Of a stretch of 64,000 bases of DNA, positions 1-64,000 are shown one piece after another; within the stretch, counting starts at the first letter, position 1, and every line of letters begins with the position of its first letter. This DNA is from a virus. The position numbers were made by a program, and so were the translations under genes. The DNA is taken from positions 62,001-126,000 of IMG/VR virus record IMGVR_UViG_3300020473_000020; one strand, 5' to 3'. The notes under the pieces are model-generated. The model was not told the DNA's origin. It ran no database searches and saw nothing but the letters and a program-made list of their open reading frames with translations.

Positions 1-327
1 ATAGAGGTTACTCGCATCGGGTGACCCGAACATGTCCTCTTCATCGTCGAACGCTGGGTCAAAGTCTGCATTCATTTCGGCATGGACTAGCAGAAAGTTA
101 AGCACTTTGTTCGCAAGCAGATTTGGCTCCGCAGCTGACTGCCCGTTGTACATCGCCATAATGCCCGCTTTAACACTACCATACTCATTTGTAAGGTGCT
201 CTTTTAAGGCATCCCACGCTTGAGGGTCATCACTTGCAGCTAGGTTAACTTTAATGATGGTTTTGCCACGGCCAGTCGACTCGTACTTACGTCTGGCTTT
301 GGTTTGGCTATCTACATGATCGGTCAT
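1..327 (-). CDS. Hypothetical protein, 3' part cut by the window edge
   Basis: The reading frame starts at an ATG at 327 (minus) and stays open for 109 codons to the window edge, so the C-terminus is missing. The visible part starts MTDHVDSQTKARRKYES and has an acidic patch (DDEEDMF) near residue 97. GAGAC lies directly before the start, as at many genes here. I recognise no family. It reads in the same direction as the genes that follow it to 4.3 kb. Confidence 0.6.
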   Translation of the reverse strand, partial: MTDHVDSQTKARRKYESTGRGKTIIKVNLAASDDPQAWDALKEHLTNEYGSVKAGIMAMYNGQSAAEPNLLANKVLNFLLVHAEMNADFDPAFDDEEDMFGSPDASNLY

Positions 328-395
328 GATTGTCTCGTTTTCTTGTTCTAGTTCGCCTAGTGTATGTCGTGGTACACGATAAATCAAGCCCTTAT

Positions 396-875
396 TTAGA
401 CCTTACTCACTGTAGGGTAGTGCTTTTCGAGAAGCGTGCGTACAGCCTGCCAATCTGGGCATTGAACCGTCGCAAAGTGCAACAGGATGCCCTCAAACTT
501 GTCTTGGCCATGTGAGTCACACTTATCATCAATTAAGACAGCGCCTTTCAGCTTTGACTTGTCATAACAAATGATTGTCTTCTTCGCCATTTCGCGGCCA
601 AAGTGCTTGAGAACCCACACGATTTTTTCAGTGTAGCTAAGTGGGTTGTCGACTGATGGCGCAGTCAGAAACCATACATCAAACTTGCCTTGAGCTATGA
701 TCTCCTTGATTGTTTCCACAGCATCACGTACTGGTTCTAGGTTGGCGTAAAAGCCATAGGCCGCGTGAGGATAGGCTTGCTCAGGGCACTCGCCAAGCGC
801 ATGCTGCTTTGCCGCAGAGAAGGCGCAGGCCGTATCGTCCATGTCAATGTATAGGACTGGTTTTTCTTCACTCAT
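396..875 (-). CDS. HAD-family 5'(3')-deoxyribonucleotidase-like phosphatase
   Basis: A protein of about 159 residues of the haloacid dehalogenase fold. The N-terminus has the nucleophile motif YIDMDDTAC (D11, D13). WFLTAPS supplies the motif II hydroxyl, a lysine-rich KSKLKGA stretch follows, and LIDDK gives the acidic motif IV. This arrangement matches NT5C-type nucleotidases, which dephosphorylate deoxynucleoside monophosphates and could adjust nucleotide pools beside DHFR and ribonucleotide reductase. An upstream in-frame ATG at 899 would overlap the previous gene. I chose 875 because GGA lies nine bases before it and it starts just after that gene's stop. The substrate is inferred. Confidence 0.75.
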   Translation of the reverse strand: MSEEKPVLYIDMDDTACAFSAAKQHALGECPEQAYPHAAYGFYANLEPVRDAVETIKEIIAQGKFDVWFLTAPSVDNPLSYTEKIVWVLKHFGREMAKKTIICYDKSKLKGAVLIDDKCDSHGQDKFEGILLHFATVQCPDWQAVRTLLEKHYPTVSKV

Positions 876-880
876 ATCAA

Positions 881-1138
881 TCATTCCGTTGGGTTCCAAA
901 TATAGAGAGTTCGCTTTTTGCTAGCCTTAAACTCTGTATAGCCGTCAGGTATTGCACCTTGTCTGCCAGCCTGTCTGGCTTTCGAGGTTGATGGGTACGC
1001 ACCGACTTCAACCATTAAGTTCGGTAAGTCTTGGGCGTCACAGTACAGCACTTCTTCACCTTCGAAAAGTGTAGGGATGTCCGACTCTAACCAAGGTGCA
1101 TGGCTGATCACAATGTTGTTAATCTGTTCTTTTTTCAT
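881..1138 (-). CDS. Small hypothetical protein, possibly S4-like RNA-binding tail
   Basis: An 85-residue protein. The C-terminal half contains SKARQAGRQGAIPDGYTEF followed by a basic stretch and an IWNP ending. The spacing of arginines and glycines is reminiscent of the S4 RNA-binding fold, but this is only a visual impression. Its start overlaps the previous gene's stop as TAATG, so the two are probably translationally coupled. Confidence 0.65.
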   Translation of the reverse strand: MKKEQINNIVISHAPWLESDIPTLFEGEEVLYCDAQDLPNLMVEVGAYPSTSKARQAGRQGAIPDGYTEFKASKKRTLYIWNPTE

Positions 1139-1350
1139 TACATCGTTACCGCTGGCAATAAGCCGTAGTGGCGGGCAAGTGCTGCTACGTCTTCTTTGCT
1201 TAAATTAATCGTGGCCTCGTCGCCGTCTTCGTTATCAGGCTCAGGACGGTACAAGCTTAGCTCGTCACCTTCCTGCGGGCTTAGGGTATTCAGTTCCCAC
1301 TGCGCGTCGCTAAACTCGTGATGGACGATGTCAGATACTTCTCTGGCCAT
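1138..1350 (-). CDS. Small acidic hypothetical protein
   Basis: A 70-residue acidic protein with a central DNEDGDEAT stretch and a C-terminal helix ending in LPAVTM. It lies five bases after the upstream gene and shares a TAATG stop/start with the downstream one, so it belongs to a tight minus-strand operon. I recognise no family. Confidence 0.65.
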   Translation of the reverse strand: MAREVSDIVHHEFSDAQWELNTLSPQEGDELSLYRPEPDNEDGDEATINLSKEDVAALARHYGLLPAVTM

Positions 1351-1355
1351 AATCG

Positions 1356-2030
1356 TTACTTGTACTGTTGTCGACGTGCCGCATTGGCTGCGTCGCGGTT
1401 TCGGCGATACTTGTGGGCACGCTTGCTGACTTGCTTAGCTTCTTGCGTTTTGCCTTCTTTCACGTGACCTGCCTTGCCTTTGACACGCTTTTGAAGCGTC
1501 GCAAATACGACCATGTGGAGAAGCCCTGATTTGATGTATGACGGGAACTCTCGGTCGAAGAGTACAGGGGCTTTATCAAGCCAGTTTAGCATCGTACTCA
1601 TCGTAAACACGACTTTCATGTCTTTAAGAGCTGCCCCTATAAGGTTCGCTGCAATTGTGTAGAATTTCAAGCGCTCAGCAATAGTCAGCTCGTGCTTCCC
1701 CGTGGCCTCATCAAGGAACTTGTCAAACTCTTTAGCTTTGGCCACTGCCAGCTTTGCAGTATTATCCTGCGAAGCCAGTAGAATTTGGAAAGGTTTAACG
1801 CGCTGCCGAGTCTCGGTGTACATGTAGTCTGCCATAGCTGTGTACAACGACTCTGCCTGACTATGCTGACCACCTGTGTCGACCTTAGTAACTTTATCAC
1901 TTACGACAAATTTACCGCCTGTCATACTGGCCACGAGCTTACCGACGGCTTCAAGCTCAGCGCTACTTAGGGATGCAAGTTCGGCCTTGAGTGCCTGCGG
2001 TATTGTGACCTTTTTAGTCTTAGCAGTCAT
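1356..2030 (-). CDS. Hypothetical protein with strongly basic C-terminus
   Basis: A 224-residue protein. The first 190 residues look mostly helical. The last 40 are rich in lysine and arginine (KRAHKYRRNRDAANAARR) and could contact nucleic acid. It lies between small unknown genes in the same orientation. I do not recognise the family. Confidence 0.7.
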   Translation of the reverse strand: MTAKTKKVTIPQALKAELASLSSAELEAVGKLVASMTGGKFVVSDKVTKVDTGGQHSQAESLYTAMADYMYTETRQRVKPFQILLASQDNTAKLAVAKAKEFDKFLDEATGKHELTIAERLKFYTIAANLIGAALKDMKVVFTMSTMLNWLDKAPVLFDREFPSYIKSGLLHMVVFATLQKRVKGKAGHVKEGKTQEAKQVSKRAHKYRRNRDAANAARRQQYK

Positions 2031-2035
2031 CTGGT

Positions 2036-2131
2036 TTAGACCTTACTGTCGAGCTGTTTAGCATTGTCGAGGATCTTTTTTAAATCGGCCTCAATCTCAG
2101 GCTTTAGCTCGTGGTTTTGGAAATCTTTCAT
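2036..2131 (-). CDS. Very small hypothetical protein (31 aa)
   Basis: The frame can be extended upstream to 2245, but the only ATG with a convincing Shine-Dalgarno (AAGG, seven bases upstream) is at 2131. That gives a 31-residue product, MKDFQNHELKPEIEADLKK onward. The discarded upstream part is leader: it holds an ATTGAGACT box, a TTGTACAA site and a GAGATAC box. It ends five bases before the next gene. Confidence 0.5.
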   Translation of the reverse strand: MKDFQNHELKPEIEADLKKILDNAKQLDSKV

Positions 2132-2161
2132 AGAAAGCCTTATAAGGTTACGCGTTGCCAA

Positions 2162-2191
2162 GTATCTCTTGTACAACGGTATAGTCTCAAT
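2162..2191 (-). promoter_or_regulatory. Leader boxes ATTGAGACT and GAGATAC flanking a TTGTACAA palindrome
   Basis: Read on the minus strand, ATTGAGACT is followed by TTGTACAA (2169-2176) and then GAGATAC, 30-60 bases before the start at 2131. Both signals recur elsewhere in the window; here they are combined in one leader. Confidence 0.5.
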
Positions 2192-2232
2192 TGACCTCCA
2201 TGTTACTTGATATTTTCTACTAAATAAAGACG

Positions 2233-2270
2233 AAAGTGCCTGCACGCTAGTAAACTAGGGCAGGCACTTT
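2233..2270 (-). terminator. Hairpin terminator after DHFR
   Basis: An 11-bp perfect stem (AAAGTGCCTGC with its complement) encloses an inner CTAG/CTAG stem. On the minus strand it is followed by a T-rich stretch, and it lies 18 bases after the DHFR stop. Confidence 0.7.
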
Positions 2271-2287
2271 TAGCTGTTGGGATGCTT

Positions 2288-2986
2288 CTACGCCTTTTTT
2301 GTTAGGGCACGGAAAACATAAGGGAACTGGTTCTTATCGTCGGCAGGGTAGGTGCCACGCTCCATCAACTCTACATAATCACTCGGTACGTCAAAGCGCG
2401 CCCAGCCTGTTTCTGCTGAGGCTTCGGCAATTGTCGTTTGTACAACCGTATGCCAAATTCGCTGTACGTCTAACTCGACTAAGGCTTGTTTGTAAATCGA
2501 GTCACCGCCGATGATAAATAGCTTTTTACTCTCGTCGATGTAGTCAGGTAAACGGCGCTCAAGTTCTGCGAAGCTGGCCACAATGAGTGGCTGATGCGCA
2601 CCATTGAGGCGCTTTTCGTCCTCTTCAAGCCATGCTGAAAGATTTATAGGGTCTTTCGTCATAATGACATTCAAGCGGTTAGGTAATAATCGTCCGATGC
2701 TATCTAGCGTCTTACGCCCCATGATGACTACGTTATCCGTTGTCAGCGCCTTAAAGTTTTTAAGGTCTGCACTTTGCCTGAATGGTAGATTACCATTTGG
2801 CGTACCTATCCACCCGTCAAGCGTAGAGCCTACAATCAGATCAAACTGTAGTCGGTTACCATCGTTGCCTTCTACCGTCGGCGGCAGGTAATCATCGTCG
2901 TGGCCTTCTGGAAATTCACCATCGTTTTCTACGTCAACTAATGGCTCTTCTTGTTCAAAGTTTTCTATTTGAGTCTCATCACTCAT
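2288..2986 (-). CDS. folA: Dihydrofolate reductase with acidic N-terminal extension
   Basis: A 232-residue protein. It reduces dihydrofolate to tetrahydrofolate with NADPH and so supports thymidylate and purine synthesis. After about 48 acidic residues the DHFR core begins: LIVGSTLDGWIG with the conserved tryptophan, MGRKTLDSIG (NADPH site), and IIGGDSIYKQAL. A normal bacterial DHFR has about 160 residues, so the excess is the N-terminal tail, which is unusual and of unknown role. It starts after an ATTGAAACGCTGAGGTAC leader, a variant of the phage leader box. It fits the nucleotide-supply theme of NrdA/NrdB and the deoxynucleotidase-like gene. Confidence 0.93.
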   Translation of the reverse strand: MSDETQIENFEQEEPLVDVENDGEFPEGHDDDYLPPTVEGNDGNRLQFDLIVGSTLDGWIGTPNGNLPFRQSADLKNFKALTTDNVVIMGRKTLDSIGRLLPNRLNVIMTKDPINLSAWLEEDEKRLNGAHQPLIVASFAELERRLPDYIDESKKLFIIGGDSIYKQALVELDVQRIWHTVVQTTIAEASAETGWARFDVPSDYVELMERGTYPADDKNQFPYVFRALTKKA

Positions 2987-3006
2987 TTGGTACCTCAGCG
3001 TTTCAA

Positions 3007-3312
3007 TTATTGGTTATTAAGTTGCTTTTTAAGGGCTTCGTTATCAAGCTTCGCGTTGTGCAATGCGGCCTTCGTTTCTTCTAACTCTAAAAGCACAGGG
3101 ACTCGGCGCTGTATATCTAGCAGTGCTCGGTCGCAAAGACCCGCGACTTCTTGATTATCCGTTGCTACGCGGATCCGATGAAACTCATCCGCCTGTAAGT
3201 CAAGCTGGTCAAGTAACTGGTCAATGGTGCCCCACGCGGTGGCTAGCTGTGGATTTTCAGCTAGGGCAGCACTATCGGGGCGGTCTATTGTAATACTTGG
3301 TTTTACGTGCAT
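3007..3312 (-). CDS. Hypothetical coiled-coil protein
   Basis: A 101-residue protein starting MHVKPSITIDRPDSAAL. A strong Shine-Dalgarno (AAGGAGA, six bases upstream) fixes the start at 3312 rather than the longer ATG at 3366. The C-terminal half (LELEETKAALHNAKLDNEAL) is a clear heptad-type helix likely to form a coiled coil. No family recognised. Confidence 0.7.
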   Translation of the reverse strand: MHVKPSITIDRPDSAALAENPQLATAWGTIDQLLDQLDLQADEFHRIRVATDNQEVAGLCDRALLDIQRRVPVLLELEETKAALHNAKLDNEALKKQLNNQ

Positions 3313-3326
3313 TATCGTCTCCTTGG

Positions 3327-3644
3327 TTAAAAAGTTTGCAGCGTACCACAGCATGTGCACAGGCACCCGTCAGAGCTAACCATGAAGAACTCATTACTAC
3401 ATGCTGCGCATTCCCAGTAGTTATCAGGCGCAGTTAGTAGACTCATTATACCTTTATGCAGGCCACACTCTGGACACGTAAAGGTGGTCTCACCTACCTC
3501 TGAGACACACTGCCAGCTATGGCGGCATGCCAAACAAGTAGCCTTGCCTTCTAGGTACTTGTATTTATCGGCATCCGACGGTTTGTCGTCAACCTCTTTA
3601 TTACGGCGCTTGAACGCGTCGAATTGTACAACTTTATCGTCCAT
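3327..3644 (-). CDS. Hypothetical protein with paired zinc ribbons
   Basis: A 105-residue protein with four CxxC pairs: CLAC, CPEC, CAAC and CTCC. Together they can form two zinc ribbons, typical of nucleic-acid or protein-binding modules. The N-terminal 30 residues are charged. The ATG follows AAAGGG. No enzymatic motif is seen. Confidence 0.7.
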   Translation of the reverse strand: MDDKVVQFDAFKRRNKEVDDKPSDADKYKYLEGKATCLACRHSWQCVSEVGETTFTCPECGLHKGIMSLLTAPDNYWECAACSNEFFMVSSDGCLCTCCGTLQTF

Positions 3645-3746
3645 ATAACGCCCTTTGGGTCACACCCAGTTCAATTACATGGCTTTCGCCAATTTCTCAT
3701 AGTCTCACGGTGCATTATATGCCCAATCGAAGCACTGTCAAACCTA

Positions 3747-4334
3747 CTATGACTCAATTGTAATGCGTATATCGTCAGGGCTTACGCCTAGCGTTAGCGC
3801 TAAACGGCGCTTAGCTTCTGGGATCGTTAGCGGGGTTTCATCTGCCGTAGGCTGAGTAGTTTCTGTGCTGTCCCCAGTCTCACGCTCTTCTTGGTTTAAG
3901 TCCTCATCGTCGACTTTTAGCTCCATAGTTGGGGCAGGCATCGCTTTCCAAGCAAGTGCATCAAGGTCAAAGTGATTGCTTAACTCATCAGTCTGTGTGT
4001 AGCGTACAGGGTTACGGTTCGCTGTAAGGAATGATTTCAGGTCGATCTCTGCGTACTCGCTAAACTGTATAGAATATCGCTGAGCATGGTTTGCGTGGCG
4101 CTTAGGCAGCTTAATGACATCCTTTATTTTGCCAATAACAAACATGTGCTTGTGAGGTGCTGAGACGCCGCCCCAGTCATTACCTTCATTAGCAAAGCTT
4201 CTGTTCTGAATTACGACAGCGTAATCCGCACGCTTTGCACGCCTTGGGTCGAGAACCCATGCTTGGGTACCCCCTTCTTTAATGATGCGTTCGATACCTC
4301 GGGCACTAAATACTGATACAAACTCGTTAGTCAT
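3747..4334 (-). CDS. Hypothetical protein with acidic linker
   Basis: A 195-residue protein. Residues 1-135 look like a folded alpha/beta domain (AWVLDPRRAKRADYAVVIQNR; HKHMFVIGKIKDV). An acidic Thr/Glu-rich linker and a short C-terminal helix follow. AGGGGT precedes the ATG. I do not recognise the family. Confidence 0.65.
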   Translation of the reverse strand: MTNEFVSVFSARGIERIIKEGGTQAWVLDPRRAKRADYAVVIQNRSFANEGNDWGGVSAPHKHMFVIGKIKDVIKLPKRHANHAQRYSIQFSEYAEIDLKSFLTANRNPVRYTQTDELSNHFDLDALAWKAMPAPTMELKVDDEDLNQEERETGDSTETTQPTADETPLTIPEAKRRLALTLGVSPDDIRITIES

Positions 4335-4515
4335 AACTTACCCCTATGCAGGCGATTACGTTTAATTAGCTGCGAGCATAGTAGATACTTTCTCTTGGCT
4401 TTTCAAGCCAAAGTATCGTAAAAGTATTTAAAAAGCCTAGAGCACTAAATTAAGCCTTTGTTTTTAGTGGTGAATTATTTTGAAAAGTATTTTAGAGGTC
4501 TCTGGATTTGCATAA

Positions 4516-4541
4516 AAAAAAGGGGTGCATCGCTGCGCCCC
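4516..4541 (-). terminator. Rho-independent terminator after the metallopeptidase/VWA gene
   Basis: On the minus strand GGGGCGCA and TGCACCCC form a stem with one mismatch, followed by eight T. It sits 22 bases past the stop of the large gene upstream. Confidence 0.75.
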
Positions 4542-4562
4542 TTGGTTTCTGTAACTAAATAG

Positions 4563-7500
4563 TTAGCGTGGGTCTTTGAGCTTTACCATGGCTGCCGTGC
4601 CATCGTTCTCAACAACCATGCCCTCAAAGTTGATCTTCGACTTCCACTTCTTAGCATTATTGTCATGGAACTGGTACAAGTATTCCACGGTACGCGCGCC
4701 TTGTGTAAGCCAGCACATGTTCAGCCAAGGTAGCTTGCCGCCCTTGACGTTCATGGCCTTCACTAAGCGCGCAGGTACGATACTCTTAGGCGAACCATCA
4801 CCGTCAATGCTCGTACCACCTCGGTATCTATCATCAAAGATGTCAAAGTCAGAGATAACCATTACGCCGCCAATTACGAGCTGAGTCGGGTCACCCTTAT
4901 ACTTTGTCTTATCAAACTTGGCGGTACCTTCAAACAGTTGAACTAGGTACTCATACGCTGGTGAAATAAACGACCCCGAAGATTTCAAATACTTCGGCAT
5001 GGCTTTATCAAGCTCTTTAACCGTATAGATACCTGAACCATACTCCCGACCGTCAAAGTTGATAGGAACTACGTACTTAACACCCATCTTCTTATCAAGC
5101 TCGAACACTGTTGCAGCTATCGCTTTTGAAATAAGTCTTGCTGACGATGCTAAGGAACCCGAGGCATCAATGATAACCACAAGTGCCTTATCACCCGAGC
5201 CACGTCGAACAGGCATGTCGTCGTCCGCGCCCCAAGCGCCCTTAATTCGACGGCTAAGCTTAGAAGCGTTGTGACCTACTTCTGTATCGATCTTAAAGCC
5301 TTTGACCTTACGCGCCCACTTACGAATAAGCGATACCAAGCCCATAGTTTGTCGATCTGCACGTTGGCCGCCTCCAAACTGGTAGGCATCACTGCCTTTA
5401 CCTGCGTTTTGAAGTTGGTCTCGTACGTTGTCTAGGTCAAGCTCACCATCGTTCTTCTCACGCTCGTTACGGTTGTCCTCCATAGTTTCGCCAGCTTCAC
5501 GAAGCATGTCGTTCATCTTATCGAGGTTATCCTTTAAGCGCTGCTGAGCTTCTTTACGCTTAGCACGCTCTTCGTCTGTATCAGGATCGCGGTCAAACAT
5601 ATCAGACGTATCTGGCTGCTCATCGTCGCCATCAGCATCGCTGCCGTCTGCGTCCGAATCTGCATCAGAGTCTGAGTTAGCGTCGGTGTTGTCAGTGTCG
5701 TTACCATCACCCGAGGTCGAGTCACCGCTCATATCGCTATCGTCATCAGCGTCGTCACCCTCTGGTTGACCACCTTGAGTTGTGTCAGGTCTATCGACGG
5801 CGTCATCAGACTCATCATTTGAGCCGATAGTACTGCTATTCATGTCGTTCGCCAGCGAGTCTAAGTAGTCATCCCAGTCAGATTCAGAGTCTTGCTCTTC
5901 TGAGTCGGCATCACCGCCACCGCTTTGCTGGTCGTCGCTGTCTGCGTCGGCATCGTCCCCTGATTGGTCACTTCCACCGCCACTCTGGTTTGAGTCTGCA
6001 TCAGGTGAATCACCATCGCTATCAGCTGCATCGTCTTGGTTGCTTGTTGCATCCGAGTCAGTACCTGACTGGTCTTGGTCGCCATCGGTATTATCACCAG
6101 CCGCATCATTACCATCTTGGTCGTTATCGACATCGTCACCCGTTGTGCTGTCCCCGTCTTGGTCGTCACTAGGGTCTAAATCGTCGTCGGTACCATCACC
6201 CGCTGTGCCGTCACCACTTTGGTCGGCCGAAGCGTCTTGGTCGTCTTCGTCGTCAGGGTCTTCGTCGTTAGCATCACCGCCACCTGCCGCATCATTATCG
6301 TCATCTTCGTCGTCGGTACCATCATCTTGAGAGGCACCACCGCCAGCTGAGCCATCATCTTGAGGTGGCATATCAGGCTCATTGTTGACTTCAATATCTG
6401 GTTGCGGCTCAGGGTCTTCATCTGACCCATTATCTTGCTGCTGATTAGGGTCGACTTGAACCTCATCGCGTACATCAAGATAAACAGGGCGAAGGTCTTT
6501 CGCGCGCTTAACTTCTAGCTCGTCTTCTTTGATCAGGTTATCAGCTGTAGTCGCAAGTAAGACCTCATCGAAGACATTATCATTGAGGCGTACAGGTGCA
6601 TTTGGTGAACCACCGACATTCGCCAATGCGGTTGCTTTAGCGATTTCTTCGTCATTTAAAACGCCACTGTCCTTATTACCTTGAACAGCGCTCATGATCT
6701 TACCCGATAACGTGCCATTCAAGCGTGTTACTGGGTACGTTAGTAACTGCTGAGCACCTTGCTCGTCATTTGGCAGCACACCGATTACGACTTGGTAGAT
6801 GCCAGTTACTTTATCGAGAACCACATCGCCACGTTCCATTTCTGGCGTGTAAATTTCTGGCTCTTTTTGTGTATCTTCTGGGGCTGCTTGGTCACCTGCG
6901 TCACCTGCGTCGTTGTCTTTTTCAACCTCTGTCACAGTCACATCAGGCTTACGTGCATCGCCGTAAGTTGGCTTCTTCTTAACTAGCTCGTCGTCAGTTA
7001 GTGTTGCGCTAAACGCACGACGTACCATTAATTCTAAATCCCAGAAAGAGGGGAGTGGTAGTGTACCGTCTGCGAAGAAGGTATATTCCTCTGGCATGGT
7101 TTCGAGCCTTCCGATATTAACATCATCAGCTCGGTTAACAACAAAGATAACTGGGAACCAAACGTCATAAGACATTTTGTCTTGTGCTGAGCTAAGCTCG
7201 TCAAGTAGTGCCTCGCGGTAGTCAGGCGAATTTCCGCTATCTTTAAGGCGGTTCTGAACGTCGCTTACTTTAGCTGCGTCAAGATTGCCCTTGCCGAATA
7301 CAATTTGGTCACCAATATACCAACGGCCACATGTAATACGGTTAAACGTTGCACCCGTACTAGTATTGCCTCGGGCATCCATTGTACGGAACTCAGGGAC
7401 TGTATAACCGCCATTGGTCGCAGGCATATCGAACATCGCCGACATAAAGCGGTTATTCATTAGCTCTTCAATCGGTACCGTGTTACTCATCACGCGTTGA

Positions 7501-8399
7501 AGTGCTTTACTGTTGGTCTTGTTTACCACAGGTGGTAACTGCATGTCCTTCAAGCCTTGGTTTACATCAGCATTGAAGTGATCATAAATAACGTGCAGAA
7601 GTTCGTGGCCAATCATATAACCGAGTGACGCCATCGCACCACCATAGTTTTCCATACCGCTTAGACCGACTTTTGCAGCAACCATGTCTTGTACAATAGC
7701 TTTTGCAATAAAGGCAGGGTTATAGCGTAGGATCCGCTTAGTCGTCGTGACTTTCTGTACGTAAAGCGTCGAGCCTTTTTCACGAGTTTCTTCTACGGCA
7801 CCAAGCTCTTGATACATCTTTGAGAACGTTGGCATGTTCGACATGCTCGCAACAAAGCGCGCCATCAATTGAATATCTGACGGTTTTAAGCTTAGCTCGG
7901 GAACGTCAGCCATAATGTGCTGGTGGTCGTCCCAAATACGGTTTTTAACCGTTAAGGCGCTTGATTTAGCTGATACAACTTGGCGACCACTCGTGAAAAC
8001 CTCTTCGACAGGCATCGTTGTTGCGTGACCTGCGGCTGAGAAGCTTTTATCTTTTAGTGCATCTTGTAAGAGGGCACTTAAATCATCACGCTGTGCTAGG
8101 GTGTTTTGGATCACACTCTGAGGTGCATCAAGAAGTGGGACGCCGCCCATATTCTTTACCATGCGATCCATGTCTGAGTAGCGCACACCTTGGCGGCTTG
8201 CTAGAGCAACACCATTGTACACTTCTACGTTGTTTGTTTCTGAGTTTACTCGTGCCAAGAAGCCAAAGGTTTGACCTTGGTCTTGGATATTACCTGCGGC
8301 GCGTGTCAACACAGAGGTATAGTCAGAAATATCGGCAGTAACTTTCTGGTTAATGATCTCTTTTACTGCTGATTCAAACTCTAATAATGACAGTCCCAT
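4563..8399 (-). CDS. Giant metallopeptidase-like plus VWA domain protein with acidic linker
   Basis: A 1278-residue protein in three parts. The N-terminal region has a zinc-metallopeptidase motif H265ELLH269 and downstream WYIGDQIVF, resembling the WNIAxD segment of the putative metallopeptidase half of DUF2201-type proteins. Residues about 645-940 are a long low-complexity Asp/Gly/Ser/Asn/Gln tract. The C-terminus is a von Willebrand A domain with the MIDAS motif DASGS near residue 1075 and a later SDFD. VWA proteins of this kind work with MoxR AAA+ ATPases, and a tandem MoxR gene lies two genes upstream. Role in the phage unknown; a chaperone- or protease-like remodelling complex is my inference. 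GGAGG precedes the start. Confidence 0.85.
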   Translation of the reverse strand: MGLSLLEFESAVKEIINQKVTADISDYTSVLTRAAGNIQDQGQTFGFLARVNSETNNVEVYNGVALASRQGVRYSDMDRMVKNMGGVPLLDAPQSVIQNTLAQRDDLSALLQDALKDKSFSAAGHATTMPVEEVFTSGRQVVSAKSSALTVKNRIWDDHQHIMADVPELSLKPSDIQLMARFVASMSNMPTFSKMYQELGAVEETREKGSTLYVQKVTTTKRILRYNPAFIAKAIVQDMVAAKVGLSGMENYGGAMASLGYMIGHELLHVIYDHFNADVNQGLKDMQLPPVVNKTNSKALQRVMSNTVPIEELMNNRFMSAMFDMPATNGGYTVPEFRTMDARGNTSTGATFNRITCGRWYIGDQIVFGKGNLDAAKVSDVQNRLKDSGNSPDYREALLDELSSAQDKMSYDVWFPVIFVVNRADDVNIGRLETMPEEYTFFADGTLPLPSFWDLELMVRRAFSATLTDDELVKKKPTYGDARKPDVTVTEVEKDNDAGDAGDQAAPEDTQKEPEIYTPEMERGDVVLDKVTGIYQVVIGVLPNDEQGAQQLLTYPVTRLNGTLSGKIMSAVQGNKDSGVLNDEEIAKATALANVGGSPNAPVRLNDNVFDEVLLATTADNLIKEDELEVKRAKDLRPVYLDVRDEVQVDPNQQQDNGSDEDPEPQPDIEVNNEPDMPPQDDGSAGGGASQDDGTDDEDDDNDAAGGGDANDEDPDDEDDQDASADQSGDGTAGDGTDDDLDPSDDQDGDSTTGDDVDNDQDGNDAAGDNTDGDQDQSGTDSDATSNQDDAADSDGDSPDADSNQSGGGSDQSGDDADADSDDQQSGGGDADSEEQDSESDWDDYLDSLANDMNSSTIGSNDESDDAVDRPDTTQGGQPEGDDADDDSDMSGDSTSGDGNDTDNTDANSDSDADSDADGSDADGDDEQPDTSDMFDRDPDTDEERAKRKEAQQRLKDNLDKMNDMLREAGETMEDNRNEREKNDGELDLDNVRDQLQNAGKGSDAYQFGGGQRADRQTMGLVSLIRKWARKVKGFKIDTEVGHNASKLSRRIKGAWGADDDMPVRRGSGDKALVVIIDASGSLASSARLISKAIAATVFELDKKMGVKYVVPINFDGREYGSGIYTVKELDKAMPKYLKSSGSFISPAYEYLVQLFEGTAKFDKTKYKGDPTQLVIGGVMVISDFDIFDDRYRGGTSIDGDGSPKSIVPARLVKAMNVKGGKLPWLNMCWLTQGARTVEYLYQFHDNNAKKWKSKINFEGMVVENDGTAAMVKLKDPR

Positions 8400-8418
8400 A
8401 TAGGCTGTCCTCCATTTC

Positions 8419-8432
8419 TCTCAAGTCTCGAT
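8419..8432 (-). promoter_or_regulatory. Leader box ATCGAGACTTGAGA
   Basis: The recurrent leader box lies about 20 bases before the start of the giant VWA gene, between it and a hairpin (8436-8457). The same box occurs before many plus-strand genes. Confidence 0.5.
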
Positions 8433-8435
8433 TTA

Positions 8436-8457
8436 GGGGAGTCCTAAGTGACTCCCC
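8436..8457 (-). terminator. Short intergenic hairpin, possible attenuator
   Basis: GGGGAGTC and GACTCCCC form an 8-bp stem in the 68-base gap between the 351-residue gene and the VWA gene. No T-run follows, so it may be an mRNA stabiliser or partial terminator rather than a strong stop. Confidence 0.4.
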
Positions 8458-8467
8458 CTCGTGCAGT

Positions 8468-9523
8468 TTAACTCTTACGAATAAGCTGCGGCATGTCTTT
8501 CAAGATAGCGTTAGCACGTTTGATTAACGCGTCACCGTCAAGCGTTTCTTTACGACTAGCTTGTTCGTCTAGATGCTCGGCCAGTTTGTTAACCATCGTT
8601 TCAACCATCTTCGTCATGTCAACGTACTCGATAGTCTCAGAAGCCGTATCACCTGATACACGTGGCGTCATGTTGATGTTTGAGTTAGCTAACGTTTGAC
8701 GGCCTTTAATCGCTTTCGCGACAACCTTATCATAACGAGCGTTCTTACGAGATACTTCGTTACGTGGTAGGCTCGTGACGCCCATGATAGCGCCTAAGCT
8801 CTTTTGTAACCACTTATACAAGTTCAGTGCCTCGTCGTAGCTAAAAAAGTTACCCGTCGTTACGTGGTCGCGTACCATGCTTAGCGCCATAGACGTTGAC
8901 ATGGCTGAGTATAAACCAAGCAGTAAGTGAGCAATGCCTTTGGCGTAATCTTCGTGAATCGAGCTTACAGGTGTGTCTAAATTGATGTTATCAATATTAG
9001 CCATGTTGTAGCGTACAAGCGTAGCCGAATCTAGCGTAGCCATGAGCGCCGCAACGATTGAGCTATCTAGCGATTCAGCGGTGTCCATCAAGACGTCATA
9101 ACGTAGCTTGAAATTGGCTGGATTAAAGCCTGTACCTAGCACATGACCTGATAAGTCACCAACGAGGTTATCCATATTCGTGTTAGACGTTACGGTGGCG
9201 TTATAGATACCACCCGCAGCGGCTGCGTTATTAGCACCTACACCACCTGCGCTCTGACTATCCATAGACACCTTGCCTGACCCATCCGTTTTAAGCATGG
9301 AAGGCGTGATACGGTAAACAAGGTCGTTAGGCGAAAAGCCTAACAACTCTGCTGCACGATTTAAGTGGTAGCGTGTTAACGAATAACAGCCAGTGCGCTC
9401 ACGCGCACCCACTAAGTCTGACTTTTTCATGCCAAAGATATTGGCAAGGTCTGTTCTTGTTAGTAGCGGATCTTCACCTTTTTCAATCAGTGACGCCGCT
9501 ACACTAAAACCATTAATTAACAT
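8468..9523 (-). CDS. Hypothetical protein between MoxR and VWA genes
   Basis: A 351-residue, mostly helical protein. Its N-terminus (LLTRTDLANIFGMKKSDLVGAR) looks like a small helix-turn-helix-like segment. A Gly/Ala/Asn-rich loop near residues 95-120 separates it from a helical body. It sits 13 bases after the tandem AAA+ gene and 68 bases before the metallopeptidase/VWA gene. It is probably a third component or adaptor of the same complex, judged from position only. Confidence 0.75.
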   Translation of the reverse strand: MLINGFSVAASLIEKGEDPLLTRTDLANIFGMKKSDLVGARERTGCYSLTRYHLNRAAELLGFSPNDLVYRITPSMLKTDGSGKVSMDSQSAGGVGANNAAAAGGIYNATVTSNTNMDNLVGDLSGHVLGTGFNPANFKLRYDVLMDTAESLDSSIVAALMATLDSATLVRYNMANIDNINLDTPVSSIHEDYAKGIAHLLLGLYSAMSTSMALSMVRDHVTTGNFFSYDEALNLYKWLQKSLGAIMGVTSLPRNEVSRKNARYDKVVAKAIKGRQTLANSNINMTPRVSGDTASETIEYVDMTKMVETMVNKLAEHLDEQASRKETLDGDALIKRANAILKDMPQLIRKS

Positions 9524-9536
9524 TGTCTAGTACCCC

Positions 9537-12500
9537 TTATTTCCAGACATCACGAAGCAAGCGTGAATAGCGAGAAAACGCTTGAATCATGTCTTTATTC
9601 ACGAGCTGTTGCTGGCGTTCAGACACTGACAGGCTCACATCACTGTCAATCACAACTGATGGATCAATGTTCATTGACGTAAGCGTATCTCGAAGATTTT
9701 GAGATACTTTCGCTGACACCTTGTCTTCATCGGCTAGTACGCCCATCGAGCGCGTATTAGCAATACCAGCCATAACGATTTGTGTATCAGTGAAATCGTG
9801 TGAGTCGTCCGACGCAAGCGCTGACGGAGAACGTAACAAGTCTAAAGCTTGCAGCTGATCGACTTCTTTTGTACCGCCCTGTTTAACGAACGTTGCTTCG
9901 TAATTGATTTGTGCGAAGGTTGCACTGTGTACAAGGTCATCTTCTGAAAGGTTCGCTAGTGCACCTAAGTTACCTGCTCCCTCATCACCCATAAAGGCTG
10001 TTGGGCGAGCAGGGGTACCGTCCATCGTGACTTGAGCAACAGCTAGTGCGATACGGCGTAGCTGATCACCCTCAAGTCCAATAACGGAAGGTGTTTCAAC
10101 AATAGGTATCTCAAGCAGCTGCTGATGAGGTGCCGCGATAACATCTTCTACGCGTAACGTAATAGCAACACCATATCGGTTGCCCTTGTACACAAGGTCT
10201 AGGAACCAGTCTGGATTCTCTTTTGCTGCTTCTGTATTACGTGATGCGTTATCAATGCGAGAAAGTGGCAATACATCTTTTAGGTGAAGTGCATAAGCTT
10301 TAGATGACTTACCGATAATGGTTGTGCCCGCGTAGTTGCCTTTACCTTGATCAAAACGATGTAGCGTGTTGTAGTCAGGGTAGATATGGCCATCGTGTGC
10401 GTTGACACTGCCTAAAGACATAAGCTCGAAGCGTTTATTATCTTCAAAGAAGCGGCCAACGGCGTCGATTGTTGAGCGGCCACGCGCTTCCATCATAACA
10501 CCAAGGAGTGCTGCGGCCTGTAGTGGGCTGATACCCTTATCGGCTAGGTAGTTCGTTGCGTCTTTAACCGTTTTGAAATCGCCATTCCATGAGAAGGACT
10601 TAGCGTTTTCATTAGTGACAGCTTTCTTGTAGACGTCGGTACCCGATGAAATAGCAGGTAGCACTACCGTTTCGATTGCATCTGCATTATCTAGGCGTTC
10701 GCCAATTGAACTTGCGAAAGACTTAAAGATAAGGCTTGTTGCCGTAATGACCTTTGGCACTTCGAGCATATCTACAACTAGCTTGTTTAGTGTCTCTACT
10801 GCTTTTTCTGCACCTGACACTTTGTTACGGTAGTCGTTTAAGAACATTGAGATACGAGCGTCCGTGATAGGGCGCGCTGCCGCTAATGGATGGCCGTTGT
10901 ATACGTTCTTCAATCGTAATAAATGAGCTGCCGATGGTTTGAGGTCTGGATTTTGCGCCAGTGTGTCCTCAAGAAGACGGATGAATAGCTCATTAAAGTC
11001 GAGTGTCGTCTCTGAGGCTACCATTGCCATGTGGCGGTTAATTAGACCTTCAAGCTCTTCATCACTGGCCGACTCGTTGAAAAGTTCAAGTGGCTCAAAG
11101 CCTGCTACCTGTGCGGCCGCTACCGATTTCTCAACATAGAATTGTTCTAGTGCTTCGCCAACAACGTCTTTGGCGTAGTCAGGTACGATACCTGCGTATG
11201 TAAGCTGAACGCTCGCATCGTCTAGCGTGTTCTCAATTTCTTCGATCACGGCTTGGCAGCGGAACATAAAGCTGTTCAGGTTTCCGAACTGGTCTTTAAG
11301 GCGGCTAATCGTCTCCATATCACCGTTCGTGATGCTGATACATACATCACGGATAGCATTGAAGATGTCTTTTGCGGCCACTGTTGAGGTGTTCGGTAGT
11401 TCAAGTGCCGTGTGTAAACCTGTCGACTTTAACTCACGTAAAGGGTAGCCCATGTTCGGGTCTTCTTTAAACAAGATAAGGTCAGGGTTTTCACTTACTG
11501 CAATGAATGCCTGTGCCTGTGCTAATACAGGGTCTGCACCACCTGCGGCAACGGCCGCTTCGCTTAATGCAATGTTTGCATAAACGTAAGGGTGGTTTGT
11601 TACCATCATATTGTGCAACGCTTGAAGAGTACGCATTGTGAATACTGGGCTGGCTAGGCCGCCTTCGTTTTCATCGTCGTAGTCATCACCGCCCATTTCG
11701 TCATAAGGCGTGTTAAGCAGCTCCATTAGGGTCTCAGCACCCATCTTTTCAGCAACGTAATGCGCAGCTGGCAGTTCGGTCTCTAAGTACTCAATGAATT
11801 GCTCAGTATCACGCAATGAGACTTCACGTGTAATTTTAGTCGCGAAACGGTGTAGCGTTGCCGTATCAATTGGTGCAGCATCAAACGTTGAACCCATAGA
11901 GCCTGACTCTGCGTCAAAACCTTCTGAGTCATCGTAGTTACCTGCTGCAATTACTGAGTAATTGATGCCAGATAAGTCACAACCAAAGAGACGAGAATCT
12001 GAGATCGCTTCAAACACGGCTGACTGTACTACTGGTGTACAACGGTTGATCTCATCGAAAACAAGTACAAGACGTTTGCCTTCTTCTTGTGATTCGCGGA
12101 TCGCGTCAAGCTGGTCTTGAAGCTGTTTGTTCGGGATGTAGCTCGTTGTCTGATGTGGTACATCGCCATTTTGTTTCACTTCGGCTTCAAATGCTTCAAA
12201 CAGTGGTGATGTAACCGCCGCCATTTTTGCGTTCAGCGCATCTTCTTTCGAGGCAGCGCCTTTCTCTTTAAAGCCAAAGCCAAATGCTTCGCGTAGGAAT
12301 GGAGCAGGGCGTGGGAAACCACCCACGTTTACACGGTCAGTACTTGAAAGGTCAATGCGGATGGCTTCGTCATCGTTTTTCTTAATGGCCTGATTGATAC
12401 CAGCTGTTTTAGCGATACCCATACGGCCTAAAAGCATTAACGGTAGACCCGCACGATAAGTGTGGTCAATGAAGCTTTCTGAATCCGTCGTCGTGATGTC

Positions 12501-13967
12501 AACTTCAATGCCTGAGCTTTCTAACCAGCGAAGTACGCCACCTGCTGTGGTTGCACCTAGGATGCCAGAAATTACTTGTCGGTACGGTAGCTCGTTATTC
12601 TCAAGACACCATGCTAGATACGTCATTGTATCTTCCCAACCACGGAACGTAGGGAATTTGCCGTCGCCATCCATCGCACTGATGTCGTGCAGTGATTGCT
12701 GGTCGAAACCAAAACGGGCTAGTTCTTGTAGCTGAGGGTGCTTTTGAACGGCCTCTAATTCAACGAGATAGTCGAAAGCGCCTTTTTGTATGCTTGGGTC
12801 ACTAGAACTCACTACATACGGGATAAAGCGGTCTACTTTTGCAACGTCATCAACGTTTTGAACTAGGTAGATTAGTTTTTCGTATTGCTCTGGGTCTAGC
12901 TCGTCGAGCTTATCCATTTCAACAGGTAAGTTCGCAGCGGCTAGCTTAGGCGCAATAGAAATATCGTAGTCATTTAACGCGTGGCCATTGATCATAACCA
13001 TTAACTGGTTCATCACTTCTTTAGGCGTACGGTTAATTTCATCGAAGAACATGACAGGCGTCTTCGCATATTCGCGTAGGCGCGCTTCAAATTCTTTGTC
13101 GCTTTCGCTTACGGTTACTTCACCCGAGTCGATACGTTGAACCATTGAACGGCATGACTCAACAAATGGCGTCGTACACGTCAGTAATTCAAGTTTAGGT
13201 GAGTCCGTCCAGCGCTCATTCATTTGAGAAAGCAATGAACCGTCTGAACCGTCAGTCTCTGAGGTCAGTGTGATCATACCCAGCATGTCCATCTTATCGA
13301 AGAACGCTGCACGGATGTCGACTAGACGGTAACCCCAATCGCCTGCTGCTTCGTTAGCGCTTGAGTTTAGCTCTTTAATAACAGACTTAACTGATGCAGA
13401 TTTGGAAATACCTGAGTGACCAATTAGAAGTGGTGCCTTGTTCACTTTCTTGGCATCAAAGCCCACAATCGACGTCTTAATCACATTGCTGATATTCGAA
13501 ACCGTACGGAAGCGGTTTAGCGGATTATCGGCGCGTGATTTAAGTGATTGTTTGTTTGAGGCGCGTGAGAAACGAGCTTCCATTAAATCTCCATCTTCTA
13601 ATAACTCTTCTGCAACCGTCTCGGGCTGAGTCATCGAAGCGAGGGCTAACACCTCTTCTGGGTCGGCTCCAAATACGCTGATGGCACGCTCGCGAGCGGC
13701 TTCTTCGTCAGTATAGACTGACACTGCGTATTCAGTTGAAGGATTTAGCTTCATGTAGGCACAGTGGAATGGCAAATCTTGCGCTGCACCCATGATGTAT
13801 ACTTCACCGTCAAACATCGCCAGCTCAGGGCGGCGTGCATGCGGTTCGATAAACGCAGGTACTTCACCATAGTTCTTTACCATGGTAGTTGCAACCTGCA
13901 TAAACTGTTCACTAACTACGCTGCGGTATTCTAACAGCGAAATAGTATCTCTAACAGACTTAAACAT
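9537..13967 (-). CDS. Tandem MoxR-type AAA+ ATPase
   Basis: A 1476-residue protein with two AAA+ modules in one chain. Module 1 has Walker A G183HSGISKS190 and Walker B FFDEINR (D309, E310). Module 2 has Walker A G514RMGIAKT521, Walker B VFDEINR (D638, E639) and a clear sensor-1 segment SVIAAGN. DEINR is typical of MoxR ATPases, which remodel proteins together with VWA partners. Ordinary MoxR proteins are about 300-350 residues with one module, so the fusion and the roughly 750-residue C-terminal region of unknown fold are unusual. GGGGAAAATAA precedes the ATG. The downstream VWA gene is the expected partner. Confidence 0.88.
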   Translation of the reverse strand: MFKSVRDTISLLEYRSVVSEQFMQVATTMVKNYGEVPAFIEPHARRPELAMFDGEVYIMGAAQDLPFHCAYMKLNPSTEYAVSVYTDEEAARERAISVFGADPEEVLALASMTQPETVAEELLEDGDLMEARFSRASNKQSLKSRADNPLNRFRTVSNISNVIKTSIVGFDAKKVNKAPLLIGHSGISKSASVKSVIKELNSSANEAAGDWGYRLVDIRAAFFDKMDMLGMITLTSETDGSDGSLLSQMNERWTDSPKLELLTCTTPFVESCRSMVQRIDSGEVTVSESDKEFEARLREYAKTPVMFFDEINRTPKEVMNQLMVMINGHALNDYDISIAPKLAAANLPVEMDKLDELDPEQYEKLIYLVQNVDDVAKVDRFIPYVVSSSDPSIQKGAFDYLVELEAVQKHPQLQELARFGFDQQSLHDISAMDGDGKFPTFRGWEDTMTYLAWCLENNELPYRQVISGILGATTAGGVLRWLESSGIEVDITTTDSESFIDHTYRAGLPLMLLGRMGIAKTAGINQAIKKNDDEAIRIDLSSTDRVNVGGFPRPAPFLREAFGFGFKEKGAASKEDALNAKMAAVTSPLFEAFEAEVKQNGDVPHQTTSYIPNKQLQDQLDAIRESQEEGKRLVLVFDEINRCTPVVQSAVFEAISDSRLFGCDLSGINYSVIAAGNYDDSEGFDAESGSMGSTFDAAPIDTATLHRFATKITREVSLRDTEQFIEYLETELPAAHYVAEKMGAETLMELLNTPYDEMGGDDYDDENEGGLASPVFTMRTLQALHNMMVTNHPYVYANIALSEAAVAAGGADPVLAQAQAFIAVSENPDLILFKEDPNMGYPLRELKSTGLHTALELPNTSTVAAKDIFNAIRDVCISITNGDMETISRLKDQFGNLNSFMFRCQAVIEEIENTLDDASVQLTYAGIVPDYAKDVVGEALEQFYVEKSVAAAQVAGFEPLELFNESASDEELEGLINRHMAMVASETTLDFNELFIRLLEDTLAQNPDLKPSAAHLLRLKNVYNGHPLAAARPITDARISMFLNDYRNKVSGAEKAVETLNKLVVDMLEVPKVITATSLIFKSFASSIGERLDNADAIETVVLPAISSGTDVYKKAVTNENAKSFSWNGDFKTVKDATNYLADKGISPLQAAALLGVMMEARGRSTIDAVGRFFEDNKRFELMSLGSVNAHDGHIYPDYNTLHRFDQGKGNYAGTTIIGKSSKAYALHLKDVLPLSRIDNASRNTEAAKENPDWFLDLVYKGNRYGVAITLRVEDVIAAPHQQLLEIPIVETPSVIGLEGDQLRRIALAVAQVTMDGTPARPTAFMGDEGAGNLGALANLSEDDLVHSATFAQINYEATFVKQGGTKEVDQLQALDLLRSPSALASDDSHDFTDTQIVMAGIANTRSMGVLADEDKVSAKVSQNLRDTLTSMNIDPSVVIDSDVSLSVSERQQQLVNKDMIQAFSRYSRLLRDVWK

Positions 13968-13984
13968 TTATTTTCCCCTGCTTT

Positions 13985-14302
13985 TTACACCGCGCCTAAC
14001 AGGTCGCGATAGTGTAGTTCTTCCACTTGGCCAAGTAGCGTTTTGGCTTCTTCAAGTGTTTTACCATTTAGGGCAAATTTACCCATTTCTGCACGGAAGT
14101 CGCGCTTATAAATCCAAGCCTTTTTGTAATCTAGGCTTAGTTTTACTTGGCATTCCAACCGAATACTGGCTTGAACAGGCAGAGTGACGTTTGAAACTTT
14201 GCCAGCGACTACGCCTGCCTTAACTAGTTCCGCGCCTTCGCTTGGTTCTAGAAAAGTTACGCCGTCGAAGGTAAGTCTCGAAAGCACCTCAATTGCGCTC
14301 AT
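13985..14302 (-). CDS. Hypothetical protein at head of the MoxR/VWA operon
   Basis: A 105-residue protein, likely alpha/beta, without recognised motifs. GAGGATGAGAAT precedes the ATG. It lies 17 bases before the tandem AAA+ gene and reads in the same direction, so it is probably co-transcribed. Confidence 0.65.
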   Translation of the reverse strand: MSAIEVLSRLTFDGVTFLEPSEGAELVKAGVVAGKVSNVTLPVQASIRLECQVKLSLDYKKAWIYKRDFRAEMGKFALNGKTLEEAKTLLGQVEELHYRDLLGAV

Positions 14303-14339
14303 ATTCTCATCCTCGTACGCACCATTACAGTGCTTGTTA

Positions 14340-14558
14340 TTAATCGTTCAACAACATTTCTGCTGTCAGGTTAGTTAAAACTGGCTGTTCGACTTCCGAA
14401 GGCTGGGCAGCTTCTGCAAGTGCTGCGCGTTGTGTCGTCAACGACTCGACAACAGCTCTAGACTTAGTACGCATACGTTGGTCACGTTCCATAAAGCGCT
14501 GCTTCGCTGATCGTGGGGCGTGCGTTTCTTGCACGTTTAAGAGTGCTGATAGACTCAT
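14340..14558 (-). CDS. Small basic hypothetical protein
   Basis: A 72-residue protein starting MSLSALLNVQETHAPRS. The frame opens at 14612, but the ATG at 14558 has GGAG seven bases upstream and is the better start. The middle (RFMERDQRMRTKSRAVVES) is charged and helical. Unknown function. Confidence 0.6.
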   Translation of the reverse strand: MSLSALLNVQETHAPRSAKQRFMERDQRMRTKSRAVVESLTTQRAALAEAAQPSEVEQPVLTNLTAEMLLND

Positions 14559-14968
14559 AGCATTACTCCACAAGTAAATAAATTTACGTCTCTTGTACCT
14601 GCAAACAGGCACGGTTGTCTCAATCTCAATTCACTACCGTGATTGCAGGTAAAGCCCTAGAAAGTCACAGGTAAGTGAACTTATTGTACAACGCTACGGG
14701 GCAAAGAGAAAGCCAAAAGGGGTGGTGCGTGAGGTGGTGGGGTGCCAGATAAACGACAACCCGCACACATACGTGTAGCGGGTTGTTAATATATAATAAG
14801 ACTTTTAGTGTTAAAGCTAACCTTGTGCCCTTTAAGCCATTGTGACCTAAAGGTTTTGCTTATCTCGGTTTGCAGGAGCATAGTAGCAAAAACAGATCCC
14901 TGCTTCCACCCTTAATTCACTTATTTTCCTATGTTTTTGTACAATGCTTTCGAGGTCTTGTACACGAC
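14559..14968. other. Intergenic leader region with two TTGTACAA sites and a hairpin
   Basis: No gene is seen. The stretch holds TTGTACAA at 14684-14691 and 14937-14944, tandem TTGAGATTGAGAC leader boxes near 14630 (minus strand), and a strong hairpin at 14756-14786. It probably contains the promoter of the operon reading down to 4.5 kb, but I cannot name convincing -35/-10 boxes. Confidence 0.5.
14756..14786 (-). terminator. Strong intergenic hairpin
   Basis: A 9-bp perfect stem ACAACCCGC/GCGGGTTGT encloses an inner ACAC/GTGT stem. It lies about 180 bases beyond the minus-strand gene ending at 14969. The T content on either side is modest, so the direction of termination is uncertain. Confidence 0.5.
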
Positions 14969-15199
14969 CTAATTCGCGACATGCGGCTCGTGCATAAGGT
15001 AATCAGTGATCCATGTCGTGGCAGCCGTTAAAGTCTTAAACTTTAACCAATCACCGTCTGGCGTGACCGATGCGCAGCTATGCTCGCCAATTACTACAAA
15101 GTTGCCGTCTTCACCCCGAATACGGAAGATGCGTTCTTGCTTCGAGTACACATCCCAATGATGTGTATTGCGATGATAAAAGCTAAATGATTTGTTCAT
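14969..15199 (-). CDS. Small hypothetical protein
   Basis: A 76-residue protein with aromatic-rich beta-type segments (MNKSFSFYHRNTHHWDVYS) and a C-terminal helix. It stands alone behind a polymerase-operon terminator. CAGGTACATAC precedes the ATG. No family recognised. Confidence 0.6.
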   Translation of the reverse strand: MNKSFSFYHRNTHHWDVYSKQERIFRIRGEDGNFVVIGEHSCASVTPDGDWLKFKTLTAATTWITDYLMHEPHVAN

Positions 15200-15221
15200 G
15201 TATGTACCTGATTTTTTTGTC

Positions 15222-15264
15222 TAAAAATAAAACCCCAGACACTTGAAAGTGCCTAGGGGTTTGC
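15222..15264 (-). terminator. Terminator after DNA polymerase gene
   Basis: On the minus strand AACCCC and GGGGTT close an imperfect stem with inner GCACTT/AAGTGT pairs, followed by TTATTTTT. It begins 40 bases past the polymerase stop. Confidence 0.8.
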
Positions 15265-15303
15265 TTTGTTTGTTAGTGCTTATTTACGCTAAAGCCCTTT
15301 ATT

Positions 15304-17907
15304 TTAGATGCCGCCCGAAATCTTGGCTCTCAGATTTGGTATAAAGTCAGCTGATGAGTATTCACCAATAACTTCTTGGGCTGCCCAGTGTGGACCTGCT
15401 TCGGCTTCTACTAGTAACGGCACGTTAATGAAGTCAAATTCAGACAAGCACATTAGCTCGGCAACAAACTCCACCGTGTCGATAACTTCGTCTTCTGGGC
15501 AGTAGAACGTAATATCATCGTGAATGTTTACCGCAGGTTGAATACCTTCTTTAACCATGCGGTTCATTGCATCTACTACGATGTCTGACGCTGTGCCCTG
15601 TACTGGCGAGTTAACGAGCTGGTTGTAGGAGAGGGGACCATGGCGTTTACGGCCTGTCATTGTTTGTACGTAACCATTGCGCTTATAGAAATCAACCATA
15701 CGCTCTTGGTAACGCTTAACCCCTGCGAACGTGTCCCAGAACTCGTCGTATAGCGGTTGGATTACGTCTGTAGGGATTTGCAGTGTACGCGCACAACTAA
15801 ACATACTTGAACCGAAGAACAGCGGGAATACCCATTGGTTTTTAACGTTACCACGGAACGTTTTTAACGCTTTCGGGTCATTTAGCTTATCTTCGCCGCC
15901 GATAACTTTAGGGTAGGCTTGAGAGATTTTCTTAGCCCATTCCATGTGAACGTCGTAGTTATCCCAAAGTGCCTTACAGAAGTTGACGTCGTGACTGATC
16001 ATACCCCACACACGTGCCTCTATTTGGCCATAATCCACTGACACAATGTGGTGCCCCTTCGGACAGTTAATACCCTCACGTACCTTCTTACCATCACCAC
16101 GCTTAGGGAAGTTTTGTGCATTCGGATCCGAACTAGAAAGACGGCCAGTACCTGTACGATAAAGGTTAAAGCTCGCGTGAAGCTTACCGTCATCATGGAC
16201 TAGCCCCTTTCGCTTACCCTTCTTGTCAGTCTCTTCGTTAGAGTACGTCCACGCGTCAACGTAAGTCGACATGATCTTCGTAAGCTTACGTAGTTTACGA
16301 ATAATACCTGCGCTCTCTAAGCCTGCATTTTCAAGCTTTTCCATCACGGTGTCATCGGTTGATGGCTTACGATTACCGAAGTTATCTTCAACCATAACCT
16401 CTGGGCGTTGCAGCATATCTTTATACAAGGCTAGAAGGTCTGCTGGTGATGAGTGTTGCAGCTTACCCTTACGTCGTCCGTACTTCTTATTGTACTTCTC
16501 GATCTCGTAAACGTTTTCTAGGTCTTCTTCTAACTCCGCAATGTTAGTAACGCATTCTTTACGGAACTCGGCTAGCCACTCGTTGTTAATGTTTAGACCA
16601 ACCTGCTGTGTACGGGCAAGTGTCGCGCAGCTTCGGATCAAGTGGCCATGAACCCATTCGGCGTCTTTGTCACCTTCAATCTTTGGCCACAGCTTTTGCT
16701 TCAACATGTATGTGTATTTGGTGTCCATACCGTTGTACAGTAGGAGCGTGCGCAGGTCGGCTTTTAGAACGTTACGCGTATCGACGTTAGTCAGTTCTTT
16801 TAAGCGGAAGCCTAAGTGTATTTGACACAGTGCATCTAGGTTTAGAACACCTTGGCGCACGTCAAGAACATAACCCATGGCCATCGTGTCATCCCAAGGC
16901 GTATTCAAGATATTATCGCCGTAGAAGTAGCTTAGCCATTCTTGCTCAAACGGTAAGTTATGGGCGATTTTGCTTGTCTTCTTGCGACGGAAGAAACGAC
17001 GCAGTGCCTTCTCAATACGCTCGCGTTGGTTCGTGTTCCAACCCATAGGGTGGTAAACAGGAAAGGCAATGGTGTGCTTATCCGTTCCGATTGCGATAGT
17101 CACGACCTTACTTGCTTTTGAGTACGGACGTAGGCGAGTGGTCTCAATATCCACGCCGACCTCTGGCCATGTGCCCATTTCTTCCAATACCTCTTCGACA
17201 CGGTCAACCTCTGAGTCGGTTTGACCCATGATGATCTCAATATTGTCCTCATAGCCCGAGATAATCGGTTTAGGTGGGTTCTCAGCAAAGTCACCACGCT
17301 GAATGCCACGGCTAAAGCGCTTAATGTCCTGCAAGAATGCACGCTCATACTCGTTTATTTCTTTCTGTCGGTCACGACGTGTACTTGCAACATAATCGAC
17401 TGAGTAAAGCGGGAAGTACCAGAAGCTATGGCCTTTGTAATGGCACAGAACCTGACGCCCGCGCCATGCTTGCACGTCGCCTTCACCTAAAAAGTGCTTT
17501 AGCGGCGCATAGCCTAAACCAAGTACATACGTTGGCTTTTGTTTAAGGAAGTCCTCATCAAAGCGCGAACGACAGGCAATACCTGCATTAGCAGCTTCGT
17601 CGTTATCTGGCGTAGCCCCTTGTACAAGCGCATGGATTGTGATCTTTTTCTTGAGCCAGCCTGACGGGAAGGCGCTCTTGAGTTGTTGCCACTTAGAGCC
17701 TGTTAGGAACTCACCTGAGCGTTCATCAGTTACTGATGGACGGTCAACAATTAAGGCAATGTCGTTGTCTAGCTCGCCCGTGCAGGTCATCTGCTCGCAC
17801 GTGTCTTTCAATGGGCATACATGACAGCCGCCCTTGCCTAGGGTGCGCATAGGTACTTTCTTGTCAATGCGCTTCTTCTTTCTTTGACCAAAAAATGAAC
17901 CAGCCAC
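15304..17907 (-). CDS. Family A DNA polymerase fused to a UDG-like domain
   Basis: An 867-residue replicative polymerase. Residues about 25-200 resemble a family 4/5 uracil-DNA glycosylase with cysteines C28, C31, C37 and C42, but the usual GEAPG and HPS catalytic motifs are degraded (VDRPS; FPLYS), so it is probably not an active glycosylase. The 3'-5' exonuclease follows: D253xE255, H316N, and YNGMD around D395. The polymerase has motif A VDYGQIEAR (D625), motif B FRGNV with K689, and motif C HDD (796-798). A UDG-like N-terminus is also known in the phage SPO1 polymerase. The start is GTG with GGAG nine bases upstream. The clamp gene lies four bases before it. Confidence 0.93.
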   Translation of the reverse strand: MAGSFFGQRKKKRIDKKVPMRTLGKGGCHVCPLKDTCEQMTCTGELDNDIALIVDRPSVTDERSGEFLTGSKWQQLKSAFPSGWLKKKITIHALVQGATPDNDEAANAGIACRSRFDEDFLKQKPTYVLGLGYAPLKHFLGEGDVQAWRGRQVLCHYKGHSFWYFPLYSVDYVASTRRDRQKEINEYERAFLQDIKRFSRGIQRGDFAENPPKPIISGYEDNIEIIMGQTDSEVDRVEEVLEEMGTWPEVGVDIETTRLRPYSKASKVVTIAIGTDKHTIAFPVYHPMGWNTNQRERIEKALRRFFRRKKTSKIAHNLPFEQEWLSYFYGDNILNTPWDDTMAMGYVLDVRQGVLNLDALCQIHLGFRLKELTNVDTRNVLKADLRTLLLYNGMDTKYTYMLKQKLWPKIEGDKDAEWVHGHLIRSCATLARTQQVGLNINNEWLAEFRKECVTNIAELEEDLENVYEIEKYNKKYGRRKGKLQHSSPADLLALYKDMLQRPEVMVEDNFGNRKPSTDDTVMEKLENAGLESAGIIRKLRKLTKIMSTYVDAWTYSNEETDKKGKRKGLVHDDGKLHASFNLYRTGTGRLSSSDPNAQNFPKRGDGKKVREGINCPKGHHIVSVDYGQIEARVWGMISHDVNFCKALWDNYDVHMEWAKKISQAYPKVIGGEDKLNDPKALKTFRGNVKNQWVFPLFFGSSMFSCARTLQIPTDVIQPLYDEFWDTFAGVKRYQERMVDFYKRNGYVQTMTGRKRHGPLSYNQLVNSPVQGTASDIVVDAMNRMVKEGIQPAVNIHDDITFYCPEDEVIDTVEFVAELMCLSEFDFINVPLLVEAEAGPHWAAQEVIGEYSSADFIPNLRAKISGGI

Positions 17908-17910
17908 GAC

Positions 17911-19020
17911 TTACTCCACCGAAATAATGTGAGTGATGTAGTCGCCGTTTCTGAACACGATAACATTACCGCTTGCCCAGTGGCCTTCTTCTAGGATCTT
18001 AGCTGCGCGAAGCACATAGTTAGGGTTCACCATGATTTCAACATCAGGGGCTAAGCCTCCCACCCAGCGGTCGCTCAAGTCTTGCTGCTGTGTATCTTGT
18101 GATAGTACTGCTTCACTTTCTTTAGAGCCTTCGCTAATGCTCAGTGTCTCTTGAGTCTGGTGCTTGTTAACTGCGATCTTGTGCACACCTGCGGCACGCG
18201 TGAAGATAGCGCGTAGGTCGTCATCAACCTCAAACCATTCATCTTCTTTCGTTTCAGGCATTGCCTCGTCGAACACGTCTTCATAAGGCATGATGTCTGC
18301 GTCAGGTAGTTCTACCATTAACCAGCCGTAGTCCTCGCCGAAGTTACAGTGCAGGTAGGTCTCGCCGAAGCTCAGTTTTACCTTGCCGTTGTGGTCTTCA
18401 AAGAAGTGCTTGTACAACTTTAAGAACTGCTTACAGAAATCGTTGGGCAATAATACAAGGTCATTCTCGTAGTCGCCTTTCGGTGGACATTTCGCACCAT
18501 TGATGACTGCACGTGTCAGCGTCTGGTCATCTGTACTATAAAGCGTTAGTGGCTCACCTTCGCGCATTGAAAGTGCAACCGAGCCAAACACATCAAAAAA
18601 GTATTGTGTGTCGATGCTCAGCATTGCTGAGGCGAGGGCTTCTGAGAAAGCCATATCGACTTCCATGGTAAACACAGCATCGTCAGTTAGGCTATCAACA
18701 GTTAACACGAACTCTTCGGCAGGGTGGGTTACAAACGCCATCTTAGAGCGGCCATGCTTCAAAACTAGGTTGCCATCGTTCTCCACGAATGACACTTCCT
18801 CTGCTCGGATAGTGCTCACACATTTGTTAAGGGCGTTACCAGCTATTGCTGCTGAGAAAGAAGTATCAAGGGCTACGCCAATTGAAATGAAATCGTTATA
18901 TGCAAAAACGCAGTCGCCAGTAAAGCAATAGCTTTGCATGATCGGAAGGATGTTATTCAGGCTTAGTGCAGGTTTTACCAGCTGCAAAGCCTCTTGCAGA
19001 TCATCTGTTCTACAGGTCAT
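17911..19020 (-). CDS. DNA polymerase sliding clamp (beta-clamp-like)
   Basis: A 369-residue protein whose N-terminus (LQEALQLVKPALSLNNILPI) and repeated beta-rich segments match the DnaN beta-clamp plan. It would ring DNA and tether the polymerase encoded immediately downstream. Length agrees with bacterial clamps (about 366). I placed the start at the ATG at 19020 because the TTGATACTAAAGAG leader (19028-19041) ends just upstream; an ATG at 19041 would lie inside that leader. An acidic insertion (PETKEDEWFEVDDDL) is visible in the second half. Confidence 0.8.
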   Translation of the reverse strand: MTCRTDDLQEALQLVKPALSLNNILPIMQSYCFTGDCVFAYNDFISIGVALDTSFSAAIAGNALNKCVSTIRAEEVSFVENDGNLVLKHGRSKMAFVTHPAEEFVLTVDSLTDDAVFTMEVDMAFSEALASAMLSIDTQYFFDVFGSVALSMREGEPLTLYSTDDQTLTRAVINGAKCPPKGDYENDLVLLPNDFCKQFLKLYKHFFEDHNGKVKLSFGETYLHCNFGEDYGWLMVELPDADIMPYEDVFDEAMPETKEDEWFEVDDDLRAIFTRAAGVHKIAVNKHQTQETLSISEGSKESEAVLSQDTQQQDLSDRWVGGLAPDVEIMVNPNYVLRAAKILEEGHWASGNVIVFRNGDYITHIISVE

Positions 19021-19027
19021 ATTGTTT

Positions 19028-19041
19028 CTCTTTAGTATCAA
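19028..19041 (-). promoter_or_regulatory. Leader box TTGATACTAAAGAG of clamp gene
   Basis: Identical over 14 bases to the box before the ssDNA-binding protein gene (35615-35628). It ends seven bases before the clamp ATG. Confidence 0.55.
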
Positions 19042-19190
19042 TAAATATGCTTCTAGCGCTTGTACGCTATAGCTTTCTTAGTCTCGTTTATTGGGTAGCC
19101 CGTCACTTGTGCACGTCTACCGCGAGGCATTCTATCAGAAGTGGTATTATTTAGAAATGTCTGTGTTGCAGTGATTTATGGATTTGTTGC

Positions 19191-19226
19191 AAAAAAAAAA
19201 ATGGCCTCAAGATGAGACCATTTTAA
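19191..19226 (-). terminator. Terminator after coiled-coil gene
   Basis: On the minus strand AAATGGTCTCA and TGAGGCCATTT form an 11-bp stem with a wobble, followed by about ten T. It lies 17 bases past the stop at 19243. Confidence 0.85.
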
Positions 19227-19242
19227 TTTACTAGTTTACTCG

Positions 19243-20469
19243 TTACTTCTTCGACTTTAAGTGCTTCGCTACCGCAGCGGATAGCTTAGCCGTGTACTCT
19301 TCATCCATTGCTGGGTCGACCTTGGCTAAGTCTTCTACAGACTTAAACTTGTTTAGCTGTTCTTGGTTGAACATACCCATAGATTCGAAGAACTCATACG
19401 CGCCACGAAGGTCTGATAACTTCGGCGACCACGTGCCTTTCTTAGCCTCAACACCTAGCTCTTTCATGATTAAATAAATCTCATCAAAGCGGATTTCTTT
19501 ATCAATCAGGAGCAAGCGGCGCATTGTACCTACAACGCCGTATGTGTTAGCGCTGATACTAGTCGTACGGACAGAACGCTTTCGAGCCTTCTCTTCGGCT
19601 TTACGCTTCGCTTCCGCTTCGGCCTTAGCCTTGGCCTCGGCTTCTTTTTGTGCTTTCTCTTCGGCTTTACGCTTCGCTTCCGCTTCGGCCTTAGCCTTGG
19701 CCTCAGCTTCTTCTTGTGCTTTCTTCTTAGCGGCTTCTTTTGCAGCGGCTTCTTCTTTGGCTTTTTTATCAGCGTCTTCTTTCGCTTTTTTCTCGGCTTC
19801 GGCCTTTGCTGCTTGCGCTTCGGCATCATCGTTTAGGTCGGTGCTTACTGCATCGTCGCCATCGGGGTCGCCGACTAAGTCAGAAATATCAGCAAGGGCT
19901 GCCAGTGTTTGGTCAGTACTACTTAATGCTGGCTCAACTTTTCGGCGCTGACGACGCGAGCGTGCTGGCTTCTTCTCAGTGCCAAAATGTGACGCTAGTG
20001 TGCTTTCAACATTTTTTAGCACGGCGTTACCTTTCAGCTCCGCTGTAATTTCTTTAGGTAGTGCCACACCGTCTGGCCAGTTAGCTAGTGCGTAGGCAAC
20101 CGTCAGGACATCGTCATCGTCACCAGCTTCATCAAGTGCTGGGAAATCTGCGAATAACTCAGCCTGAGCACCCATTGCATCAGGGTCAAGCTCGGCTTCG
20201 TGGTTGTCTGCAACCTCATCCGTCCATTCTTTTAGCTCGGCTAATGCCTTTGCACGCGAGGCTGACTTACGAGCACTCTCAACAAGTGCATTGTACTGGT
20301 CATCGTCTAATCCGTAGATGAACGCATCATAGATCTTACCGCTTACGACCTCAGCCGTGTCGGTGCTCTTGATGCAATAAGGTTCATTCTCGTCGGTAAG
20401 CATCGGTAGGACTTCCAACGCAGCTAATAAAACTGTGTTAAGTGTGTCGGTCATTTTTCGGTTATCCAT
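19243..20469 (-). CDS. Hypothetical protein with long Ala/Lys/Glu helix
   Basis: A 408-residue protein. Residues about 215-305 are a TolA-like single helix built from repeats of AEAKAKAEAEAKRKAEEKA. The flanking N-terminal region is acidic, and the C-terminal 100 residues look like a small folded helical domain. The helix contains a near-exact 66-base tandem duplication. An alternative start at 20454 exists. It is probably a spacer or scaffold linking two domains; function unknown. The promoter region upstream carries two TTGTACAA sites. Confidence 0.75.
   Translation of the reverse strand: MDNRKMTDTLNTVLLAALEVLPMLTDENEPYCIKSTDTAEVVSGKIYDAFIYGLDDDQYNALVESARKSASRAKALAELKEWTDEVADNHEAELDPDAMGAQAELFADFPALDEAGDDDDVLTVAYALANWPDGVALPKEITAELKGNAVLKNVESTLASHFGTEKKPARSRRQRRKVEPALSSTDQTLAALADISDLVGDPDGDDAVSTDLNDDAEAQAAKAEAEKKAKEDADKKAKEEAAAKEAAKKKAQEEAEAKAKAEAEAKRKAEEKAQKEAEAKAKAEAEAKRKAEEKARKRSVRTTSISANTYGVVGTMRRLLLIDKEIRFDEIYLIMKELGVEAKKGTWSPKLSDLRGAYEFFESMGMFNQEQLNKFKSVEDLAKVDPAMDEEYTAKLSAAVAKHLKSKK
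19590..19722 (-). repeat. Tandem 66-base repeat inside the coiled-coil gene
   Basis: Two almost identical 66-base units encode 22 residues each of the AEAKAKAEAEAKRKAEEKA helix. The repeat is in frame and coding, so it probably arose by slippage or unequal exchange. Confidence 0.75.
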
Positions 20470-20513
20470 TTATCGGTGTAATCGTCTGCGGCGCAGCGAT
20501 TTATTAAACATGG

Positions 20514-20571
20514 TTGTACAATACATTATTTTTTGCGGAAGTAAAACCTTTTTTATAAAAAGTTTGTACAA
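20514..20571 (-). promoter_or_regulatory. Promoter with two TTGTACAA sites
   Basis: On the minus strand a TTTACT -35 and TATTGT -10 stand 16 bases apart upstream of the coiled-coil gene. The -10 overlaps the palindrome TTGTACAA (20514-20521). A second copy lies at 20564-20571. The overlap suggests that a protein bound at the palindrome would block the promoter. Confidence 0.5.
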
Positions 20572-20590
20572 CGCTTTACGAGGCAGTGCT

Positions 20591-21598
20591 CTAGTCTTCA
20601 TAACGCTTGCGTAATATTTGCTTGGCTGAGGCCATGGCAGCATCGTATTTGCGACCTAGGATGCGCTCTACTTTGTGCTTGTTCTCTTTCGAGACAAGGT
20701 CTGCCATTGACTTAATACCAAAGTTGGCGAGCTTGCGAACAAGCATCACACCTAAGCCTTCAACTTCCGTTAGCTCAGCAACAGACTGCGAGGTACCGTT
20801 CTTATAGCGTGTTTCAAGTAGATGCCAGTAACCCTCTGGGCGTTCCCAGTCGCATGCCTTAGCTATTTGGCGTACAGCTTGGAATATACGTGAGCTGTCG
20901 TATTTAAACGCAGAGAGTCGCGTTGCTGGGACGACCTTGCCGTTGATGTGGTCATAGATGTCCGCAGCGAGCGCCGTCGCACGTACACCACGGAGCTTCT
21001 TCGTCAACTCTGCTTCATAGGCTTCGACTTGCTTTGCTTGTCCTTTAGGGATGTAATCTAAGTTATAGCTCGGCGCACCTGCTACAACATGGGTCATGAC
21101 GTAATCATTTTCCCATAGGTCATTATCTGCGACATCTTGAAGACCACGCCACCAGTGAAAAACATCCTCTGGTTTGTAGTACCATACCGCCGAAACGCGG
21201 CCAATATCTGTGATAAGTAGGCGACCCCCTGTCTCTAAGAGCATCTTAGTGACCAACAAGTCGCGCAAAACCTTGTCGACGATTTCCTGATTAACTTTAC
21301 CCTGAACAAACGCAAGTGAGCGTTTGAACCACGTCTCAACGTCAGCTCGCGTTGTGATCACACCTGAGTCAACCTCGGCCAAAATGTGAAACCCCAGTGT
21401 TGATTCATCAACTAACTGAGAGTCCACGTTTCTCGCTTCTTGGATGCGCTCTTGCCATCTAGTAGGGTTATCGCAAATAAGCAAGCAATGACCATGGTAC
21501 TTATCAAGATAAGCTTGGTCGTTTTCGGCTAACCACGTTTTGGCGTCTTCAACGCTGTCAGCCTTAATAACTTTGTGGTGAGTCTTCAAAGCAGCCAT
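20591..21598 (-). CDS. Ski2/Hel308-type helicase C-terminal accessory protein
   Basis: A 335-residue protein with no helicase motifs of its own. The C-terminus (VAELTEVEGLGVMLVRKLAN) is a helix-hairpin-helix like that at the end of Hel308/Ski2 helicases, and the preceding region resembles their winged-helix and ratchet domains. The matching motor lies two genes upstream (22552-24537). I infer a helicase split into two polypeptides, with this one gripping DNA. GGAGG lies eight bases before the ATG, which overlaps the upstream stop. Confidence 0.65.
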   Translation of the reverse strand: MAALKTHHKVIKADSVEDAKTWLAENDQAYLDKYHGHCLLICDNPTRWQERIQEARNVDSQLVDESTLGFHILAEVDSGVITTRADVETWFKRSLAFVQGKVNQEIVDKVLRDLLVTKMLLETGGRLLITDIGRVSAVWYYKPEDVFHWWRGLQDVADNDLWENDYVMTHVVAGAPSYNLDYIPKGQAKQVEAYEAELTKKLRGVRATALAADIYDHINGKVVPATRLSAFKYDSSRIFQAVRQIAKACDWERPEGYWHLLETRYKNGTSQSVAELTEVEGLGVMLVRKLANFGIKSMADLVSKENKHKVERILGRKYDAAMASAKQILRKRYED

Positions 21599-22536
21599 TA
21601 GTCTAACCCTCCGAAATCAGTTTTAGTCTGTAACTTCTTCACGTTCCAAGTGTTTGACTTACGGCTAACAAATAGCTGTGTCTCTGGCTCATCTGCCCAC
21701 TTTTTCTTATCCTTTATGTTACGGCCAAATACCGTACGGAACGTGTAGGCCGTCACTGTTTTAACGCCTTTAGGCAGGCAAGACTCTCTAGCCTTCGGGT
21801 CACGCATCCCAACTGTCAGTGCCTCTTCTTCACCCGCTGATACGTAAGCACTAAAAGCTGAAACAAGCTTTAGCGCTAGGAATTGCTGCTTGCTCTCATA
21901 CTCGTTTAAATCTCCCGACAAGGTTGCATCGCTCATGTTACCGACATGGGTCTGATACTCTTTAATTGTCTTAGAACGAAGCAGAAGCGGGATGGTCGTG
22001 TGATGTGTCATGACGCGGCTGAACTCACCGTCATCCGTTGGGATAATGATGGCTAAGGCATTCTTATCAAGGTTTTCAGGTTTAACCATGACATTGCCCT
22101 CGGGACGATGAAAGTCGCTCAGAAGGGCATTCGTAACCGTCTTAACATGGTCTGCCGTGCGCATGTAAGTTACCATGAAGCTCGGTAAACGTACGCCATC
22201 ATACTCAAAGTTAGCTGGAAGCGTGAAAACAAAGTTAGACATCGGAAAGTTGAAGCCCTTGGCGTCATCCACGTCGTAGTCAGCGTTTAGTAGATTCACG
22301 ACATCTACCTCAGTTTCAGGGTAGATAACGTTACGCTTGGTTTTATTGAGCCAGTAGTGCTCTTCACTAAAGATATAATCATCCATTAGAGCACCATGTG
22401 GTAATCCTGCCCCAGCACGTTCGTCGACGATGGCATTCATCGCGCCTTTAAAGTCACCTTTTTTAAAGGTACGACCAAACGCCGCAAACATGTTCATGTG
22501 ATTCGTTGTTAGTAGTTTTATTTTAGAATAGCGCAT
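21598..22536 (-). CDS. Hypothetical protein between helicase halves
   Basis: A 312-residue alpha/beta protein without recognised motifs. It shares one base with the downstream helicase accessory gene and starts 15 bases after the motor gene, so the three are probably one operon and perhaps one complex. AAAGGGAAG precedes the ATG. Confidence 0.7.
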   Translation of the reverse strand: MRYSKIKLLTTNHMNMFAAFGRTFKKGDFKGAMNAIVDERAGAGLPHGALMDDYIFSEEHYWLNKTKRNVIYPETEVDVVNLLNADYDVDDAKGFNFPMSNFVFTLPANFEYDGVRLPSFMVTYMRTADHVKTVTNALLSDFHRPEGNVMVKPENLDKNALAIIIPTDDGEFSRVMTHHTTIPLLLRSKTIKEYQTHVGNMSDATLSGDLNEYESKQQFLALKLVSAFSAYVSAGEEEALTVGMRDPKARESCLPKGVKTVTAYTFRTVFGRNIKDKKKWADEPETQLFVSRKSNTWNVKKLQTKTDFGGLD

Positions 22537-22551
22537 CTTAGCTTCCCTTTA

Positions 22552-24537
22552 TTATGACGTTGCTGTAGCGCGGCGATTACGCCCGCGACGTGACTTACGC
22601 TGAGACTGTAAGTCGTTTACAAGTGCGTCGACGTCTATGTCGATTTCACGACGCTGTCTACGCTTACGGCGTGTTGCCGCAGGTTTTTCTGTTTTCGATT
22701 CTGTAGGTGTACTTTCCGTATAGTCATCGGTACGTATGTCTATCACTTGTGCCTGACCTAAAGACTTCTCATCAGTCGATAACAGACGGATTGATAAGCG
22801 GTCAAAGCTTGTCTGCGTATACACCTCAGCGTCTGGCGTTTGGATGTAATACTCAGGTGGTAGTGCACGGCCTGCACGACCTGCCATCTGGTGAATATCG
22901 GCCAAGTCGACTTGGTTGATACCTCGGGTTGTGCCTACGATGATTGCATTCTTTGCTGGAACGTTTACACCCCACGCAAGTGTACTGGTCGCCACAAGCA
23001 CGCGGATTTTACCCATCGGATCCTTAAACTCACTCTCAATACGCTTACGCGTGTCCTTCGGTGCATCGGCATTATGGAACTCAGTAACAACCCCCTCACC
23101 GCGCAGTTGACGAACAAGTTCTTTACCCGTCGTTTTGTCATGGACGAAAAGCAAGCATTTCTCATGCTCGCGCTCGGGAGCCATTACTGCGTTCACGGCC
23201 TCTTGTATTTTGGCCTGTTGGTTACGACGGTAATCACCTTGCTCAATGTACTGCGGAAAGTGCCACGTTAGCGGTGTCGGTCTCCACGGTGAATTGATGA
23301 CCTCTGTTTTCTTGCCGTTTAAGACTGTTAGCCACTTAGCAAAATCTTCAACGTTAGGCATTGTCGCCGACATGAAGAGAATGCGCGCTTTCGAGTTAAG
23401 ATTTGTAAAGCGCATCAAGCCTGCTTCAACAGCATGGCCACGGCTCGTGCCGATGATATGTGATTCATCGACAACAACCAGTCTAATATCGTCGATCCAT
23501 GCGCTTTTCTCTGAGCCGTACTTACGTGTACGCGAGTCAAGCATTTCAGACGTTACACACAGAATGTCAGAGTTATTCACCTCACGGGCACGTGCCTCAG
23601 TCAACTGGTGGTCACCCGTCATGATACCGATGTCGTAGTCATCACCGAAAGTCTCTGACCACTCTTCGTATTTTTCTTGGGTAAGTGCTCTTAGCGGCGA
23701 AACATAAACAACCTTATCGCCCTTGGCCAGTGTTCGCGCCATACAAAGCTCGGCACTGACAGTCTTACCTGACGACGTCGCGGTACCAAGTACTAGGTTT
23801 ACGTCATTTCGATGTATGTTATTCGCAAGTAGTGTACTTTGTACGCGGTTGAAATGACTAAACGGGTATTTCAAAAGCTTGTATTCGCTTGTTGGTATTA
23901 CGTCGGCGTCATTCACTAAAGGAAGACCTATGCCAGATTGGCCATCGGTCTCTGACACATCGCCAAAAGTTAGCGTACCATCTGCACTCGCCGCTTGCTT
24001 GTTGCCTTTCTCTGGTTGAAGCAGTGTATCAGGGAGCATCTGACCTTCTCGAAGAAAGTATTGCTGACTCGGGGCATCTAAAACGCGAAGAGGGTGCACT
24101 TTCTCTGTTGCTAGCTCGCGGCCAGAACATACAAAGTAGTCACTGCACGACTTCATAGGGCGGCCTGCGTTCACGCGAATAGTTTTATGCGAACCACATT
24201 TAGGGCAGAAATCTATTTCTGCATAATCCATTGACTGGTTATCAGCGGCACGGTCGAGAGCTTCTAGCGTTCTTTTATCGAACGTCGATGATTTCAGTAA
24301 CATCGGGTCGTACTCTCGAACCACCACGTTTGATTTAGGGTCGAAGGTTACGAGGCGCACAGACGATGGGTTGTACTCCATATCTGTGTTGAAGCCTGTC
24401 ACTAGCCAATTCTCAAGACGGCCATCAAGTGACTTAATTACAAGTTCGCGGTTGCCATCAAGGGCAAGGGCTACGTAACCCCATTTAGTCGATGCCCAAT
24501 CTAGCTGAGCATGAAGCTGGTCTTTAATCTGTGACAT
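22552..24537 (-). CDS. Ski2-like superfamily 2 helicase motor
   Basis: A protein of about 661 residues. Motif I is GTATSSGKT, motif II DESH, motif III SAT, followed by TSTLAWGVNVP and QMAGRAGR (motif VI), the Ski2/Hel308 signature. Upstream of the motor lies a zinc ribbon, CPKCGS with a later C/C pair. The chain ends soon after motif VI in a basic tail, so the winged-helix, ratchet and HhH part of Hel308 is absent; it appears to be encoded by the gene at 20591. I chose the ATG at 24537 with AGG eight bases upstream; an ATG at 24582 lacks a ribosome-binding site. Confidence 0.85.
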   Translation of the reverse strand: MSQIKDQLHAQLDWASTKWGYVALALDGNRELVIKSLDGRLENWLVTGFNTDMEYNPSSVRLVTFDPKSNVVVREYDPMLLKSSTFDKRTLEALDRAADNQSMDYAEIDFCPKCGSHKTIRVNAGRPMKSCSDYFVCSGRELATEKVHPLRVLDAPSQQYFLREGQMLPDTLLQPEKGNKQAASADGTLTFGDVSETDGQSGIGLPLVNDADVIPTSEYKLLKYPFSHFNRVQSTLLANNIHRNDVNLVLGTATSSGKTVSAELCMARTLAKGDKVVYVSPLRALTQEKYEEWSETFGDDYDIGIMTGDHQLTEARAREVNNSDILCVTSEMLDSRTRKYGSEKSAWIDDIRLVVVDESHIIGTSRGHAVEAGLMRFTNLNSKARILFMSATMPNVEDFAKWLTVLNGKKTEVINSPWRPTPLTWHFPQYIEQGDYRRNQQAKIQEAVNAVMAPEREHEKCLLFVHDKTTGKELVRQLRGEGVVTEFHNADAPKDTRKRIESEFKDPMGKIRVLVATSTLAWGVNVPAKNAIIVGTTRGINQVDLADIHQMAGRAGRALPPEYYIQTPDAEVYTQTSFDRLSIRLLSTDEKSLGQAQVIDIRTDDYTESTPTESKTEKPAATRRKRRQRREIDIDVDALVNDLQSQRKSRRGRNRRATATS

Positions 24538-24602
24538 AGTACTGCCTAAAAGTGAATAGGTTGTCTTCGGTCTATAGCGCATAGCGCTTTATCTATGGGT
24601 GT

Positions 24603-24631
24603 AAGATAGCAGCTAACCCGCTGCGCCGCAA
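24603..24631 (-). promoter_or_regulatory. Sigma70-like promoter for the Ski2 helicase operon
   Basis: On the minus strand TTGCGG, a 17-base spacer and TATCTT. The -35 context GTTGCGGCGCAG recurs at 55973 and, nearly, at 42117. A TTGTACAA palindrome lies immediately upstream. Confidence 0.6.
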
Positions 24632-24844
24632 CTGTTTTGTACAACGATTTTGCAAGCGTAATCTGTGAGCAGGCCGTGCACGCACCATTGTGCATGCAAT
24701 GGCTTTAGATGTTGACTGGCCATCACGCTAAGTCCTTGGGCTGTAGTCAAATATGCGCGCAATTCGGCGGTTAGTACTACACAAGTTGGACTGTTTCGTG
24801 TAGAGTGGCGCGATGCAAGGTGGCCTAAGTTGCTACCAACAAGA

Positions 24845-24860
24845 ATTGAGACTTAGATAC
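24845..24860 (+). promoter_or_regulatory. Leader box ATTGAGACTTAGATAC
   Basis: The composite box lies ten bases before the SNF2-like helicase ATG. No other Shine-Dalgarno is apparent, so it may itself set translation. Confidence 0.5.
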
Positions 24861-24870
24861 TGGGCATTTT

Positions 24871-27060
24871 ATGATTAATCCTAAAGCGATTGATGGCTTT
24901 ATCCGTGCCGACCGCGATGATTGGCGCTGGATTAAAAAGGCATCACTTGAAGAGCTAGAAGAGACGTTCGCCGACGTTCCTGTACACACCACACCTTATA
25001 AGCATCAATGGGCAAGTATTGCTCTTGGCGTTTCAAACCCAGCGTTCATGTACTTCCTAGACATGGGGCTTGGTAAAGCCTTGGAAGCATCACAGTTAGT
25101 ACTAACGCCGACAGGTTGGAAAGCTATTGGGACGCTAATGGTCGGTGAAACTGTCGTCCACCCATCGGGTGACCATTGTACTATCGAGGGGGTGTTCCCA
25201 CAGGGTAATAAAGACTTATTCGAAGTTGCGTTCGATGACGGTACTAAGAGTATTTGCTGCAAAGAGCACTTATGGTCACTCTGTGATGAGGACGGTACTA
25301 TTACCCAGACTCTTGAACTTCAAGAGTTCATGGGTGACATCAATAACCAAGAGCACCGAATCCCACTCATTTCAAAGACAATCGACCTCAAAGGAAAATC
25401 ACCAGAAATGGGGGCATATCATTCTCGCCGTGAGCTTCTTAATGAAACTACTTGTGATAACGATGCGCTGTACCTCTCAAGGTCATTAGGCCAGTGGAGT
25501 GCATTGGACGAACACGGCAAGCTCATTACTAAAGATACTAAATACAAAACTATCACGAGTGTGACGCCTCACGGCTACGGCCAAGCTGTATGTATCAAGG
25601 TTGACCGTGACGACGGGCTATTCATCACAAATGACTTTATTGTTACGCACAACACTAAGCTACTTCTAGATTTGTTCATGTACCGCCGAAAGCTTGGCCA
25701 AGCGAAGCGTGCGCTGGTATTGGTACCAAACTTCACAAACATCCAATCATGGGTTGATGAAATCCAAGTACACCAGCCCGAACTTGTGGGCATCGGCCTT
25801 GAGGGCAGTGCGAAGCAGCGCAAGGAACTACTTGAAGCCGAAGGTGACGTCTGGATCATCAACTACCAAGGCTTGCAATCACTTGTTACGAAGACTGAAA
25901 ACCGTCGTCGCACTATTGACGAAGAGGCGCTTGAGTACACAGCAAGCTTATTTGACATGGTCGCGATGGATGAGATACACAAATGTAAAAACCCTGAGTC
26001 ACTAACATTTGAAATCTGTGATGTCCTTTGTCAGGCCGCAAAGTTCCGCTATGGCCTGACTGGTACGCCATTCGGCCGTAACCCTATGGACTTGTGGGCG
26101 CAGTTCTTCTTGATTGACCGTGGCGAATCATTGAGCCATCACCCTCAAATCTTTAAAGAAACATTCTTTGACCAGAAGGTTAACGGCGCAGGCTTTATGG
26201 ACTGGGAGTTCAATAAGAAGAAAAAGCGCTTATTGAATCGCATGATCCAGCACCGCAGCATACGCTACCGCGACTCGGAGTGTATGGACTTACCTAGCCA
26301 AAACTTCATTCCTGTGCGTGTTGGCATGGGCAAAGATGCCTTGAAGTATATGCGCGAAATGCTTGACGAGATTCAGCAAAAGGCGATGGCTGGCGATGCG
26401 CTTGACGACCGTAAGAATGCTGAGAACGTCTTTATGAAGATGCGTACGCTAGCCTCGGGGTTTGTGCGTGTTTACGAGCTAGATGACGATGGCAAAAAGA
26501 CGAAAAACTACGAAGACATCATCTTTAAAGACCAGCCTAAGCTCGATGCACTTACCGACCTTATTGAGTCACTGCCAGAAGGTGAGAAAATCGTTATTTT
26601 CCACGAGTTCATCGCGACAGGTAATATGATTGAGGCTGCGCTCAAAAAGTCCAAGATTAAATACCTAGCGCTGAACGCACAAACCAAAGATAAAAAGGCG
26701 TTCTTACATGACTTCCGTGAAAATAAGTCTATTACAGCAGCCGTTGTAAACTCGAAGTCAGGTTCGACTGGTCTAAACCTACAGACAGCGAATCACATGG
26801 CCTTTTTTGAATCACCTGTTTCCCCGATTGAACGTCAGCAAGCAGAAAAGCGTACCCACCGTGGCGGCCAGAAGAAGCCGTGCTTTTACTACGACCTGAT
26901 TACGATCAACTCTGTCGATGAACGTATTCAAGAATTTATCAAAGAGGGTAAAGACTTGATGACTGAAATCGTAGAGCAGAAGTCTAGCATGCTGCTTGGC
27001 ATGATGGGCGAAATGGTAAGCGACGAGAAGTCGCGTACCAGCAAAAAGAAAAAGAAGTAA
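24871..27060 (+). CDS. SNF2-like helicase interrupted by an intein
   Basis: A 729-residue precursor. The host protein is a Swi2/Snf2-type superfamily 2 ATPase: Walker A DMGLGK-T is split by an insertion after K69, motif II is DEIHKCK, motif III LTGTPFGR, and motifs V/VI are SGSTGLNLQ and EKRTHRGGQ. Residues 70-261 are an intein; removing it joins GLGK to T262 and restores the nucleotide-binding loop, giving a 537-residue enzyme. Without splicing the ATPase should be inactive. It heads the plus-strand replication block and probably remodels DNA during replication or repair. Confidence 0.92.
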   Translation: MINPKAIDGFIRADRDDWRWIKKASLEELEETFADVPVHTTPYKHQWASIALGVSNPAFMYFLDMGLGKALEASQLVLTPTGWKAIGTLMVGETVVHPSGDHCTIEGVFPQGNKDLFEVAFDDGTKSICCKEHLWSLCDEDGTITQTLELQEFMGDINNQEHRIPLISKTIDLKGKSPEMGAYHSRRELLNETTCDNDALYLSRSLGQWSALDEHGKLITKDTKYKTITSVTPHGYGQAVCIKVDRDDGLFITNDFIVTHNTKLLLDLFMYRRKLGQAKRALVLVPNFTNIQSWVDEIQVHQPELVGIGLEGSAKQRKELLEAEGDVWIINYQGLQSLVTKTENRRRTIDEEALEYTASLFDMVAMDEIHKCKNPESLTFEICDVLCQAAKFRYGLTGTPFGRNPMDLWAQFFLIDRGESLSHHPQIFKETFFDQKVNGAGFMDWEFNKKKKRLLNRMIQHRSIRYRDSECMDLPSQNFIPVRVGMGKDALKYMREMLDEIQQKAMAGDALDDRKNAENVFMKMRTLASGFVRVYELDDDGKKTKNYEDIIFKDQPKLDALTDLIESLPEGEKIVIFHEFIATGNMIEAALKKSKIKYLALNAQTKDKKAFLHDFRENKSITAAVVNSKSGSTGLNLQTANHMAFFESPVSPIERQQAEKRTHRGGQKKPCFYYDLITINSVDERIQEFIKEGKDLMTEIVEQKSSMLLGMMGEMVSDEKSRTSKKKKK
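25078..25653 (+). mobile_element. Class 3 mini-intein in the SNF2 helicase
   Basis: A 192-residue intein from Ala1 to Asn192 with Thr as the first residue after it. It has the class 3 triad: Trp66 in block B (KEHLW), Cys172 in block F (VCIKVD), and Thr at +1. It ends in the block G sequence FIVTHN. Class 3 inteins start with a non-nucleophilic residue, here Ala, and use the block F cysteine. No LAGLIDADG or other homing-endonuclease motif is visible and the length is too short for one, so it is a mini-intein. Insertion in a P-loop GK/T is a known intein hot spot. Confidence 0.9.
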
Positions 27061-27064
27061 GTTG

Positions 27065-27100
27065 TTGTACAACGATTATTAATAAATGAGACTGAGATAC
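27065..27100 (+). promoter_or_regulatory. TTGTACAA plus leader box before the exonuclease gene
   Basis: TTGTACAA (27065-27072) and the box ATGAGACTGAGATAC (27086-27100) fill the 42-base gap between helicase and exonuclease genes. Confidence 0.5.
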
Positions 27101-27102
27101 TA

Positions 27103-28014
27103 ATGGGACTTTTAGATAAAGCACGTGCGCGTGCGAATGCCGACCGACCTGACGACTGGGTGAAAACCCTGATGCTGGTGGATTACTCAAGCTTGCTATA
27201 CAAAGGCTTGAGCGTTAATGCTGAACTTATGTGCAAAGGTATGTACACGGGTGGCCTTGTTGGTTTGACCGACCAACTCGGCACCTTGGTTAGAGAGCAT
27301 AAGCCTGAGCACATGATTGTGTGCGCTGATGGTAACCCATACTACCGTAAGACTCAGGTCTTCCCTGAGTACAAAGAAGACCGTAAGAAGCGAAAGCAAC
27401 AGTTGCCCGATGAAGCCTTCGCGCACACGCGCATTTTAGGTGATGCGTTTTTAGAGGCAGCGGGTATTGACGTTTGGCGTGCTAAGGGATGGGAAGCTGA
27501 TGACCTTTTCGCACTGGCTGTTGAACACTTTGCTAAGGACTATGACCGTATCGTCATTGCGTCAGCTGATGATGACCTTTACCAACTCTTCAATCACAAG
27601 AACGTGTACTTAGTCAAAAAGTCGGGTCTATATGGGCACAAGCGTTTCGAGGCCGATTATCCTGACCTTACACCCGAAGACTGGGTGATCTTCAATGCTA
27701 TCAAAGGCAGTCACAATAACTATAAGGGCGTTAAGGGTATCGGTGAGAAAAAGGCTCTTGAAGTCATGCGCGATGACGACTTGCTAGACAAAACCTACGA
27801 AGAGCATAAAGACGTGATCGACCTCGGCTTAAAAGTATGTGCACTGCCACTCCCGCTAAGTGCCTTGGAAGAGGGCATTAAATACCCAGAAGTGCCGAAA
27901 CCCCGTGCGCCGCAGTACGATGAGCTTGCAGTTCGGGATTATTTAAGGCAACATGGCATCCGCCCACGACCAACGCTAGGTCAGGCGCTTACGCACTTAG
28001 CAGGGTTTAAATAA
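27103..28014 (+). CDS. 5'-3' exonuclease / flap endonuclease
   Basis: A 303-residue protein of the T5 D15/T4 RNase H/Pol I 5'-nuclease family. Metal-binding acids are visible in LMLVDYSSLLY, KGWEADDLFAL and ASADDDLYQL. The helix-hairpin-helix is GVKGIGEKKALEVM. It would remove RNA primers and flaps. The family A polymerase in this phage lacks its own 5'-nuclease domain, so this gene supplies it separately. The ATG follows directly on the leader box GAGATACTA. Confidence 0.88.
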   Translation: MGLLDKARARANADRPDDWVKTLMLVDYSSLLYKGLSVNAELMCKGMYTGGLVGLTDQLGTLVREHKPEHMIVCADGNPYYRKTQVFPEYKEDRKKRKQQLPDEAFAHTRILGDAFLEAAGIDVWRAKGWEADDLFALAVEHFAKDYDRIVIASADDDLYQLFNHKNVYLVKKSGLYGHKRFEADYPDLTPEDWVIFNAIKGSHNNYKGVKGIGEKKALEVMRDDDLLDKTYEEHKDVIDLGLKVCALPLPLSALEEGIKYPEVPKPRAPQYDELAVRDYLRQHGIRPRPTLGQALTHLAGFK

Positions 28015-28141
28015 TCCTGCCAATGGGTACCGTACTAATAGAGGGCAGGTTTACAGCCAGCCCCTTGTACAATGAATTGTTGATACTAGCTTATAGAGTA
28101 AGCTAATGCGCTGATGGCGCTTAAATATAATTGAGACTTTG

Positions 28142-29566
28142 ATGAGCACTAAAAAACTATCTGATAACATGCAGGTAAATATCCTGTCTATGCTGATTTT
28201 CGACCACGAGCATAGCAGTACCATCCATTCACTGGTTGACCCTAACTACCTTGATAACCGCGTTATGCGTGAGATCTGCCGCGAGGCTCAAGCATACATT
28301 AACCGCTATAAGGCACCACCTTGCGAGCACATTGCTGACCTTCTTGAGGATAAGCTTAAAGGCGATAAAGCTTCAATCCGAAAGATGTACGAAGACATCT
28401 TGTATGACCTGTTTGAACAGCGCGATTCTATTAACGGTCAGTTCGTGATCAACCAGCTTCGCGGCTTTATCCGTGGGGCGCACCTAAAGCGTGAGCTAGC
28501 CAGTGCAGTAGAACATCTTCAAAACGGTGACATTGAGCGCGCCGAGCTGAGCGTTAACCAAGCACTTAGACTCCCCGACGCTTCTTTGGATTTGGGTATG
28601 TTCTTCGGTGAAGACATTGAACGTACTTTATCGTTCCTTGAAGAAATGACCGATTGTTTCCCTACGGGCATCCCTGAGTTTGATAAAGCGGGCATTGGTG
28701 CGGTACCAAAAGAACTTCTAATCGTAATGGCACCACCGAATACGGGTAAGACGTGGTGTCTACTTAACTACACCAAGTTTGCACTGCTAGCTCGTAAAAA
28801 AGTACTCCACCTAACCCTTGAAATGCACGAGGGTCGTACGGCTCAACGTTACTTGCAAATGCTTTTCAGTATTTCGAAGCGTAACTCTGATGTACCTATC
28901 GTTGAAATGGAAAAGGACGACGATGGTAACTTACTTGGCATTGCGCCTTCGAATATTGAGCGTCCTGTGCTTGAGGGCAATGATGGCATCCGACATGAGC
29001 TGATCCACAAACTTAAATACCAAAAGCGTCTGCAACTGGTAATCAAGCAGTTCCCTACAGGTCAGCTGACAGTGCCTATGCTAGAGTCATACCTCGACCA
29101 GTTAGAGCGCCACAGCAATTTCGTACCAGACATGATCGTGATTGACTATGCTGACCTTATGAAACTCGACGTATCTAAGATGCGTGAAAGCTTAGGCCAG
29201 TTGTACAAAGATTTACGTGGTATCGCGGTAGACCGTAACCTCGCCATGGTAACAGCAACACAGACAAACCGTGATGGTGCTGATGTCGGGGTAATCACTG
29301 AAAAGCACGTAGCTGAGGACTTCTCGAAGATAGCGATAGCCGATAATATTATCTCACTCAACCAAACAGAAGCTGAGCGAGCACTCGGCCTAATGCGAGC
29401 GTACGTCGTAAAAGCACGTAATGACGAGAAGGGTTGGCAAGTTCTTATGACACAGGCATACCAAGCAGGTCAGTTCGTACTCGACAGTGTCCGAATGAAC
29501 GACAGTTACATTGACCATATCGAGTCCTTGAGCGAAACACAAAAGGCGATGGCCGACGTGGATTAA
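28142..29566 (+). CDS. DnaB-like replicative DNA helicase
   Basis: A 474-residue ring helicase. Walker A is A197PPNTGKT204, followed by the DnaB-type LHLTLEMHEGR. Walker B is MIVIDYADLM (D335), and TATQTNRDGAD contains the arginine-rich motif after sensor glutamine. The N-terminal 150 residues are helical, as in the DnaB primase-binding collar. A TTG codon just upstream extends the frame by one residue, but the ATG at 28142 is the likely start, six bases after the GAG of the leader box. No primase gene is recognisable in the window. Confidence 0.88.
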   Translation: MSTKKLSDNMQVNILSMLIFDHEHSSTIHSLVDPNYLDNRVMREICREAQAYINRYKAPPCEHIADLLEDKLKGDKASIRKMYEDILYDLFEQRDSINGQFVINQLRGFIRGAHLKRELASAVEHLQNGDIERAELSVNQALRLPDASLDLGMFFGEDIERTLSFLEEMTDCFPTGIPEFDKAGIGAVPKELLIVMAPPNTGKTWCLLNYTKFALLARKKVLHLTLEMHEGRTAQRYLQMLFSISKRNSDVPIVEMEKDDDGNLLGIAPSNIERPVLEGNDGIRHELIHKLKYQKRLQLVIKQFPTGQLTVPMLESYLDQLERHSNFVPDMIVIDYADLMKLDVSKMRESLGQLYKDLRGIAVDRNLAMVTATQTNRDGADVGVITEKHVAEDFSKIAIADNIISLNQTEAERALGLMRAYVVKARNDEKGWQVLMTQAYQAGQFVLDSVRMNDSYIDHIESLSETQKAMADVD

Positions 29567-29590
29567 ACAGGCGACATCTAAAAAACCAAA

Positions 29591-29618
29591 AAGAGCTTTC
29601 ATTAGCTCTTTTTTTTTG
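29591..29618 (+). terminator. Rho-independent terminator after DnaB-like helicase
   Basis: AAAGAGCT and AGCTCTTT form an 8-bp stem with a six-base loop, running into nine T. Confidence 0.85.
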
Positions 29619-29901
29619 CCTTGTTTTTAGGTTCTATAGGAAGCGCTGTAAGGTGTCGTAAAGCGCGTAGCGGTACATTGGCATCAAAATAGCGCGAACG
29701 CCGCGCACAGAAGCGCTGAGGTGGCCTAGAGGCGGTTTTAGGCCGCAGTTTTATCTTTAAGTTCAAGAAGTGAGACCGCTACAGCTACAAGTTACCTTTA
29801 TTTATAGGATCCATAGTAGCGACCGTCATCAAGTGATCGTACAACTTCCAACAATACCATGTTCTAGCTCACTCACACGTAACGTAGTGGAGTGGGAGTG
29901 T

Positions 29902-29925
29902 GGTAGGTTCACTTGTGAACCTACC
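29902..29925. repeat. Perfect inverted repeat in origin region
   Basis: GGTAGGTTCAC and its complement are separated by TT. With only two central bases it looks more like a protein-binding palindrome than an RNA terminator, and no T-run follows. Confidence 0.6.
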
Positions 29926-30083
29926 CCCATCTGGTTGCATAATATGATTACGTTATGGGTTACGTTAGTTATCGTAATGTGTTCTTTCTAGATCTATCTT
30001 TCTAAATATACTTTCTAAATAAACTCTCCACCTTTTGAAATCGACCTACAGCCCTTGCACTGTCTGCGTTCTCCACTTTTTCA

Positions 30084-30178
30084 TTAATATTCGATCACGC
30101 ACTTTTTAATATTCGATCACGCACTTTAGAGGGTTCGTTAATATTCGATCACGCACCCTTAATATTCGATCACGCACT
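30084..30178 (+). repeat. Four direct iterons, 19-bp core
   Basis: The core TTAATATTCGATCACGCAC is identical at 30084, 30106, 30138 and 30159. Start-to-start distances are 22, 32 and 21 bases, close to two, three and two helical turns, so all copies face the same side of DNA. This is the geometry of initiator-binding iterons. The copies sit about 300 bases upstream of a Rep-type initiator gene. Confidence 0.88.
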
Positions 30179-30405
30179 TTTTGCCAGAGAAACACCCTCC
30201 AAATTAGCGTTATCTTTTGACCGTTTTGCTACCAAGCTTTGTGGGCTTCATTTCGTGAGATCCACAAGGAGTTGTACAATCCTTGACTAGCAGCCTGTAT
30301 AACTATTGTGCTTTCTGCAAAGACCATCCATTTTTTACTGGAATTTTAGCGCGTTAGTGGCTATTATCGGCCAGCTTTGTGATCGACCTGATCGCTGAGC
30401 ACTTA

Positions 30406-30480
30406 ATGAGACTTGAGATACAAATTGGGCGAAGACCCAATAATGAGTGTTAAAGACCTTGAGGTCTTTTAATGTGAGAC
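30406..30480 (+). promoter_or_regulatory. Structured rep leader with two hairpins
   Basis: The leader begins with the box ATGAGACTTGAGATAC (30406-30421). It then has hairpins ATTGGG/CCCAAT (30424-30441) and AAAGACC/GGTCTTT (30452-30469), the second followed by TTTTAA, and a second box TGTGAGACT just before the ATG. This could be an attenuator controlling initiator level. Confidence 0.5.
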
Positions 30481-30486
30481 TATTAT

Positions 30487-31521
30487 ATGAGCTTAAAAAC
30501 AAACAGCTCGGCTGTTGCACCGCTGGTGGCCTATGCTCCATTTAGTGAGAGTTATAGCACCCCAACTAAGAAACGTAGTGCTAAGCCAAGCGTTGCCCAA
30601 ACAAACATAAACTTCTTGGATAAGCCGTTGTTTATACCATCGCGTTCGCTAGAAGACCCCGTAACAGGAATAAAAACCAAGCTAGACCAATGCCGCTATT
30701 ACAACGACGGTAATGGCTTTGAAATCCAAGCTATGGTTAATACCGAACTTAAAGCGCAAGGCTTTAAAGCATTCTTTGGACTGCCATCGTTCTTTGATAA
30801 AAAAGTGCTGTACATGCTCGCGTCACACCTGCCTGTATTTGATGTCAACCTAGCTGATGCTAAGAGTCTTCTAGATGACGACCATGAAGGTCTTATCCGA
30901 ACAGTTGAGATTACAAACATTCGAGGGTTCCTGCGTAGCATCGGAACTTCGACATGTGGTAAGCAGGTCTTGCACCTGAAAGAGGCGCTGCTACGTTGGA
31001 AAAATCTAATACTAAGCTTTCACAACAATTCATTGACGGTGTCAGCTGGTGAAGACGGTGACGTCGTTCGAACTGTTGTCGAGTCAAAGCGTATTGAGGT
31101 TCTTGACCGCGTCGAGTTCGTTGAAGGTGCCACAGGTAAGATACAATCAATTAAGGTTACCTTTAACCCCAACTTCCTGATCTGCAATAATGATAAGTTT
31201 TCTAGACGTGTGTCGCTGGATGTTTTTTGTAACCTAGCCAGACCCACAGCTGCTCGCCTCTATGAAATTCTTTCAAAGAACTTCTGGGGAACATCTGGCC
31301 GTAAGCTGTGCCGACGCACCCAAGCTCCAAAATGGAGCATAAACCTAGACAACCTTCTTGCTAAGATGGGGTCAAAATCTGATTACAATGCTAAGTCCAC
31401 AATCCGTAAGGCGATAAAAGAGATTAACGAAAAGGACGAGTCTTACTTGTTCCGCGTTGATTTTAGAACAGGTGTTGAAGGCCAAACGGTTGTTGATTTT
31501 GTTCGTCACAAAATGAGATAG
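30487..31521 (+). CDS. Plasmid-type replication initiator (Rep) protein
   Basis: A 344-residue protein resembling RepA/Rep_3-type initiators: two winged-helix-like halves, the characteristic LARPTAARLYEILSKNFWG helix, and a second domain with basic segments (SKSDYNAKSTIRKAIKEI). Such proteins bind iterons and open the adjacent AT-rich DNA. The four iterons just upstream support this. It is odd in a phage that also encodes T4-like recombination genes. No host protein of the same kind can be compared here, so the assignment rests on the motif and the context. Confidence 0.7.
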   Translation: MSLKTNSSAVAPLVAYAPFSESYSTPTKKRSAKPSVAQTNINFLDKPLFIPSRSLEDPVTGIKTKLDQCRYYNDGNGFEIQAMVNTELKAQGFKAFFGLPSFFDKKVLYMLASHLPVFDVNLADAKSLLDDDHEGLIRTVEITNIRGFLRSIGTSTCGKQVLHLKEALLRWKNLILSFHNNSLTVSAGEDGDVVRTVVESKRIEVLDRVEFVEGATGKIQSIKVTFNPNFLICNNDKFSRRVSLDVFCNLARPTAARLYEILSKNFWGTSGRKLCRRTQAPKWSINLDNLLAKMGSKSDYNAKSTIRKAIKEINEKDESYLFRVDFRTGVEGQTVVDFVRHKMR

Positions 31522-31529
31522 GGCATAGC

Positions 31530-31826
31530 ATGAAAGACTTTTCACCGATCACCATCCCAAATTTTACGGGAATGGGAAGTATTAGTAATGACGGGCAGAA
31601 TGGTGCCCCATACGAATTGATGCTCGTCATCAAGAACCCAATTACTGGGCAGCTTGAAGAGGCTCAGTATTCACTCAGGTTGAGTAAAGTCGACGCCTTT
31701 GTCCGTTGGTCATTGAAGTGGTTTGGCTGGCCGCAGGGTTATGTCGAGCCACAGAAATTCGTTGTACAAGAGTTGTGTGTAACTCAAGACAGCATCGACG
31801 CAGCGAAAGACACGGCTGCTTCTTAA
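31530..31826 (+). CDS. Small hypothetical protein downstream of rep
   Basis: A 98-residue protein, beta-rich with two tryptophan-containing segments (FVRWSLKWFGWPQGY). AGGG precedes the ATG by seven bases. It follows rep by eight bases and precedes thioredoxin, so it is probably co-transcribed. A TTGTACAA site lies inside it. Unknown. Confidence 0.65.
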   Translation: MKDFSPITIPNFTGMGSISNDGQNGAPYELMLVIKNPITGQLEEAQYSLRLSKVDAFVRWSLKWFGWPQGYVEPQKFVVQELCVTQDSIDAAKDTAAS

Positions 31827-31860
31827 AGTATTAACTGAACATTAAACAGGAGATTTTGAA

Positions 31861-32178
31861 ATGAGCAAAGTTATTGCTTGTACTGATGAAACGCTAAAGA
31901 CTGAGTCGAGTGAGGGCTTAGTGCTGATCGACTTCATGGCCGACTGGTGTAACCCATGCCAGCAACTTATGCCAATTCTTGATGAGGTGGCACAGGAGCA
32001 CGACGGTCAAGCTAAGATTGTTAAAGTTAACGTTGACCAATCACCAGCTTCTACAAAGGAGTACGGTGTCAGAGGTATTCCCGCACTGTTTATTGTCAAA
32101 AACGGTGAAATAGTGCAGCGCCTAGTGGGGCTACAAACAAAAGATGCGCTTACAAAAGCACTTAATAGTCACGCGTAA
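31861..32178 (+). CDS. trxA: Thioredoxin
   Basis: A 105-residue thioredoxin fold: VLIDFMADWCNPCQQLMPIL with the redox pair in CNPC instead of the usual CGPC, then the conserved cis-proline segment RGIPALFIVKNG. It probably reduces the ribonucleotide reductase encoded at 48.4 kb, since the altered CxxC dipeptide shifts redox properties. AGGAGA lies eight bases before the ATG. Confidence 0.92.
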   Translation: MSKVIACTDETLKTESSEGLVLIDFMADWCNPCQQLMPILDEVAQEHDGQAKIVKVNVDQSPASTKEYGVRGIPALFIVKNGEIVQRLVGLQTKDALTKALNSHA

Positions 32179-32189
32179 ACACGCGAGCG

Positions 32190-32218
32190 ACGCGTAAGCG
32201 CTTGCTTACGCGTTTTTT
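32190..32218 (+). terminator. Terminator after thioredoxin
   Basis: ACGCGTAAG and CTTACGCGT form a 9-bp stem with a six-base loop, running into TTTTTT. It overlaps the 3' end of the convergent gene at 32206. Confidence 0.85.
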
Positions 32219-32754
32219 GTAAATGTCATTTGTTCTTCGGCTTTTACTGAGTATAGACGTGCAGCCTTCTCAGTTAACTCAGCCTTCTCAAAGATTGCAT
32301 CTAGTAACGGTATTAAGTGCTGTGATTTCATGTCATCGTCTAGACCAAGCATAAGGTCGAATAAACCACCTTCATTTACGAGCTTAGTCTCAACCTCACC
32401 GAGCAATTGAATTAGTAAGGTAGAGATCTTTACCTTTGGTAGTAGGCGCTTAACGTCTACTTCTTCGAGATTAGCTGTTGTCGTACCTGCGTCAAATTTA
32501 CCACCCTGAGCTTTAACGCTCGGTGTAATCGCAAGTGCAATCTGCTCTAGACGTGTATCTATTTTATTTTTTTCTTGAATGAGTCGTCCCGCTGCTTCTA
32601 CAACGTTAGTAAGCTGACTGTTGCTAGCCACTTCCGTTTGATTTTCAGCAGAATCTTTGATTGATGTGCCAAGGATCTTTGCAAACCTATTTGCAGAACT
32701 TGTACGAGTCTCAATGCTCGTCGATGTCGCGTTGTCTACTAAAGCGTTAACCAT
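32206..32754 (-). CDS. Hypothetical helical protein
   Basis: A 182-residue protein starting MVNALVDNATSTSIETR, with long helices (VVEAAGRLIQEKNKIDTRLEQ). It runs against the thioredoxin gene and shares the terminator hairpin. I chose the ATG at 32754, after AAAGAGAACAATACC; an upstream ATG at 32799 has no ribosome-binding site. Unknown function. Confidence 0.65.
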   Translation of the reverse strand: MVNALVDNATSTSIETRTSSANRFAKILGTSIKDSAENQTEVASNSQLTNVVEAAGRLIQEKNKIDTRLEQIALAITPSVKAQGGKFDAGTTTANLEEVDVKRLLPKVKISTLLIQLLGEVETKLVNEGGLFDLMLGLDDDMKSQHLIPLLDAIFEKAELTEKAARLYSVKAEEQMTFTKNA

Positions 32755-33641
32755 GGTATTGTTCTCTTTTTCATGTGCATCGCTTGTAACCACGTGCACC
32801 TCTTTAATAATCCGACAGAACCCATAAGGCGCTGTCCCATGAAAGTAATCCTAATGTCAAGTATAGTAAAACTTTATTATAGTCATATCCCTTATATACC
32901 GATTCAGAGTTTTTCAAGGAAGCTTTTTGTGAGTCTTAACACATTATTTACTTCTTTGGGATTTTTATGTCTCCGCTACCGATATGCGCACTTTACTTAA
33001 TACATTAATAAAGTGCAACCCCTATTACACAGTGCCACAGGGGATTAGCGCAGATTTTAGGCCATAAAACCACGTAGGTTTGTAACAAAGTTGCGTAATA
33101 TTAGAAACAGCTAATATGTCTGCGAACCCACGCATGGCGCACCCTAGAGAGGTTATTCGTTGTACAACAACTCGCTCACATTTTAAGCAAATATTTCCAT
33201 GAAAATATTTATAAAAAATATTTATTTTTTGTAATGCGTAGAACGCTAAGTCCTACTTAACTAGCCATTTAACCTATGTGCAGTAAGGGTTTTACCTTAA
33301 CCTAGGCTGACTAGCTCGCAAACAAAAATGTTGTTATTTTGTCGACGGGGTACATGAGCACGCTGCACATTAAATAGGCAAATCATTGTACAACGTTGTT
33401 GAGCTAGATGGGACGCTAAACTGATGCGTGAGCAGAGTATGGCACCCTTGGGTACTCGTGATTAACAATTAGCTAACACTGTGCTATTTAATGCAACTTT
33501 AGTTAGCAATTATCGCAACAAGCATATCACCTTGCATTTTTCTACTATACGCGTATTCTAGTCGCCCTATATTTTGCTGCAAGTTACTGTGCGGCAGTTA
33601 TATTGCTTAAAACGATACTAAAGATACTAAATAGGATTAAC
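32755..33641. other. Long non-coding divergent region
   Basis: About 890 bases between a minus-strand gene and the clamp loader with no credible gene. It contains TTGTACAA at 33160-33167 and 33386-33393, a very AT-rich patch with AAATATTT repeats (33188-33235), a possible plus-strand promoter (TTGCAT, 16 bases, TATTCT near 33532-33559), and the leader box CGATACTAAAGATACT at 33613-33628. Confidence 0.55.
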
Positions 33642-34604
33642 ATGACCGATCTTCATAAAGAACTTCGACCGTCAAAGCTAGCCGAAGTCATCGGACAAGA
33701 CGCTGTCGCTACGTCGTTACAAAAATTAAAAGCAGAGAACCGTCTGCCGCACCTTTTCTTATTCACGGGCGGGTCAGGCATTGGTAAGACTACGTTTGCC
33801 CGTATTATTGGTAGTGAGCTTTTGGGTGTCACACCTAACAACCTTATTGAGGTCGATGCCGCCAGTAATTCAAAGGTTGAAGACGTTCGCGCATTGATGG
33901 CACAAGTCAAGAAGCGTGGTCTCGTTAAAGGCCAGAAAAAGATGGTTATTATAGATGAGTGTCACCGCCTTTCAGGTAATGCGTGGGATGCACTGCTAAA
34001 AGATACCGAAGAGCCGCCAGAGCATCTATACATCGCCCTTTGTACAACGGAAGTAGGCAAAGTACCAAAGACCATCAAGACCCGTGCGACAGATTACCAT
34101 TTAAAAGACCTGTCTATCGACGACCTTATCGACGTAGGTGAGCTAGCTAATAGTCGTTTGGAAGCTGATTTGGACGAAAAGGTGCTCACTCGCCTTGCTA
34201 GAAAAGCCGAAGGTTCAGCACGTAACATGCTAACCCTTGTTGGTAAAGCCTCGACGGTGGAGAGTCGCGATGACCTGACAGACCTTCTTGAGGATGGTGC
34301 TGTGGCAAAACCAGAGTTCATAAAGCCAATGCGCTATCTCTGTACTAGCAGGTCTCCCACGTTTAAAGGGGCTATGGAGCTTATCGTACCTCTTGTACAA
34401 GATGGGAACACGTCTGAATCAATCCGTTTGGCAACGATTAACTACGCAGCTAAAATGCTTAGAGGGTCAAAGACCTATTCAAGTGAGGGTAAGTCGGGTC
34501 AGTTACTCGCCTTAATCGACGCGTTCGGCGTACCAATGGTAGGTGTCGATGGCGAAGCTTTGTTGTACAAGGCTGTTGCTGATTTCGTCTATTCGGCTGA
34601 ATAG
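33642..34604 (+). CDS. Clamp loader ATPase (DnaX/RFC-like)
   Basis: A 320-residue AAA+ protein that loads the sliding clamp. It opens with LRPSKLAEVIGQD, then Walker A GGSGIGKTT, the sensor stretch EVDAASNSKVEDVR, Walker B VIIDECHRLS and LCTTE. It lacks the C-terminal extensions of bacterial tau. No separate small subunit is recognised in the window, so it may act alone as an oligomer or with an unrecognised partner. The ATG at 33642 follows TAGGA and the leader box; an upstream ATG at 33603 lies within the leader. Confidence 0.88.
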   Translation: MTDLHKELRPSKLAEVIGQDAVATSLQKLKAENRLPHLFLFTGGSGIGKTTFARIIGSELLGVTPNNLIEVDAASNSKVEDVRALMAQVKKRGLVKGQKKMVIIDECHRLSGNAWDALLKDTEEPPEHLYIALCTTEVGKVPKTIKTRATDYHLKDLSIDDLIDVGELANSRLEADLDEKVLTRLARKAEGSARNMLTLVGKASTVESRDDLTDLLEDGAVAKPEFIKPMRYLCTSRSPTFKGAMELIVPLVQDGNTSESIRLATINYAAKMLRGSKTYSSEGKSGQLLALIDAFGVPMVGVDGEALLYKAVADFVYSAE

Positions 34605-34647
34605 TAGGCACTTAGGCGCAATTCGTTGATTTTTACTTAAAAATAAC

Positions 34648-34676
34648 TTGCTACAAATCACGGACTGCGCTACATT
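34648..34676 (+). promoter_or_regulatory. Sigma70-like promoter for the UvsY-like/SSB block
   Basis: TTGCTA, 17 bases, TACATT. Downstream come the leader box ATCGAGACT (34704-34712) and an inverted repeat GTATCATA/TATGATAC (about 34714-34739), then the gene at 34795. Confidence 0.5.
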
Positions 34677-34794
34677 TCTGTGGCTGCTCATATAGAGCAC
34701 CGAATCGAGACTCGTATCATAACCGAACACTGTATGATACACCCATTGTTAAGTACGTAGGCCAGATTTTGCCTGACGTGTATGAGGACATGAC

Positions 34795-35547
34795 GTGAAA
34801 CTTTCTGAGATATTCGACAAGTACGACATTGACGCCTTTAGGGAGTCATTAAAAGTCGATAAGCATAATCTTGACGCAATGTTGATGGAGCAGCCTATGC
34901 TACAGCAACACGTTTCAGAAATGGCAGCCGAAGTTAGCTCAATGCGCGATTCAGCAAAAGAACGCCTCTCACGTGTAGATGCGCAAGTCGCTAAGAAGCT
35001 CCGCAATCAGCTTATGATTGAAGAGGGCAAAGTTTCTGAGGCGCGTATAGACCGTGAGGTACCACTTACCAAAGAGCACAAAGAAGCATTCTTTATTTAC
35101 AATGAGCTGGTAGCACTTTCAACAAAGTGGGACGCTCTAAAAGATACCTTCCGTAATCGTGCTTTTGTCATCCGCGACTTTGTAAGCCTGTATACTGCGA
35201 ACTACTTCACAGACACAAGCTTTCGTTCAGCCTCTAACCCTGCATCCGTTAAAAACTTTGAGCATAGCTATGTTCGAAGCGCTATGGCCGATGGTCGTAA
35301 AGCTCGTAACCAACTATCAGGTATCGAGAATGAGGTTGAGCTACTTGCCGACGTGGATGACCAATCGAAAGACTCTTCAACTAAGCCCGCGAAGTCACGC
35401 GCTGCCGCAAGTAATGCTAGTAACTCATCATCTTCATCTTCATCAGAAGATGATAGCCCACGAGCACGTGCACGCAGAAGGCGCGCTAATCGTAGTGGTC
35501 GAAGAGTGACTGAGGCTTTGGGTAGCAATGGTGCAGAGTCGGAGTAA
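34795..35547 (+). CDS. UvsY-like recombination mediator (putative)
   Basis: A 250-residue protein. The N-terminal 145 residues are helical, with a segment LSTKWDALKDTFRNRAFVI that resembles the C-terminal helix of T4 UvsY, the mediator that loads UvsX on gp32-coated ssDNA. It lies directly before the gp32-like and UvsX-like genes, the expected partners. The tail is unlike T4: a Ser-rich linker and an arginine-rich end (RARARRRRANRSGRR). Similarity is faint and the call leans on context. Confidence 0.55.
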   Translation: MKLSEIFDKYDIDAFRESLKVDKHNLDAMLMEQPMLQQHVSEMAAEVSSMRDSAKERLSRVDAQVAKKLRNQLMIEEGKVSEARIDREVPLTKEHKEAFFIYNELVALSTKWDALKDTFRNRAFVIRDFVSLYTANYFTDTSFRSASNPASVKNFEHSYVRSAMADGRKARNQLSGIENEVELLADVDDQSKDSSTKPAKSRAAASNASNSSSSSSSEDDSPRARARRRRANRSGRRVTEALGSNGAESE

Positions 35548-35614
35548 GGTGCCTACTTGTACCAGCCAGAAAATAGATAGGTGACACGCCCGAAACGACG
35601 TGGACGCCGCCCAA

Positions 35615-35628
35615 TTGATACTAAAGAG
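35615..35628 (+). promoter_or_regulatory. Leader box TTGATACTAAAGAG of the SSB gene
   Basis: It ends ten bases before the ATG and is identical to the box before the clamp gene on the other strand. Confidence 0.55.
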
Positions 35629-35638
35629 AATTTTAAAG

Positions 35639-36841
35639 ATGTCTAAAGACCGCAAATTTAAGTATAAGCGCCGTGGTGCTGATAACGTTAAGAAACGTAT
35701 GAACCAATCTGCAACTAATCGTGATGGTTTCATCAACGAAGATGTAGATCTATATAAAGTGAAAGACGGCGATAACTTGCTTCGTATTCTTCCACCTACG
35801 TTTAATAACCTTAACGGTACAGAAGCCGAGCATTATGGCCTTGACGTATTTGTTCACTACGATGTGGGTACTGATGGTAGCTCATTCTTATGCCTTGAGC
35901 AAAACTACAATGAACCTTGCCCAATCTGTCAGGCGCGTATTGAGGCTGAATCAGAAGGTGACAAAGACCTAGCTGATAAGCTTAAAGCTCGTAAACGCGT
36001 ACTAATGTACGTAGTAGACCGTGACGCTGAGGACGCAGGTCCTATGGTGTGGTCAGCACCTTGGACTGTCGACAAAGATCTGTCTATGCGTTCTTTCGAT
36101 AAGCGCTCGGGTGACATCTTCTACCCTGATGACCCAGAAGAAGGTTACGACATCGAATTTGCCCGTACTGGTAAAGGCCGAAACACTAAGTATGAAGGTG
36201 TACAGCTTTCACGCCGTGCCTCACCATTGAGCGAAGACGAAGACCAGATGGACGAGTGGCTAGAAAAGATCGAGGACTCACCTCTAGATCAGCTTCTAAT
36301 TAAGCCAGAAGCCGAGCACATGGAGCGTATTTTTAACGCTGGTATGGGCATGGCTGGTGCTGGTAAAGACGAAGACGAAGATGAAAAGCCATCACGTAGC
36401 CGTCGCTCACGTCGCGATGACGACGAAGATGAAAAGCCATCACGTAGCCGTCGTTCACGTCGCGATGAAGACGAAGACGAAGACGAAAAGCCATCACGTA
36501 GCCGTCGTTCACGTCGTGATGAAGACGAAGACGAAGATGAAAAGCCATCACGTAGCCGTCGTTCACGTCGTGATGAAGACGAAGACGAAGACGAAGACGA
36601 AGGTGGTTCGAATGACTCTTCGGAAGAAAAAGACATCAACGACCTAACCTATGACGAAGTGTTTGGGATGGATCGCGATGAGCTTGAGTCAGTAATTGAT
36701 GAAGGCCAATTAGACATCCCTGATTTCGAAGATTTGGACGATGACGAGCTAGCTGGCGAAGTTTGTGCAGAGCTTGGCCTTAAAAAGCCACGTAAGCGTA
36801 ACAGCGCTGTTCGCGACAAGCTTAACGAAATGCGTGACTAA
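35639..36841 (+). CDS. gp32-like single-stranded DNA-binding protein
   Basis: A 400-residue protein. The N-terminus is basic (KDRKFKYKRRGADNVKKR). The core (DGDNLLRILPP; EPCPICQAR with a zinc-binding CxxC) matches T4 gp32-type OB-fold proteins. Residues about 240-325 carry four charged repeats of the form DEDEDEKPSRSRRSRR, and the C-terminus is acidic (DFEDLDDDELAGEV), as expected for a tail that recruits partners. The repeat block is absent from T4 gp32. I chose the ATG at 35639 after the leader box; the ATG at 35600 is inside the leader. It lies between UvsY-like and UvsX-like genes. Confidence 0.8.
   Translation: MSKDRKFKYKRRGADNVKKRMNQSATNRDGFINEDVDLYKVKDGDNLLRILPPTFNNLNGTEAEHYGLDVFVHYDVGTDGSSFLCLEQNYNEPCPICQARIEAESEGDKDLADKLKARKRVLMYVVDRDAEDAGPMVWSAPWTVDKDLSMRSFDKRSGDIFYPDDPEEGYDIEFARTGKGRNTKYEGVQLSRRASPLSEDEDQMDEWLEKIEDSPLDQLLIKPEAEHMERIFNAGMGMAGAGKDEDEDEKPSRSRRSRRDDDEDEKPSRSRRSRRDEDEDEDEKPSRSRRSRRDEDEDEDEKPSRSRRSRRDEDEDEDEDEGGSNDSSEEKDINDLTYDEVFGMDRDELESVIDEGQLDIPDFEDLDDDELAGEVCAELGLKKPRKRNSAVRDKLNEMRD
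36363..36600 (+). repeat. In-frame tandem repeats in the SSB gene
   Basis: Four copies of a unit encoding (D/E)n-KPSRSRRSRR, 48-57 bases each, differ mainly in the number of GAC/GAA codons. They form an alternating acid/base tail. Confidence 0.85.
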
Positions 36842-36863
36842 TCACTGAATTAGTCATAAAGGC

Positions 36864-36897
36864 AAGGCCGCTACCGTACGTCGGTGCGGCCTTTTTT
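36864..36897 (+). terminator. Terminator after SSB gene
   Basis: AAGGCCGC and GCGGCCTT form the outer stem with an inner CCG/CGG, then six T. It separates SSB from UvsX and may set their ratio by partial read-through. Confidence 0.85.
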
Positions 36898-36928
36898 ATC
36901 TATACCTATTTTTAGTCAGGGTAGTTCC

Positions 36929-38095
36929 ATGTCACAAACAGAAAAGAAAGCCAGCACGCCGAGTGCAGGCAGCCGTCTTAAACGTAAAACCGCAGCAGAT
37001 AAAGCAGCTGATGCTGCGACAGAAGAAGCAAAAGTAGCCGATGCCGCGCAAGACGCCGAGGTAACTAGCTCGTACTTTACTTCGGACAAAAGTAATATCG
37101 ACTTTATCCCTTCGGGTTCAACAACACTTGACGAAGTACTAGGCGGTGGCTGGGCAGTCGGCCGTATCGCTAACGTTGTAGGCGACCGTTCGGCTGGTAA
37201 AACACTTGTAGCTACAGAAGCAGCTGCAAACTTCCATGAGCTATGGCCAGATGAGCCTATTTATTATTTAGAGGCCGAGGCGGCGTTCGATGCTGAATAT
37301 GCAGCCGCAATGGGGATGCCTGTGGAGGCTGTGACCTTCGTTGAAATGTTTGATGACGAAGGTAATGCCGACAACACGGTTGAGTTCCTTTTTGAGCACT
37401 TGCAAGAGCTTATTAAGGCACGTACGAGTGGTGCTGCGAAGTTTAACAAGTGTCTTTACGTTGTTGACTCGCTTGATGCCTTATCTGACCGTGCTGAGAA
37501 GGAACGCGATAACAACCAAGGCTCTTACGGGATGGGCAAGCAGAAGAAGATGTCTGAAATGTTCCGCCGTATTGTAGCTGAGCTTGAAAAGGCGGGTATT
37601 ACACTTCTTGTTATCAGTCAGATCCGTGAAAAGATTGGCGTTACATTTGGTGAGAAGTACACACGTTCAGGTGGTAAAGCACTAGACTTCTACTGCTCTC
37701 AAATTGTTTGGCTTGCAGAAATTGGTAAAATCAAGCGTACAGTGCGTCGCCAAGAACGTGTAGCTGGTGTTAAAGTTAAAGCTAAGTGTAAGAAGAACAA
37801 GGTTGCGTTACCTTTCCGCGAGTGTGAGTACTCTATTGAGTTTGGCTACGGCATTGACAACACAACATCTTGTTTAGAGTTCCTAAAGTCAATTGATGCA
37901 CTAGGTGAACTCAAAACGATAGAAGTAAAAAAGACTGCGATAGCTAATGCGGTTAAAAAGATTAAGCGCATGGATGATGAAGAACATTTCAAAGTTATGG
38001 ATGAGGTTACGGCTCTAGTTAAGAAGAGCTGGCGTGAGATCGACGACTCATTTTTGCCTGAGCGCAGTAAATATGGACGCAAGCGTCTAAAGTAA
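36929..38095 (+). CDS. RecA/UvsX-type recombinase
   Basis: A 388-residue strand-exchange ATPase. After an Ala/Lys-rich N-terminus of about 50 residues, the core has PSGSTTLDEVLGGG, Walker A G85DRSAGKT92, YYLEAEAAFD, Walker B CLYVVDSLDAL, and VISQIREKIG. It should form filaments on ssDNA with the SSB and UvsY-like proteins. AGGG seven bases upstream fixes the ATG at 36929. Confidence 0.92.
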   Translation: MSQTEKKASTPSAGSRLKRKTAADKAADAATEEAKVADAAQDAEVTSSYFTSDKSNIDFIPSGSTTLDEVLGGGWAVGRIANVVGDRSAGKTLVATEAAANFHELWPDEPIYYLEAEAAFDAEYAAAMGMPVEAVTFVEMFDDEGNADNTVEFLFEHLQELIKARTSGAAKFNKCLYVVDSLDALSDRAEKERDNNQGSYGMGKQKKMSEMFRRIVAELEKAGITLLVISQIREKIGVTFGEKYTRSGGKALDFYCSQIVWLAEIGKIKRTVRRQERVAGVKVKAKCKKNKVALPFRECEYSIEFGYGIDNTTSCLEFLKSIDALGELKTIEVKKTAIANAVKKIKRMDDEEHFKVMDEVTALVKKSWREIDDSFLPERSKYGRKRLK

Positions 38096-38104
38096 GTATT
38101 GTAC

Positions 38105-38129
38105 AAGGGTCGCCATAGGGCGGCCTTTT
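38105..38129 (+). terminator. Terminator after recombinase gene
   Basis: An imperfect stem AAGG..CGCC/GGCG..CCTT is followed by TTTT and, after CCG, TTTTT. A TTGTACAA site (38099-38106) overlaps its left edge. Confidence 0.6.
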
Positions 38130-38150
38130 CCGTTTTTGGAGAACTTAATT

Positions 38151-38420
38151 GTGACTAATGAAATGCAACAAGAGCAGCACATCCATAAGGTGCTGAAAAG
38201 CTTGTCTGAGGGCGACCCTGTAGACCTTGTTAAGGGTATTGTGATTGGCTACGACGCAAATGGCAACTTACGCTTTTATAACGCAGATATGACAACCGAA
38301 GAGCTTGTCGTGGCTTGTGAACTTACTAAAGCAAAGGCACTGGGTTTACTATCTGCCAGTGAAGTGCCCGCAGCTGTAGCTCGTAATATGGCAGCTCAAC
38401 AAGCTAAAGAAAAAGAGTAA
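38151..38420 (+). CDS. Small hypothetical protein, GTG start
   Basis: A 90-residue protein. The best start is GTG at 38151 with GGAGA eight bases upstream; a TTG further up has no ribosome-binding site. The segment KGIVIGYDANGNLRFYNADMTTEELVV has the shape seen in many small phage proteins paired with resolvases, but I cannot name a function. It lies seven bases before the RuvC-like gene. Confidence 0.65.
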   Translation: MTNEMQQEQHIHKVLKSLSEGDPVDLVKGIVIGYDANGNLRFYNADMTTEELVVACELTKAKALGLLSASEVPAAVARNMAAQQAKEKE

Positions 38421-38427
38421 TCGAGAC

Positions 38428-38991
38428 ATGAGTAGAACAATAAAAGTACTGGGTATTGACCCATCAATGAGCAACTTTGGATTCGTACTTGCGGACGTCG
38501 ACCCCGTTACGGGCGAGATCGTGGGTACGCCTTACTTGAGCCTTGTTCAGACAGCCCCAACGAAAGACAAAAAGACTATCCGAAAGTCTAGTGACGACCT
38601 TCGCCGTTGCCGTGAGCTTTACACACCATTGAGTGCGCTGGTTGATCAGGCCGATATTGTGTGTTCTGAAATGCCACTAGGTAGTCAGAATGCGTCAGCT
38701 ATGAAGTCTGTGGGGATTTGTATGGGTCTACTAAGCACAATAGATAAGCCTTTCATTCAGGTTATGCCAGAAGAAGTGAAACTAGCGGCCGTAGGAACAA
38801 AGACTGCGACTAAAGCTGAAATGATTGATTGGGCTTATGCGCGCCACCCCGATGCGAATTGGCTGCGGAAAACTAAGAAACCTGACTCACCTTTGACTGC
38901 GAAGAACGAGCATATAGCCGATGCTGTTGCTGTGATTGCAGCCTCGGTTAAGACAGATAGCTTTAAGCTTATGGCTGTCGGGTTCAAGTAA
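38428..38991 (+). CDS. RuvC-like Holliday junction resolvase
   Basis: A 187-residue RNase H-fold nuclease. Acidic active-site residues are D11 (LGIDPSMSNFGF), E81 (CSEMPLG) and E161/D165 (NEHIADAVAV), in the RuvC order. It would cut recombination intermediates before packaging. The leader box ATCGAGAC touches the ATG. Confidence 0.8.
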   Translation: MSRTIKVLGIDPSMSNFGFVLADVDPVTGEIVGTPYLSLVQTAPTKDKKTIRKSSDDLRRCRELYTPLSALVDQADIVCSEMPLGSQNASAMKSVGICMGLLSTIDKPFIQVMPEEVKLAAVGTKTATKAEMIDWAYARHPDANWLRKTKKPDSPLTAKNEHIADAVAVIAASVKTDSFKLMAVGFK

Positions 38992-39008
38992 CCATATTGG
39001 TTAGCTAG

Positions 39009-39033
39009 AAGGGAGCGCAGTGCTCCCTTTTCG
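39009..39033 (+). terminator. Terminator after resolvase gene
   Basis: AAGGGAGC and GCTCCCTT form an 8-bp stem with a five-base loop, followed by TT and CGTT. Confidence 0.75.
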
Positions 39034-39062
39034 TTATTGGCACTGATGAATGAGGAACAGTG

Positions 39063-39446
39063 ATGATAGATTTAACGACACTAAGGATGCAGGTAAGCGG
39101 TTGGTTAGCCTACCGTAGAAGACAATTTGGCTTCTTCTTAATTAAGCTGGGCATCAGCTTATCTTTCTATAAGAAAGACCCCTACAGCCGTGAGGGTGGT
39201 TCGGTACTCGACGATGACGTACTAAATGCGCTCAAAGATGAGGCAAATCGTAGTACGTTACTAGGGTCGCAGATAGAGACGGGCAATCATGCCCATGGCA
39301 TTGTACAACCTATTTCGAATTATACAGCTGTGAGTATCGCATGTTCGTTACAAAATTTGGCAGATGCCATGCAAAAGACGGAAAACGAGCGCGTAACGGA
39401 AGATGACGAGCTATACAAGGGCTATGCTGAGAGGTGGAAGCACTAA
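39063..39446 (+). CDS. Hypothetical protein with hydrophobic N-terminal segment
   Basis: A 127-residue protein. Residues about 10-35 (WLAYRRRQFGFFLIKLGISLSF) mix basic and hydrophobic residues and may associate with membrane. AGGA lies six bases before the ATG; a GTG one codon upstream is possible. No family recognised. Confidence 0.6.
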   Translation: MIDLTTLRMQVSGWLAYRRRQFGFFLIKLGISLSFYKKDPYSREGGSVLDDDVLNALKDEANRSTLLGSQIETGNHAHGIVQPISNYTAVSIACSLQNLADAMQKTENERVTEDDELYKGYAERWKH

Positions 39447-39479
39447 CGTAGTACAACGTTTCCAACAGAGCCAAACAGC

Positions 39480-39508
39480 TTGCAGCTCAACCCAATACGG
39501 CGTATGCT
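39480..39508 (+). promoter_or_regulatory. Sigma70-like promoter for the gp47-like gene
   Basis: TTGCAG, 17 bases, TATGCT. The leader box ATTGAGACT (39525-39533) and a small hairpin GGCTG/CAGCC (39536-39550) follow before the ATG at 39569. Confidence 0.6.
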
Positions 39509-39568
39509 ATGCGGGTTTATATTAATTGAGACTAAGGCTGTATGACAGCCATTGTAAAGGGCACATAA

Positions 39569-40603
39569 ATGGCATCATTACTACTTGCCGACCTGCACCT
39601 TACGGATAAAGCTAAAGACGAATATCGTTGGGCAATTTTTCCGTGGCTGAAAGAGCAGGTCAAAGCACATAATATCACTACAATTTACTTTTTAGGCGAT
39701 GTGACCGACGTTAAAGACCGCCATAACTCTAAGTTTACAAATCGTATGGTTAACGAGCTAACTGACCTATCGCTTGAGGTCGAGAACTTGATTATTACGA
39801 TGGGTAACCATGATTACTTAGACCCAACAGCACCGTTCTTTGGTTTCTTAGATGGTATTGCGAACATCACCTACGTTTCAGAAGCTATGGAGCATTACGA
39901 TGCTGAGCTGGGTAAGTTGCTTCTTCTCCCGCATAGCAGAACACCAGAAGCCGACTTCGGCCATTTCAACTTTGCAGAGTATGAAGCCGTTATGGTTCAT
40001 CAGAGCGTGATCGGAGCCGTGGCCTCAGAGTTTTATGAGATCTCTCATGGATTAAGTCACCACTTTTTTGATGATTCAAAAAAGACATGGGCGGGAGACA
40101 TACATTGTCCGCAAGTGCACGGTAAGTTAGAGTACATCGCTAGCCCATACCACGTACACTTCGGGGACTTATTTGTACCGCGTGTGGTCATGCTAGATGG
40201 TGACGCTACAAACGCATCGGGTGAGTTACACTTCCCATCGCCACAGCGTGTTACCCTAAGAATCAATAGCGTGGAAGACCTAGAAGACTATGCCTTAAAA
40301 GAAGGCGACCAAGTTAAGGTTCATTTGACGCTTATGCAAAGCGACGTACACATGTGGGCTACCTATAAGAAACGCATTAGAGAACATTGTACAAAGCACG
40401 GGTGGCAGTTTCATGGCTGTCAGCTGACTGTTGAAAAACTAGCTGTTTCCCAGAAGAATGAAGAAGGTGATGACAGCGTGCCTGTTGCGCAGAAGAAGGC
40501 CGTTGCTTCCCCAGAAGAAACTCTTATGCGCTTCGCTGAGACTCAGCAGATAGAGGGCGCACTCTTGGGTAAAGGCCAGAAATTGATGCAGGCCGTAGCC
40601 TAA
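39569..40603 (+). CDS. gp47/SbcD-like recombination nuclease subunit
   Basis: A 344-residue calcineurin-like metallophosphoesterase. Metal ligands appear in order: ADLHL, GDVTDVKDRH, GNHDY, MVHQS and AGDIHCPQ. This is the Mre11/SbcD/T4 gp47 pattern. Its ATPase partner, a gp46-like protein, is encoded at 42205. Together they resect DNA ends for UvsX-driven recombination. Confidence 0.9.
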   Translation: MASLLLADLHLTDKAKDEYRWAIFPWLKEQVKAHNITTIYFLGDVTDVKDRHNSKFTNRMVNELTDLSLEVENLIITMGNHDYLDPTAPFFGFLDGIANITYVSEAMEHYDAELGKLLLLPHSRTPEADFGHFNFAEYEAVMVHQSVIGAVASEFYEISHGLSHHFFDDSKKTWAGDIHCPQVHGKLEYIASPYHVHFGDLFVPRVVMLDGDATNASGELHFPSPQRVTLRINSVEDLEDYALKEGDQVKVHLTLMQSDVHMWATYKKRIREHCTKHGWQFHGCQLTVEKLAVSQKNEEGDDSVPVAQKKAVASPEETLMRFAETQQIEGALLGKGQKLMQAVA

Positions 40604-40606
40604 AGC

Positions 40607-40972
40607 ATGGAACAGAGTAAGGTCATAAAAAGGCTTGATTGGGAGCGCGCTGACCTCTGTGCAGAGTGTGGTGTATATCTTTCGGAGAATGCACTATATA
40701 CGCATTGGGATTCACTCTGCCCAAATTGTGGTGCAATCGACAACCTAGGCTGCCCTCACGTAACGACTTCACGTCGTTTCTGTGTCACGTATGAACCGAA
40801 TTTGTTTGCTCGCGTATTTAAACGCCGAGATACTGAGGGTTTTTACGAATGGAGTGGGAAGTCGACCGATGGTTCACAGCTAGGAGCTGTCTACTTTGGT
40901 AAGCATAAGCGAATACTAGCCAGTAATAGCACACTTATAGCGGCAACTGGCATTGCTTCTGGCCTTTTCTAG
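40607..40972 (+). CDS. Hypothetical zinc-ribbon protein
   Basis: A 121-residue protein with CAEC and CPNC pairs (residues about 18-45) forming a zinc ribbon, followed by a region with no known motif. It starts four bases after the gp47-like gene. Unknown. Confidence 0.65.
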   Translation: MEQSKVIKRLDWERADLCAECGVYLSENALYTHWDSLCPNCGAIDNLGCPHVTTSRRFCVTYEPNLFARVFKRRDTEGFYEWSGKSTDGSQLGAVYFGKHKRILASNSTLIAATGIASGLF

Positions 40973-41000
40973 ATTAGTCATCTTGCCCTTTAATTGTACA

Positions 41001-41027
41001 AAACGGTCACATAAGTGGCCGTTTTTT
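41001..41027 (+). terminator. Terminator after zinc-ribbon gene
   Basis: AAACGGTCAC and GTGGCCGTTT pair with one G-T wobble, then TTTT. TTGTACAA (40994-41001) touches its left side. Confidence 0.8.
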
Positions 41028-41191
41028 CGTTAAGTAACTCAAAAGTCGACGCAGACCTTAAATAAAAACTTGCGTATACCCCTGCGGCGTTGCATAATTG
41101 GTGCGTCCTGCGGCTCCCATGGAGCGTAGGCATAGAATGAGACTTCTACAAGCTAATTGCCAACGCTTATCCCTCGGATTACTGATTTTTA

Positions 41192-41208
41192 ATTGAGACG
41201 AGAGATAC
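41192..41208 (+). promoter_or_regulatory. Leader box ATTGAGACGAGAGATAC
   Basis: Recurrent box followed by AGGA, 13-29 bases before the HU-like ATG. Confidence 0.5.
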
Positions 41209-41220
41209 AGGAACAAAAAA

Positions 41221-41541
41221 ATGGCAGTTTCTAAAAAAGATTTAGCAGAGATCATTAAGGCAGACTTCGCCGAAGATGGTGTAAATATCTCTGCGGCTAA
41301 ATGCACCGACATGGTTAATACCGTACTTGGTGCTGTATGTGGCGCTTTAGCAAATGGTAACGACGTACGTGTGCAAAACTTTGGTACTCTAAAAGTTATT
41401 CGCCGTAACGCTCGAATTGGCCGTAACCCTTCAACGGGCGAAGCCGTTCCGATTGCACCACATTTAACAGTGAACTTCACACCAGCGGAAGTCTTGAAAG
41501 AAGACATTAACGCTAACAACGACGTTGCCAACTTTAATTAG
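41221..41541 (+). CDS. HU/IHF-family DNA-binding protein
   Basis: A 106-residue histone-like protein: helical dimerisation half, then VQNFGTLKVIRRNARIGRNPSTGEAV, the beta-arm signature with the conserved Asn-Pro that intercalates in DNA. It could compact phage DNA or bend DNA at the origin or packaging site. AGGA lies upstream of the ATG. Confidence 0.92.
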   Translation: MAVSKKDLAEIIKADFAEDGVNISAAKCTDMVNTVLGAVCGALANGNDVRVQNFGTLKVIRRNARIGRNPSTGEAVPIAPHLTVNFTPAEVLKEDINANNDVANFN

Positions 41542-41549
41542 GTACTAGC

Positions 41550-42014
41550 ATGACCCGCACCACGCACTTAAACGAAGGTGTCAACGGTTATGCTGCATTA
41601 AAGCTGATGCCCGAGGACGCGAAGGTTGTAACTGAGCGTCTTCAAGCACTGGGCGTCAAAGATGCGATCTCCGCTGACAAGCTACACCTAACGCTTTTAT
41701 ACACTCATGCCGATGTTGAGGAAAAGCCTGCGCTCGCGCCAGAGGCCATCCACCTAGCATTTGCAAAGGGAGAAGCCCGTATTATGGGTAACCCCCCGTA
41801 TAAAGCCCTAGTACTTGAACTAGATGCACATTCAGCCGTACAGCGTAACCACGAGCTTTGTACAATACTTGGCGTGGAGCATAGTCATGCTGAATACATC
41901 CCGCATCTTAGTCTCAAATATGGAGCAACCGCAGGCGATTTAGATAGAGTCGCCGATGCCTTTGATGGCATGGCTTTGCGGTTCTCAGGTGAATACATCG
42001 AAGACACAAATTAA
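41550..42014 (+). CDS. 2H phosphoesterase, candidate anti-CBASS protein Acb1
   Basis: A 154-residue protein with the two histidine motifs of 2H phosphoesterases: H46LT48 in DKLHLTLLYT and H119LS121 in YIPHLSLKYG. Length and motif spacing match T4 57B (Acb1), which hydrolyses cyclic nucleotide signals of CBASS defence. RNA ligase-associated 2H enzymes are the main alternative. It follows the HU gene by eight bases. No active-site residue is missing. The anti-defence role is inference from family resemblance. Confidence 0.7.
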   Translation: MTRTTHLNEGVNGYAALKLMPEDAKVVTERLQALGVKDAISADKLHLTLLYTHADVEEKPALAPEAIHLAFAKGEARIMGNPPYKALVLELDAHSAVQRNHELCTILGVEHSHAEYIPHLSLKYGATAGDLDRVADAFDGMALRFSGEYIEDTN

Positions 42015-42116
42015 GCCTTAAAATTTAGTATCAACGCCAGTAATGGGCATCCCGAAGGGGTTGCCCATTTTTTGTTGTTCAGCCCTGAAAACAATGCGGG
42101 TAGCGCGCCAAAACGT

Positions 42117-42144
42117 TTGCGACGCAGCGTAAGTCTGGTACACT
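42117..42144 (+). promoter_or_regulatory. Sigma70-like promoter for the gp46-like gene
   Basis: TTGCGA, 16 bases, TACACT. The GTTTGCGACGCAG context echoes the promoters at 24626 and 55973. Just downstream lie a hairpin GCGGTC/GACCGC (42155-42177) and the leader box TTGATACTAGAG (42184-42195). Confidence 0.55.
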
Positions 42145-42204
42145 GTCCCAGCCTGCGGTCTTTTAAATTATGACCGCTATAAGTTGATACTAGAGAAAAT
42201 TAAT

Positions 42205-44466
42205 ATGAAACTAAAATCCTTATTCTTAGAAGGGTTCAAAGTCTTTGCAGAGCCACAGACCTTTGACTTCACAGAGTACCCAGAGGACGGTCTTTGTTTC
42301 GTTACAGGTAAGAACGAAGTAGACCCAGAGCTAGGTGCCAACGGCGTTGGTAAATCTAGTGTATTTGATGGATTATGCGTAGCGCTCTACGGTAAGACCT
42401 CACGCGGCCTAAAAGCAGGGGATGTTGCTAGCTGGCAAGTGGCACATGACCTTGAGGACAAAGCAGTCGAGGCTGAGAAAGCTGGTAAGAAGCGCCCAAG
42501 TCAGAAGGCATTAACGCCAAGCGTAACAAACCGTGTGGTTTTCGAAAACTACAACGGCGACCTTTGTACAATAAATCGTCGCTGGAATCCTAATGTACTG
42601 ACCTTGCAGATCAATGATAAGAAGCCAAAGAACGTCGACCAAAAAGAGCTTGATGCACTAATTGGTTACAACTTCGATGAGTTTCTTCAAGCAGCCTACT
42701 TCTCTCAGTTCCAAGATCTCTTCTTGGATATGTCGAGTACTGAGCGTTCAGCCCTAATCGCAAAAGTTCTTAATCTAGATGTTTGGGATAAGTACTCCGA
42801 AGAAGCGAAAAGGGATGCAGATGGCATCAAAAAGCAAGTTGACGAAGGCCGTAGTGGTATTGAGCGCATTAAGGGTCAAATAGAGGAACTTGAAGGTCAG
42901 GATTTCTCTGAACAGATACAGGAATGGGAAGCCGAGCACAAAGCTGAGCTGGAAGGCTTAAAGGCTGACCTCGCTGACCATGAAGGTCAGGAAGATGCGA
43001 TTAAGGCCGCCATCGAAAAGGCTACCAAGACTGTCGAAAAGGCTCGTGTAGAGCTTGAAAAGCAGCAGCTTGAAGTCGAAGACCGCGTTGCTCAAGAAAC
43101 CCAGCCGATTCGGGCTGAGCGCGCAGACGCATTGGCTAAACTTGAGCTGGTTCTCGATAATGCTAATAATGCGCTAACTGACCTAGAAGACGATGAATCG
43201 GCTATCAATGAGCCAGAGGGCATGGCAGAGCTTGAGGATAATATCGCGTCCCTTGAGAAGCAGGTTATAAAGCACGAGAGCACCTACGACCGTAATGAGG
43301 ATGATATTCAGGCTCTAGAGAAAAAAGAAGCGAAGGTTAAGAAGCTTGAAGGCGACTGCTCAGCTTGTGGCCAAGCGATTACCGAAGAACATGTAGATCA
43401 TGAGCTAGAGCATCTAGAAAAGCAAATTATAGACTTAGAAGATGCTAACGAAGCCATCAACGAAAAAATTCGAAAGGCGAACCGTGAGCTACGCGTGGCC
43501 AAGAAAGAGCTGAAAGGTCTTAAAGACAGCATCAAAGAAAGTGCTGACGCTCATAAGGCTAAAATGCGTAAGGCTCGTGAAGAAGTTAAGGCTGCTAATG
43601 ACGATATTAAAGCTAAACAGCGCGAGTTTGATACGCGTATAACTAAAGCTGAGCAAGAAGCACGTAAGGCGTCACAAGAGGTTTTATCAGGTCTCAACAG
43701 TCGCGTCACAGAGGCTGAGAAGGCTTTAACAGAGGCAAACGCATCCGAGAAGTCGTGGAAACGCATCCGAAATGACTTGCGTGACGATGTCTTAGACTGT
43801 GAAGAGGCCGTAAACCCACATAAAGCCCAGCAGGAAAAGAATAAGAAGCGCTTGGCCTCGTTGAACACAGAACGCGAGACGGCGTTTTCTGAACTAGAAA
43901 AAGTAGTTGAAAGCGAAATGGCCAGCCGTTATTGGGTAAAGGGCTTTAAGAGTGTGAAGCTGTTTGCTGTCAGCTCGGCGCTTAACGAACTTGAGGCCGA
44001 GGTTAACAGTGCACTAGACGGCCTAGGCTTGGGTGGATGGTCAGTCGAGTTCGACGTAGACAAAGAGACGAAGAAGGGCACCCTTTCAAAGGGCTTTTTC
44101 GCCTTTATTAATAGCGCCGACAACCTAGAGCCTGTGAAGTGGGAAGCTTGGTCTGGTGGTGAGTCTCAGCGTTTAAGACTTGCGGCCAGTTTAGGACTAG
44201 CTAACATGATCCGTGCTTCAAAGGGTTTAGAGTTACCGTTTGAGATATGGGATGAGCCGAGCCAATGGATGTCAGATAGTGGTATCACTGGTCTTCTCGA
44301 CGTTCTACAGCGACGTGCTCGCCGCTTAAAGCGTCAGATTTGGTTAATTGACCACCGAGGGTTGGAGCATCCGTTTGATGCTGCTATCGAAATCACGAAG
44401 ACGTATGAAGGGAGCACTATAAAGAATGTATCACAATCATTCAGTGGCGTCGGCACTCGTTACTAG
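42205..44466 (+). CDS. gp46/SbcC-like recombination ATPase
   Basis: A 753-residue SMC/Rad50-type ATPase. The N-terminus has Walker A GANGVGKSS. Two long coiled-coil arms flank a zinc hook C385SAC388. The C-terminus has the signature WSGGESQRLRL and Walker B FEIWDEPSQWM. It pairs with the gp47-like nuclease. I chose the ATG at 42205 after the TTGATACTAGAG leader; an ATG in the leader at 42184 is unlikely. The intervening genes encode HU and 2H proteins. Confidence 0.92.
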   Translation: MKLKSLFLEGFKVFAEPQTFDFTEYPEDGLCFVTGKNEVDPELGANGVGKSSVFDGLCVALYGKTSRGLKAGDVASWQVAHDLEDKAVEAEKAGKKRPSQKALTPSVTNRVVFENYNGDLCTINRRWNPNVLTLQINDKKPKNVDQKELDALIGYNFDEFLQAAYFSQFQDLFLDMSSTERSALIAKVLNLDVWDKYSEEAKRDADGIKKQVDEGRSGIERIKGQIEELEGQDFSEQIQEWEAEHKAELEGLKADLADHEGQEDAIKAAIEKATKTVEKARVELEKQQLEVEDRVAQETQPIRAERADALAKLELVLDNANNALTDLEDDESAINEPEGMAELEDNIASLEKQVIKHESTYDRNEDDIQALEKKEAKVKKLEGDCSACGQAITEEHVDHELEHLEKQIIDLEDANEAINEKIRKANRELRVAKKELKGLKDSIKESADAHKAKMRKAREEVKAANDDIKAKQREFDTRITKAEQEARKASQEVLSGLNSRVTEAEKALTEANASEKSWKRIRNDLRDDVLDCEEAVNPHKAQQEKNKKRLASLNTERETAFSELEKVVESEMASRYWVKGFKSVKLFAVSSALNELEAEVNSALDGLGLGGWSVEFDVDKETKKGTLSKGFFAFINSADNLEPVKWEAWSGGESQRLRLAASLGLANMIRASKGLELPFEIWDEPSQWMSDSGITGLLDVLQRRARRLKRQIWLIDHRGLEHPFDAAIEITKTYEGSTIKNVSQSFSGVGTRY

Positions 44467-45244
44467 TGATGAAGACCTAGAGGCGACCATTGTGTCGCTT
44501 CTAGACCAGATCACAGAGTACAAACGTGAGTACGAACGTTTAGACAAGAAAAGCATTCAGGCTGGTGATGATCTTGCCGAACGCTACCCAGTGTACAATG
44601 ACTTGTACACGGCTGCGGCTGCAAATTTTAATAGGGTTGCGGCTGACCTTGAGAAATTATCACGAGCAGATGAGGGAACTCTTGATAGAGCTGGCAGTGG
44701 TCAAGACCACGAAAAGGCGAGCAACGACGATGTAGAGGGTTCTACTTGCCATGACCTTTCAGGAAAGGGCGATGATGCACCTATTTCAGTTAACAAGCTC
44801 TACCGCCGAATAGCCCAATTAGCACACCCCGATAAGACAAAAGACACGAAACTTCATGCACTGTTCTTAAAAGCAAAGGACGCAAGGAAGACTAAGTCGC
44901 TATCAGAGCTTATTAGCATACTGGCTACCATCACGGGTGAAGACTCCATCGACAACTCTTCGATTATAAGTGAAGCTGACCTACGATCTGAGCACTTGGC
45001 TCGTATTGCATCCCTAAGACGAGAGCTTGAAATGGTACAGATGCAGTATAACCAGCTACGTAGCTCACCCATGGCCAAAATGGTTGAGTTGCTATCCACT
45101 GGGAGTGTCATAGCACGCTCTAAAGCCGAATTAATGTATAAGACTAGTATACTTGACAGAGCTAAACAGTTAGAGACGCGAGCGGCAGGTATGATGCAAG
45201 ATATTGCGTTTAAAGAAGCGCTACGTAAGGATAGTGCGGTCTAA
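44426..45244 (+). CDS. J-domain protein
   Basis: A 272-residue protein starting inside the last 41 bases of the gp46-like gene, with AAGGGAG upstream. The middle has a J-domain core LYRRIAQLAHPDKTKDTKL with the HPD triad (134-136), which stimulates Hsp70 ATPases. Helical segments flank it on both sides. No phage Hsp70 is seen, so it probably recruits host DnaK to a phage process. It is not a full DnaJ: no Gly/Phe region or zinc domain. Confidence 0.75.
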   Translation: MYHNHSVASALVTSDEDLEATIVSLLDQITEYKREYERLDKKSIQAGDDLAERYPVYNDLYTAAAANFNRVAADLEKLSRADEGTLDRAGSGQDHEKASNDDVEGSTCHDLSGKGDDAPISVNKLYRRIAQLAHPDKTKDTKLHALFLKAKDARKTKSLSELISILATITGEDSIDNSSIISEADLRSEHLARIASLRRELEMVQMQYNQLRSSPMAKMVELLSTGSVIARSKAELMYKTSILDRAKQLETRAAGMMQDIAFKEALRKDSAV

Positions 45245-45255
45245 CAAGACCGCAC
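45234..45255. terminator. Inverted repeat between convergent J-domain and SecB genes
   Basis: GTGCGGTCT and AGACCGCAC form a 9-bp stem with an AACA loop overlapping the J-domain stop codon. It lacks a T-run on both sides, so its termination strength is doubtful. Confidence 0.5.
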
Positions 45256-45283
45256 ATTGCGTATAAGCGATGGTCGCGGTTAA

Positions 45284-45754
45284 TTAAGCTTTTTCGTCAG
45301 CCGCATTAGCCTCGGCATCCTTAACGGCCTGCTCAAGCATTTCATCAAAGTTGACAGGGGCTAATAGCATTTGCGGGAAGCCACCATGAAGTGCCAGCTG
45401 CGAAATCTGATGACGTGCGTAAGGGTAAAGCTGTGAAGGGCAGTGTGACCCAAGTAAGCCCACGAGTTCTTGCTCATTATAGCCTGCAATGTCAAAGATA
45501 CCTGCTTGTTCAACACTAGCAGTGAACAACACCTTTTCTTTATCGTCAATATCTGTAACTTTTGCGAGCACTTCTACGACAACCTCATAGGTCGTATCAC
45601 TGAGCTTATCAGCACGCGTTTTTAAGTCGATCTCAATAGCAGGTTTCCATTCATCTAAGAACACGGCTGGCGTGTTTTCAGTCGTGAAGTTAGTGCTTTT
45701 AAAGTAGATCTTCTGTAGCTCAAACTTATATTCAATTTGTTCATTGTCAGACAT
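45284..45754 (-). CDS. secB: SecB-like export chaperone
   Basis: A 156-residue protein matching SecB along its whole length: YKFELQKIYFKSTNF at the start, VEQAGIFDIAGY in the middle, then the C-terminal CPSQLYPYARHQIS and GGFPQMLLAPVNFD. E. coli SecB has 155 residues and the same order. SecB keeps preproteins unfolded for SecA. A phage copy is unusual; it might aid export of phage membrane proteins, act as a general anti-aggregation chaperone with the J-domain protein next door, or counter a SecB-linked toxin system. These roles are inference. Confidence 0.93.
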   Translation of the reverse strand: MSDNEQIEYKFELQKIYFKSTNFTTENTPAVFLDEWKPAIEIDLKTRADKLSDTTYEVVVEVLAKVTDIDDKEKVLFTASVEQAGIFDIAGYNEQELVGLLGSHCPSQLYPYARHQISQLALHGGFPQMLLAPVNFDEMLEQAVKDAEANAADEKA

Positions 45755-45771
45755 TTTATTCTCTCTTGTGT

Positions 45772-46047
45772 TTAGGGTTGGTTTCGTTCGTACAGAGCGC
45801 CTAAGCAGGCTTCTCTAATCGCATTAAGCTCTTGCGTAAAGTTCAAGCGCATGTCCTTATCGTCACCTGCAAGGTCAAGCGCAGTCTGGCTTGAGGTCGC
45901 TAAGGCAACTTCACGCTCAAAGCCTTCGAGGGGTTTACCCTCAAGTACGTAGTTCTCAAGCTCCATGGTGATAGCTTGTCCAAATATCGAAAGATTAGGC
46001 TTAACTCGGGCAAGTCGTTGTTCGAGTCTTTCTGTTAGATTGCTCAT
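45772..46047 (-). CDS. Small hypothetical protein upstream of SecB
   Basis: A 91-residue helical protein (MSNLTERLEQRLARVKPNLS). It overlaps the preceding gene by ATGA, a sign of coupled translation, and ends 17 bases before secB. No family recognised. Confidence 0.65.
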   Translation of the reverse strand: MSNLTERLEQRLARVKPNLSIFGQAITMELENYVLEGKPLEGFEREVALATSSQTALDLAGDDKDMRLNFTQELNAIREACLGALYERNQP

Positions 46048-46301
46048 GTTGCTACCCCATAAAGAAGCAGCTGGCCTTGAGCGTCTATACGTAAGTCTAA
46101 AGAATCACGGCGCGCTAGTTCCTGCTCGGTTAGCGTACGCTGTAATTCCAGACTATGGGGTGCAGCTTCGGGTATCATTTCAATATTATCTAGTATACTT
46201 AGTAGGTCTTTTACCGCGCTACGAAGTAAGGTGACTTCACTTTCTAAACATTGTTGGTTGTTAGCAGCGAAAGCTAGCTCTTGCTGAGAGACCTTAGTCA
46301 T
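46044..46301 (-). CDS. Small hypothetical coiled-coil protein
   Basis: An 85-residue protein starting MTKVSQQELAFAAN. GGAG lies nine bases before the ATG at 46301; a further ATG at 46316 sits within the upstream gene. Heptad pattern in the middle suggests a coiled coil. It overlaps both neighbours by a few bases. Confidence 0.6.
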   Translation of the reverse strand: MTKVSQQELAFAANNQQCLESEVTLLRSAVKDLLSILDNIEMIPEAAPHSLELQRTLTEQELARRDSLDLRIDAQGQLLLYGVAT

Positions 46302-47052
46302 AAAAGTGCTCTCCATGGAATTTAACTAATTTTTCTTCAAAGGTTGCCCAAAGGTTCTTGTCCCAAAGGTCGACCTCAAATACTTGAGGCTTGCCCGTCA
46401 TAACTGCCATCGCGATAACACCATGACGGATATTAGTTCCGTGTAATTCGTTATGTGCAAGCGCATAAAAAAGAAGCTGCACGAAGTAGTCGCCAATGTC
46501 CTCACGCTTTTTTGGGTTCCGTGAGGTTTTGTAATCCAGAATGACGGGTTTGCCTTTCCACACGCCTACAACGTCTGTTCTACCTGCGATACGCAATGAC
46601 TCGCTATAGAGTGGCACCTCAAGCGCCCACGTTTCTTCGAAGTTACCTTCAAGCTCGTGGCACAATTCTTTAACTGCACGTTTTGCCAGCGGGTGGAGCT
46701 TATCAGGATTGATAGTCTCGTGTTTTAGATAGGCTTCCATAGTGTCATGCACTAAGGTTCCGTAGATGCCAGATTCTTCAAGAGTAGCTTGCGCCTGTTC
46801 TTCGCCTACGGCATCCCGCCATTCTTGTAATATTTTTGCCTTACTCTCATCTTGAGTCTTACTAAGCATGGTAGTGATCGAAGCAAAGCGCCCCGCAGGT
46901 GTTTTGTAGACACGACCAGTTGGCGATGTCTTGGCTTCGAGTTCAGTGTATGTATATCGTTGTACAATAGGTGGCGGTTTCGGTAGTACGTACGCGCGTG
47001 CTTTATCACGTGTAGAACGTCTAAACCGCGCACGCTTCGCTTTATCTTCCAC
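46294..47052 (-). CDS. RecB-like PD-(D/E)XK nuclease
   Basis: A protein of about 252 residues. Motifs: GTLVHDTMEAYL (RecB/Cas4-type histidine), then GRTDVVGVW and VILDYKTS (active-site D, D-x-K), then QLLFYALAH with the glutamine motif. This is the RecB/lambda-type exonuclease core, so it probably degrades or processes DNA ends. The frame extends to an ATG at 47085, but the recurrent leader box ATTGAGACTTGAGATA lies inside that extension. I therefore place the start at an in-frame GTG (47052) just after the box, before EDKAKRARFRR; this choice is inference. Confidence 0.82.
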   Translation of the reverse strand: MEDKAKRARFRRSTRDKARAYVLPKPPPIVQRYTYTELEAKTSPTGRVYKTPAGRFASITTMLSKTQDESKAKILQEWRDAVGEEQAQATLEESGIYGTLVHDTMEAYLKHETINPDKLHPLAKRAVKELCHELEGNFEETWALEVPLYSESLRIAGRTDVVGVWKGKPVILDYKTSRNPKKREDIGDYFVQLLFYALAHNELHGTNIRHGVIAMAVMTGKPQVFEVDLWDKNLWATFEEKLVKFHGEHFYD

Positions 47053-47183
47053 GTCGGCTATCTCAAGTCTCAATTTGTTGCACATATTAGCTGAGACCCA
47101 TTGAATAATCTAGTCATTGGTGCTGGAAACCAATAAGCCCTTTATGCAATAATCGCTGCGTAACAAGACGATGAGACAATGAA

Positions 47184-47720
47184 ATGGATAATGGTAACGT
47201 GATGCCCGTCGAGGGCGCGCCTGAAAGTCAAACACGTGCGACGATGAAAGAAGCTTTAGAACTCATAAGGGGTGCAGATATTAGTGGTAAGGCTGAACGC
47301 TTTATGATGGCTCAGCAACCGAGGGATCTATACCAACTGGCTAAGTCCATTGTGGACAATCATAGCCAAGCCGTTGATACGGCGACACGTGATTACGTTC
47401 GAAAATACGCACCTGAGCATTGTACAACGGTGAATGACACCGAAGCCGTACTAGACGCGGTGGCTGAGAGTATTGAGTACTCTTGGATTACAGGTAAGGT
47501 CGATGATCCTATCCCTAAGTGCCATGTCAGATCGCATCTAAACCCTAACTGGGAACCGCTATATTTATTCGGTATACAAATGTTGCCGATAGAGCATGCA
47601 GTCGAGCATGGACTCTCACCCTATACTGTAGAGGACATACCCGCATATAAGGAGCGCCACGGCAATCTGACCCTTTGTCTATATTGCGATAGCCTAGTAG
47701 AAAGTCCAAAGCTTCATTAA
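47184..47720 (+). CDS. Hypothetical protein
   Basis: A 178-residue protein. The N-terminal half is helical; the C-terminal half has isolated cysteines (CLYC near the end), perhaps half of a metal site. A GAGACAATGAA leader precedes the ATG. It follows a divergent gap shared with the RecB-like nuclease. Unknown. Confidence 0.65.
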   Translation: MDNGNVMPVEGAPESQTRATMKEALELIRGADISGKAERFMMAQQPRDLYQLAKSIVDNHSQAVDTATRDYVRKYAPEHCTTVNDTEAVLDAVAESIEYSWITGKVDDPIPKCHVRSHLNPNWEPLYLFGIQMLPIEHAVEHGLSPYTVEDIPAYKERHGNLTLCLYCDSLVESPKLH

Positions 47721-47772
47721 AGTGTTGTACAATGTTTAGGTCGAGACACTGAGATATTGAGGCCATTTGATT

Positions 47773-48201
47773 ATGCTAGATAAAACACCACGTTGCCCAC
47801 ATTGCCAAAACTTAACAGTTATAGGTACCGTGGCAGGAAAAGCCGTAGCCGTATGTACTTATTGTGATAATGGGTTTGCTGTCGCTCATAGTGACTACGC
47901 GTCATTGTTGCAGTTACCAGCACAGCAAATAACGCGTACGCAGTTGGATAAGGCAATAGCCCAAGGGCTTGAGCATATACAATCGGCTACGCAGAAGAAG
48001 CAGGATGAGGTTATAGCTGCCGAAGCTGCGTTAAATGAGACAATTGAAGACCGCACAGATGAGGAAAATCAGACGGCGGCTAATCTGCATTCTCAGCGTA
48101 TGATGTACGCAGGTGTTATACAGGGTGCAGCTTCTTACCGAAACGTCTTAGCGACGCTTGTAGGACTCCCTAATACCACTCTTGCGGCACAACCTGAGTA
48201 G
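47773..48201 (+). CDS. Zinc-ribbon plus coiled-coil hypothetical protein
   Basis: A 142-residue protein. CPHC and CTYC (residues about 7-31) form a zinc ribbon. A long helix (DKAIAQGLEHIQSATQKK) follows. TTGTACAA (47725-47732) and a leader-like GAGACACTGAGATATTGAGG lie in the gap upstream. The ATG at 47773 is preferred over an upstream TTG. Confidence 0.65.
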   Translation: MLDKTPRCPHCQNLTVIGTVAGKAVAVCTYCDNGFAVAHSDYASLLQLPAQQITRTQLDKAIAQGLEHIQSATQKKQDEVIAAEAALNETIEDRTDEENQTAANLHSQRMMYAGVIQGAASYRNVLATLVGLPNTTLAAQPE

Positions 48202-48220
48202 CTGAAACCCCCTAGATAAG

Positions 48221-48275
48221 AGCCTATTGCGAAAAGACCCTGCCAGTGGTAAGGTCTTGCAGCGTAGGCTTTTTC
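48221..48275 (+). terminator. Terminator between zinc-ribbon gene and nrdA
   Basis: An outer stem AGCCTA/TAGGCT encloses an inner AAGACC/GGTCTT stem and is followed by TTTTTCTTT. Confidence 0.7.
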
Positions 48276-48288
48276 TTTCATTTAAGTC

Positions 48289-48316
48289 TTGACTAAACCA
48301 TTCGAAAAAGTAAAAC
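48289..48316 (+). promoter_or_regulatory. Sigma70-like promoter for nrdA
   Basis: TTGACT, 16 bases, TAAAAC. It is followed by the leader box TTGATACTAAAGA (48374-48386) and the nrdA start. Confidence 0.55.
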
Positions 48317-48403
48317 TACGCCCCACGAATCGAATCAGCTATAGAGAGCTGAATAATTCGTCAGATTCTTATATTGATACTAAAGATAAAAAGGAAGCGT
48401 TCA

Positions 48404-50560
48404 ATGCTTGTACTTAAACGCGATGGTTCTAAAGAACCGTTTGACCTTGCTAAAATTAAGCAGGTTATCGGCTGGGCTAGTCAAGGTTTAGAAGTAAACC
48501 CATTACAGCTTGAGTCTAAAATCTCTGCTATTTTCAATGATGGTGTTGAAACCGATGCTATCCAAGAAAACCTAACCTATGCAGCCCTATCTATGACGAC
48601 GGCCGAAGAGCCTCATTGGTCATACGTAGCAGGCCGTTTACTTATGATGCGTCACTGGAAAGAGACTGACGAGACGCGACAAGGTCAAGGTTTCGCGAAA
48701 TTCGTACGTACTCAGGTGGAAAAAGGTCTTTACTCTACGGCCATCCTTGATAACTACACCGACGACGAGCTTAACACAGCAGGCCGTCTATTAGCCCCAG
48801 AGCGTGACCTTGACTACGACTTTGCAGGTGCCGATAAATTAATCAAAGGCTACCTAGTTAAGAACGAAACACCTCAAATTGCATACCTAATGTGTGCGCT
48901 ACTGATTAATTCAGCTGCTAAAGAGAAGTCTTTTGACTTTGTACAAGACCTGTACGACGGTCTTAGCCTTCGCCGCTTATCACTAGCTACACCATTCTTG
49001 CGTAACCTGCGCCGTCCAGAGGGCAACTTATCGAGCTGCTTTATTATCTCGATGAATGATGACCTTGACTCAATCTTTGATAATGTGAAGAACTTTGCGC
49101 GCATTTCTAAAGAAGGTGGCGGCTGTGGCGTATTGCTATCTAATATCCGCGCATCAGGCTCGTGGGTACGCGGTCGTAAAGACACGTCTAAGGGTGTTAT
49201 CCCAGTAGCTAAGCTATTCAATGACACAGCCACTTACGTTGACCAAGGCGGTACGCGCCAAGGTGCTGTAACACTGGCTTTAGACGTTTGGCATGCAGAC
49301 ATTCACGCGTTTTTAGAAATGCAAACAGAAGTTGGCGACCACCGTGCTAAGGCGTTCGATGTGTTCCCACAGGTTGTTATGCCTGACCACTTCTGGAACG
49401 TTGATAAAGAGAACGGCGACTGGCACTTATTCGACCCGTATGAGCTACGTACAAAGCTTGGCATCAACTTAGTTGATTGCTACGGCGACGAGTTCGTATC
49501 GCGTTATCAAGAAGCTGTGAAAGCCTACGAGAATGGTCAGCTTGAAATTGTTCACGTTGTTAAGGCTCGTGAGATCCTAAAAGACATCATTAAGCTGCAC
49601 GTTGAGTCGGGTCTACCATACCTTTTCAATAAGTGTACTGTTAACCGTCTTAATCCTAATAAACACGAAGGCATTATCCCATGTGGTAACCTTTGCGTTG
49701 AGTCATACTCAAACGTACTGGCAGATGAAGAAGCACACACGTGTAACCTGATCTCTGTTAACTTAGCGAATCAGCCTGACTTCTTCGCATTAGAAGTATC
49801 GTGTCGTACAGCTGTTCGTGCACTAGACTACGCGATTGACTTAACGACTACGCCTATCCGTGAATCAAACGTACATAATAACAAGTATCGCACCATTGGC
49901 GTAGGCGCTATGGGTCTAAACGATTTCTTAGCAGCACGTAATACAAACTACGAAGCTGGTATGGATCTGATTAATGAGCTGTTCGAAGAGTTCGCCTATG
50001 CGTGTATCTCTGAGAGTATCAAGTTATCAAGTGAGCTTGCACCATTCACAGCCTTCAAAGGTTCAATGTGGGACACTGGTGAGCGTATTGAAGAATTTGC
50101 TAAGCACTCATCAGACCCTGCTCGTTGGGAAGCTCTACAAGTAGACATCAACAAGCATGGTATTCGTAATAGCCAGATCATGGCAATTGCGCCGAATACA
50201 TCTAGCTCAGTGATCCATGGCTGTGTTGCATCAATCTTACCAGTATGGTCAGCGTTGTTCTACGATGAGAGTAACAACCGTGCAGTACCAATTGTGCCAC
50301 CATATCTGCAAGAGAACCCAATGGGCTACAAGCCTTATAAGCACTACTCTAAGATGACGATGAATGACATCGTATCGACGGTACAACGTTGGATTGATAC
50401 TGGTATTTCGTACGAAATGACGTTCGACTTAAACAACCAATCAGAAGATGCGTTTTACCGTTATCAAGCGCTACGTGATGCTTGGGAGAAGGGCATTAAG
50501 TGTATCTATTACACACGAAATGTAGACCTTGACTCTTCTTGCACAGCTTGTGCGAACTAA
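48404..50560 (+). CDS. nrdA: Ribonucleotide reductase alpha subunit, class Ia type
   Basis: A 718-residue large subunit that reduces ribonucleotides to deoxyribonucleotides. The N-terminus is an ATP-cone (VLKRDGSKEPFDLAKIKQVI). The active-site cysteines appear in NLSSCF, CGNLCVES and further downstream, and the C-terminus ends with the redox pair CTAC. Finger-loop segment EGGGCGVLLSNIR is present. The small subunit gene follows. The phage thioredoxin probably reduces it. AGGA eight bases upstream and the leader box fix the ATG at 48404. Confidence 0.95.
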   Translation: MLVLKRDGSKEPFDLAKIKQVIGWASQGLEVNPLQLESKISAIFNDGVETDAIQENLTYAALSMTTAEEPHWSYVAGRLLMMRHWKETDETRQGQGFAKFVRTQVEKGLYSTAILDNYTDDELNTAGRLLAPERDLDYDFAGADKLIKGYLVKNETPQIAYLMCALLINSAAKEKSFDFVQDLYDGLSLRRLSLATPFLRNLRRPEGNLSSCFIISMNDDLDSIFDNVKNFARISKEGGGCGVLLSNIRASGSWVRGRKDTSKGVIPVAKLFNDTATYVDQGGTRQGAVTLALDVWHADIHAFLEMQTEVGDHRAKAFDVFPQVVMPDHFWNVDKENGDWHLFDPYELRTKLGINLVDCYGDEFVSRYQEAVKAYENGQLEIVHVVKAREILKDIIKLHVESGLPYLFNKCTVNRLNPNKHEGIIPCGNLCVESYSNVLADEEAHTCNLISVNLANQPDFFALEVSCRTAVRALDYAIDLTTTPIRESNVHNNKYRTIGVGAMGLNDFLAARNTNYEAGMDLINELFEEFAYACISESIKLSSELAPFTAFKGSMWDTGERIEEFAKHSSDPARWEALQVDINKHGIRNSQIMAIAPNTSSSVIHGCVASILPVWSALFYDESNNRAVPIVPPYLQENPMGYKPYKHYSKMTMNDIVSTVQRWIDTGISYEMTFDLNNQSEDAFYRYQALRDAWEKGIKCIYYTRNVDLDSSCTACAN

Positions 50561-50577
50561 GCGCTACCCAGCGATAT

Positions 50578-50602
50578 AAAAAGGGGGCATAGCCCCCTTT
50601 TT
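50578..50602 (+). terminator. Terminator between nrdA and nrdB
   Basis: AAAAAGGGGG and CCCCCTTTTT form a 10-bp stem with a five-base loop. Partial read-through could set the NrdA:NrdB ratio. Confidence 0.85.
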
Positions 50603-50644
50603 AACCTAAGAATTATATTAATCGAGACTTTGAGAATAAAAAGC

Positions 50645-51757
50645 ATGAGCGAAAGTATTATTGACACAGTAGCCTTAAAAGAAGCAGAAGCATCAGCAGT
50701 GGCGTCACGCGGACTCGCACCAAGTGAAACACCCGTTGAAGAATTTAAAAAGGCAAGACTGTTCAACCCAGAGGGTACTGACGAACTAACCGAGCGTAAG
50801 CTTATAGGCGGTAACTCAACAAACCTAATTCAGCTAAATAACACGCGTTATAAGTGGGCGACTTCTCTTAAAAAGACGATGTACGCTAACTTCTGGATCC
50901 CAGAAAAGAACAGCCTTCAAAATGACCGTTTCGATCAACTTTCTGATGACCAAAAAGAGACGTTTACGGGGATCTTGAGCTTCCTGATCTTCTTAGACTC
51001 AATACAAACGGCGAACGTACCGAACATTGCTGACTACATCACAGCACCAGAAGTGAAGATGCTACTTGCAATCCAGACATTCCAAGAAGCCATTCATGCT
51101 GATTCGTACCAGTACATCATCGAGTCGGTTATCCCTCGTGACCTACGCGACGGTATCTATGATCGCTGGCGCGACGACAAGGTGTTATTTGAGCGTAACA
51201 AGCTCATCGCAGGTGAGTTCCAGTCATTCTTAGATAACCCGACGGAGCAAGGCTTTAAGCGAGTACTTATTGCAAACTACCTGCTTGAGGGGCTTTACTT
51301 CTATAATGGCTTCCAGTTCTTCTACCTACTAGCAGCACAAGGCGCAATGACTGGCGCTTCACGTATTATCAAGCTGATTAACAAAGATGAGCTAACGCAC
51401 GTAACGTTGTTCCGTAACATCATTCTGGACATCTTTACCGAAGATGACCACGAGTGGGTTGTCGAAATGACGAAGAAAGCCGTTGAGCAAGAAGTGACAT
51501 GGGCGCATCATATTATCGGTGACCGTATCTTAGGTATGGATAAAAAGTCATGTGAGCACTATACGAAACACTTGGCCAACCGTCGTTTAATTGGTATCAA
51601 GATTGACCCAATCTATGAGGGCGTGGATGAGAACCCATACCGCCACCTAGAGGAACGTGCTGACATGCACGGCGAGGGCAACGCAAAGGGTGGATTCTTT
51701 ACTGACAGCGCAGCCTATAACCAGTCAAACGCTGTAGGCGGTTTTGACAAGTTCTAA
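50645..51757 (+). CDS. nrdB: Ribonucleotide reductase beta subunit
   Basis: A 370-residue di-iron subunit. The ligands and radical tyrosine align with E. coli NrdB: LDSIQ (first Asp), FQEAIHADSYQYI (Glu, His and the tyrosine equivalent to Y122), then LEGLYFYNG and DELTHVTLF (further Glu and His). It generates the tyrosyl radical for NrdA. The ATG at 50645 follows the leader box ATCGAGACTTTGAG. A TTG start upstream is less likely. Confidence 0.94.
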   Translation: MSESIIDTVALKEAEASAVASRGLAPSETPVEEFKKARLFNPEGTDELTERKLIGGNSTNLIQLNNTRYKWATSLKKTMYANFWIPEKNSLQNDRFDQLSDDQKETFTGILSFLIFLDSIQTANVPNIADYITAPEVKMLLAIQTFQEAIHADSYQYIIESVIPRDLRDGIYDRWRDDKVLFERNKLIAGEFQSFLDNPTEQGFKRVLIANYLLEGLYFYNGFQFFYLLAAQGAMTGASRIIKLINKDELTHVTLFRNIILDIFTEDDHEWVVEMTKKAVEQEVTWAHHIIGDRILGMDKKSCEHYTKHLANRRLIGIKIDPIYEGVDENPYRHLEERADMHGEGNAKGGFFTDSAAYNQSNAVGGFDKF

Positions 51758-51775
51758 GCCAGCAACTCCAAATAT

Positions 51776-51800
51776 AAGCCAGCGCCTTGCTGGCTTTTTT
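51776..51800 (+). terminator. Terminator after nrdB
   Basis: AAGCCAGC and GCTGGCTT form an 8-bp stem with a five-base loop, followed by TTTTTT. Confidence 0.85.
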
Positions 51801-51817
51801 CGTTAAGGAATTTCAAT

Positions 51818-52306
51818 ATGAAGCAACTAAATACGGGTGTTGGTATTCTGGGTCTACAAGGGTTACGCTTGCATGACACTGCCGACCCCAACACACCTAG
51901 AACGACACCTGAGCCACATAGCAACGAAGTTCTATCAAAGTACACTGTGGTTCCACTTGAGGCTGTTAAACAGCTTTTAAGCGCCTCTCAGTATGTATGC
52001 CAGTCAGGGGGCACAGCCCTGTCACACCGAAACCTCAAGAGAGCAGGCCAAGCCTTCGACAAAGCAAGCCGTCCATTTGGTGACCCAAACAAGATGACGC
52101 ATGAAGGGGCACACTTGCGTGATATAGGCGCTCAACTGGATGAAGCTATTGACGTCATGTACCATAAGGGAGAGTGCAACCCTTACAATACGGGTATGCT
52201 TAATGGTATGCTGTTTGTTAGGCAGATGCTTACGGGCATTGAAGAGCCGCAAATAAAGCCAATGAGCTGTAAACTACTAAGAAGTGAGACTGACGATGAC
52301 GACTAA
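51818..52306 (+). CDS. Hypothetical protein
   Basis: A 162-residue protein with a disordered Pro/Thr-rich N-terminal 45 residues, a helical middle, and a C-terminal DDDD. AAGGAA lies nine bases before the ATG. It overlaps the next gene by 11 bases. Unknown. Confidence 0.65.
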   Translation: MKQLNTGVGILGLQGLRLHDTADPNTPRTTPEPHSNEVLSKYTVVPLEAVKQLLSASQYVCQSGGTALSHRNLKRAGQAFDKASRPFGDPNKMTHEGAHLRDIGAQLDEAIDVMYHKGECNPYNTGMLNGMLFVRQMLTGIEEPQIKPMSCKLLRSETDDDD

Positions 52307-52526
52307 GCGAACAAGACCCGCTAAAGCACAAGACATCCGTGTAGGGCACATTTACTATGCACCGTTTGACGGAGAGTACAAAGCAACATCTTTGAAGGCT
52401 CAGCCCGTTATTCAATTAGTCGTCCAAGACAAGCTGATTCAGCGCGCCGTTAAAGGTATGGTTACGTCAGGTGAACGATTGTACCGTTCAAAAGCGAAAG
52501 CGAAACGTATTAGTTTTAATACCTAG
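52296..52526 (+). CDS. Small basic hypothetical protein
   Basis: A 76-residue basic protein (MTTKRTRPAKAQDIRVG) ending in a lysine/arginine helix. A GTGAGACTGACG leader-like box precedes the ATG within the upstream gene. Unknown. Confidence 0.6.
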   Translation: MTTKRTRPAKAQDIRVGHIYYAPFDGEYKATSLKAQPVIQLVVQDKLIQRAVKGMVTSGERLYRSKAKAKRISFNT

Positions 52527-52536
52527 GGAGAATGCC

Positions 52537-52770
52537 ATGGATTATTTTGCTAATATGAATACGATGCTGATCTGTATGAGCAATAATGCTCGCAAGCAGG
52601 GTGGTAAAGCGTGGGACAACGCCAAGCGTAAGAACCGTCGCAGACATTTACCACGCGGGAAAACTTATGAAAATTTCGAGAAGAGGTCTCGTAAGGTTTT
52701 TTGGGCTGAAATGAAAGCACAGATAGACCAAGACTTTAAGGCATTAGGTAAAGAGCCACCCAAGCTCTAA
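52537..52770 (+). CDS. Small basic hypothetical protein
   Basis: A 77-residue lysine/arginine-rich protein starting MDYFANMNTMLICMSN. GGGAG eight bases upstream fixes the start at 52537; the frame runs further up but inside the preceding gene. Possible nucleic-acid contact; no family recognised. Confidence 0.65.
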   Translation: MDYFANMNTMLICMSNNARKQGGKAWDNAKRKNRRRHLPRGKTYENFEKRSRKVFWAEMKAQIDQDFKALGKEPPKL

Positions 52771-52882
52771 ACGTTGTACAATAAAAGTTTGTAAAGGGTT
52801 GCGTTGCAGCCCTTTTGCGTTTATAGTCTCGATTGTAATTGTACAAAGCTTTATGAGCTTTATTAAAAACCGAGATAATCTT

Positions 52883-53239
52883 ATGACCGATATTCATAAC
52901 GCCACCCTAGGCGACGGCCGCCGTATTCGCGTACGACTTGGAAAGCACATCGAAGATACTGGGGAAGTTGACGAGTTCGTCACATATCACCGTACCTTTT
53001 CCGATGTTATGGCCAAAGTTAAAGAGCATTACGCGGCAGGCGAAAATATTTTCTTACGTAAGTTAGAAAGCCCCCCAAGCTCCAAAATACCATCTTTGTT
53101 TGAGTTAGATACACATGAAGGTAACGCCAGAAAAAGGCAGGGAAGTGACCCGCACCCCAGAGAAATAACGTACCTAACCTTAGTCAGGGAAGGGCTTACA
53201 GAAGAAGAAGCTAGACAATTTAGCCGAAACTACAATTAA
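52883..53239 (+). CDS. Small hypothetical protein
   Basis: A 118-residue protein starting MTDIHNATLGDGRRIRVRLG, with alpha/beta pattern and a C-terminal LTEEEARQFS helix. A GAGATAATCTT leader precedes the ATG. Two TTGTACAA sites (52774, 52839) lie in the gap upstream. Confidence 0.65.
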   Translation: MTDIHNATLGDGRRIRVRLGKHIEDTGEVDEFVTYHRTFSDVMAKVKEHYAAGENIFLRKLESPPSSKIPSLFELDTHEGNARKRQGSDPHPREITYLTLVREGLTEEEARQFSRNYN

Positions 53240-53249
53240 CAGGGGTTTT

Positions 53250-53903
53250 ATGAAAGCTTTAACGGTCGTTATTTCTGATAATAACGAAAAAGCAGTATCT
53301 GAGTGGAATGTAAGGGATTGGTACTTATCACTTAACGATGGCGACACTGCCTTTGTGGCGACGCCAACTATGCTCAGTGCTCTACAGTTAGGCGTCCGCC
53401 TAAAAGAACTTGAGACATTCACGTTCACATTCCATGGGCAAGATATTACTTGCGGGGAAAACGGTGACCTAGACCAGTGGCCAGTCGGCTTCATGGATCA
53501 GCAGGCTGTCTACCTAAAAGCGCTGATCAAGGGTAGTACCTACGATGATGAAAAGGCCAGCTTTGCTGAAATGAAGAAGAAGCGTGCGCAAGGTAACCCA
53601 TTTTACACAGAAAAGCGTAGCGTAGAGCGCATATACGACTATGAAAAACTAAAAAGTCACGTTAATGAGTACTTGTGTGAGAATACGATTAACTATGAAC
53701 GCTTCGAATGTACAGGTGTCGAGCTATCGACGAGCGATTGTATGGAAGTTAGCCTAAAGCGCGTGGGTGAAGACCTGTACAACGACGGCGAGATCGATGA
53801 AGATTTCGAGGACGATGAGCAATGGGAAACTTTTTGTGCGGGAATGGCGGCGCAACTTGGTGTCCGCATATTTGGCGCGCCTTGGCATTACTATACTAGG
53901 TAA
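53250..53903 (+). CDS. Hypothetical protein
   Basis: A 217-residue acidic protein. The N-terminal 80 residues look like a small alpha/beta domain, the middle is charged and helical, and the C-terminal part contains DGEIDEDFEDDEQWE. AGGGG precedes the ATG. No recognised family. Confidence 0.65.
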   Translation: MKALTVVISDNNEKAVSEWNVRDWYLSLNDGDTAFVATPTMLSALQLGVRLKELETFTFTFHGQDITCGENGDLDQWPVGFMDQQAVYLKALIKGSTYDDEKASFAEMKKKRAQGNPFYTEKRSVERIYDYEKLKSHVNEYLCENTINYERFECTGVELSTSDCMEVSLKRVGEDLYNDGEIDEDFEDDEQWETFCAGMAAQLGVRIFGAPWHYYTR

Positions 53904-53966
53904 GTCTTGCAAGGCTAATAAGTGCTCGCTAATATTCAGTCTCAAGTATGAGACTGAGACATTAAG

Positions 53967-54191
53967 ATGAGTGATACAATCAAGGCTTGCCCTTATTGCA
54001 CGAGCCAACCCGTAGCTTTTAAAACAAGTGTTAGCGCGAACGGCTGTTCGTTCCCTGCATATATCATAGAGTGCGACAACACAGACGACGAGTCAAAGCT
54101 GCCCTTTATAGAGCACAGGCTCTCTGTGTATGGCGCAAATCGAGAAGAAGCACTAAAGCGTTGGAACGAAGTCGTCCCAGACATAAAATAG
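53967..54191 (+). CDS. Lar-like restriction-alleviation zinc protein (putative)
   Basis: A 74-residue protein. It begins with ACPYC, has a later IECDN and ends with REEALKRWNEVV. The Rac prophage protein Lar has the same layout: CPFC, a second cysteine pair, and an EALERWN end. Lar-type proteins modulate host type I restriction, but the family is widespread and many members are untested. The second cysteine pair is incomplete here (only one cysteine visible). The leader ATGAGACTGAGAC precedes the ATG. Confidence 0.5.
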   Translation: MSDTIKACPYCTSQPVAFKTSVSANGCSFPAYIIECDNTDDESKLPFIEHRLSVYGANREEALKRWNEVVPDIK

Positions 54192-54204
54192 AATTAGGAA
54201 CACT

Positions 54205-54480
54205 ATGAGTAATGAGATCAGGCCAGTTGATGCAGTCTTCGACGACGGAGCTGAGTGGCTATTAGCTTGTCCGCACTGTGGCAAAATACGCGGTATAGAT
54301 AAAGAAGGTTCACTCTCCAATCTTAGAGGCGAAATGTACCAAGATAACCTCTGCTCAGGCTGGTACGAGTTAAGCCAAGACTGCCGTGCTTCGATCAAGA
54401 CAGTTGACCAGCTCTATGCGATTGGCGAGGCCAAAGAGCGTGAATTGGAAGAGGCCGCGTGTGAAGCCGAAGAGAGCTAG
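54205..54480 (+). CDS. Small hypothetical protein with CxxC
   Basis: A 91-residue protein with CPHC near residue 22 and two further cysteines (C49 region, QDC), possibly a zinc site. It follows the Lar-like gene by 13 bases. The C-terminus is an acidic helix. Unknown. Confidence 0.6.
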   Translation: MSNEIRPVDAVFDDGAEWLLACPHCGKIRGIDKEGSLSNLRGEMYQDNLCSGWYELSQDCRASIKTVDQLYAIGEAKERELEEAACEAEES

Positions 54481-54495
54481 CATCGCTGAACACAA

Positions 54496-54521
54496 AAAAG
54501 CCGAGTATACACTCGGCTTTT
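54496..54521. terminator. Bidirectional terminator between convergent genes
   Basis: AAAAGCCGAGT and ACTCGGCTTTT form an 11-bp stem with an ATAC loop and A/T runs on both sides, serving both convergent genes. Confidence 0.85.
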
Positions 54522-54545
54522 CTATCGCTAGCTTTTTTTTAAGGC

Positions 54546-55370
54546 TTAGTAGCCTGCAAAGTCAGCCCAAACGCCGATGTCACGGCTATTCACTTTATGG
54601 TCTTTGGTACCACTCAGCTTAACTTTAGACTGCCAGAAAAGTTCGTACTGTTGAAGCATTTCAAGGCCAAAGCGGATGTGAGCACAGAAACCTGCATCGT
54701 CTTCTGGGTTAATCTCATCGTCGCCATCGAACTTAGGGAAGTTCTTAACACGGCCGAAGTGAGCGCCTTTCTTCTTGTTAGCTTTCGCAAACGTATGATT
54801 GTAGTCAAGACACGTACAACGTACTGCAATTTCAGTCTTACTTGTTAACGGGTCAACGTAGTAAAGGTCAAAAAGGTTAGCAGCAGCTGCTTCCATTTCT
54901 TCTGGTGTCTCGAACTTATCTTCGTTGTCGATGTACCATTTTTCAACGTCAAGGTTAGCATCTTTAGGTAGGCGAATAGGGATCATATTCGCGTACTTTG
55001 AGCGTACCGTCTTGCGTTGTGACTTCGGGTCAACGCGTTGGATGCCGATGTTAACAAACTTAATTTGCGGCGTATGCTGAGCTTTTAAGTCATGTGAGAC
55101 TAAGTCGTTTTCCGAGTCGTCAATCGCTTTCATGTTGAAAGTAATCGTTAACTCTTTGCCAGCTTCATCAATGTCCCAAATAGGGTCATCCGAGTTACGC
55201 ATGTCGATGAAGTTATCTTTTGGCGAACGGAAGTCGTTAGCTGAATCAACAAGCTGCTTGATGTTAAGACCTTCGAAAAGCATAAAGTCTGGCTTAGCAT
55301 TTTTTAGAAGCTCGTGTAGCGCGTTTTCGCTTTCAAATAAGGCATTGCCTACAGGTGATAAACGGTTCAT
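54546..55370 (-). CDS. Hypothetical protein with SWIM-like zinc motif
   Basis: A 274-residue protein. Its C-terminal third has CTCLDY and, after about 45 residues, FCAHIRFGLEML, a CxC...CxH arrangement like SWIM zinc fingers. The N-terminal half is mixed alpha/beta and acidic. It is transcribed after the small basic gene at 55779. Function unknown; a structural or assembly protein is possible. Confidence 0.65.
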   Translation of the reverse strand: MNRLSPVGNALFESENALHELLKNAKPDFMLFEGLNIKQLVDSANDFRSPKDNFIDMRNSDDPIWDIDEAGKELTITFNMKAIDDSENDLVSHDLKAQHTPQIKFVNIGIQRVDPKSQRKTVRSKYANMIPIRLPKDANLDVEKWYIDNEDKFETPEEMEAAAANLFDLYYVDPLTSKTEIAVRCTCLDYNHTFAKANKKKGAHFGRVKNFPKFDGDDEINPEDDAGFCAHIRFGLEMLQQYELFWQSKVKLSGTKDHKVNSRDIGVWADFAGY

Positions 55371-55383
55371 TTGTGTAGGTTCC

Positions 55384-55779
55384 TTATTTCTTCTTACGCT
55401 TGCTGTCAGCCGCTGCTTTAAGCTTAGCGTGACCAGCCATTACCTTGCCATCATGGCAACGAATATCTAAGCCTTTCTTGCGCGCGGCACGGCCACATAT
55501 TTGCGGACCAGCTGGGCTTTTAGTTGGTTTGATCTTCGCGGTCTTACCACCCATGCGCTCGTTATCCTTCCAGCCGTCAACTTTTACACGTTGTTGAGAG
55601 CCAGCTTTTAAAGCGTTCGTACGTTTTGAAGCAGTAACAGCCTTGTCTGCCGAAACAAACTTACCGCCTTTGCCGTGATAAGGGTTACCAACACCATTAG
55701 ATGGCACTGGGTTAATATGTTTAGTCGATTTCTCTACCAGTTCTTGGTAGCGCTCGACAATACTAGAAGCTCTTGTCAT
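55384..55779 (-). CDS. Small basic hypothetical protein
   Basis: A 131-residue very basic protein. It has the segment GNPYHGKGGKFVSAD, a type of motif found at the start of many phage head or scaffold proteins, and two cysteines (ICGRAARKKGLDIRC). It ends in KRKKK. A DNA- or RNA-binding role is possible. It lies 13 bases before the SWIM-like gene. Confidence 0.65.
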   Translation of the reverse strand: MTRASSIVERYQELVEKSTKHINPVPSNGVGNPYHGKGGKFVSADKAVTASKRTNALKAGSQQRVKVDGWKDNERMGGKTAKIKPTKSPAGPQICGRAARKKGLDIRCHDGKVMAGHAKLKAAADSKRKKK

Positions 55780-55836
55780 TAGAAGTTCCTCAATCGTCTC
55801 ATTTTACTAGTAAGTTGAAGTATATACTCAAAACAA

Positions 55837-56005
55837 TTGTACAACGCTGTACATAAGAAAGCCACGGCGCTTTGGTTGTACAATGGTGCGAGGGTTGAGT
55901 AGGCAGCTGCACAGGCGGTCTTACGTGCCAGCATTAAGCAAGCTATGGATGTTAAATAATTAGCAAAAACGGTTGCGGCGCAGTGCTTTATAGAGTATTG
56001 TACAA
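55837..56005. promoter_or_regulatory. Cluster of three TTGTACAA sites with a sigma70-like promoter
   Basis: TTGTACAA at 55837, 55876 and 55998 lie in the divergent gap between minus gene 55779 and plus gene 56048. A plus-strand promoter reads TTGCGG (55973-55978), 17 bases, TATTGT (55996-56001). The third palindrome overlaps the -10 box as TATTGTACAA. Confidence 0.65.
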
Positions 56006-56047
56006 AAGAATGTTTTTAGATAAACGTAAACTTGGAAGAGGTTACCT

Positions 56048-56560
56048 ATGGTTAAAAATGCTGTAGCACTACCGTATAATTTGTTCTTCGTTGGCACGTC
56101 AGCTGACCCTCAAGAAGGGGAGCTAACGGAGTTCGCTATGTTGTTTCCCAACAACAAGCTACTATTCTTTCCATGGGAAGATTGCTTCGCATGGGACAAG
56201 ATGAAAAAGCGCTTTAGAAAAGAGGGCTTACACATCTTCCGTGATGTAGACGGTGCAGAAGAACACTTGACAATAGAAGTTTTTGAGTCAAAATGGCTGC
56301 GCGCCAACGAGCACGAGCTTAAACTAGACCCGCTCATTAACCGTGGCTTAGACGGTTGGTATGATGCTGAGGGGTACTGCTTCGTACGTGACGCAGATGA
56401 GGCACAGACGTCCAGAATCAAGTCTAAGACAGCTTCCGAGAAGCTTACCGACTCTGAAAATGACATGGCTCTTGTTGAAGGCTATCAAAGTCGTCGCCAA
56501 GAGAAGCGTCTGGCAGCTATTAGCCAACGAGCGCCACGAAGACGGCGAAGAAAAAACTGA
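56048..56560 (+). CDS. Hypothetical protein
   Basis: A 170-residue protein with a likely folded N-terminal domain (LPYNLFFVGTSADPQEG) and a very basic C-terminus (RAPRRRRRKN). It follows the TTGTACAA-overlapped promoter, so it may be one of the most tightly regulated genes here. AAGAGG precedes the ATG. Unknown. Confidence 0.7.
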   Translation: MVKNAVALPYNLFFVGTSADPQEGELTEFAMLFPNNKLLFFPWEDCFAWDKMKKRFRKEGLHIFRDVDGAEEHLTIEVFESKWLRANEHELKLDPLINRGLDGWYDAEGYCFVRDADEAQTSRIKSKTASEKLTDSENDMALVEGYQSRRQEKRLAAISQRAPRRRRRKN

Positions 56561-56583
56561 CACTGCTCACGAGGCAGTGTTTT
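56560..56583 (+). terminator. Terminator before the RdgC-like gene
   Basis: ACACTGC and GCAGTGT form a 7-bp stem with a seven-base loop, followed by TTTCATTT. Confidence 0.7.
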
Positions 56584-56614
56584 CATTTAATCGAGACTTA
56601 TGAGTTAGAAAAAC

Positions 56615-57628
56615 ATGAAAAATATCTTGGATGCGAATGCTAAAAAAGCAACGTTGTTTCATATCCGCACAGCTAAGGACATTGATTGGTCGCAGTTGAA
56701 CGCCATGGCTTATAACCCTGAGCAGGCGCTCGATGTGAATAATAAACGCATCGGTTTTGTGCACCCGCTAGAAACCTTAGAAATTGCACCAGAAGGTGAA
56801 ATTTTCGAACAATACGAAGGCGGTCTGATCGGTGCTCTCCGCACGGACAAGTCTGTCGTAACTTCTACCGCAATTAAGCAAGCAGCAGCCGTTCAAATCA
56901 AACAGCGACTTGAGGAACTACCAGAAGACGCACGCTTGAGCAAAGAAGAACGCGAGTCTATTACAATCGCTGTACGTCAAAAGCTGCTTAAAGATTCTAC
57001 TGAGGTTTCTAGCTACGTCCCATTCATTATCGACGAGAAGAACTCAAGACTTATCATTTTCAGCACGACGTCTGATATTTTAGAAGCGGTAAAGGTACGC
57101 CTTAATAATATGTTTGCTGGTGACCTTGAATTGATTGACTACTCATCATTCGCAGTCAAAGCTGAGATCAACAATATAGCTGCAAAATTCCTTTCTAAGC
57201 TTCAAACATACCATACGGCTCATGCTGCCGATGCACATGATATGGTTTTCGAGGGCTGTGATGGCCTTAGCTTCGGCACAGGTGTGAAGCTATCATCATT
57301 CGACGATACGAGTGGTAACGATGGCGGGTTCCCGTCGATTGATGTCACCGACGAGCGCCTTTTACAGCTAATTGAAAGTGCTACGGGCATTGAGAAAATT
57401 GGACTGTTTCTTGTCCACTCGACAAGTGATATTGACTTCACACTTAACTCTAAGTTGCAGTTCGATAAGCTTGGGTTAGACAGTGTTCTGATTCATGGGT
57501 TGCAGGAAGATGACCTGCAAGACCCAACAGGTGAGATCCGCGCGACTGCTCAAATTCTAGCCGACTGTGTAGACATTATGCAGAAAAACGTAACGAATTG
57601 GCTTGGAATGTCTGAGCACATCGGATAG
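56615..57628 (+). CDS. RdgC-like recombination-associated protein
   Basis: A 337-residue protein. GGLIGALRTDKSVVTSTAIK matches the RdgC segment with conserved ALRTEKK, SYVPFIIDEKNSRLIIFS matches its central strand region, and IEKIGLFLVHSTSDIDFTL with KLQFDKLGLD matches the C-terminal part. RdgC forms a DNA-encircling ring dimer that restrains RecA filaments. In this phage it might protect the origin or damp host RecA. Length is a little above E. coli RdgC (303). The leader box ATCGAGACT (56590-56598) precedes the ATG. Confidence 0.68.
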   Translation: MKNILDANAKKATLFHIRTAKDIDWSQLNAMAYNPEQALDVNNKRIGFVHPLETLEIAPEGEIFEQYEGGLIGALRTDKSVVTSTAIKQAAAVQIKQRLEELPEDARLSKEERESITIAVRQKLLKDSTEVSSYVPFIIDEKNSRLIIFSTTSDILEAVKVRLNNMFAGDLELIDYSSFAVKAEINNIAAKFLSKLQTYHTAHAADAHDMVFEGCDGLSFGTGVKLSSFDDTSGNDGGFPSIDVTDERLLQLIESATGIEKIGLFLVHSTSDIDFTLNSKLQFDKLGLDSVLIHGLQEDDLQDPTGEIRATAQILADCVDIMQKNVTNWLGMSEHIG

Positions 57629-57644
57629 AATCATTACGACTTTG

Positions 57645-57679
57645 AAGCCTAAACCACTACAACATAGTGGTTTAGGCTT
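57645..57679 (+). terminator. Long perfect hairpin after the RdgC-like gene
   Basis: AAGCCTAAACCACTA and its complement form a 15-bp stem with a five-base loop. No T-run follows, so it may be a factor-dependent terminator or RNA-stability element. Confidence 0.6.
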
Positions 57680-57768
57680 AGAACGAATTAAGATGTTATG
57701 CAATCATAATTAAACGTAGTATCTGGTTAAGGTTTATTGCATTGATTACTTAACCAGTTGATAACAAG

Positions 57769-58455
57769 ATGCTTACTATAAGCAGAGGTCGGTTTGGTCT
57801 ATGGCCAAACATAAAGCAAGAGCGCCGAAAATTGAATAATAAAGACAACTCCACTGATAAAAACGCATCCCCCAGCGTCCGAACCCAAGCAACCACACCA
57901 CTTTTCCAAGGTATAGCTGCCTGCGACATTTTTCAACAATCGTTAGAAAGTGGGAAGCTAGTTAAAGTCGTAGAAGGTACCCCCGTAGATGAACGTGTGC
58001 TTGAGTTGCACGACGACTTGAATAAAGCGTTTCAATTAAATGCAATCCAAGCAGACCAGCTCGTTACGACTGAACGTGAGCTAACCGAACGCAATTTAGA
58101 AGTTGCTGAATTACAACAAGAACTGGCTGCGGCCAAAAAGCAACTAGGTATTAGCCCAACGACTAAAGTGGTAGATGGTACCCAAGCGCACAACCCAGAC
58201 TTAATTAAGCGCCAGCGTGAGGTTATCGACGTAATAAACGGACTGGTTCAGGACAGTAATAGAGACTTCGTAGAAATCCATGAGATAGTCGAACCATTAA
58301 AGAACATGCTTGAAGATGGCCATTCAGTGATCCTTAGCAGTGGTACTAAACTGGGTGACGACATTGCACGTATCATCACGATGATTGAAGATTATTTCCA
58401 CACATTCAATCTAAGACATATCGAAGTCAGGGGTAAGCTCTCGCCGAGTCAATAA
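57769..58455 (+). CDS. Hypothetical coiled-coil protein
   Basis: A 228-residue protein with a central heptad helix (ERELTERNLEVAELQQELAA). The N-terminal 45 residues look disordered. The start has no clear Shine-Dalgarno, so it may begin further in. Unknown. Confidence 0.6.
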   Translation: MLTISRGRFGLWPNIKQERRKLNNKDNSTDKNASPSVRTQATTPLFQGIAACDIFQQSLESGKLVKVVEGTPVDERVLELHDDLNKAFQLNAIQADQLVTTERELTERNLEVAELQQELAAAKKQLGISPTTKVVDGTQAHNPDLIKRQREVIDVINGLVQDSNRDFVEIHEIVEPLKNMLEDGHSVILSSGTKLGDDIARIITMIEDYFHTFNLRHIEVRGKLSPSQ

Positions 58456-58502
58456 TAAGAACGCACTGCACATCCCGACCGTATAAACATTCTTAATAAC
58501 AT

Positions 58503-58529
58503 AAAAATGCCGCTATAAGCGGCATTTTT
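58503..58529. terminator. Bidirectional terminator
   Basis: AAAAATGCCGCT and AGCGGCATTTTT form a 12-bp stem with an ATA loop, between the convergent coiled-coil gene and the GG-leader peptide gene. Confidence 0.88.
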
Positions 58530-58581
58530 GTTACACACAATCTCAAATAAAACAGACCTATTATGGTCGTGGTTCGGGAAC

Positions 58582-58710
58582 CTATTTCACTGGGCGCTGG
58601 AAAGGTGACATGTCAGGCTCTCGCTCGATCTTCGGGTCACCACCTTGGTTACCGCCGCCAGCTACACCACCAGTCACTTTGGCTAAATCACTCTTCGATA
58701 GTTCTTTCAT
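58582..58710 (-). CDS. Double-glycine leader peptide (candidate secreted peptide)
   Basis: A 42-residue precursor. The first 15 residues, MKELSKSDLAKVTGG, fit the double-glycine leader of class II bacteriocins and peptide pheromones: L at -12 and L at -7, V at -4, GG at -2/-1. The predicted mature part is 27 residues, rich in glycine at its start (VAGGGNQGGD) and charged afterwards, ending in PFQRPVK, with no cysteine. GAGG lies ten bases before the ATG. It is the third gene of a minus-strand set with a membrane protein and an XRE regulator. No peptidase-containing ABC exporter is in the window. Bacteriocin, signal peptide or immunity-linked peptide are all possible. Confidence 0.75.
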   Translation of the reverse strand: MKELSKSDLAKVTGGVAGGGNQGGDPKIEREPDMSPFQRPVK

Positions 58711-58738
58711 CGTGTGTCATCCTCTAAAATTAGGCTAA

Positions 58739-59335
58739 TCACCCATTGTTAAACGGGTCTACTTTTAAACGCCTACCTACAAGACCATCTAGTGTCATTG
58801 TCAGTAGCGCAAAAGTTAAAGCAATAATTAGGCCAAGCTTAAAAGATGGGTACGTGTTGTATATAAACATTGGTTTCTCAGCAAGTATGCCTGAGTGGCG
58901 TACTACGTATTCGGCAACTAGCGTGAGATTCGCTGCTATAGAAAACCCAAATATTAAACGGATAAAATACTCTTGGCGGGCATAACCGAGGTCATTAAAA
59001 GCACGGTATATATAGCTAGTCGTGTCGTGAACACAAAGAAAGTTTGATAGCTTATGGCCAACACGTAGGCGGTATTTTAGAAGCAGTATTGCAGTCAAAT
59101 CTGATAAAGAGTAGCAAATTTGATGAACTATTAGTGAATTTGGCAAGTATGGTTGAAATACAAACAGGTCAACCATGGATAGTGTGAACAGGATTCCCAC
59201 TATCCATATACGCAATGCGTCCCTGATGTTTAAGCCCACTACAATAACCATCGCCAAAAAGTAAGCCGTTACGATGTAGGTCGAAGGCTTACTGTAGTCC
59301 AGATTATTAAAAGTGTTAACGAGTAAGTCATACAT
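58739..59335 (-). CDS. Multi-pass membrane protein
   Basis: A 198-residue protein with about five hydrophobic helices: TYIVTAYFLAMVIVVGL, WIVGILFTLSMVDLFVF, a weaker one near LTAILLLKY, LIFGFSIAANLTLVAE, and LGLIIALTFALLTMTL. The ATG at 59335 overlaps the XRE gene's end by eight bases, so the two are coupled. Ends 28 bases before the GG-peptide gene. It could be an immunity protein, receptor or export aid for that peptide; this is inference. No transporter ATPase or peptidase motif is visible. Confidence 0.75.
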   Translation of the reverse strand: MYDLLVNTFNNLDYSKPSTYIVTAYFLAMVIVVGLNIRDALRIWIVGILFTLSMVDLFVFQPYLPNSLIVHQICYSLSDLTAILLLKYRLRVGHKLSNFLCVHDTTSYIYRAFNDLGYARQEYFIRLIFGFSIAANLTLVAEYVVRHSGILAEKPMFIYNTYPSFKLGLIIALTFALLTMTLDGLVGRRLKVDPFNNG

Positions 59336-59669
59336 TATTCTTGTGTCCCTCATCCTTTAGTGCTTGTAGTACTACGTCCTTGTCTGCCAGTGAGAGCTGA
59401 CTAAATAGCTTAACAAAGAAGAGTACAGTGTGTTTTGCGAAACTAACACCGCCACCCTTTTTCCTTTGCGCTTCTAGCAGCATTTCATACTGCGAAACAT
59501 TTGGCTCACTGGTAGACTCTTCGTCTTCCCAGTTCCTAACAGTCGGCGCAGTTACGTCAACGAGTGCGCCAAAGTTCGTTAAATTCATTCCCAAGTTTTT
59601 GCGCATAGCTGCAACGTTTCTTGAGACTTGTCGAGTGCGTGTCGTCGGCACTCGCTTCGCGGCCACCAT
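59328..59669 (-). CDS. XRE-family helix-turn-helix regulator
   Basis: A 113-residue protein. Residues about 18-55 (AAMRKNLGMNLTNFGALVDV followed by TAPTVRNWE) form a Cro/CI-type helix-turn-helix with the typical TVRNWE recognition helix. The C-terminal half (FFVKLFSQLSLADKDVVLQAL) may dimerise. GAGGA lies eight bases before the ATG. It heads the membrane protein/GG-peptide set and could repress it, or bind the dispersed TTGTACAA palindromes; both are untested. Confidence 0.8.
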   Translation of the reverse strand: MVAAKRVPTTRTRQVSRNVAAMRKNLGMNLTNFGALVDVTAPTVRNWEDEESTSEPNVSQYEMLLEAQRKKGGGVSFAKHTVLFFVKLFSQLSLADKDVVLQALKDEGHKNNV

Positions 59670-59951
59670 AAGCGGTTCCTCAGCGGTAAAACTTTTTTAT
59701 TAATCGGTATTTTTTAAATTTTTTTAAAATCCCCTGTGCTACAGTCGTTTGCATCAAAGGAATCACCGCATTTTAATGAAGAAGTTCGAGTGGTCAAACG
59801 AAAAGCGTAGGAATTTATAAAAATCAGCCTTTTACATTAGTAATTGGGCTTGTTGCGCCTGTTTTTTAAGCGACGCTACTGGCGGCGCACGTTAGAACAA
59901 TTGTTTATTTAAGGCTCAGTAGTTAACTGGCCTTGTCACATGGAAAGACCG

Positions 59952-60344
59952 ATGGAAAGCACGATCGAAAAATATAAAACGACCCATGACTCAGATTCAC
60001 AGCATTGTGATTGCTCGGAGAACGTTGTGGGTTTTAGCAGGGGTGAATGCGCGAGTGAGATTCAGGCTCTACAAAGAACGGTAGATGCCTATAAAGATTT
60101 AGCGCAAAGACAGGGGAGTGTTATTGAACTACTCAATGAGCTTCTTGTCGAAGCAAATACCGTTATAATTGAGGCGCAGGCTGCGGTTAAGCCTGTGGCC
60201 AGTCATATAACAGATGGTAACTCTTTAATTGTAAGTCCTACTAACACCATGGGAGCGGGGCTAGCAAGCCTTATCGAAACAGTCGAGCAGTATGAAAAAG
60301 AGTACCGCCGAGGTCTTTCAGCGGTTCAGGGTAAACTTGCTTAA
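59952..60344 (+). CDS. Hypothetical helical protein
   Basis: A protein of about 130 residues. A cysteine pair near the N-terminus (HCDC) precedes a long helix (SEIQALQRTVDAYKDLAQRQ). An ATG at 59940 is also possible, but the one at 59952 has GGAA in place. Unknown. Confidence 0.55.
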   Translation: MESTIEKYKTTHDSDSQHCDCSENVVGFSRGECASEIQALQRTVDAYKDLAQRQGSVIELLNELLVEANTVIIEAQAAVKPVASHITDGNSLIVSPTNTMGAGLASLIETVEQYEKEYRRGLSAVQGKLA

Positions 60345-60727
60345 TGTACTAGCCCCACCAGTTACCATACGCACACATACCCAATAAAGCTGAACGGGTA
60401 ACTCCCCCATCCGTTCAGCGTTACTAAAGTTGCTATAACAGCAGAACCCCCTAACTCTTCTGATGGTCACCTGAGCCATACCTAGTATAAGCACCCTGCT
60501 TGTCATGCTGGTTCTTAATCTGTTGTACAACCGTGTTATTTCAGCCCCTGATAAAGCACTAAATGCAAACCTGCGCTATACGTTAATCATCCCTCAATCG
60601 CCTTGTGCTTTCGGAAAAAAGAATTTGAGAGCGCTAAAATCCATTATTAAATTGTAGCAATGACCTTTAATTTATGGGTCTACATGCCACTTTGCAGTTT
60701 TTGTTTTGGTATTTTTGGATCACATTG

Positions 60728-60754
60728 AGTTTCTTTATTAGTAATAAAGAAACT
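60728..60754. repeat. Perfect AT-rich inverted repeat
   Basis: AGTTTCTTTATTA and its complement are separated by one G, followed by TTT. It could be a terminator for an upstream transcript or a protein-binding palindrome. Confidence 0.6.
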
Positions 60755-60906
60755 TTTAATGATCCTATATGTATCTATTATCGGTGGCGCGAGATTTTCG
60801 ATGACCGAGCATCTTAATGGTGCAGAGTTCGGTTATTGTTGTACAACGATCATTAATGTGGTGACTGCTTGCTAAGAACTTTTTCGTGCTTTGTGGCTCA
60901 AAACCC

Positions 60907-60935
60907 TTGCAGTGCAGGTATTTATGGCATATTGT
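60907..60935 (+). promoter_or_regulatory. Sigma70-like promoter overlapped by TTGTACAA
   Basis: TTGCAG, 17 bases, TATTGT. The -10 box runs into the palindrome as TATTGTACAA (palindrome 60932-60939), just as at 55996. The 725-residue gene starts about 30 bases further on with CAGGAG before its ATG. Confidence 0.65.
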
Positions 60936-60967
60936 ACAAGGGAACTTAATTACAGGAGTATTACGAC

Positions 60968-63145
60968 ATGGCCGAACTTGAACTAAACAGTGGCATGTTA
61001 GACGGTGAAATGGGTAACGCCATTAAGAAGCTAATCACATCAGCAATGGTTGACGATTACGATGGGTGTATCAAAGAACAAAACTCAGCTATCGCAATTC
61101 GTGGCCACATGATCAGTGACTTCACTAATGATGATGCCCCAATGGGATTCCCTACCTTTGATGACGTAGGGAACTTGAACTTATTGCAGTACCTAGATAA
61201 ACACAAGATCATCAGCTTTGACGACCAAGTTGCTTTAGCGCTTGAGGTTCTGACTGATAAGGGCGGTAGGTTAAACTCGGCAGCACGTAAGCGTATTGCT
61301 AAGGAATGGTCGGGTAAATATGATGGTCACTCCCGCGAGCTTGAATTGGTATTAACGCAAGTACTACTTCACCCTAATGCGCGACTAGCTATTGTGGGCG
61401 GGATCCAAGATCAGAAGAACTGGCGAAGAGACCCTGTCGTAAAAATGCTTAGAGCTGGGCATAGTTGGTTAGGTTTAGATAGCAATATCGAGACTGTTAA
61501 GGGCTTCATAGAAAGCTATAAAACGGATGAACGCTACTGGCCGCTTGAGCTTTGGGAGATTGCGGCCGTTGATGAATACGGTAGATCTGACAGCTTCGCA
61601 GCAAGTATAACTAATGCTTGTGAGGGGTATCTAAATACTTTGCTTGTAAAGGCTCGCATTTTTAGCGACCTTACTGCAACACAGAAAAAAGGTCTGATCC
61701 TCGCACTTTACGCGATTAGTTCACTTCTATCGACACGAACTGTTATTGCCCCGTTCGACGCTGCAATCCCTAAGCTAGATAGCTACATTAATTTTGGCCG
61801 CTTGCGTCACCATGGGTTATGCGACGCACAAGGAAAGGCTTCACCGATTTATGAAATTGCGAAAGGCGTAGCCTTGAACTTGGGGGAGTCCGTCGGCAGT
61901 AGTAAGGGTGAAATAATTTATGCAGGTATCAAGTCGATCATTGAAACTGTTGGTTATGATATAAGCAAACTTGACGATTTGAAGGGGTCGATGCGTGCCT
62001 ATTACGCTAGATTACTCACGGATCGCGTGGTTAAACTTGTGATGGAGATCGAGGACATCATAGAGATTCTAGAGTCTCCCGACTGCCATTATGTCTTTTC
62101 CGACGAAGGGAAAACGTTCTTAAATGACCTCAGAGAAGACTTATTTACGTGGCTTAAATACTTACGGTCTGATGACATTAAAGAAGGTAATGACATCAGC
62201 AAGCTAAGCGTCGATGAGGCTGCGACTTACGATTACTGGGTCGGAAAATTCCGAGGTATTCTTGCGGATAACCCGTATACAGAAACGTTTGCCGACCATC
62301 TTGCTTCTAGGAACCTCAACATTGAGAAGCTACAGCGTCAGGCACAAGAGGCCATAGTTGAAATGGACACTGAAACTCTTATGTCAGTAACTAAGCAACT
62401 AAACGAAGCTAAGACGGCCGCGCAGAGTATATTAATAGAGTTGTACAATCCTTTACGGCTTACTGAGGCAATGAAAGACGGCGCGCCAAAGAAAGAAGCC
62501 AGTCCCAAAAAAGGCAATGATGGCCATGACCAGCTACTGGATGACTTAGAGCATACGATAGACACTCTTGAGGGTAAGCTTGCTGATGAGACAGAGAGCC
62601 GTAGTGCTTTAGGGAAAGAATTGGCCGAGGCAAAGCGTAATATAAAAGCGATGGAAAAGGCGTTGGCCGATGCCAGCGAAGATAGCAGCGATGCTTTCGT
62701 AGCACTACTTCGAGGCAGTACACCGCATGCGGTTGTCTCGTCATTCAAGGCACTCGCGGGTAATCACGTAGTCGTTTTAGATTCAGCTTTGGAATCTGCT
62801 AGTAAAAGTACGTTCAAAAACACAGCAAAGCTAATGGAAGCGCTGTCTATACTTTCTGATGACTATTACAACCAGATCGTAGTCGAAGGTAAGCCCGATT
62901 CTGTTGCGAAGAATGTACTCGGTTTTGCTTACCGTGCGGGTGAGTCCGACACGACTATCGCAGTTCCTAAGCTACGTGCACAGCGTGAGTTCAAGTATGA
63001 AGGCGAAAATTACCTGTTCGTTCAGCACCTGACGCTAGGTACAAAGCGTGGTAACCAAACGTCGATTCAAGTCCATTTCAAGATCATTGACAAGAAGCTT
63101 GTAATTGCGCGTGTTGGAACCCACTTAGAAGTATCGAGCAGCTAG
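60968..63145 (+). CDS. Large hypothetical protein with C-terminal RelE-like domain (faint)
   Basis: A 725-residue protein. Residues 1-480 are largely helical with no known motif, about 490-580 form a coiled coil (DDLEHTIDTLEGKLADETES), and the last 140 residues look like a compact alpha/beta domain ending in KLVIARVGTHLEV. That ending resembles small toxin-type or interferase-type domains attached to conflict-system proteins, but the likeness is weak. CAGGAG eight bases upstream gives a strong start. It stands alone under a palindrome-overlapped promoter, so it is probably tightly controlled. Confidence 0.75.
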   Translation: MAELELNSGMLDGEMGNAIKKLITSAMVDDYDGCIKEQNSAIAIRGHMISDFTNDDAPMGFPTFDDVGNLNLLQYLDKHKIISFDDQVALALEVLTDKGGRLNSAARKRIAKEWSGKYDGHSRELELVLTQVLLHPNARLAIVGGIQDQKNWRRDPVVKMLRAGHSWLGLDSNIETVKGFIESYKTDERYWPLELWEIAAVDEYGRSDSFAASITNACEGYLNTLLVKARIFSDLTATQKKGLILALYAISSLLSTRTVIAPFDAAIPKLDSYINFGRLRHHGLCDAQGKASPIYEIAKGVALNLGESVGSSKGEIIYAGIKSIIETVGYDISKLDDLKGSMRAYYARLLTDRVVKLVMEIEDIIEILESPDCHYVFSDEGKTFLNDLREDLFTWLKYLRSDDIKEGNDISKLSVDEAATYDYWVGKFRGILADNPYTETFADHLASRNLNIEKLQRQAQEAIVEMDTETLMSVTKQLNEAKTAAQSILIELYNPLRLTEAMKDGAPKKEASPKKGNDGHDQLLDDLEHTIDTLEGKLADETESRSALGKELAEAKRNIKAMEKALADASEDSSDAFVALLRGSTPHAVVSSFKALAGNHVVVLDSALESASKSTFKNTAKLMEALSILSDDYYNQIVVEGKPDSVAKNVLGFAYRAGESDTTIAVPKLRAQREFKYEGENYLFVQHLTLGTKRGNQTSIQVHFKIIDKKLVIARVGTHLEVSSS

Positions 63146-63310
63146 TATTTCCCCGCTATTAATAACAATACGTCGACCCCCACTGGTCGGCGTATTCACC
63201 TACCTTCAAACCTTACAATACGCTTGCAATAGTTGCCCTAAATCCCTAGAATAGCAGTCGATTTGAGACAAGACGTGTTAATTCGTCTGTAGATAAATTA
63301 GGAACTTAGT

Positions 63311-63511
63311 ATGGCGAAAACGCAAGGCACCAGCCTGCTTCATATTAACACCCTACGGTCATGGTCGACATCAGTATCAATTGAGGTCAACGGCGCGACT
63401 AAGTGGGTACATAAAAGACCAAAGGGACTAACCAGTTTTAGGGAACGTCTTAGCATTGCATTTAAGGTATTCAAAGGGGAAGCTGATGCTGTCGTATGGG
63501 AACAACAATAA
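63311..63511 (+). CDS. Small basic hypothetical protein
   Basis: A 66-residue protein (MAKTQGTSLLHINTLRSWS) ending in VFKGEADAVVWEQQ, a type of ending common in small unknown phage proteins. AGGA lies eight bases before the ATG. It overlaps the next gene. Confidence 0.65.
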   Translation: MAKTQGTSLLHINTLRSWSTSVSIEVNGATKWVHKRPKGLTSFRERLSIAFKVFKGEADAVVWEQQ

Positions 63512-63680
63512 CAATAACAATAACTATAATAACATAGTCGATGGTGTTGCTCGTATCTTCCTCGATAATCGCGATGACGACGACGTAAAAATCATTACAA
63601 AAATAAAAACAAAATTTCCTATGCTTTCGCATGAAGAAAGGCTAAAGGTTATGCGCCAAGTGGCTGAGAGGTTTTCGTAA
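63486..63680 (+). CDS. Small hypothetical protein with poly-asparagine run
   Basis: A 64-residue protein. Right after the start MLSYG comes a run of eight Asn, then YNN, encoded by AAC/AAT triplets. The rest is a helical, charged domain (SHEERLKVMRQVAERFS). GGGGA lies five bases before the ATG at 63486. It overlaps the previous gene by 26 bases and shares TAATG with the next. Confidence 0.65.
   Translation: MLSYGNNNNNNNNYNNIVDGVARIFLDNRDDDDVKIITKIKTKFPMLSHEERLKVMRQVAERFS
63500..63534 (+). repeat. AAC/AAT trinucleotide repeat
   Basis: A slippage-prone triplet run encoding poly-Asn near the N-terminus of the small gene. Copy number changes would keep the frame. Confidence 0.75.
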
Positions 63681-64000
63681 TGGCAAAGAATTTCTCAAAC
63701 TTTAGGCTAGTAAGGACGCAGGATTACCCTCTAGGTGCGCAAGCCCTTATAGACATAACCAACCACGGCCAAACTCAGACAATTTTAATCAGGCAAGATA
63801 CTTTAACGCTAAACTGGCACTATCTTTCTGGAAGTTCCAAAGAACTCCACCCATCGGTACTTAATCAGCTTGAAATCCCCGACGACTTAACGAAGCCATT
63901 CTGGTATGATGCGCACGACGCTGACCTAGCTGGGTTCGCTAAATGGGTCTCAGACGCGACTGCATCTTTGGCACGTCAACTAGAGGCCAATGAAGAGAAT
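63680..64000 (+). CDS. Hypothetical protein, 3' end beyond the window
   Basis: The ATG overlaps the previous stop as TAATG, and the frame stays open for 107 codons to the window edge. It starts MAKNFSNFRLVRTQDYPLGA and has aromatic-rich segments (LNWHYLSGS; PFWYDAHDADLAG). I recognise no family. Confidence 0.6.
   Translation, partial: MAKNFSNFRLVRTQDYPLGAQALIDITNHGQTQTILIRQDTLTLNWHYLSGSSKELHPSVLNQLEIPDDLTKPFWYDAHDADLAGFAKWVSDATASLARQLEANEEN

What the first reader, a model, noticed from the sequence alone, without database searches (positions are those of the whole stretch)
58582..59669. XRE regulator, membrane protein and double-glycine-leader peptide cassette
Seen: three minus-strand genes read in order as a helix-turn-helix regulator, a protein with about five membrane helices, and a 42-residue peptide whose first 15 residues (MKELSKSDLAKVTGG) are a textbook double-glycine leader. 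The 42-residue gene is easily missed because it is so short. Known: GG leaders are cut and exported by peptidase-containing ABC transporters and carry bacteriocins or peptide signals. Inference: a phage-encoded secreted peptide with its own regulator and a receptor or immunity protein, either for killing rivals, host manipulation, or phage-phage signalling in the manner of arbitrium.
Basis: partly seen in the sequence, partly recalled or inferred. Interest (0 to 1): 0.93.

Follow-up and report, generated by a model that had tools for sequence, protein, structure and literature searches.

The report
Phage-borne secreted-peptide signalling cassette
A marine phage carries a three-gene cassette (DNA-binding regulator, five-helix membrane protein, tiny exported peptide) that belongs to a large, apparently undescribed family in Pseudoalteromonas-type bacteria, and the pattern of the family suggests that cells or phages use it to send and sense a peptide signal.

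Summary
The 42-aa peptide looks like a true gene: Shine-Dalgarno, own terminator, and the only canonical double-glycine leader in the window (0.1 expected). It is the last gene of an XRE / 5TM / peptide operon. The phage is a relative of Pseudoalteromonas phage-plasmids; its closest relative lacks the cassette.

Profile searches of whole genomes found the family in 33 of 397 Alteromonadaceae genomes, often in many paralogues, and on three further phages or phage-plasmids. In 100 non-redundant loci the membrane gene follows an XRE gene in 77 and is fused to one in 9. Peptides share a C39-type leader (L-12, L-7, V/I-4, GG) and a core such as SGGxKGxDP, often repeated in tandem.

Cassette genomes lacking a C39 exporter (8) have no recognisable GG version; most carry Sec signal peptides on similar cores. 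So the peptide is meant to leave the cytoplasm. XRE-membrane fusions favour a membrane sensor coupled to transcription over plain immunity.

Best reading: an exported-peptide signalling module using the host's C39 exporter, picked up by phages at least twice. No tool gave the membrane protein a family or fold. Function is inferred, not shown; bacteriocin plus immunity is the main rival.

The parts
58582..58710 (-). 42-aa exported peptide precursor MKELSKSDLAKVTGG|VAGGGNQGGDPKIEREPDMSPFQRPVK
   Evidence: (TIGR01847 above cut-off); homologues L031:1277-1420 and L143:4668-4790
58666..58710 (-). double-glycine leader (15 codons): L-12, L-7, V-4, G-2, G-1
   Evidence: sequence; same positions conserved in 25 family peptides
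58721..58725 (-). Shine-Dalgarno AGAGG, 10 nt before the peptide ATG
   Evidence: sequence; GAGG at 7-10 nt also before the L031 and L143 peptides
58739..59335 (-). five-helix membrane protein, 198 aa from the ATG at 59335 (upstream ATG at 59353 possible)
   Evidence: family profile A4
59328..59669 (-). XRE-type helix-turn-helix regulator, 113 aa
   Evidence: PHROG 7950 transcriptional repressor, 2e-5; homologue in L031, 34% over 87 aa, 6e-18
58503..58529 (-). intrinsic terminator after the peptide gene
   Evidence: 12-bp stem, T tail
59770..59797 (-). possible promoter TTGACC-16-TAAAAT upstream of the regulator
   Evidence: promoter count in the region not above shuffles, so weak
57769..58455 (+). 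flanking phage gene, one side of the presumed insertion
   Evidence: matches L066 14754-14194 in the B95 phage, which has no cassette
59940..60344 (+). flanking phage gene, other side; matches the same single B95 gene
   Evidence: 34% over 82 aa to L066 14439-14194

Best explanation
An exported-peptide signalling cassette. The phage makes a 42-aa precursor; a C39-peptidase ABC exporter of the host cuts after the GG and exports the 27-residue glycine/proline-rich peptide (export inferred from the leader and from natural swaps of the export signal). The five-helix inner-membrane protein senses the outside peptide and controls the partner XRE regulator, which switches transcription (inferred from operon conservation and XRE-membrane fusions). 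On a temperate phage or phage-plasmid it would let the element report or sense the density of cells carrying it; the target genes are unknown.
For: Cassette conserved in 100 non-redundant loci: XRE upstream in 77, fused in 9; fusions of XRE to the 5/6-helix domain in two tree branches, without a peptide gene between the two parts. Canonical C39 leader in 25 peptides; GG-type ORF on the coding strand in 63 loci against 22 on the other. Cores repeated in tandem: five leader+core units in L080, many core units behind Sec signals in L096-L098. Strong C39 exporter hits in all 15 cassette-bearing Pseudoalteromonas against 66/109 overall; GG peptides in 19 of 25 C39-positive and 0 of 8 C39-negative cassette genomes, p=2e-4, the others mostly Sec-type with similar cores such as SSGGTKGDP. 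Peptides under purifying selection, pN/pS 0.18-0.38 in three ortholog sets.
Against: No expression, peptide detection or ligand-binding data. The target of the XRE protein is unknown. Classification into GG and Sec types was partly by eye, genomes are drafts and species are related, so the p-values overstate. The phage carries no C39 gene and its actual host is not proved. L087, L088 and L079 have neither clear GG nor Sec signal. pN/pS of the fourth ortholog set is uninformative (5 changes).
Confidence: 0.55

Rival explanations
1. A bacteriocin cassette: the exported peptide inhibits related bacteria, the membrane protein is its immunity protein and the XRE protein regulates both; the phage gives its lysogen a weapon.
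For: GG leaders with C39 exporters are typical of class II bacteriocins and microcins; TIGR01847 match; many divergent paralogues with a matched membrane gene look like toxin-immunity diversification.
Against: Mature parts are short, hydrophilic, Gly/Pro-rich, without a membrane-active helix or Cys; XRE-membrane fusions (9 loci) do not fit plain immunity; fused copies stand beside complete cassettes; tandem short cores are unlike microcins.
Confidence: 0.27
2. A self-acting control of an effector membrane protein: the membrane protein is the active part (for example growth arrest or superinfection exclusion), the periplasmic peptide tunes it, the XRE protein keeps the operon low.
For: On the phage the operon carries nothing else; phage-borne copies in two tree branches fit a moron that alters the host; BFVD fold neighbours are small phage membrane proteins of unknown function (weak).
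Against: PADLOC gives no defence match; the core family is chromosomal and highly paralogous; fusion to XRE points to transcription.
Confidence: 0.12
3. The 42-aa ORF is not a gene and the GG motif is chance.
For: Very short; no PHROG or Pfam match above threshold.
Against: Homologous peptides at the same place in two other phage operons, leader match above the curated cut-off, 0.1 expected per window, purifying selection in relatives.
Confidence: 0.03

Closest known systems
Arbitrium (AimR-AimP-AimX) and RRNPP peptide quorum sensing of Firmicutes and their phages (PMC6458997, PMC10075063)
   Same: Phage-borne small secreted peptide next to a helix-turn-helix regulator; probable population sensing; relatives on chromosomes, plasmids and phages.
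   Different: No TPR receptor that binds re-imported peptide; a membrane protein is part of the cassette; GG leader and C39 export; Gram-negative hosts. Not a member.
Class II microcins and bacteriocins with GG leader (TIGR01847; PMC9746304)
   Same: GG leader, C39-ABC export, small ORF in an operon with a small membrane protein.
   Different: No dedicated exporter in the cassette, hydrophilic Gly/Pro core, XRE regulator and XRE-membrane fusions, tandem cores, Sec-signal versions.
Neisseria Nap island peptides (PMC11798529)
   Same: Horizontally acquired island of bacteriocin-like peptides in a Gram-negative, without antimicrobial activity found.
   Different: Naps are cationic and autolytic; no XRE plus 5TM cassette is described for them in the abstract read.
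GG-motif secreted small proteins of cyanobacteria controlling biofilm (PMC4997328) and HetC exporter (PMC10986499)
   Same: GG-exported peptides with regulatory rather than killing roles in Gram-negatives.
   Different: Other gene families and organisms; no receptor/regulator cassette.
BcrR-type membrane-bound XRE one-component regulators (from own knowledge, not tested)
   Same: Helix-turn-helix joined to several membrane helices, as in the fused copies L084, L089, L134, L138.
   Different: BcrR senses bacitracin; the architecture here has 5-6 helices and mostly separate genes with a peptide gene in the operon.

Membership tests
Arbitrium / RRNPP | TPR-containing intracellular peptide receptor with HTH | tested here: not met
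   regulator is 113 aa with only an HTH; no TPR match in Pfam or NCBIfam
Arbitrium / RRNPP | short secreted propeptide next to the receptor gene | tested here: met
   peptide gene in the same operon; but by GG leader, not Sec
Arbitrium / RRNPP | re-import of the peptide and control of lysogeny | not testable with these tools
   needs experiments
GG-leader C39 substrates (bacteriocin_sig, TIGR01847) | leader with L-12, hydrophobic -7 and -4, G-2 G-1 | tested here: met
GG-leader C39 substrates (bacteriocin_sig, TIGR01847) | a C39-peptidase ABC exporter available | tested here: inconclusive
   absent from the phage record; present in all 15 cassette-bearing Pseudoalteromonas; actual host of this phage not known
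Class II microcin / bacteriocin | antibacterial activity and cognate immunity | not testable with these tools
   needs experiments
Class II microcin / bacteriocin | exporter genes in the cluster | tested here: not met
   none in the phage record
Known defence systems (PADLOC) | match of any component to a defence model | tested here: not met
   only RmrA at E 0.011 on the HTH

The most novel reading that the evidence does not exclude
A previously undescribed peptide-pheromone system of Gram-negative marine bacteria, with a 5/6-helix membrane receptor that works through (or is fused to) an XRE regulator and peptides exported by interchangeable routes (C39 or Sec), which temperate phages and phage-plasmids have captured to communicate: a Gram-negative counterpart of arbitrium built from unrelated parts.
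Probability: 0.35. Interest if true: 0.93.

Novelty: new variant of a known kind. Interest (0 to 1): 0.82.

Why it matters
Peptide signalling is the rule in Gram-positives and their phages, but few gene-encoded peptide signals are established in Gram-negatives (own knowledge). A lineage-wide family with many paralogues per genome, natural swaps of export signal and receptor-regulator fusions gives a ready experimental system, and the phage copies make peptide communication by Gram-negative phages directly testable. The peptide genes are short and easily missed: the one on NZ_CP072685 has no listed gene (in an incomplete gene table).

Tried and rejected
DNA and tblastn searches of the region, peptide and membrane protein against phages and plasmids found nothing, and exact-pattern scans of viral contigs and genome contigs with the single membrane protein found nothing: relatives are only about 30% identical. 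Terminase- and RdgC-based searches of IMG/VR gave no close phage. The break came from placing the phage by ParA and capsid in Pseudoalteromonas and profile-searching those whole genomes. AlphaFold on one sequence was poor (pLDDT 51); with 13 homologues good (pLDDT 83, pTM 0.78), but no PDB fold match (best E 1.3) and only weak BFVD matches. Considered and rejected: chance ORF; arbitrium membership; PADLOC defence system; a phage-specific invention (family is mainly chromosomal). Linkage of cassette and C39 exporter at about 30-37 kb in three related species was not pursued as evidence. The exporters seen lie beside genes that looked by eye like lanthipeptide enzymes or a radical-SAM gene (not scanned), so they are probably not dedicated to this peptide.

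Full report
What was checked. The XRE gene (59669-59328) ends in ATGTATGA, which overlaps the ATG at 59335 of the membrane gene by eight bases; this is a likelier start than 59353. The peptide gene (58710-58582) starts 10 nt after AGAGG and is followed by a 12-bp stem terminator with a T tail at 58529-58503. The leader MKELSKSDLAKVTGG scores above the curated threshold of TIGR01847 and is the only ORF in the window that fits a canonical GG-leader pattern, with 0.1 expected in shuffles. Pfam, PHROGs, NCBIfam and PADLOC have no family for the membrane protein.

Where the window comes from. It is 64 kb of a 138 kb IMG/VR virus record. Terminase and capsid are nearest, among annotated phages, to Rhizobium phages of Kleczkowskaviridae. 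The capsid protein is 72% identical to that of a 128 kb Pseudoalteromonas phage-plasmid (NZ_CP072685, with tail sheath and baseplate genes) and 89% to that of a 202.6 kb contig of Pseudoalteromonas sp. B95; ParA, the next partition-region gene and lysozyme are in the same order. The host is therefore probably Pseudoalteromonas or a near relative (inference). The B95 phage lacks the cassette: its gene that matches 57769-58455 also matches 59940-60344, so the cassette sits between two copies of one gene and looks inserted.

Relatives. Sequence searches with single proteins failed; profile searches of whole genomes did not. P. peptidolytica carries a 30% identical membrane protein in an XRE / membrane / peptide operon with peptide MKELSKKLAKAVVGGGAGTGDQGGPPQ.... 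That contig (C33, 51 kb) is itself a temperate siphophage with terminase, portal, capsid, tape measure, integrase, repressor and ParA. A 53 kb IMG/VR phage contig (L143) has the same operon, peptide MIELSKEASKAVSGGNTGTGDQGGRPLALRAVITYNKKKP. A fourth copy, in another branch of the tree and at another locus, lies on the NZ_CP072685 phage-plasmid, with an unlisted peptide ORF ending ...YDTLKNVSGGSGGDQLPKEVRPK. In the tree the window, C33 and L143 copies fall in one clade of six (support 0.99) with three other copies, the NZ_CP072685 copy elsewhere: at least two captures by phages.

The family. With a 13-row profile 33 of 397 Alteromonadaceae genomes match, several with eight or more copies (the number scored was capped); in a 369-genome sample of Gammaproteobacteria only the seed genome matched, so the family looks restricted to this lineage. 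Of 100 non-redundant membrane genes, 77 have an XRE gene just upstream and 9 are fused to one; a GG-type ORF is on the coding strand in 63 and, as control, on the other strand in 22. The usual order is XRE-peptide-membrane; the three related phage copies have XRE-membrane-peptide. Peptides share L-12, L-7, V/I-4 and GG, and a core with glycines and often DP at +8/+9. Some precursors hold several leader-core units (five in L080), others several cores. Purifying selection acts on peptides in three ortholog sets (pN/pS 0.18, 0.38, 0.33), less than on their membrane partners (0.10, 0.24, 0.16).

The export test. Strong C39-peptidase hits occur in 66 of 109 Pseudoalteromonas genomes and in all 15 that carried the cassette in the first search (p=2.6e-4 without phylogenetic correction). 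In the family-wide set 8 cassette genomes have no C39 hit at 1e-18: none has a recognisable GG peptide. In six of them the peptide has a Sec-type signal and similar cores (SSGGTKGDP twice in L090, TGGKKEPP in L095 and L152, TGGKKMPP in L099, tandem KGTQKPP in L096, SSKRKPP in L098); two (L079, L088) have no recognisable signal but keep a similar core. GG peptides were seen in 19 of 25 C39-positive genomes (Fisher p=2e-4; classes assigned partly by eye). Similar cores under different export signals argue that the mature peptide acts outside the cytoplasm.

Mechanism. Shown: operon, leader, conservation, fusion of XRE and membrane domains, correlation with the exporter. Inferred: export by a host C39 transporter; sensing by the membrane protein; control of transcription by the XRE protein. 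The XRE-membrane fusions in two tree branches (L084/L089/L138 and L134) say that the two proteins work together, which fits a sensor and does not fit plain immunity. The membrane fold (pLDDT 83, pTM 0.78) has near-invariant R89, E142, R146 and Y159 and no solved relative.

Comparison with the known. It works like peptide quorum sensing but is not arbitrium/RRNPP (no TPR receptor) and not a classical microcin cluster (no exporter in the phage; hydrophilic core). Paper searches found no description of this cassette, but only open-licence papers were searchable.

Noticed in passing
window 45284-45754 (-): SecB-like export chaperone in the phage, 59% identical to the annotated secB of the Pseudoalteromonas phage-plasmid.
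   Followed up: partly
L006:7555-11330 (record 132.5-136.3 kb): ParA plus two further partition-region genes, in the same order on the Pseudoalteromonas phage-plasmid: the phage is probably maintained as a plasmid.
   Followed up: partly
window 56615-57628 (+): RdgC-like recombination protein on the phage, 66% identical in the B95 phage.
   Followed up: no
L096:2074-2568, L097:2055-2918, L098:2072-2839 (coordinates on the strand of the membrane gene): Secreted proteins made of many near-perfect 13-14-residue repeats (AMTKGTQKPPMALL, SSRRVPPAPELIA, SSKRKPPVAQLAMT) beside XRE and membrane genes; look like multi-copy peptide precursors.
   Followed up: partly
L087:1229-1465, L088:1249-1458 (reverse-strand coordinates): Cassette peptides with neither GG nor Sec signal, N-terminus Gln/Ser/Thr-rich with a VSIS/VTIS-E-A motif, ending in SSGDRGTRPK or GSSDGNGGKPK; a third export route is possible.
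   Followed up: no
L056:1974-2198, L103:2633-2857, L105:2654-2878 (reverse-strand coordinates): Cys-rich 74-aa ORF with GG (MDLKLNKKQLKSL.G...EIGGGCSY.CSR.LNCD...) directly after three cassettes; resembles a modified-peptide precursor.
   Followed up: no
L069:8549-18995 and L068:2231-16611: Host C39 ABC and HlyD-like genes in clusters that by eye hold LanC-like and radical-SAM-like genes and a Cys-containing precursor-like ORF (L069:17189-17389).
   Followed up: no
L150 (G002:C27) and L134: Two or three XRE-membrane fusion genes without a peptide gene of their own: possible extra receptors.
   Followed up: partly
window 63456-63680 (+): ORF with a run of Asn codons (GNNNNNNNNYNN), a short AAT/AAC repeat.
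   Followed up: no
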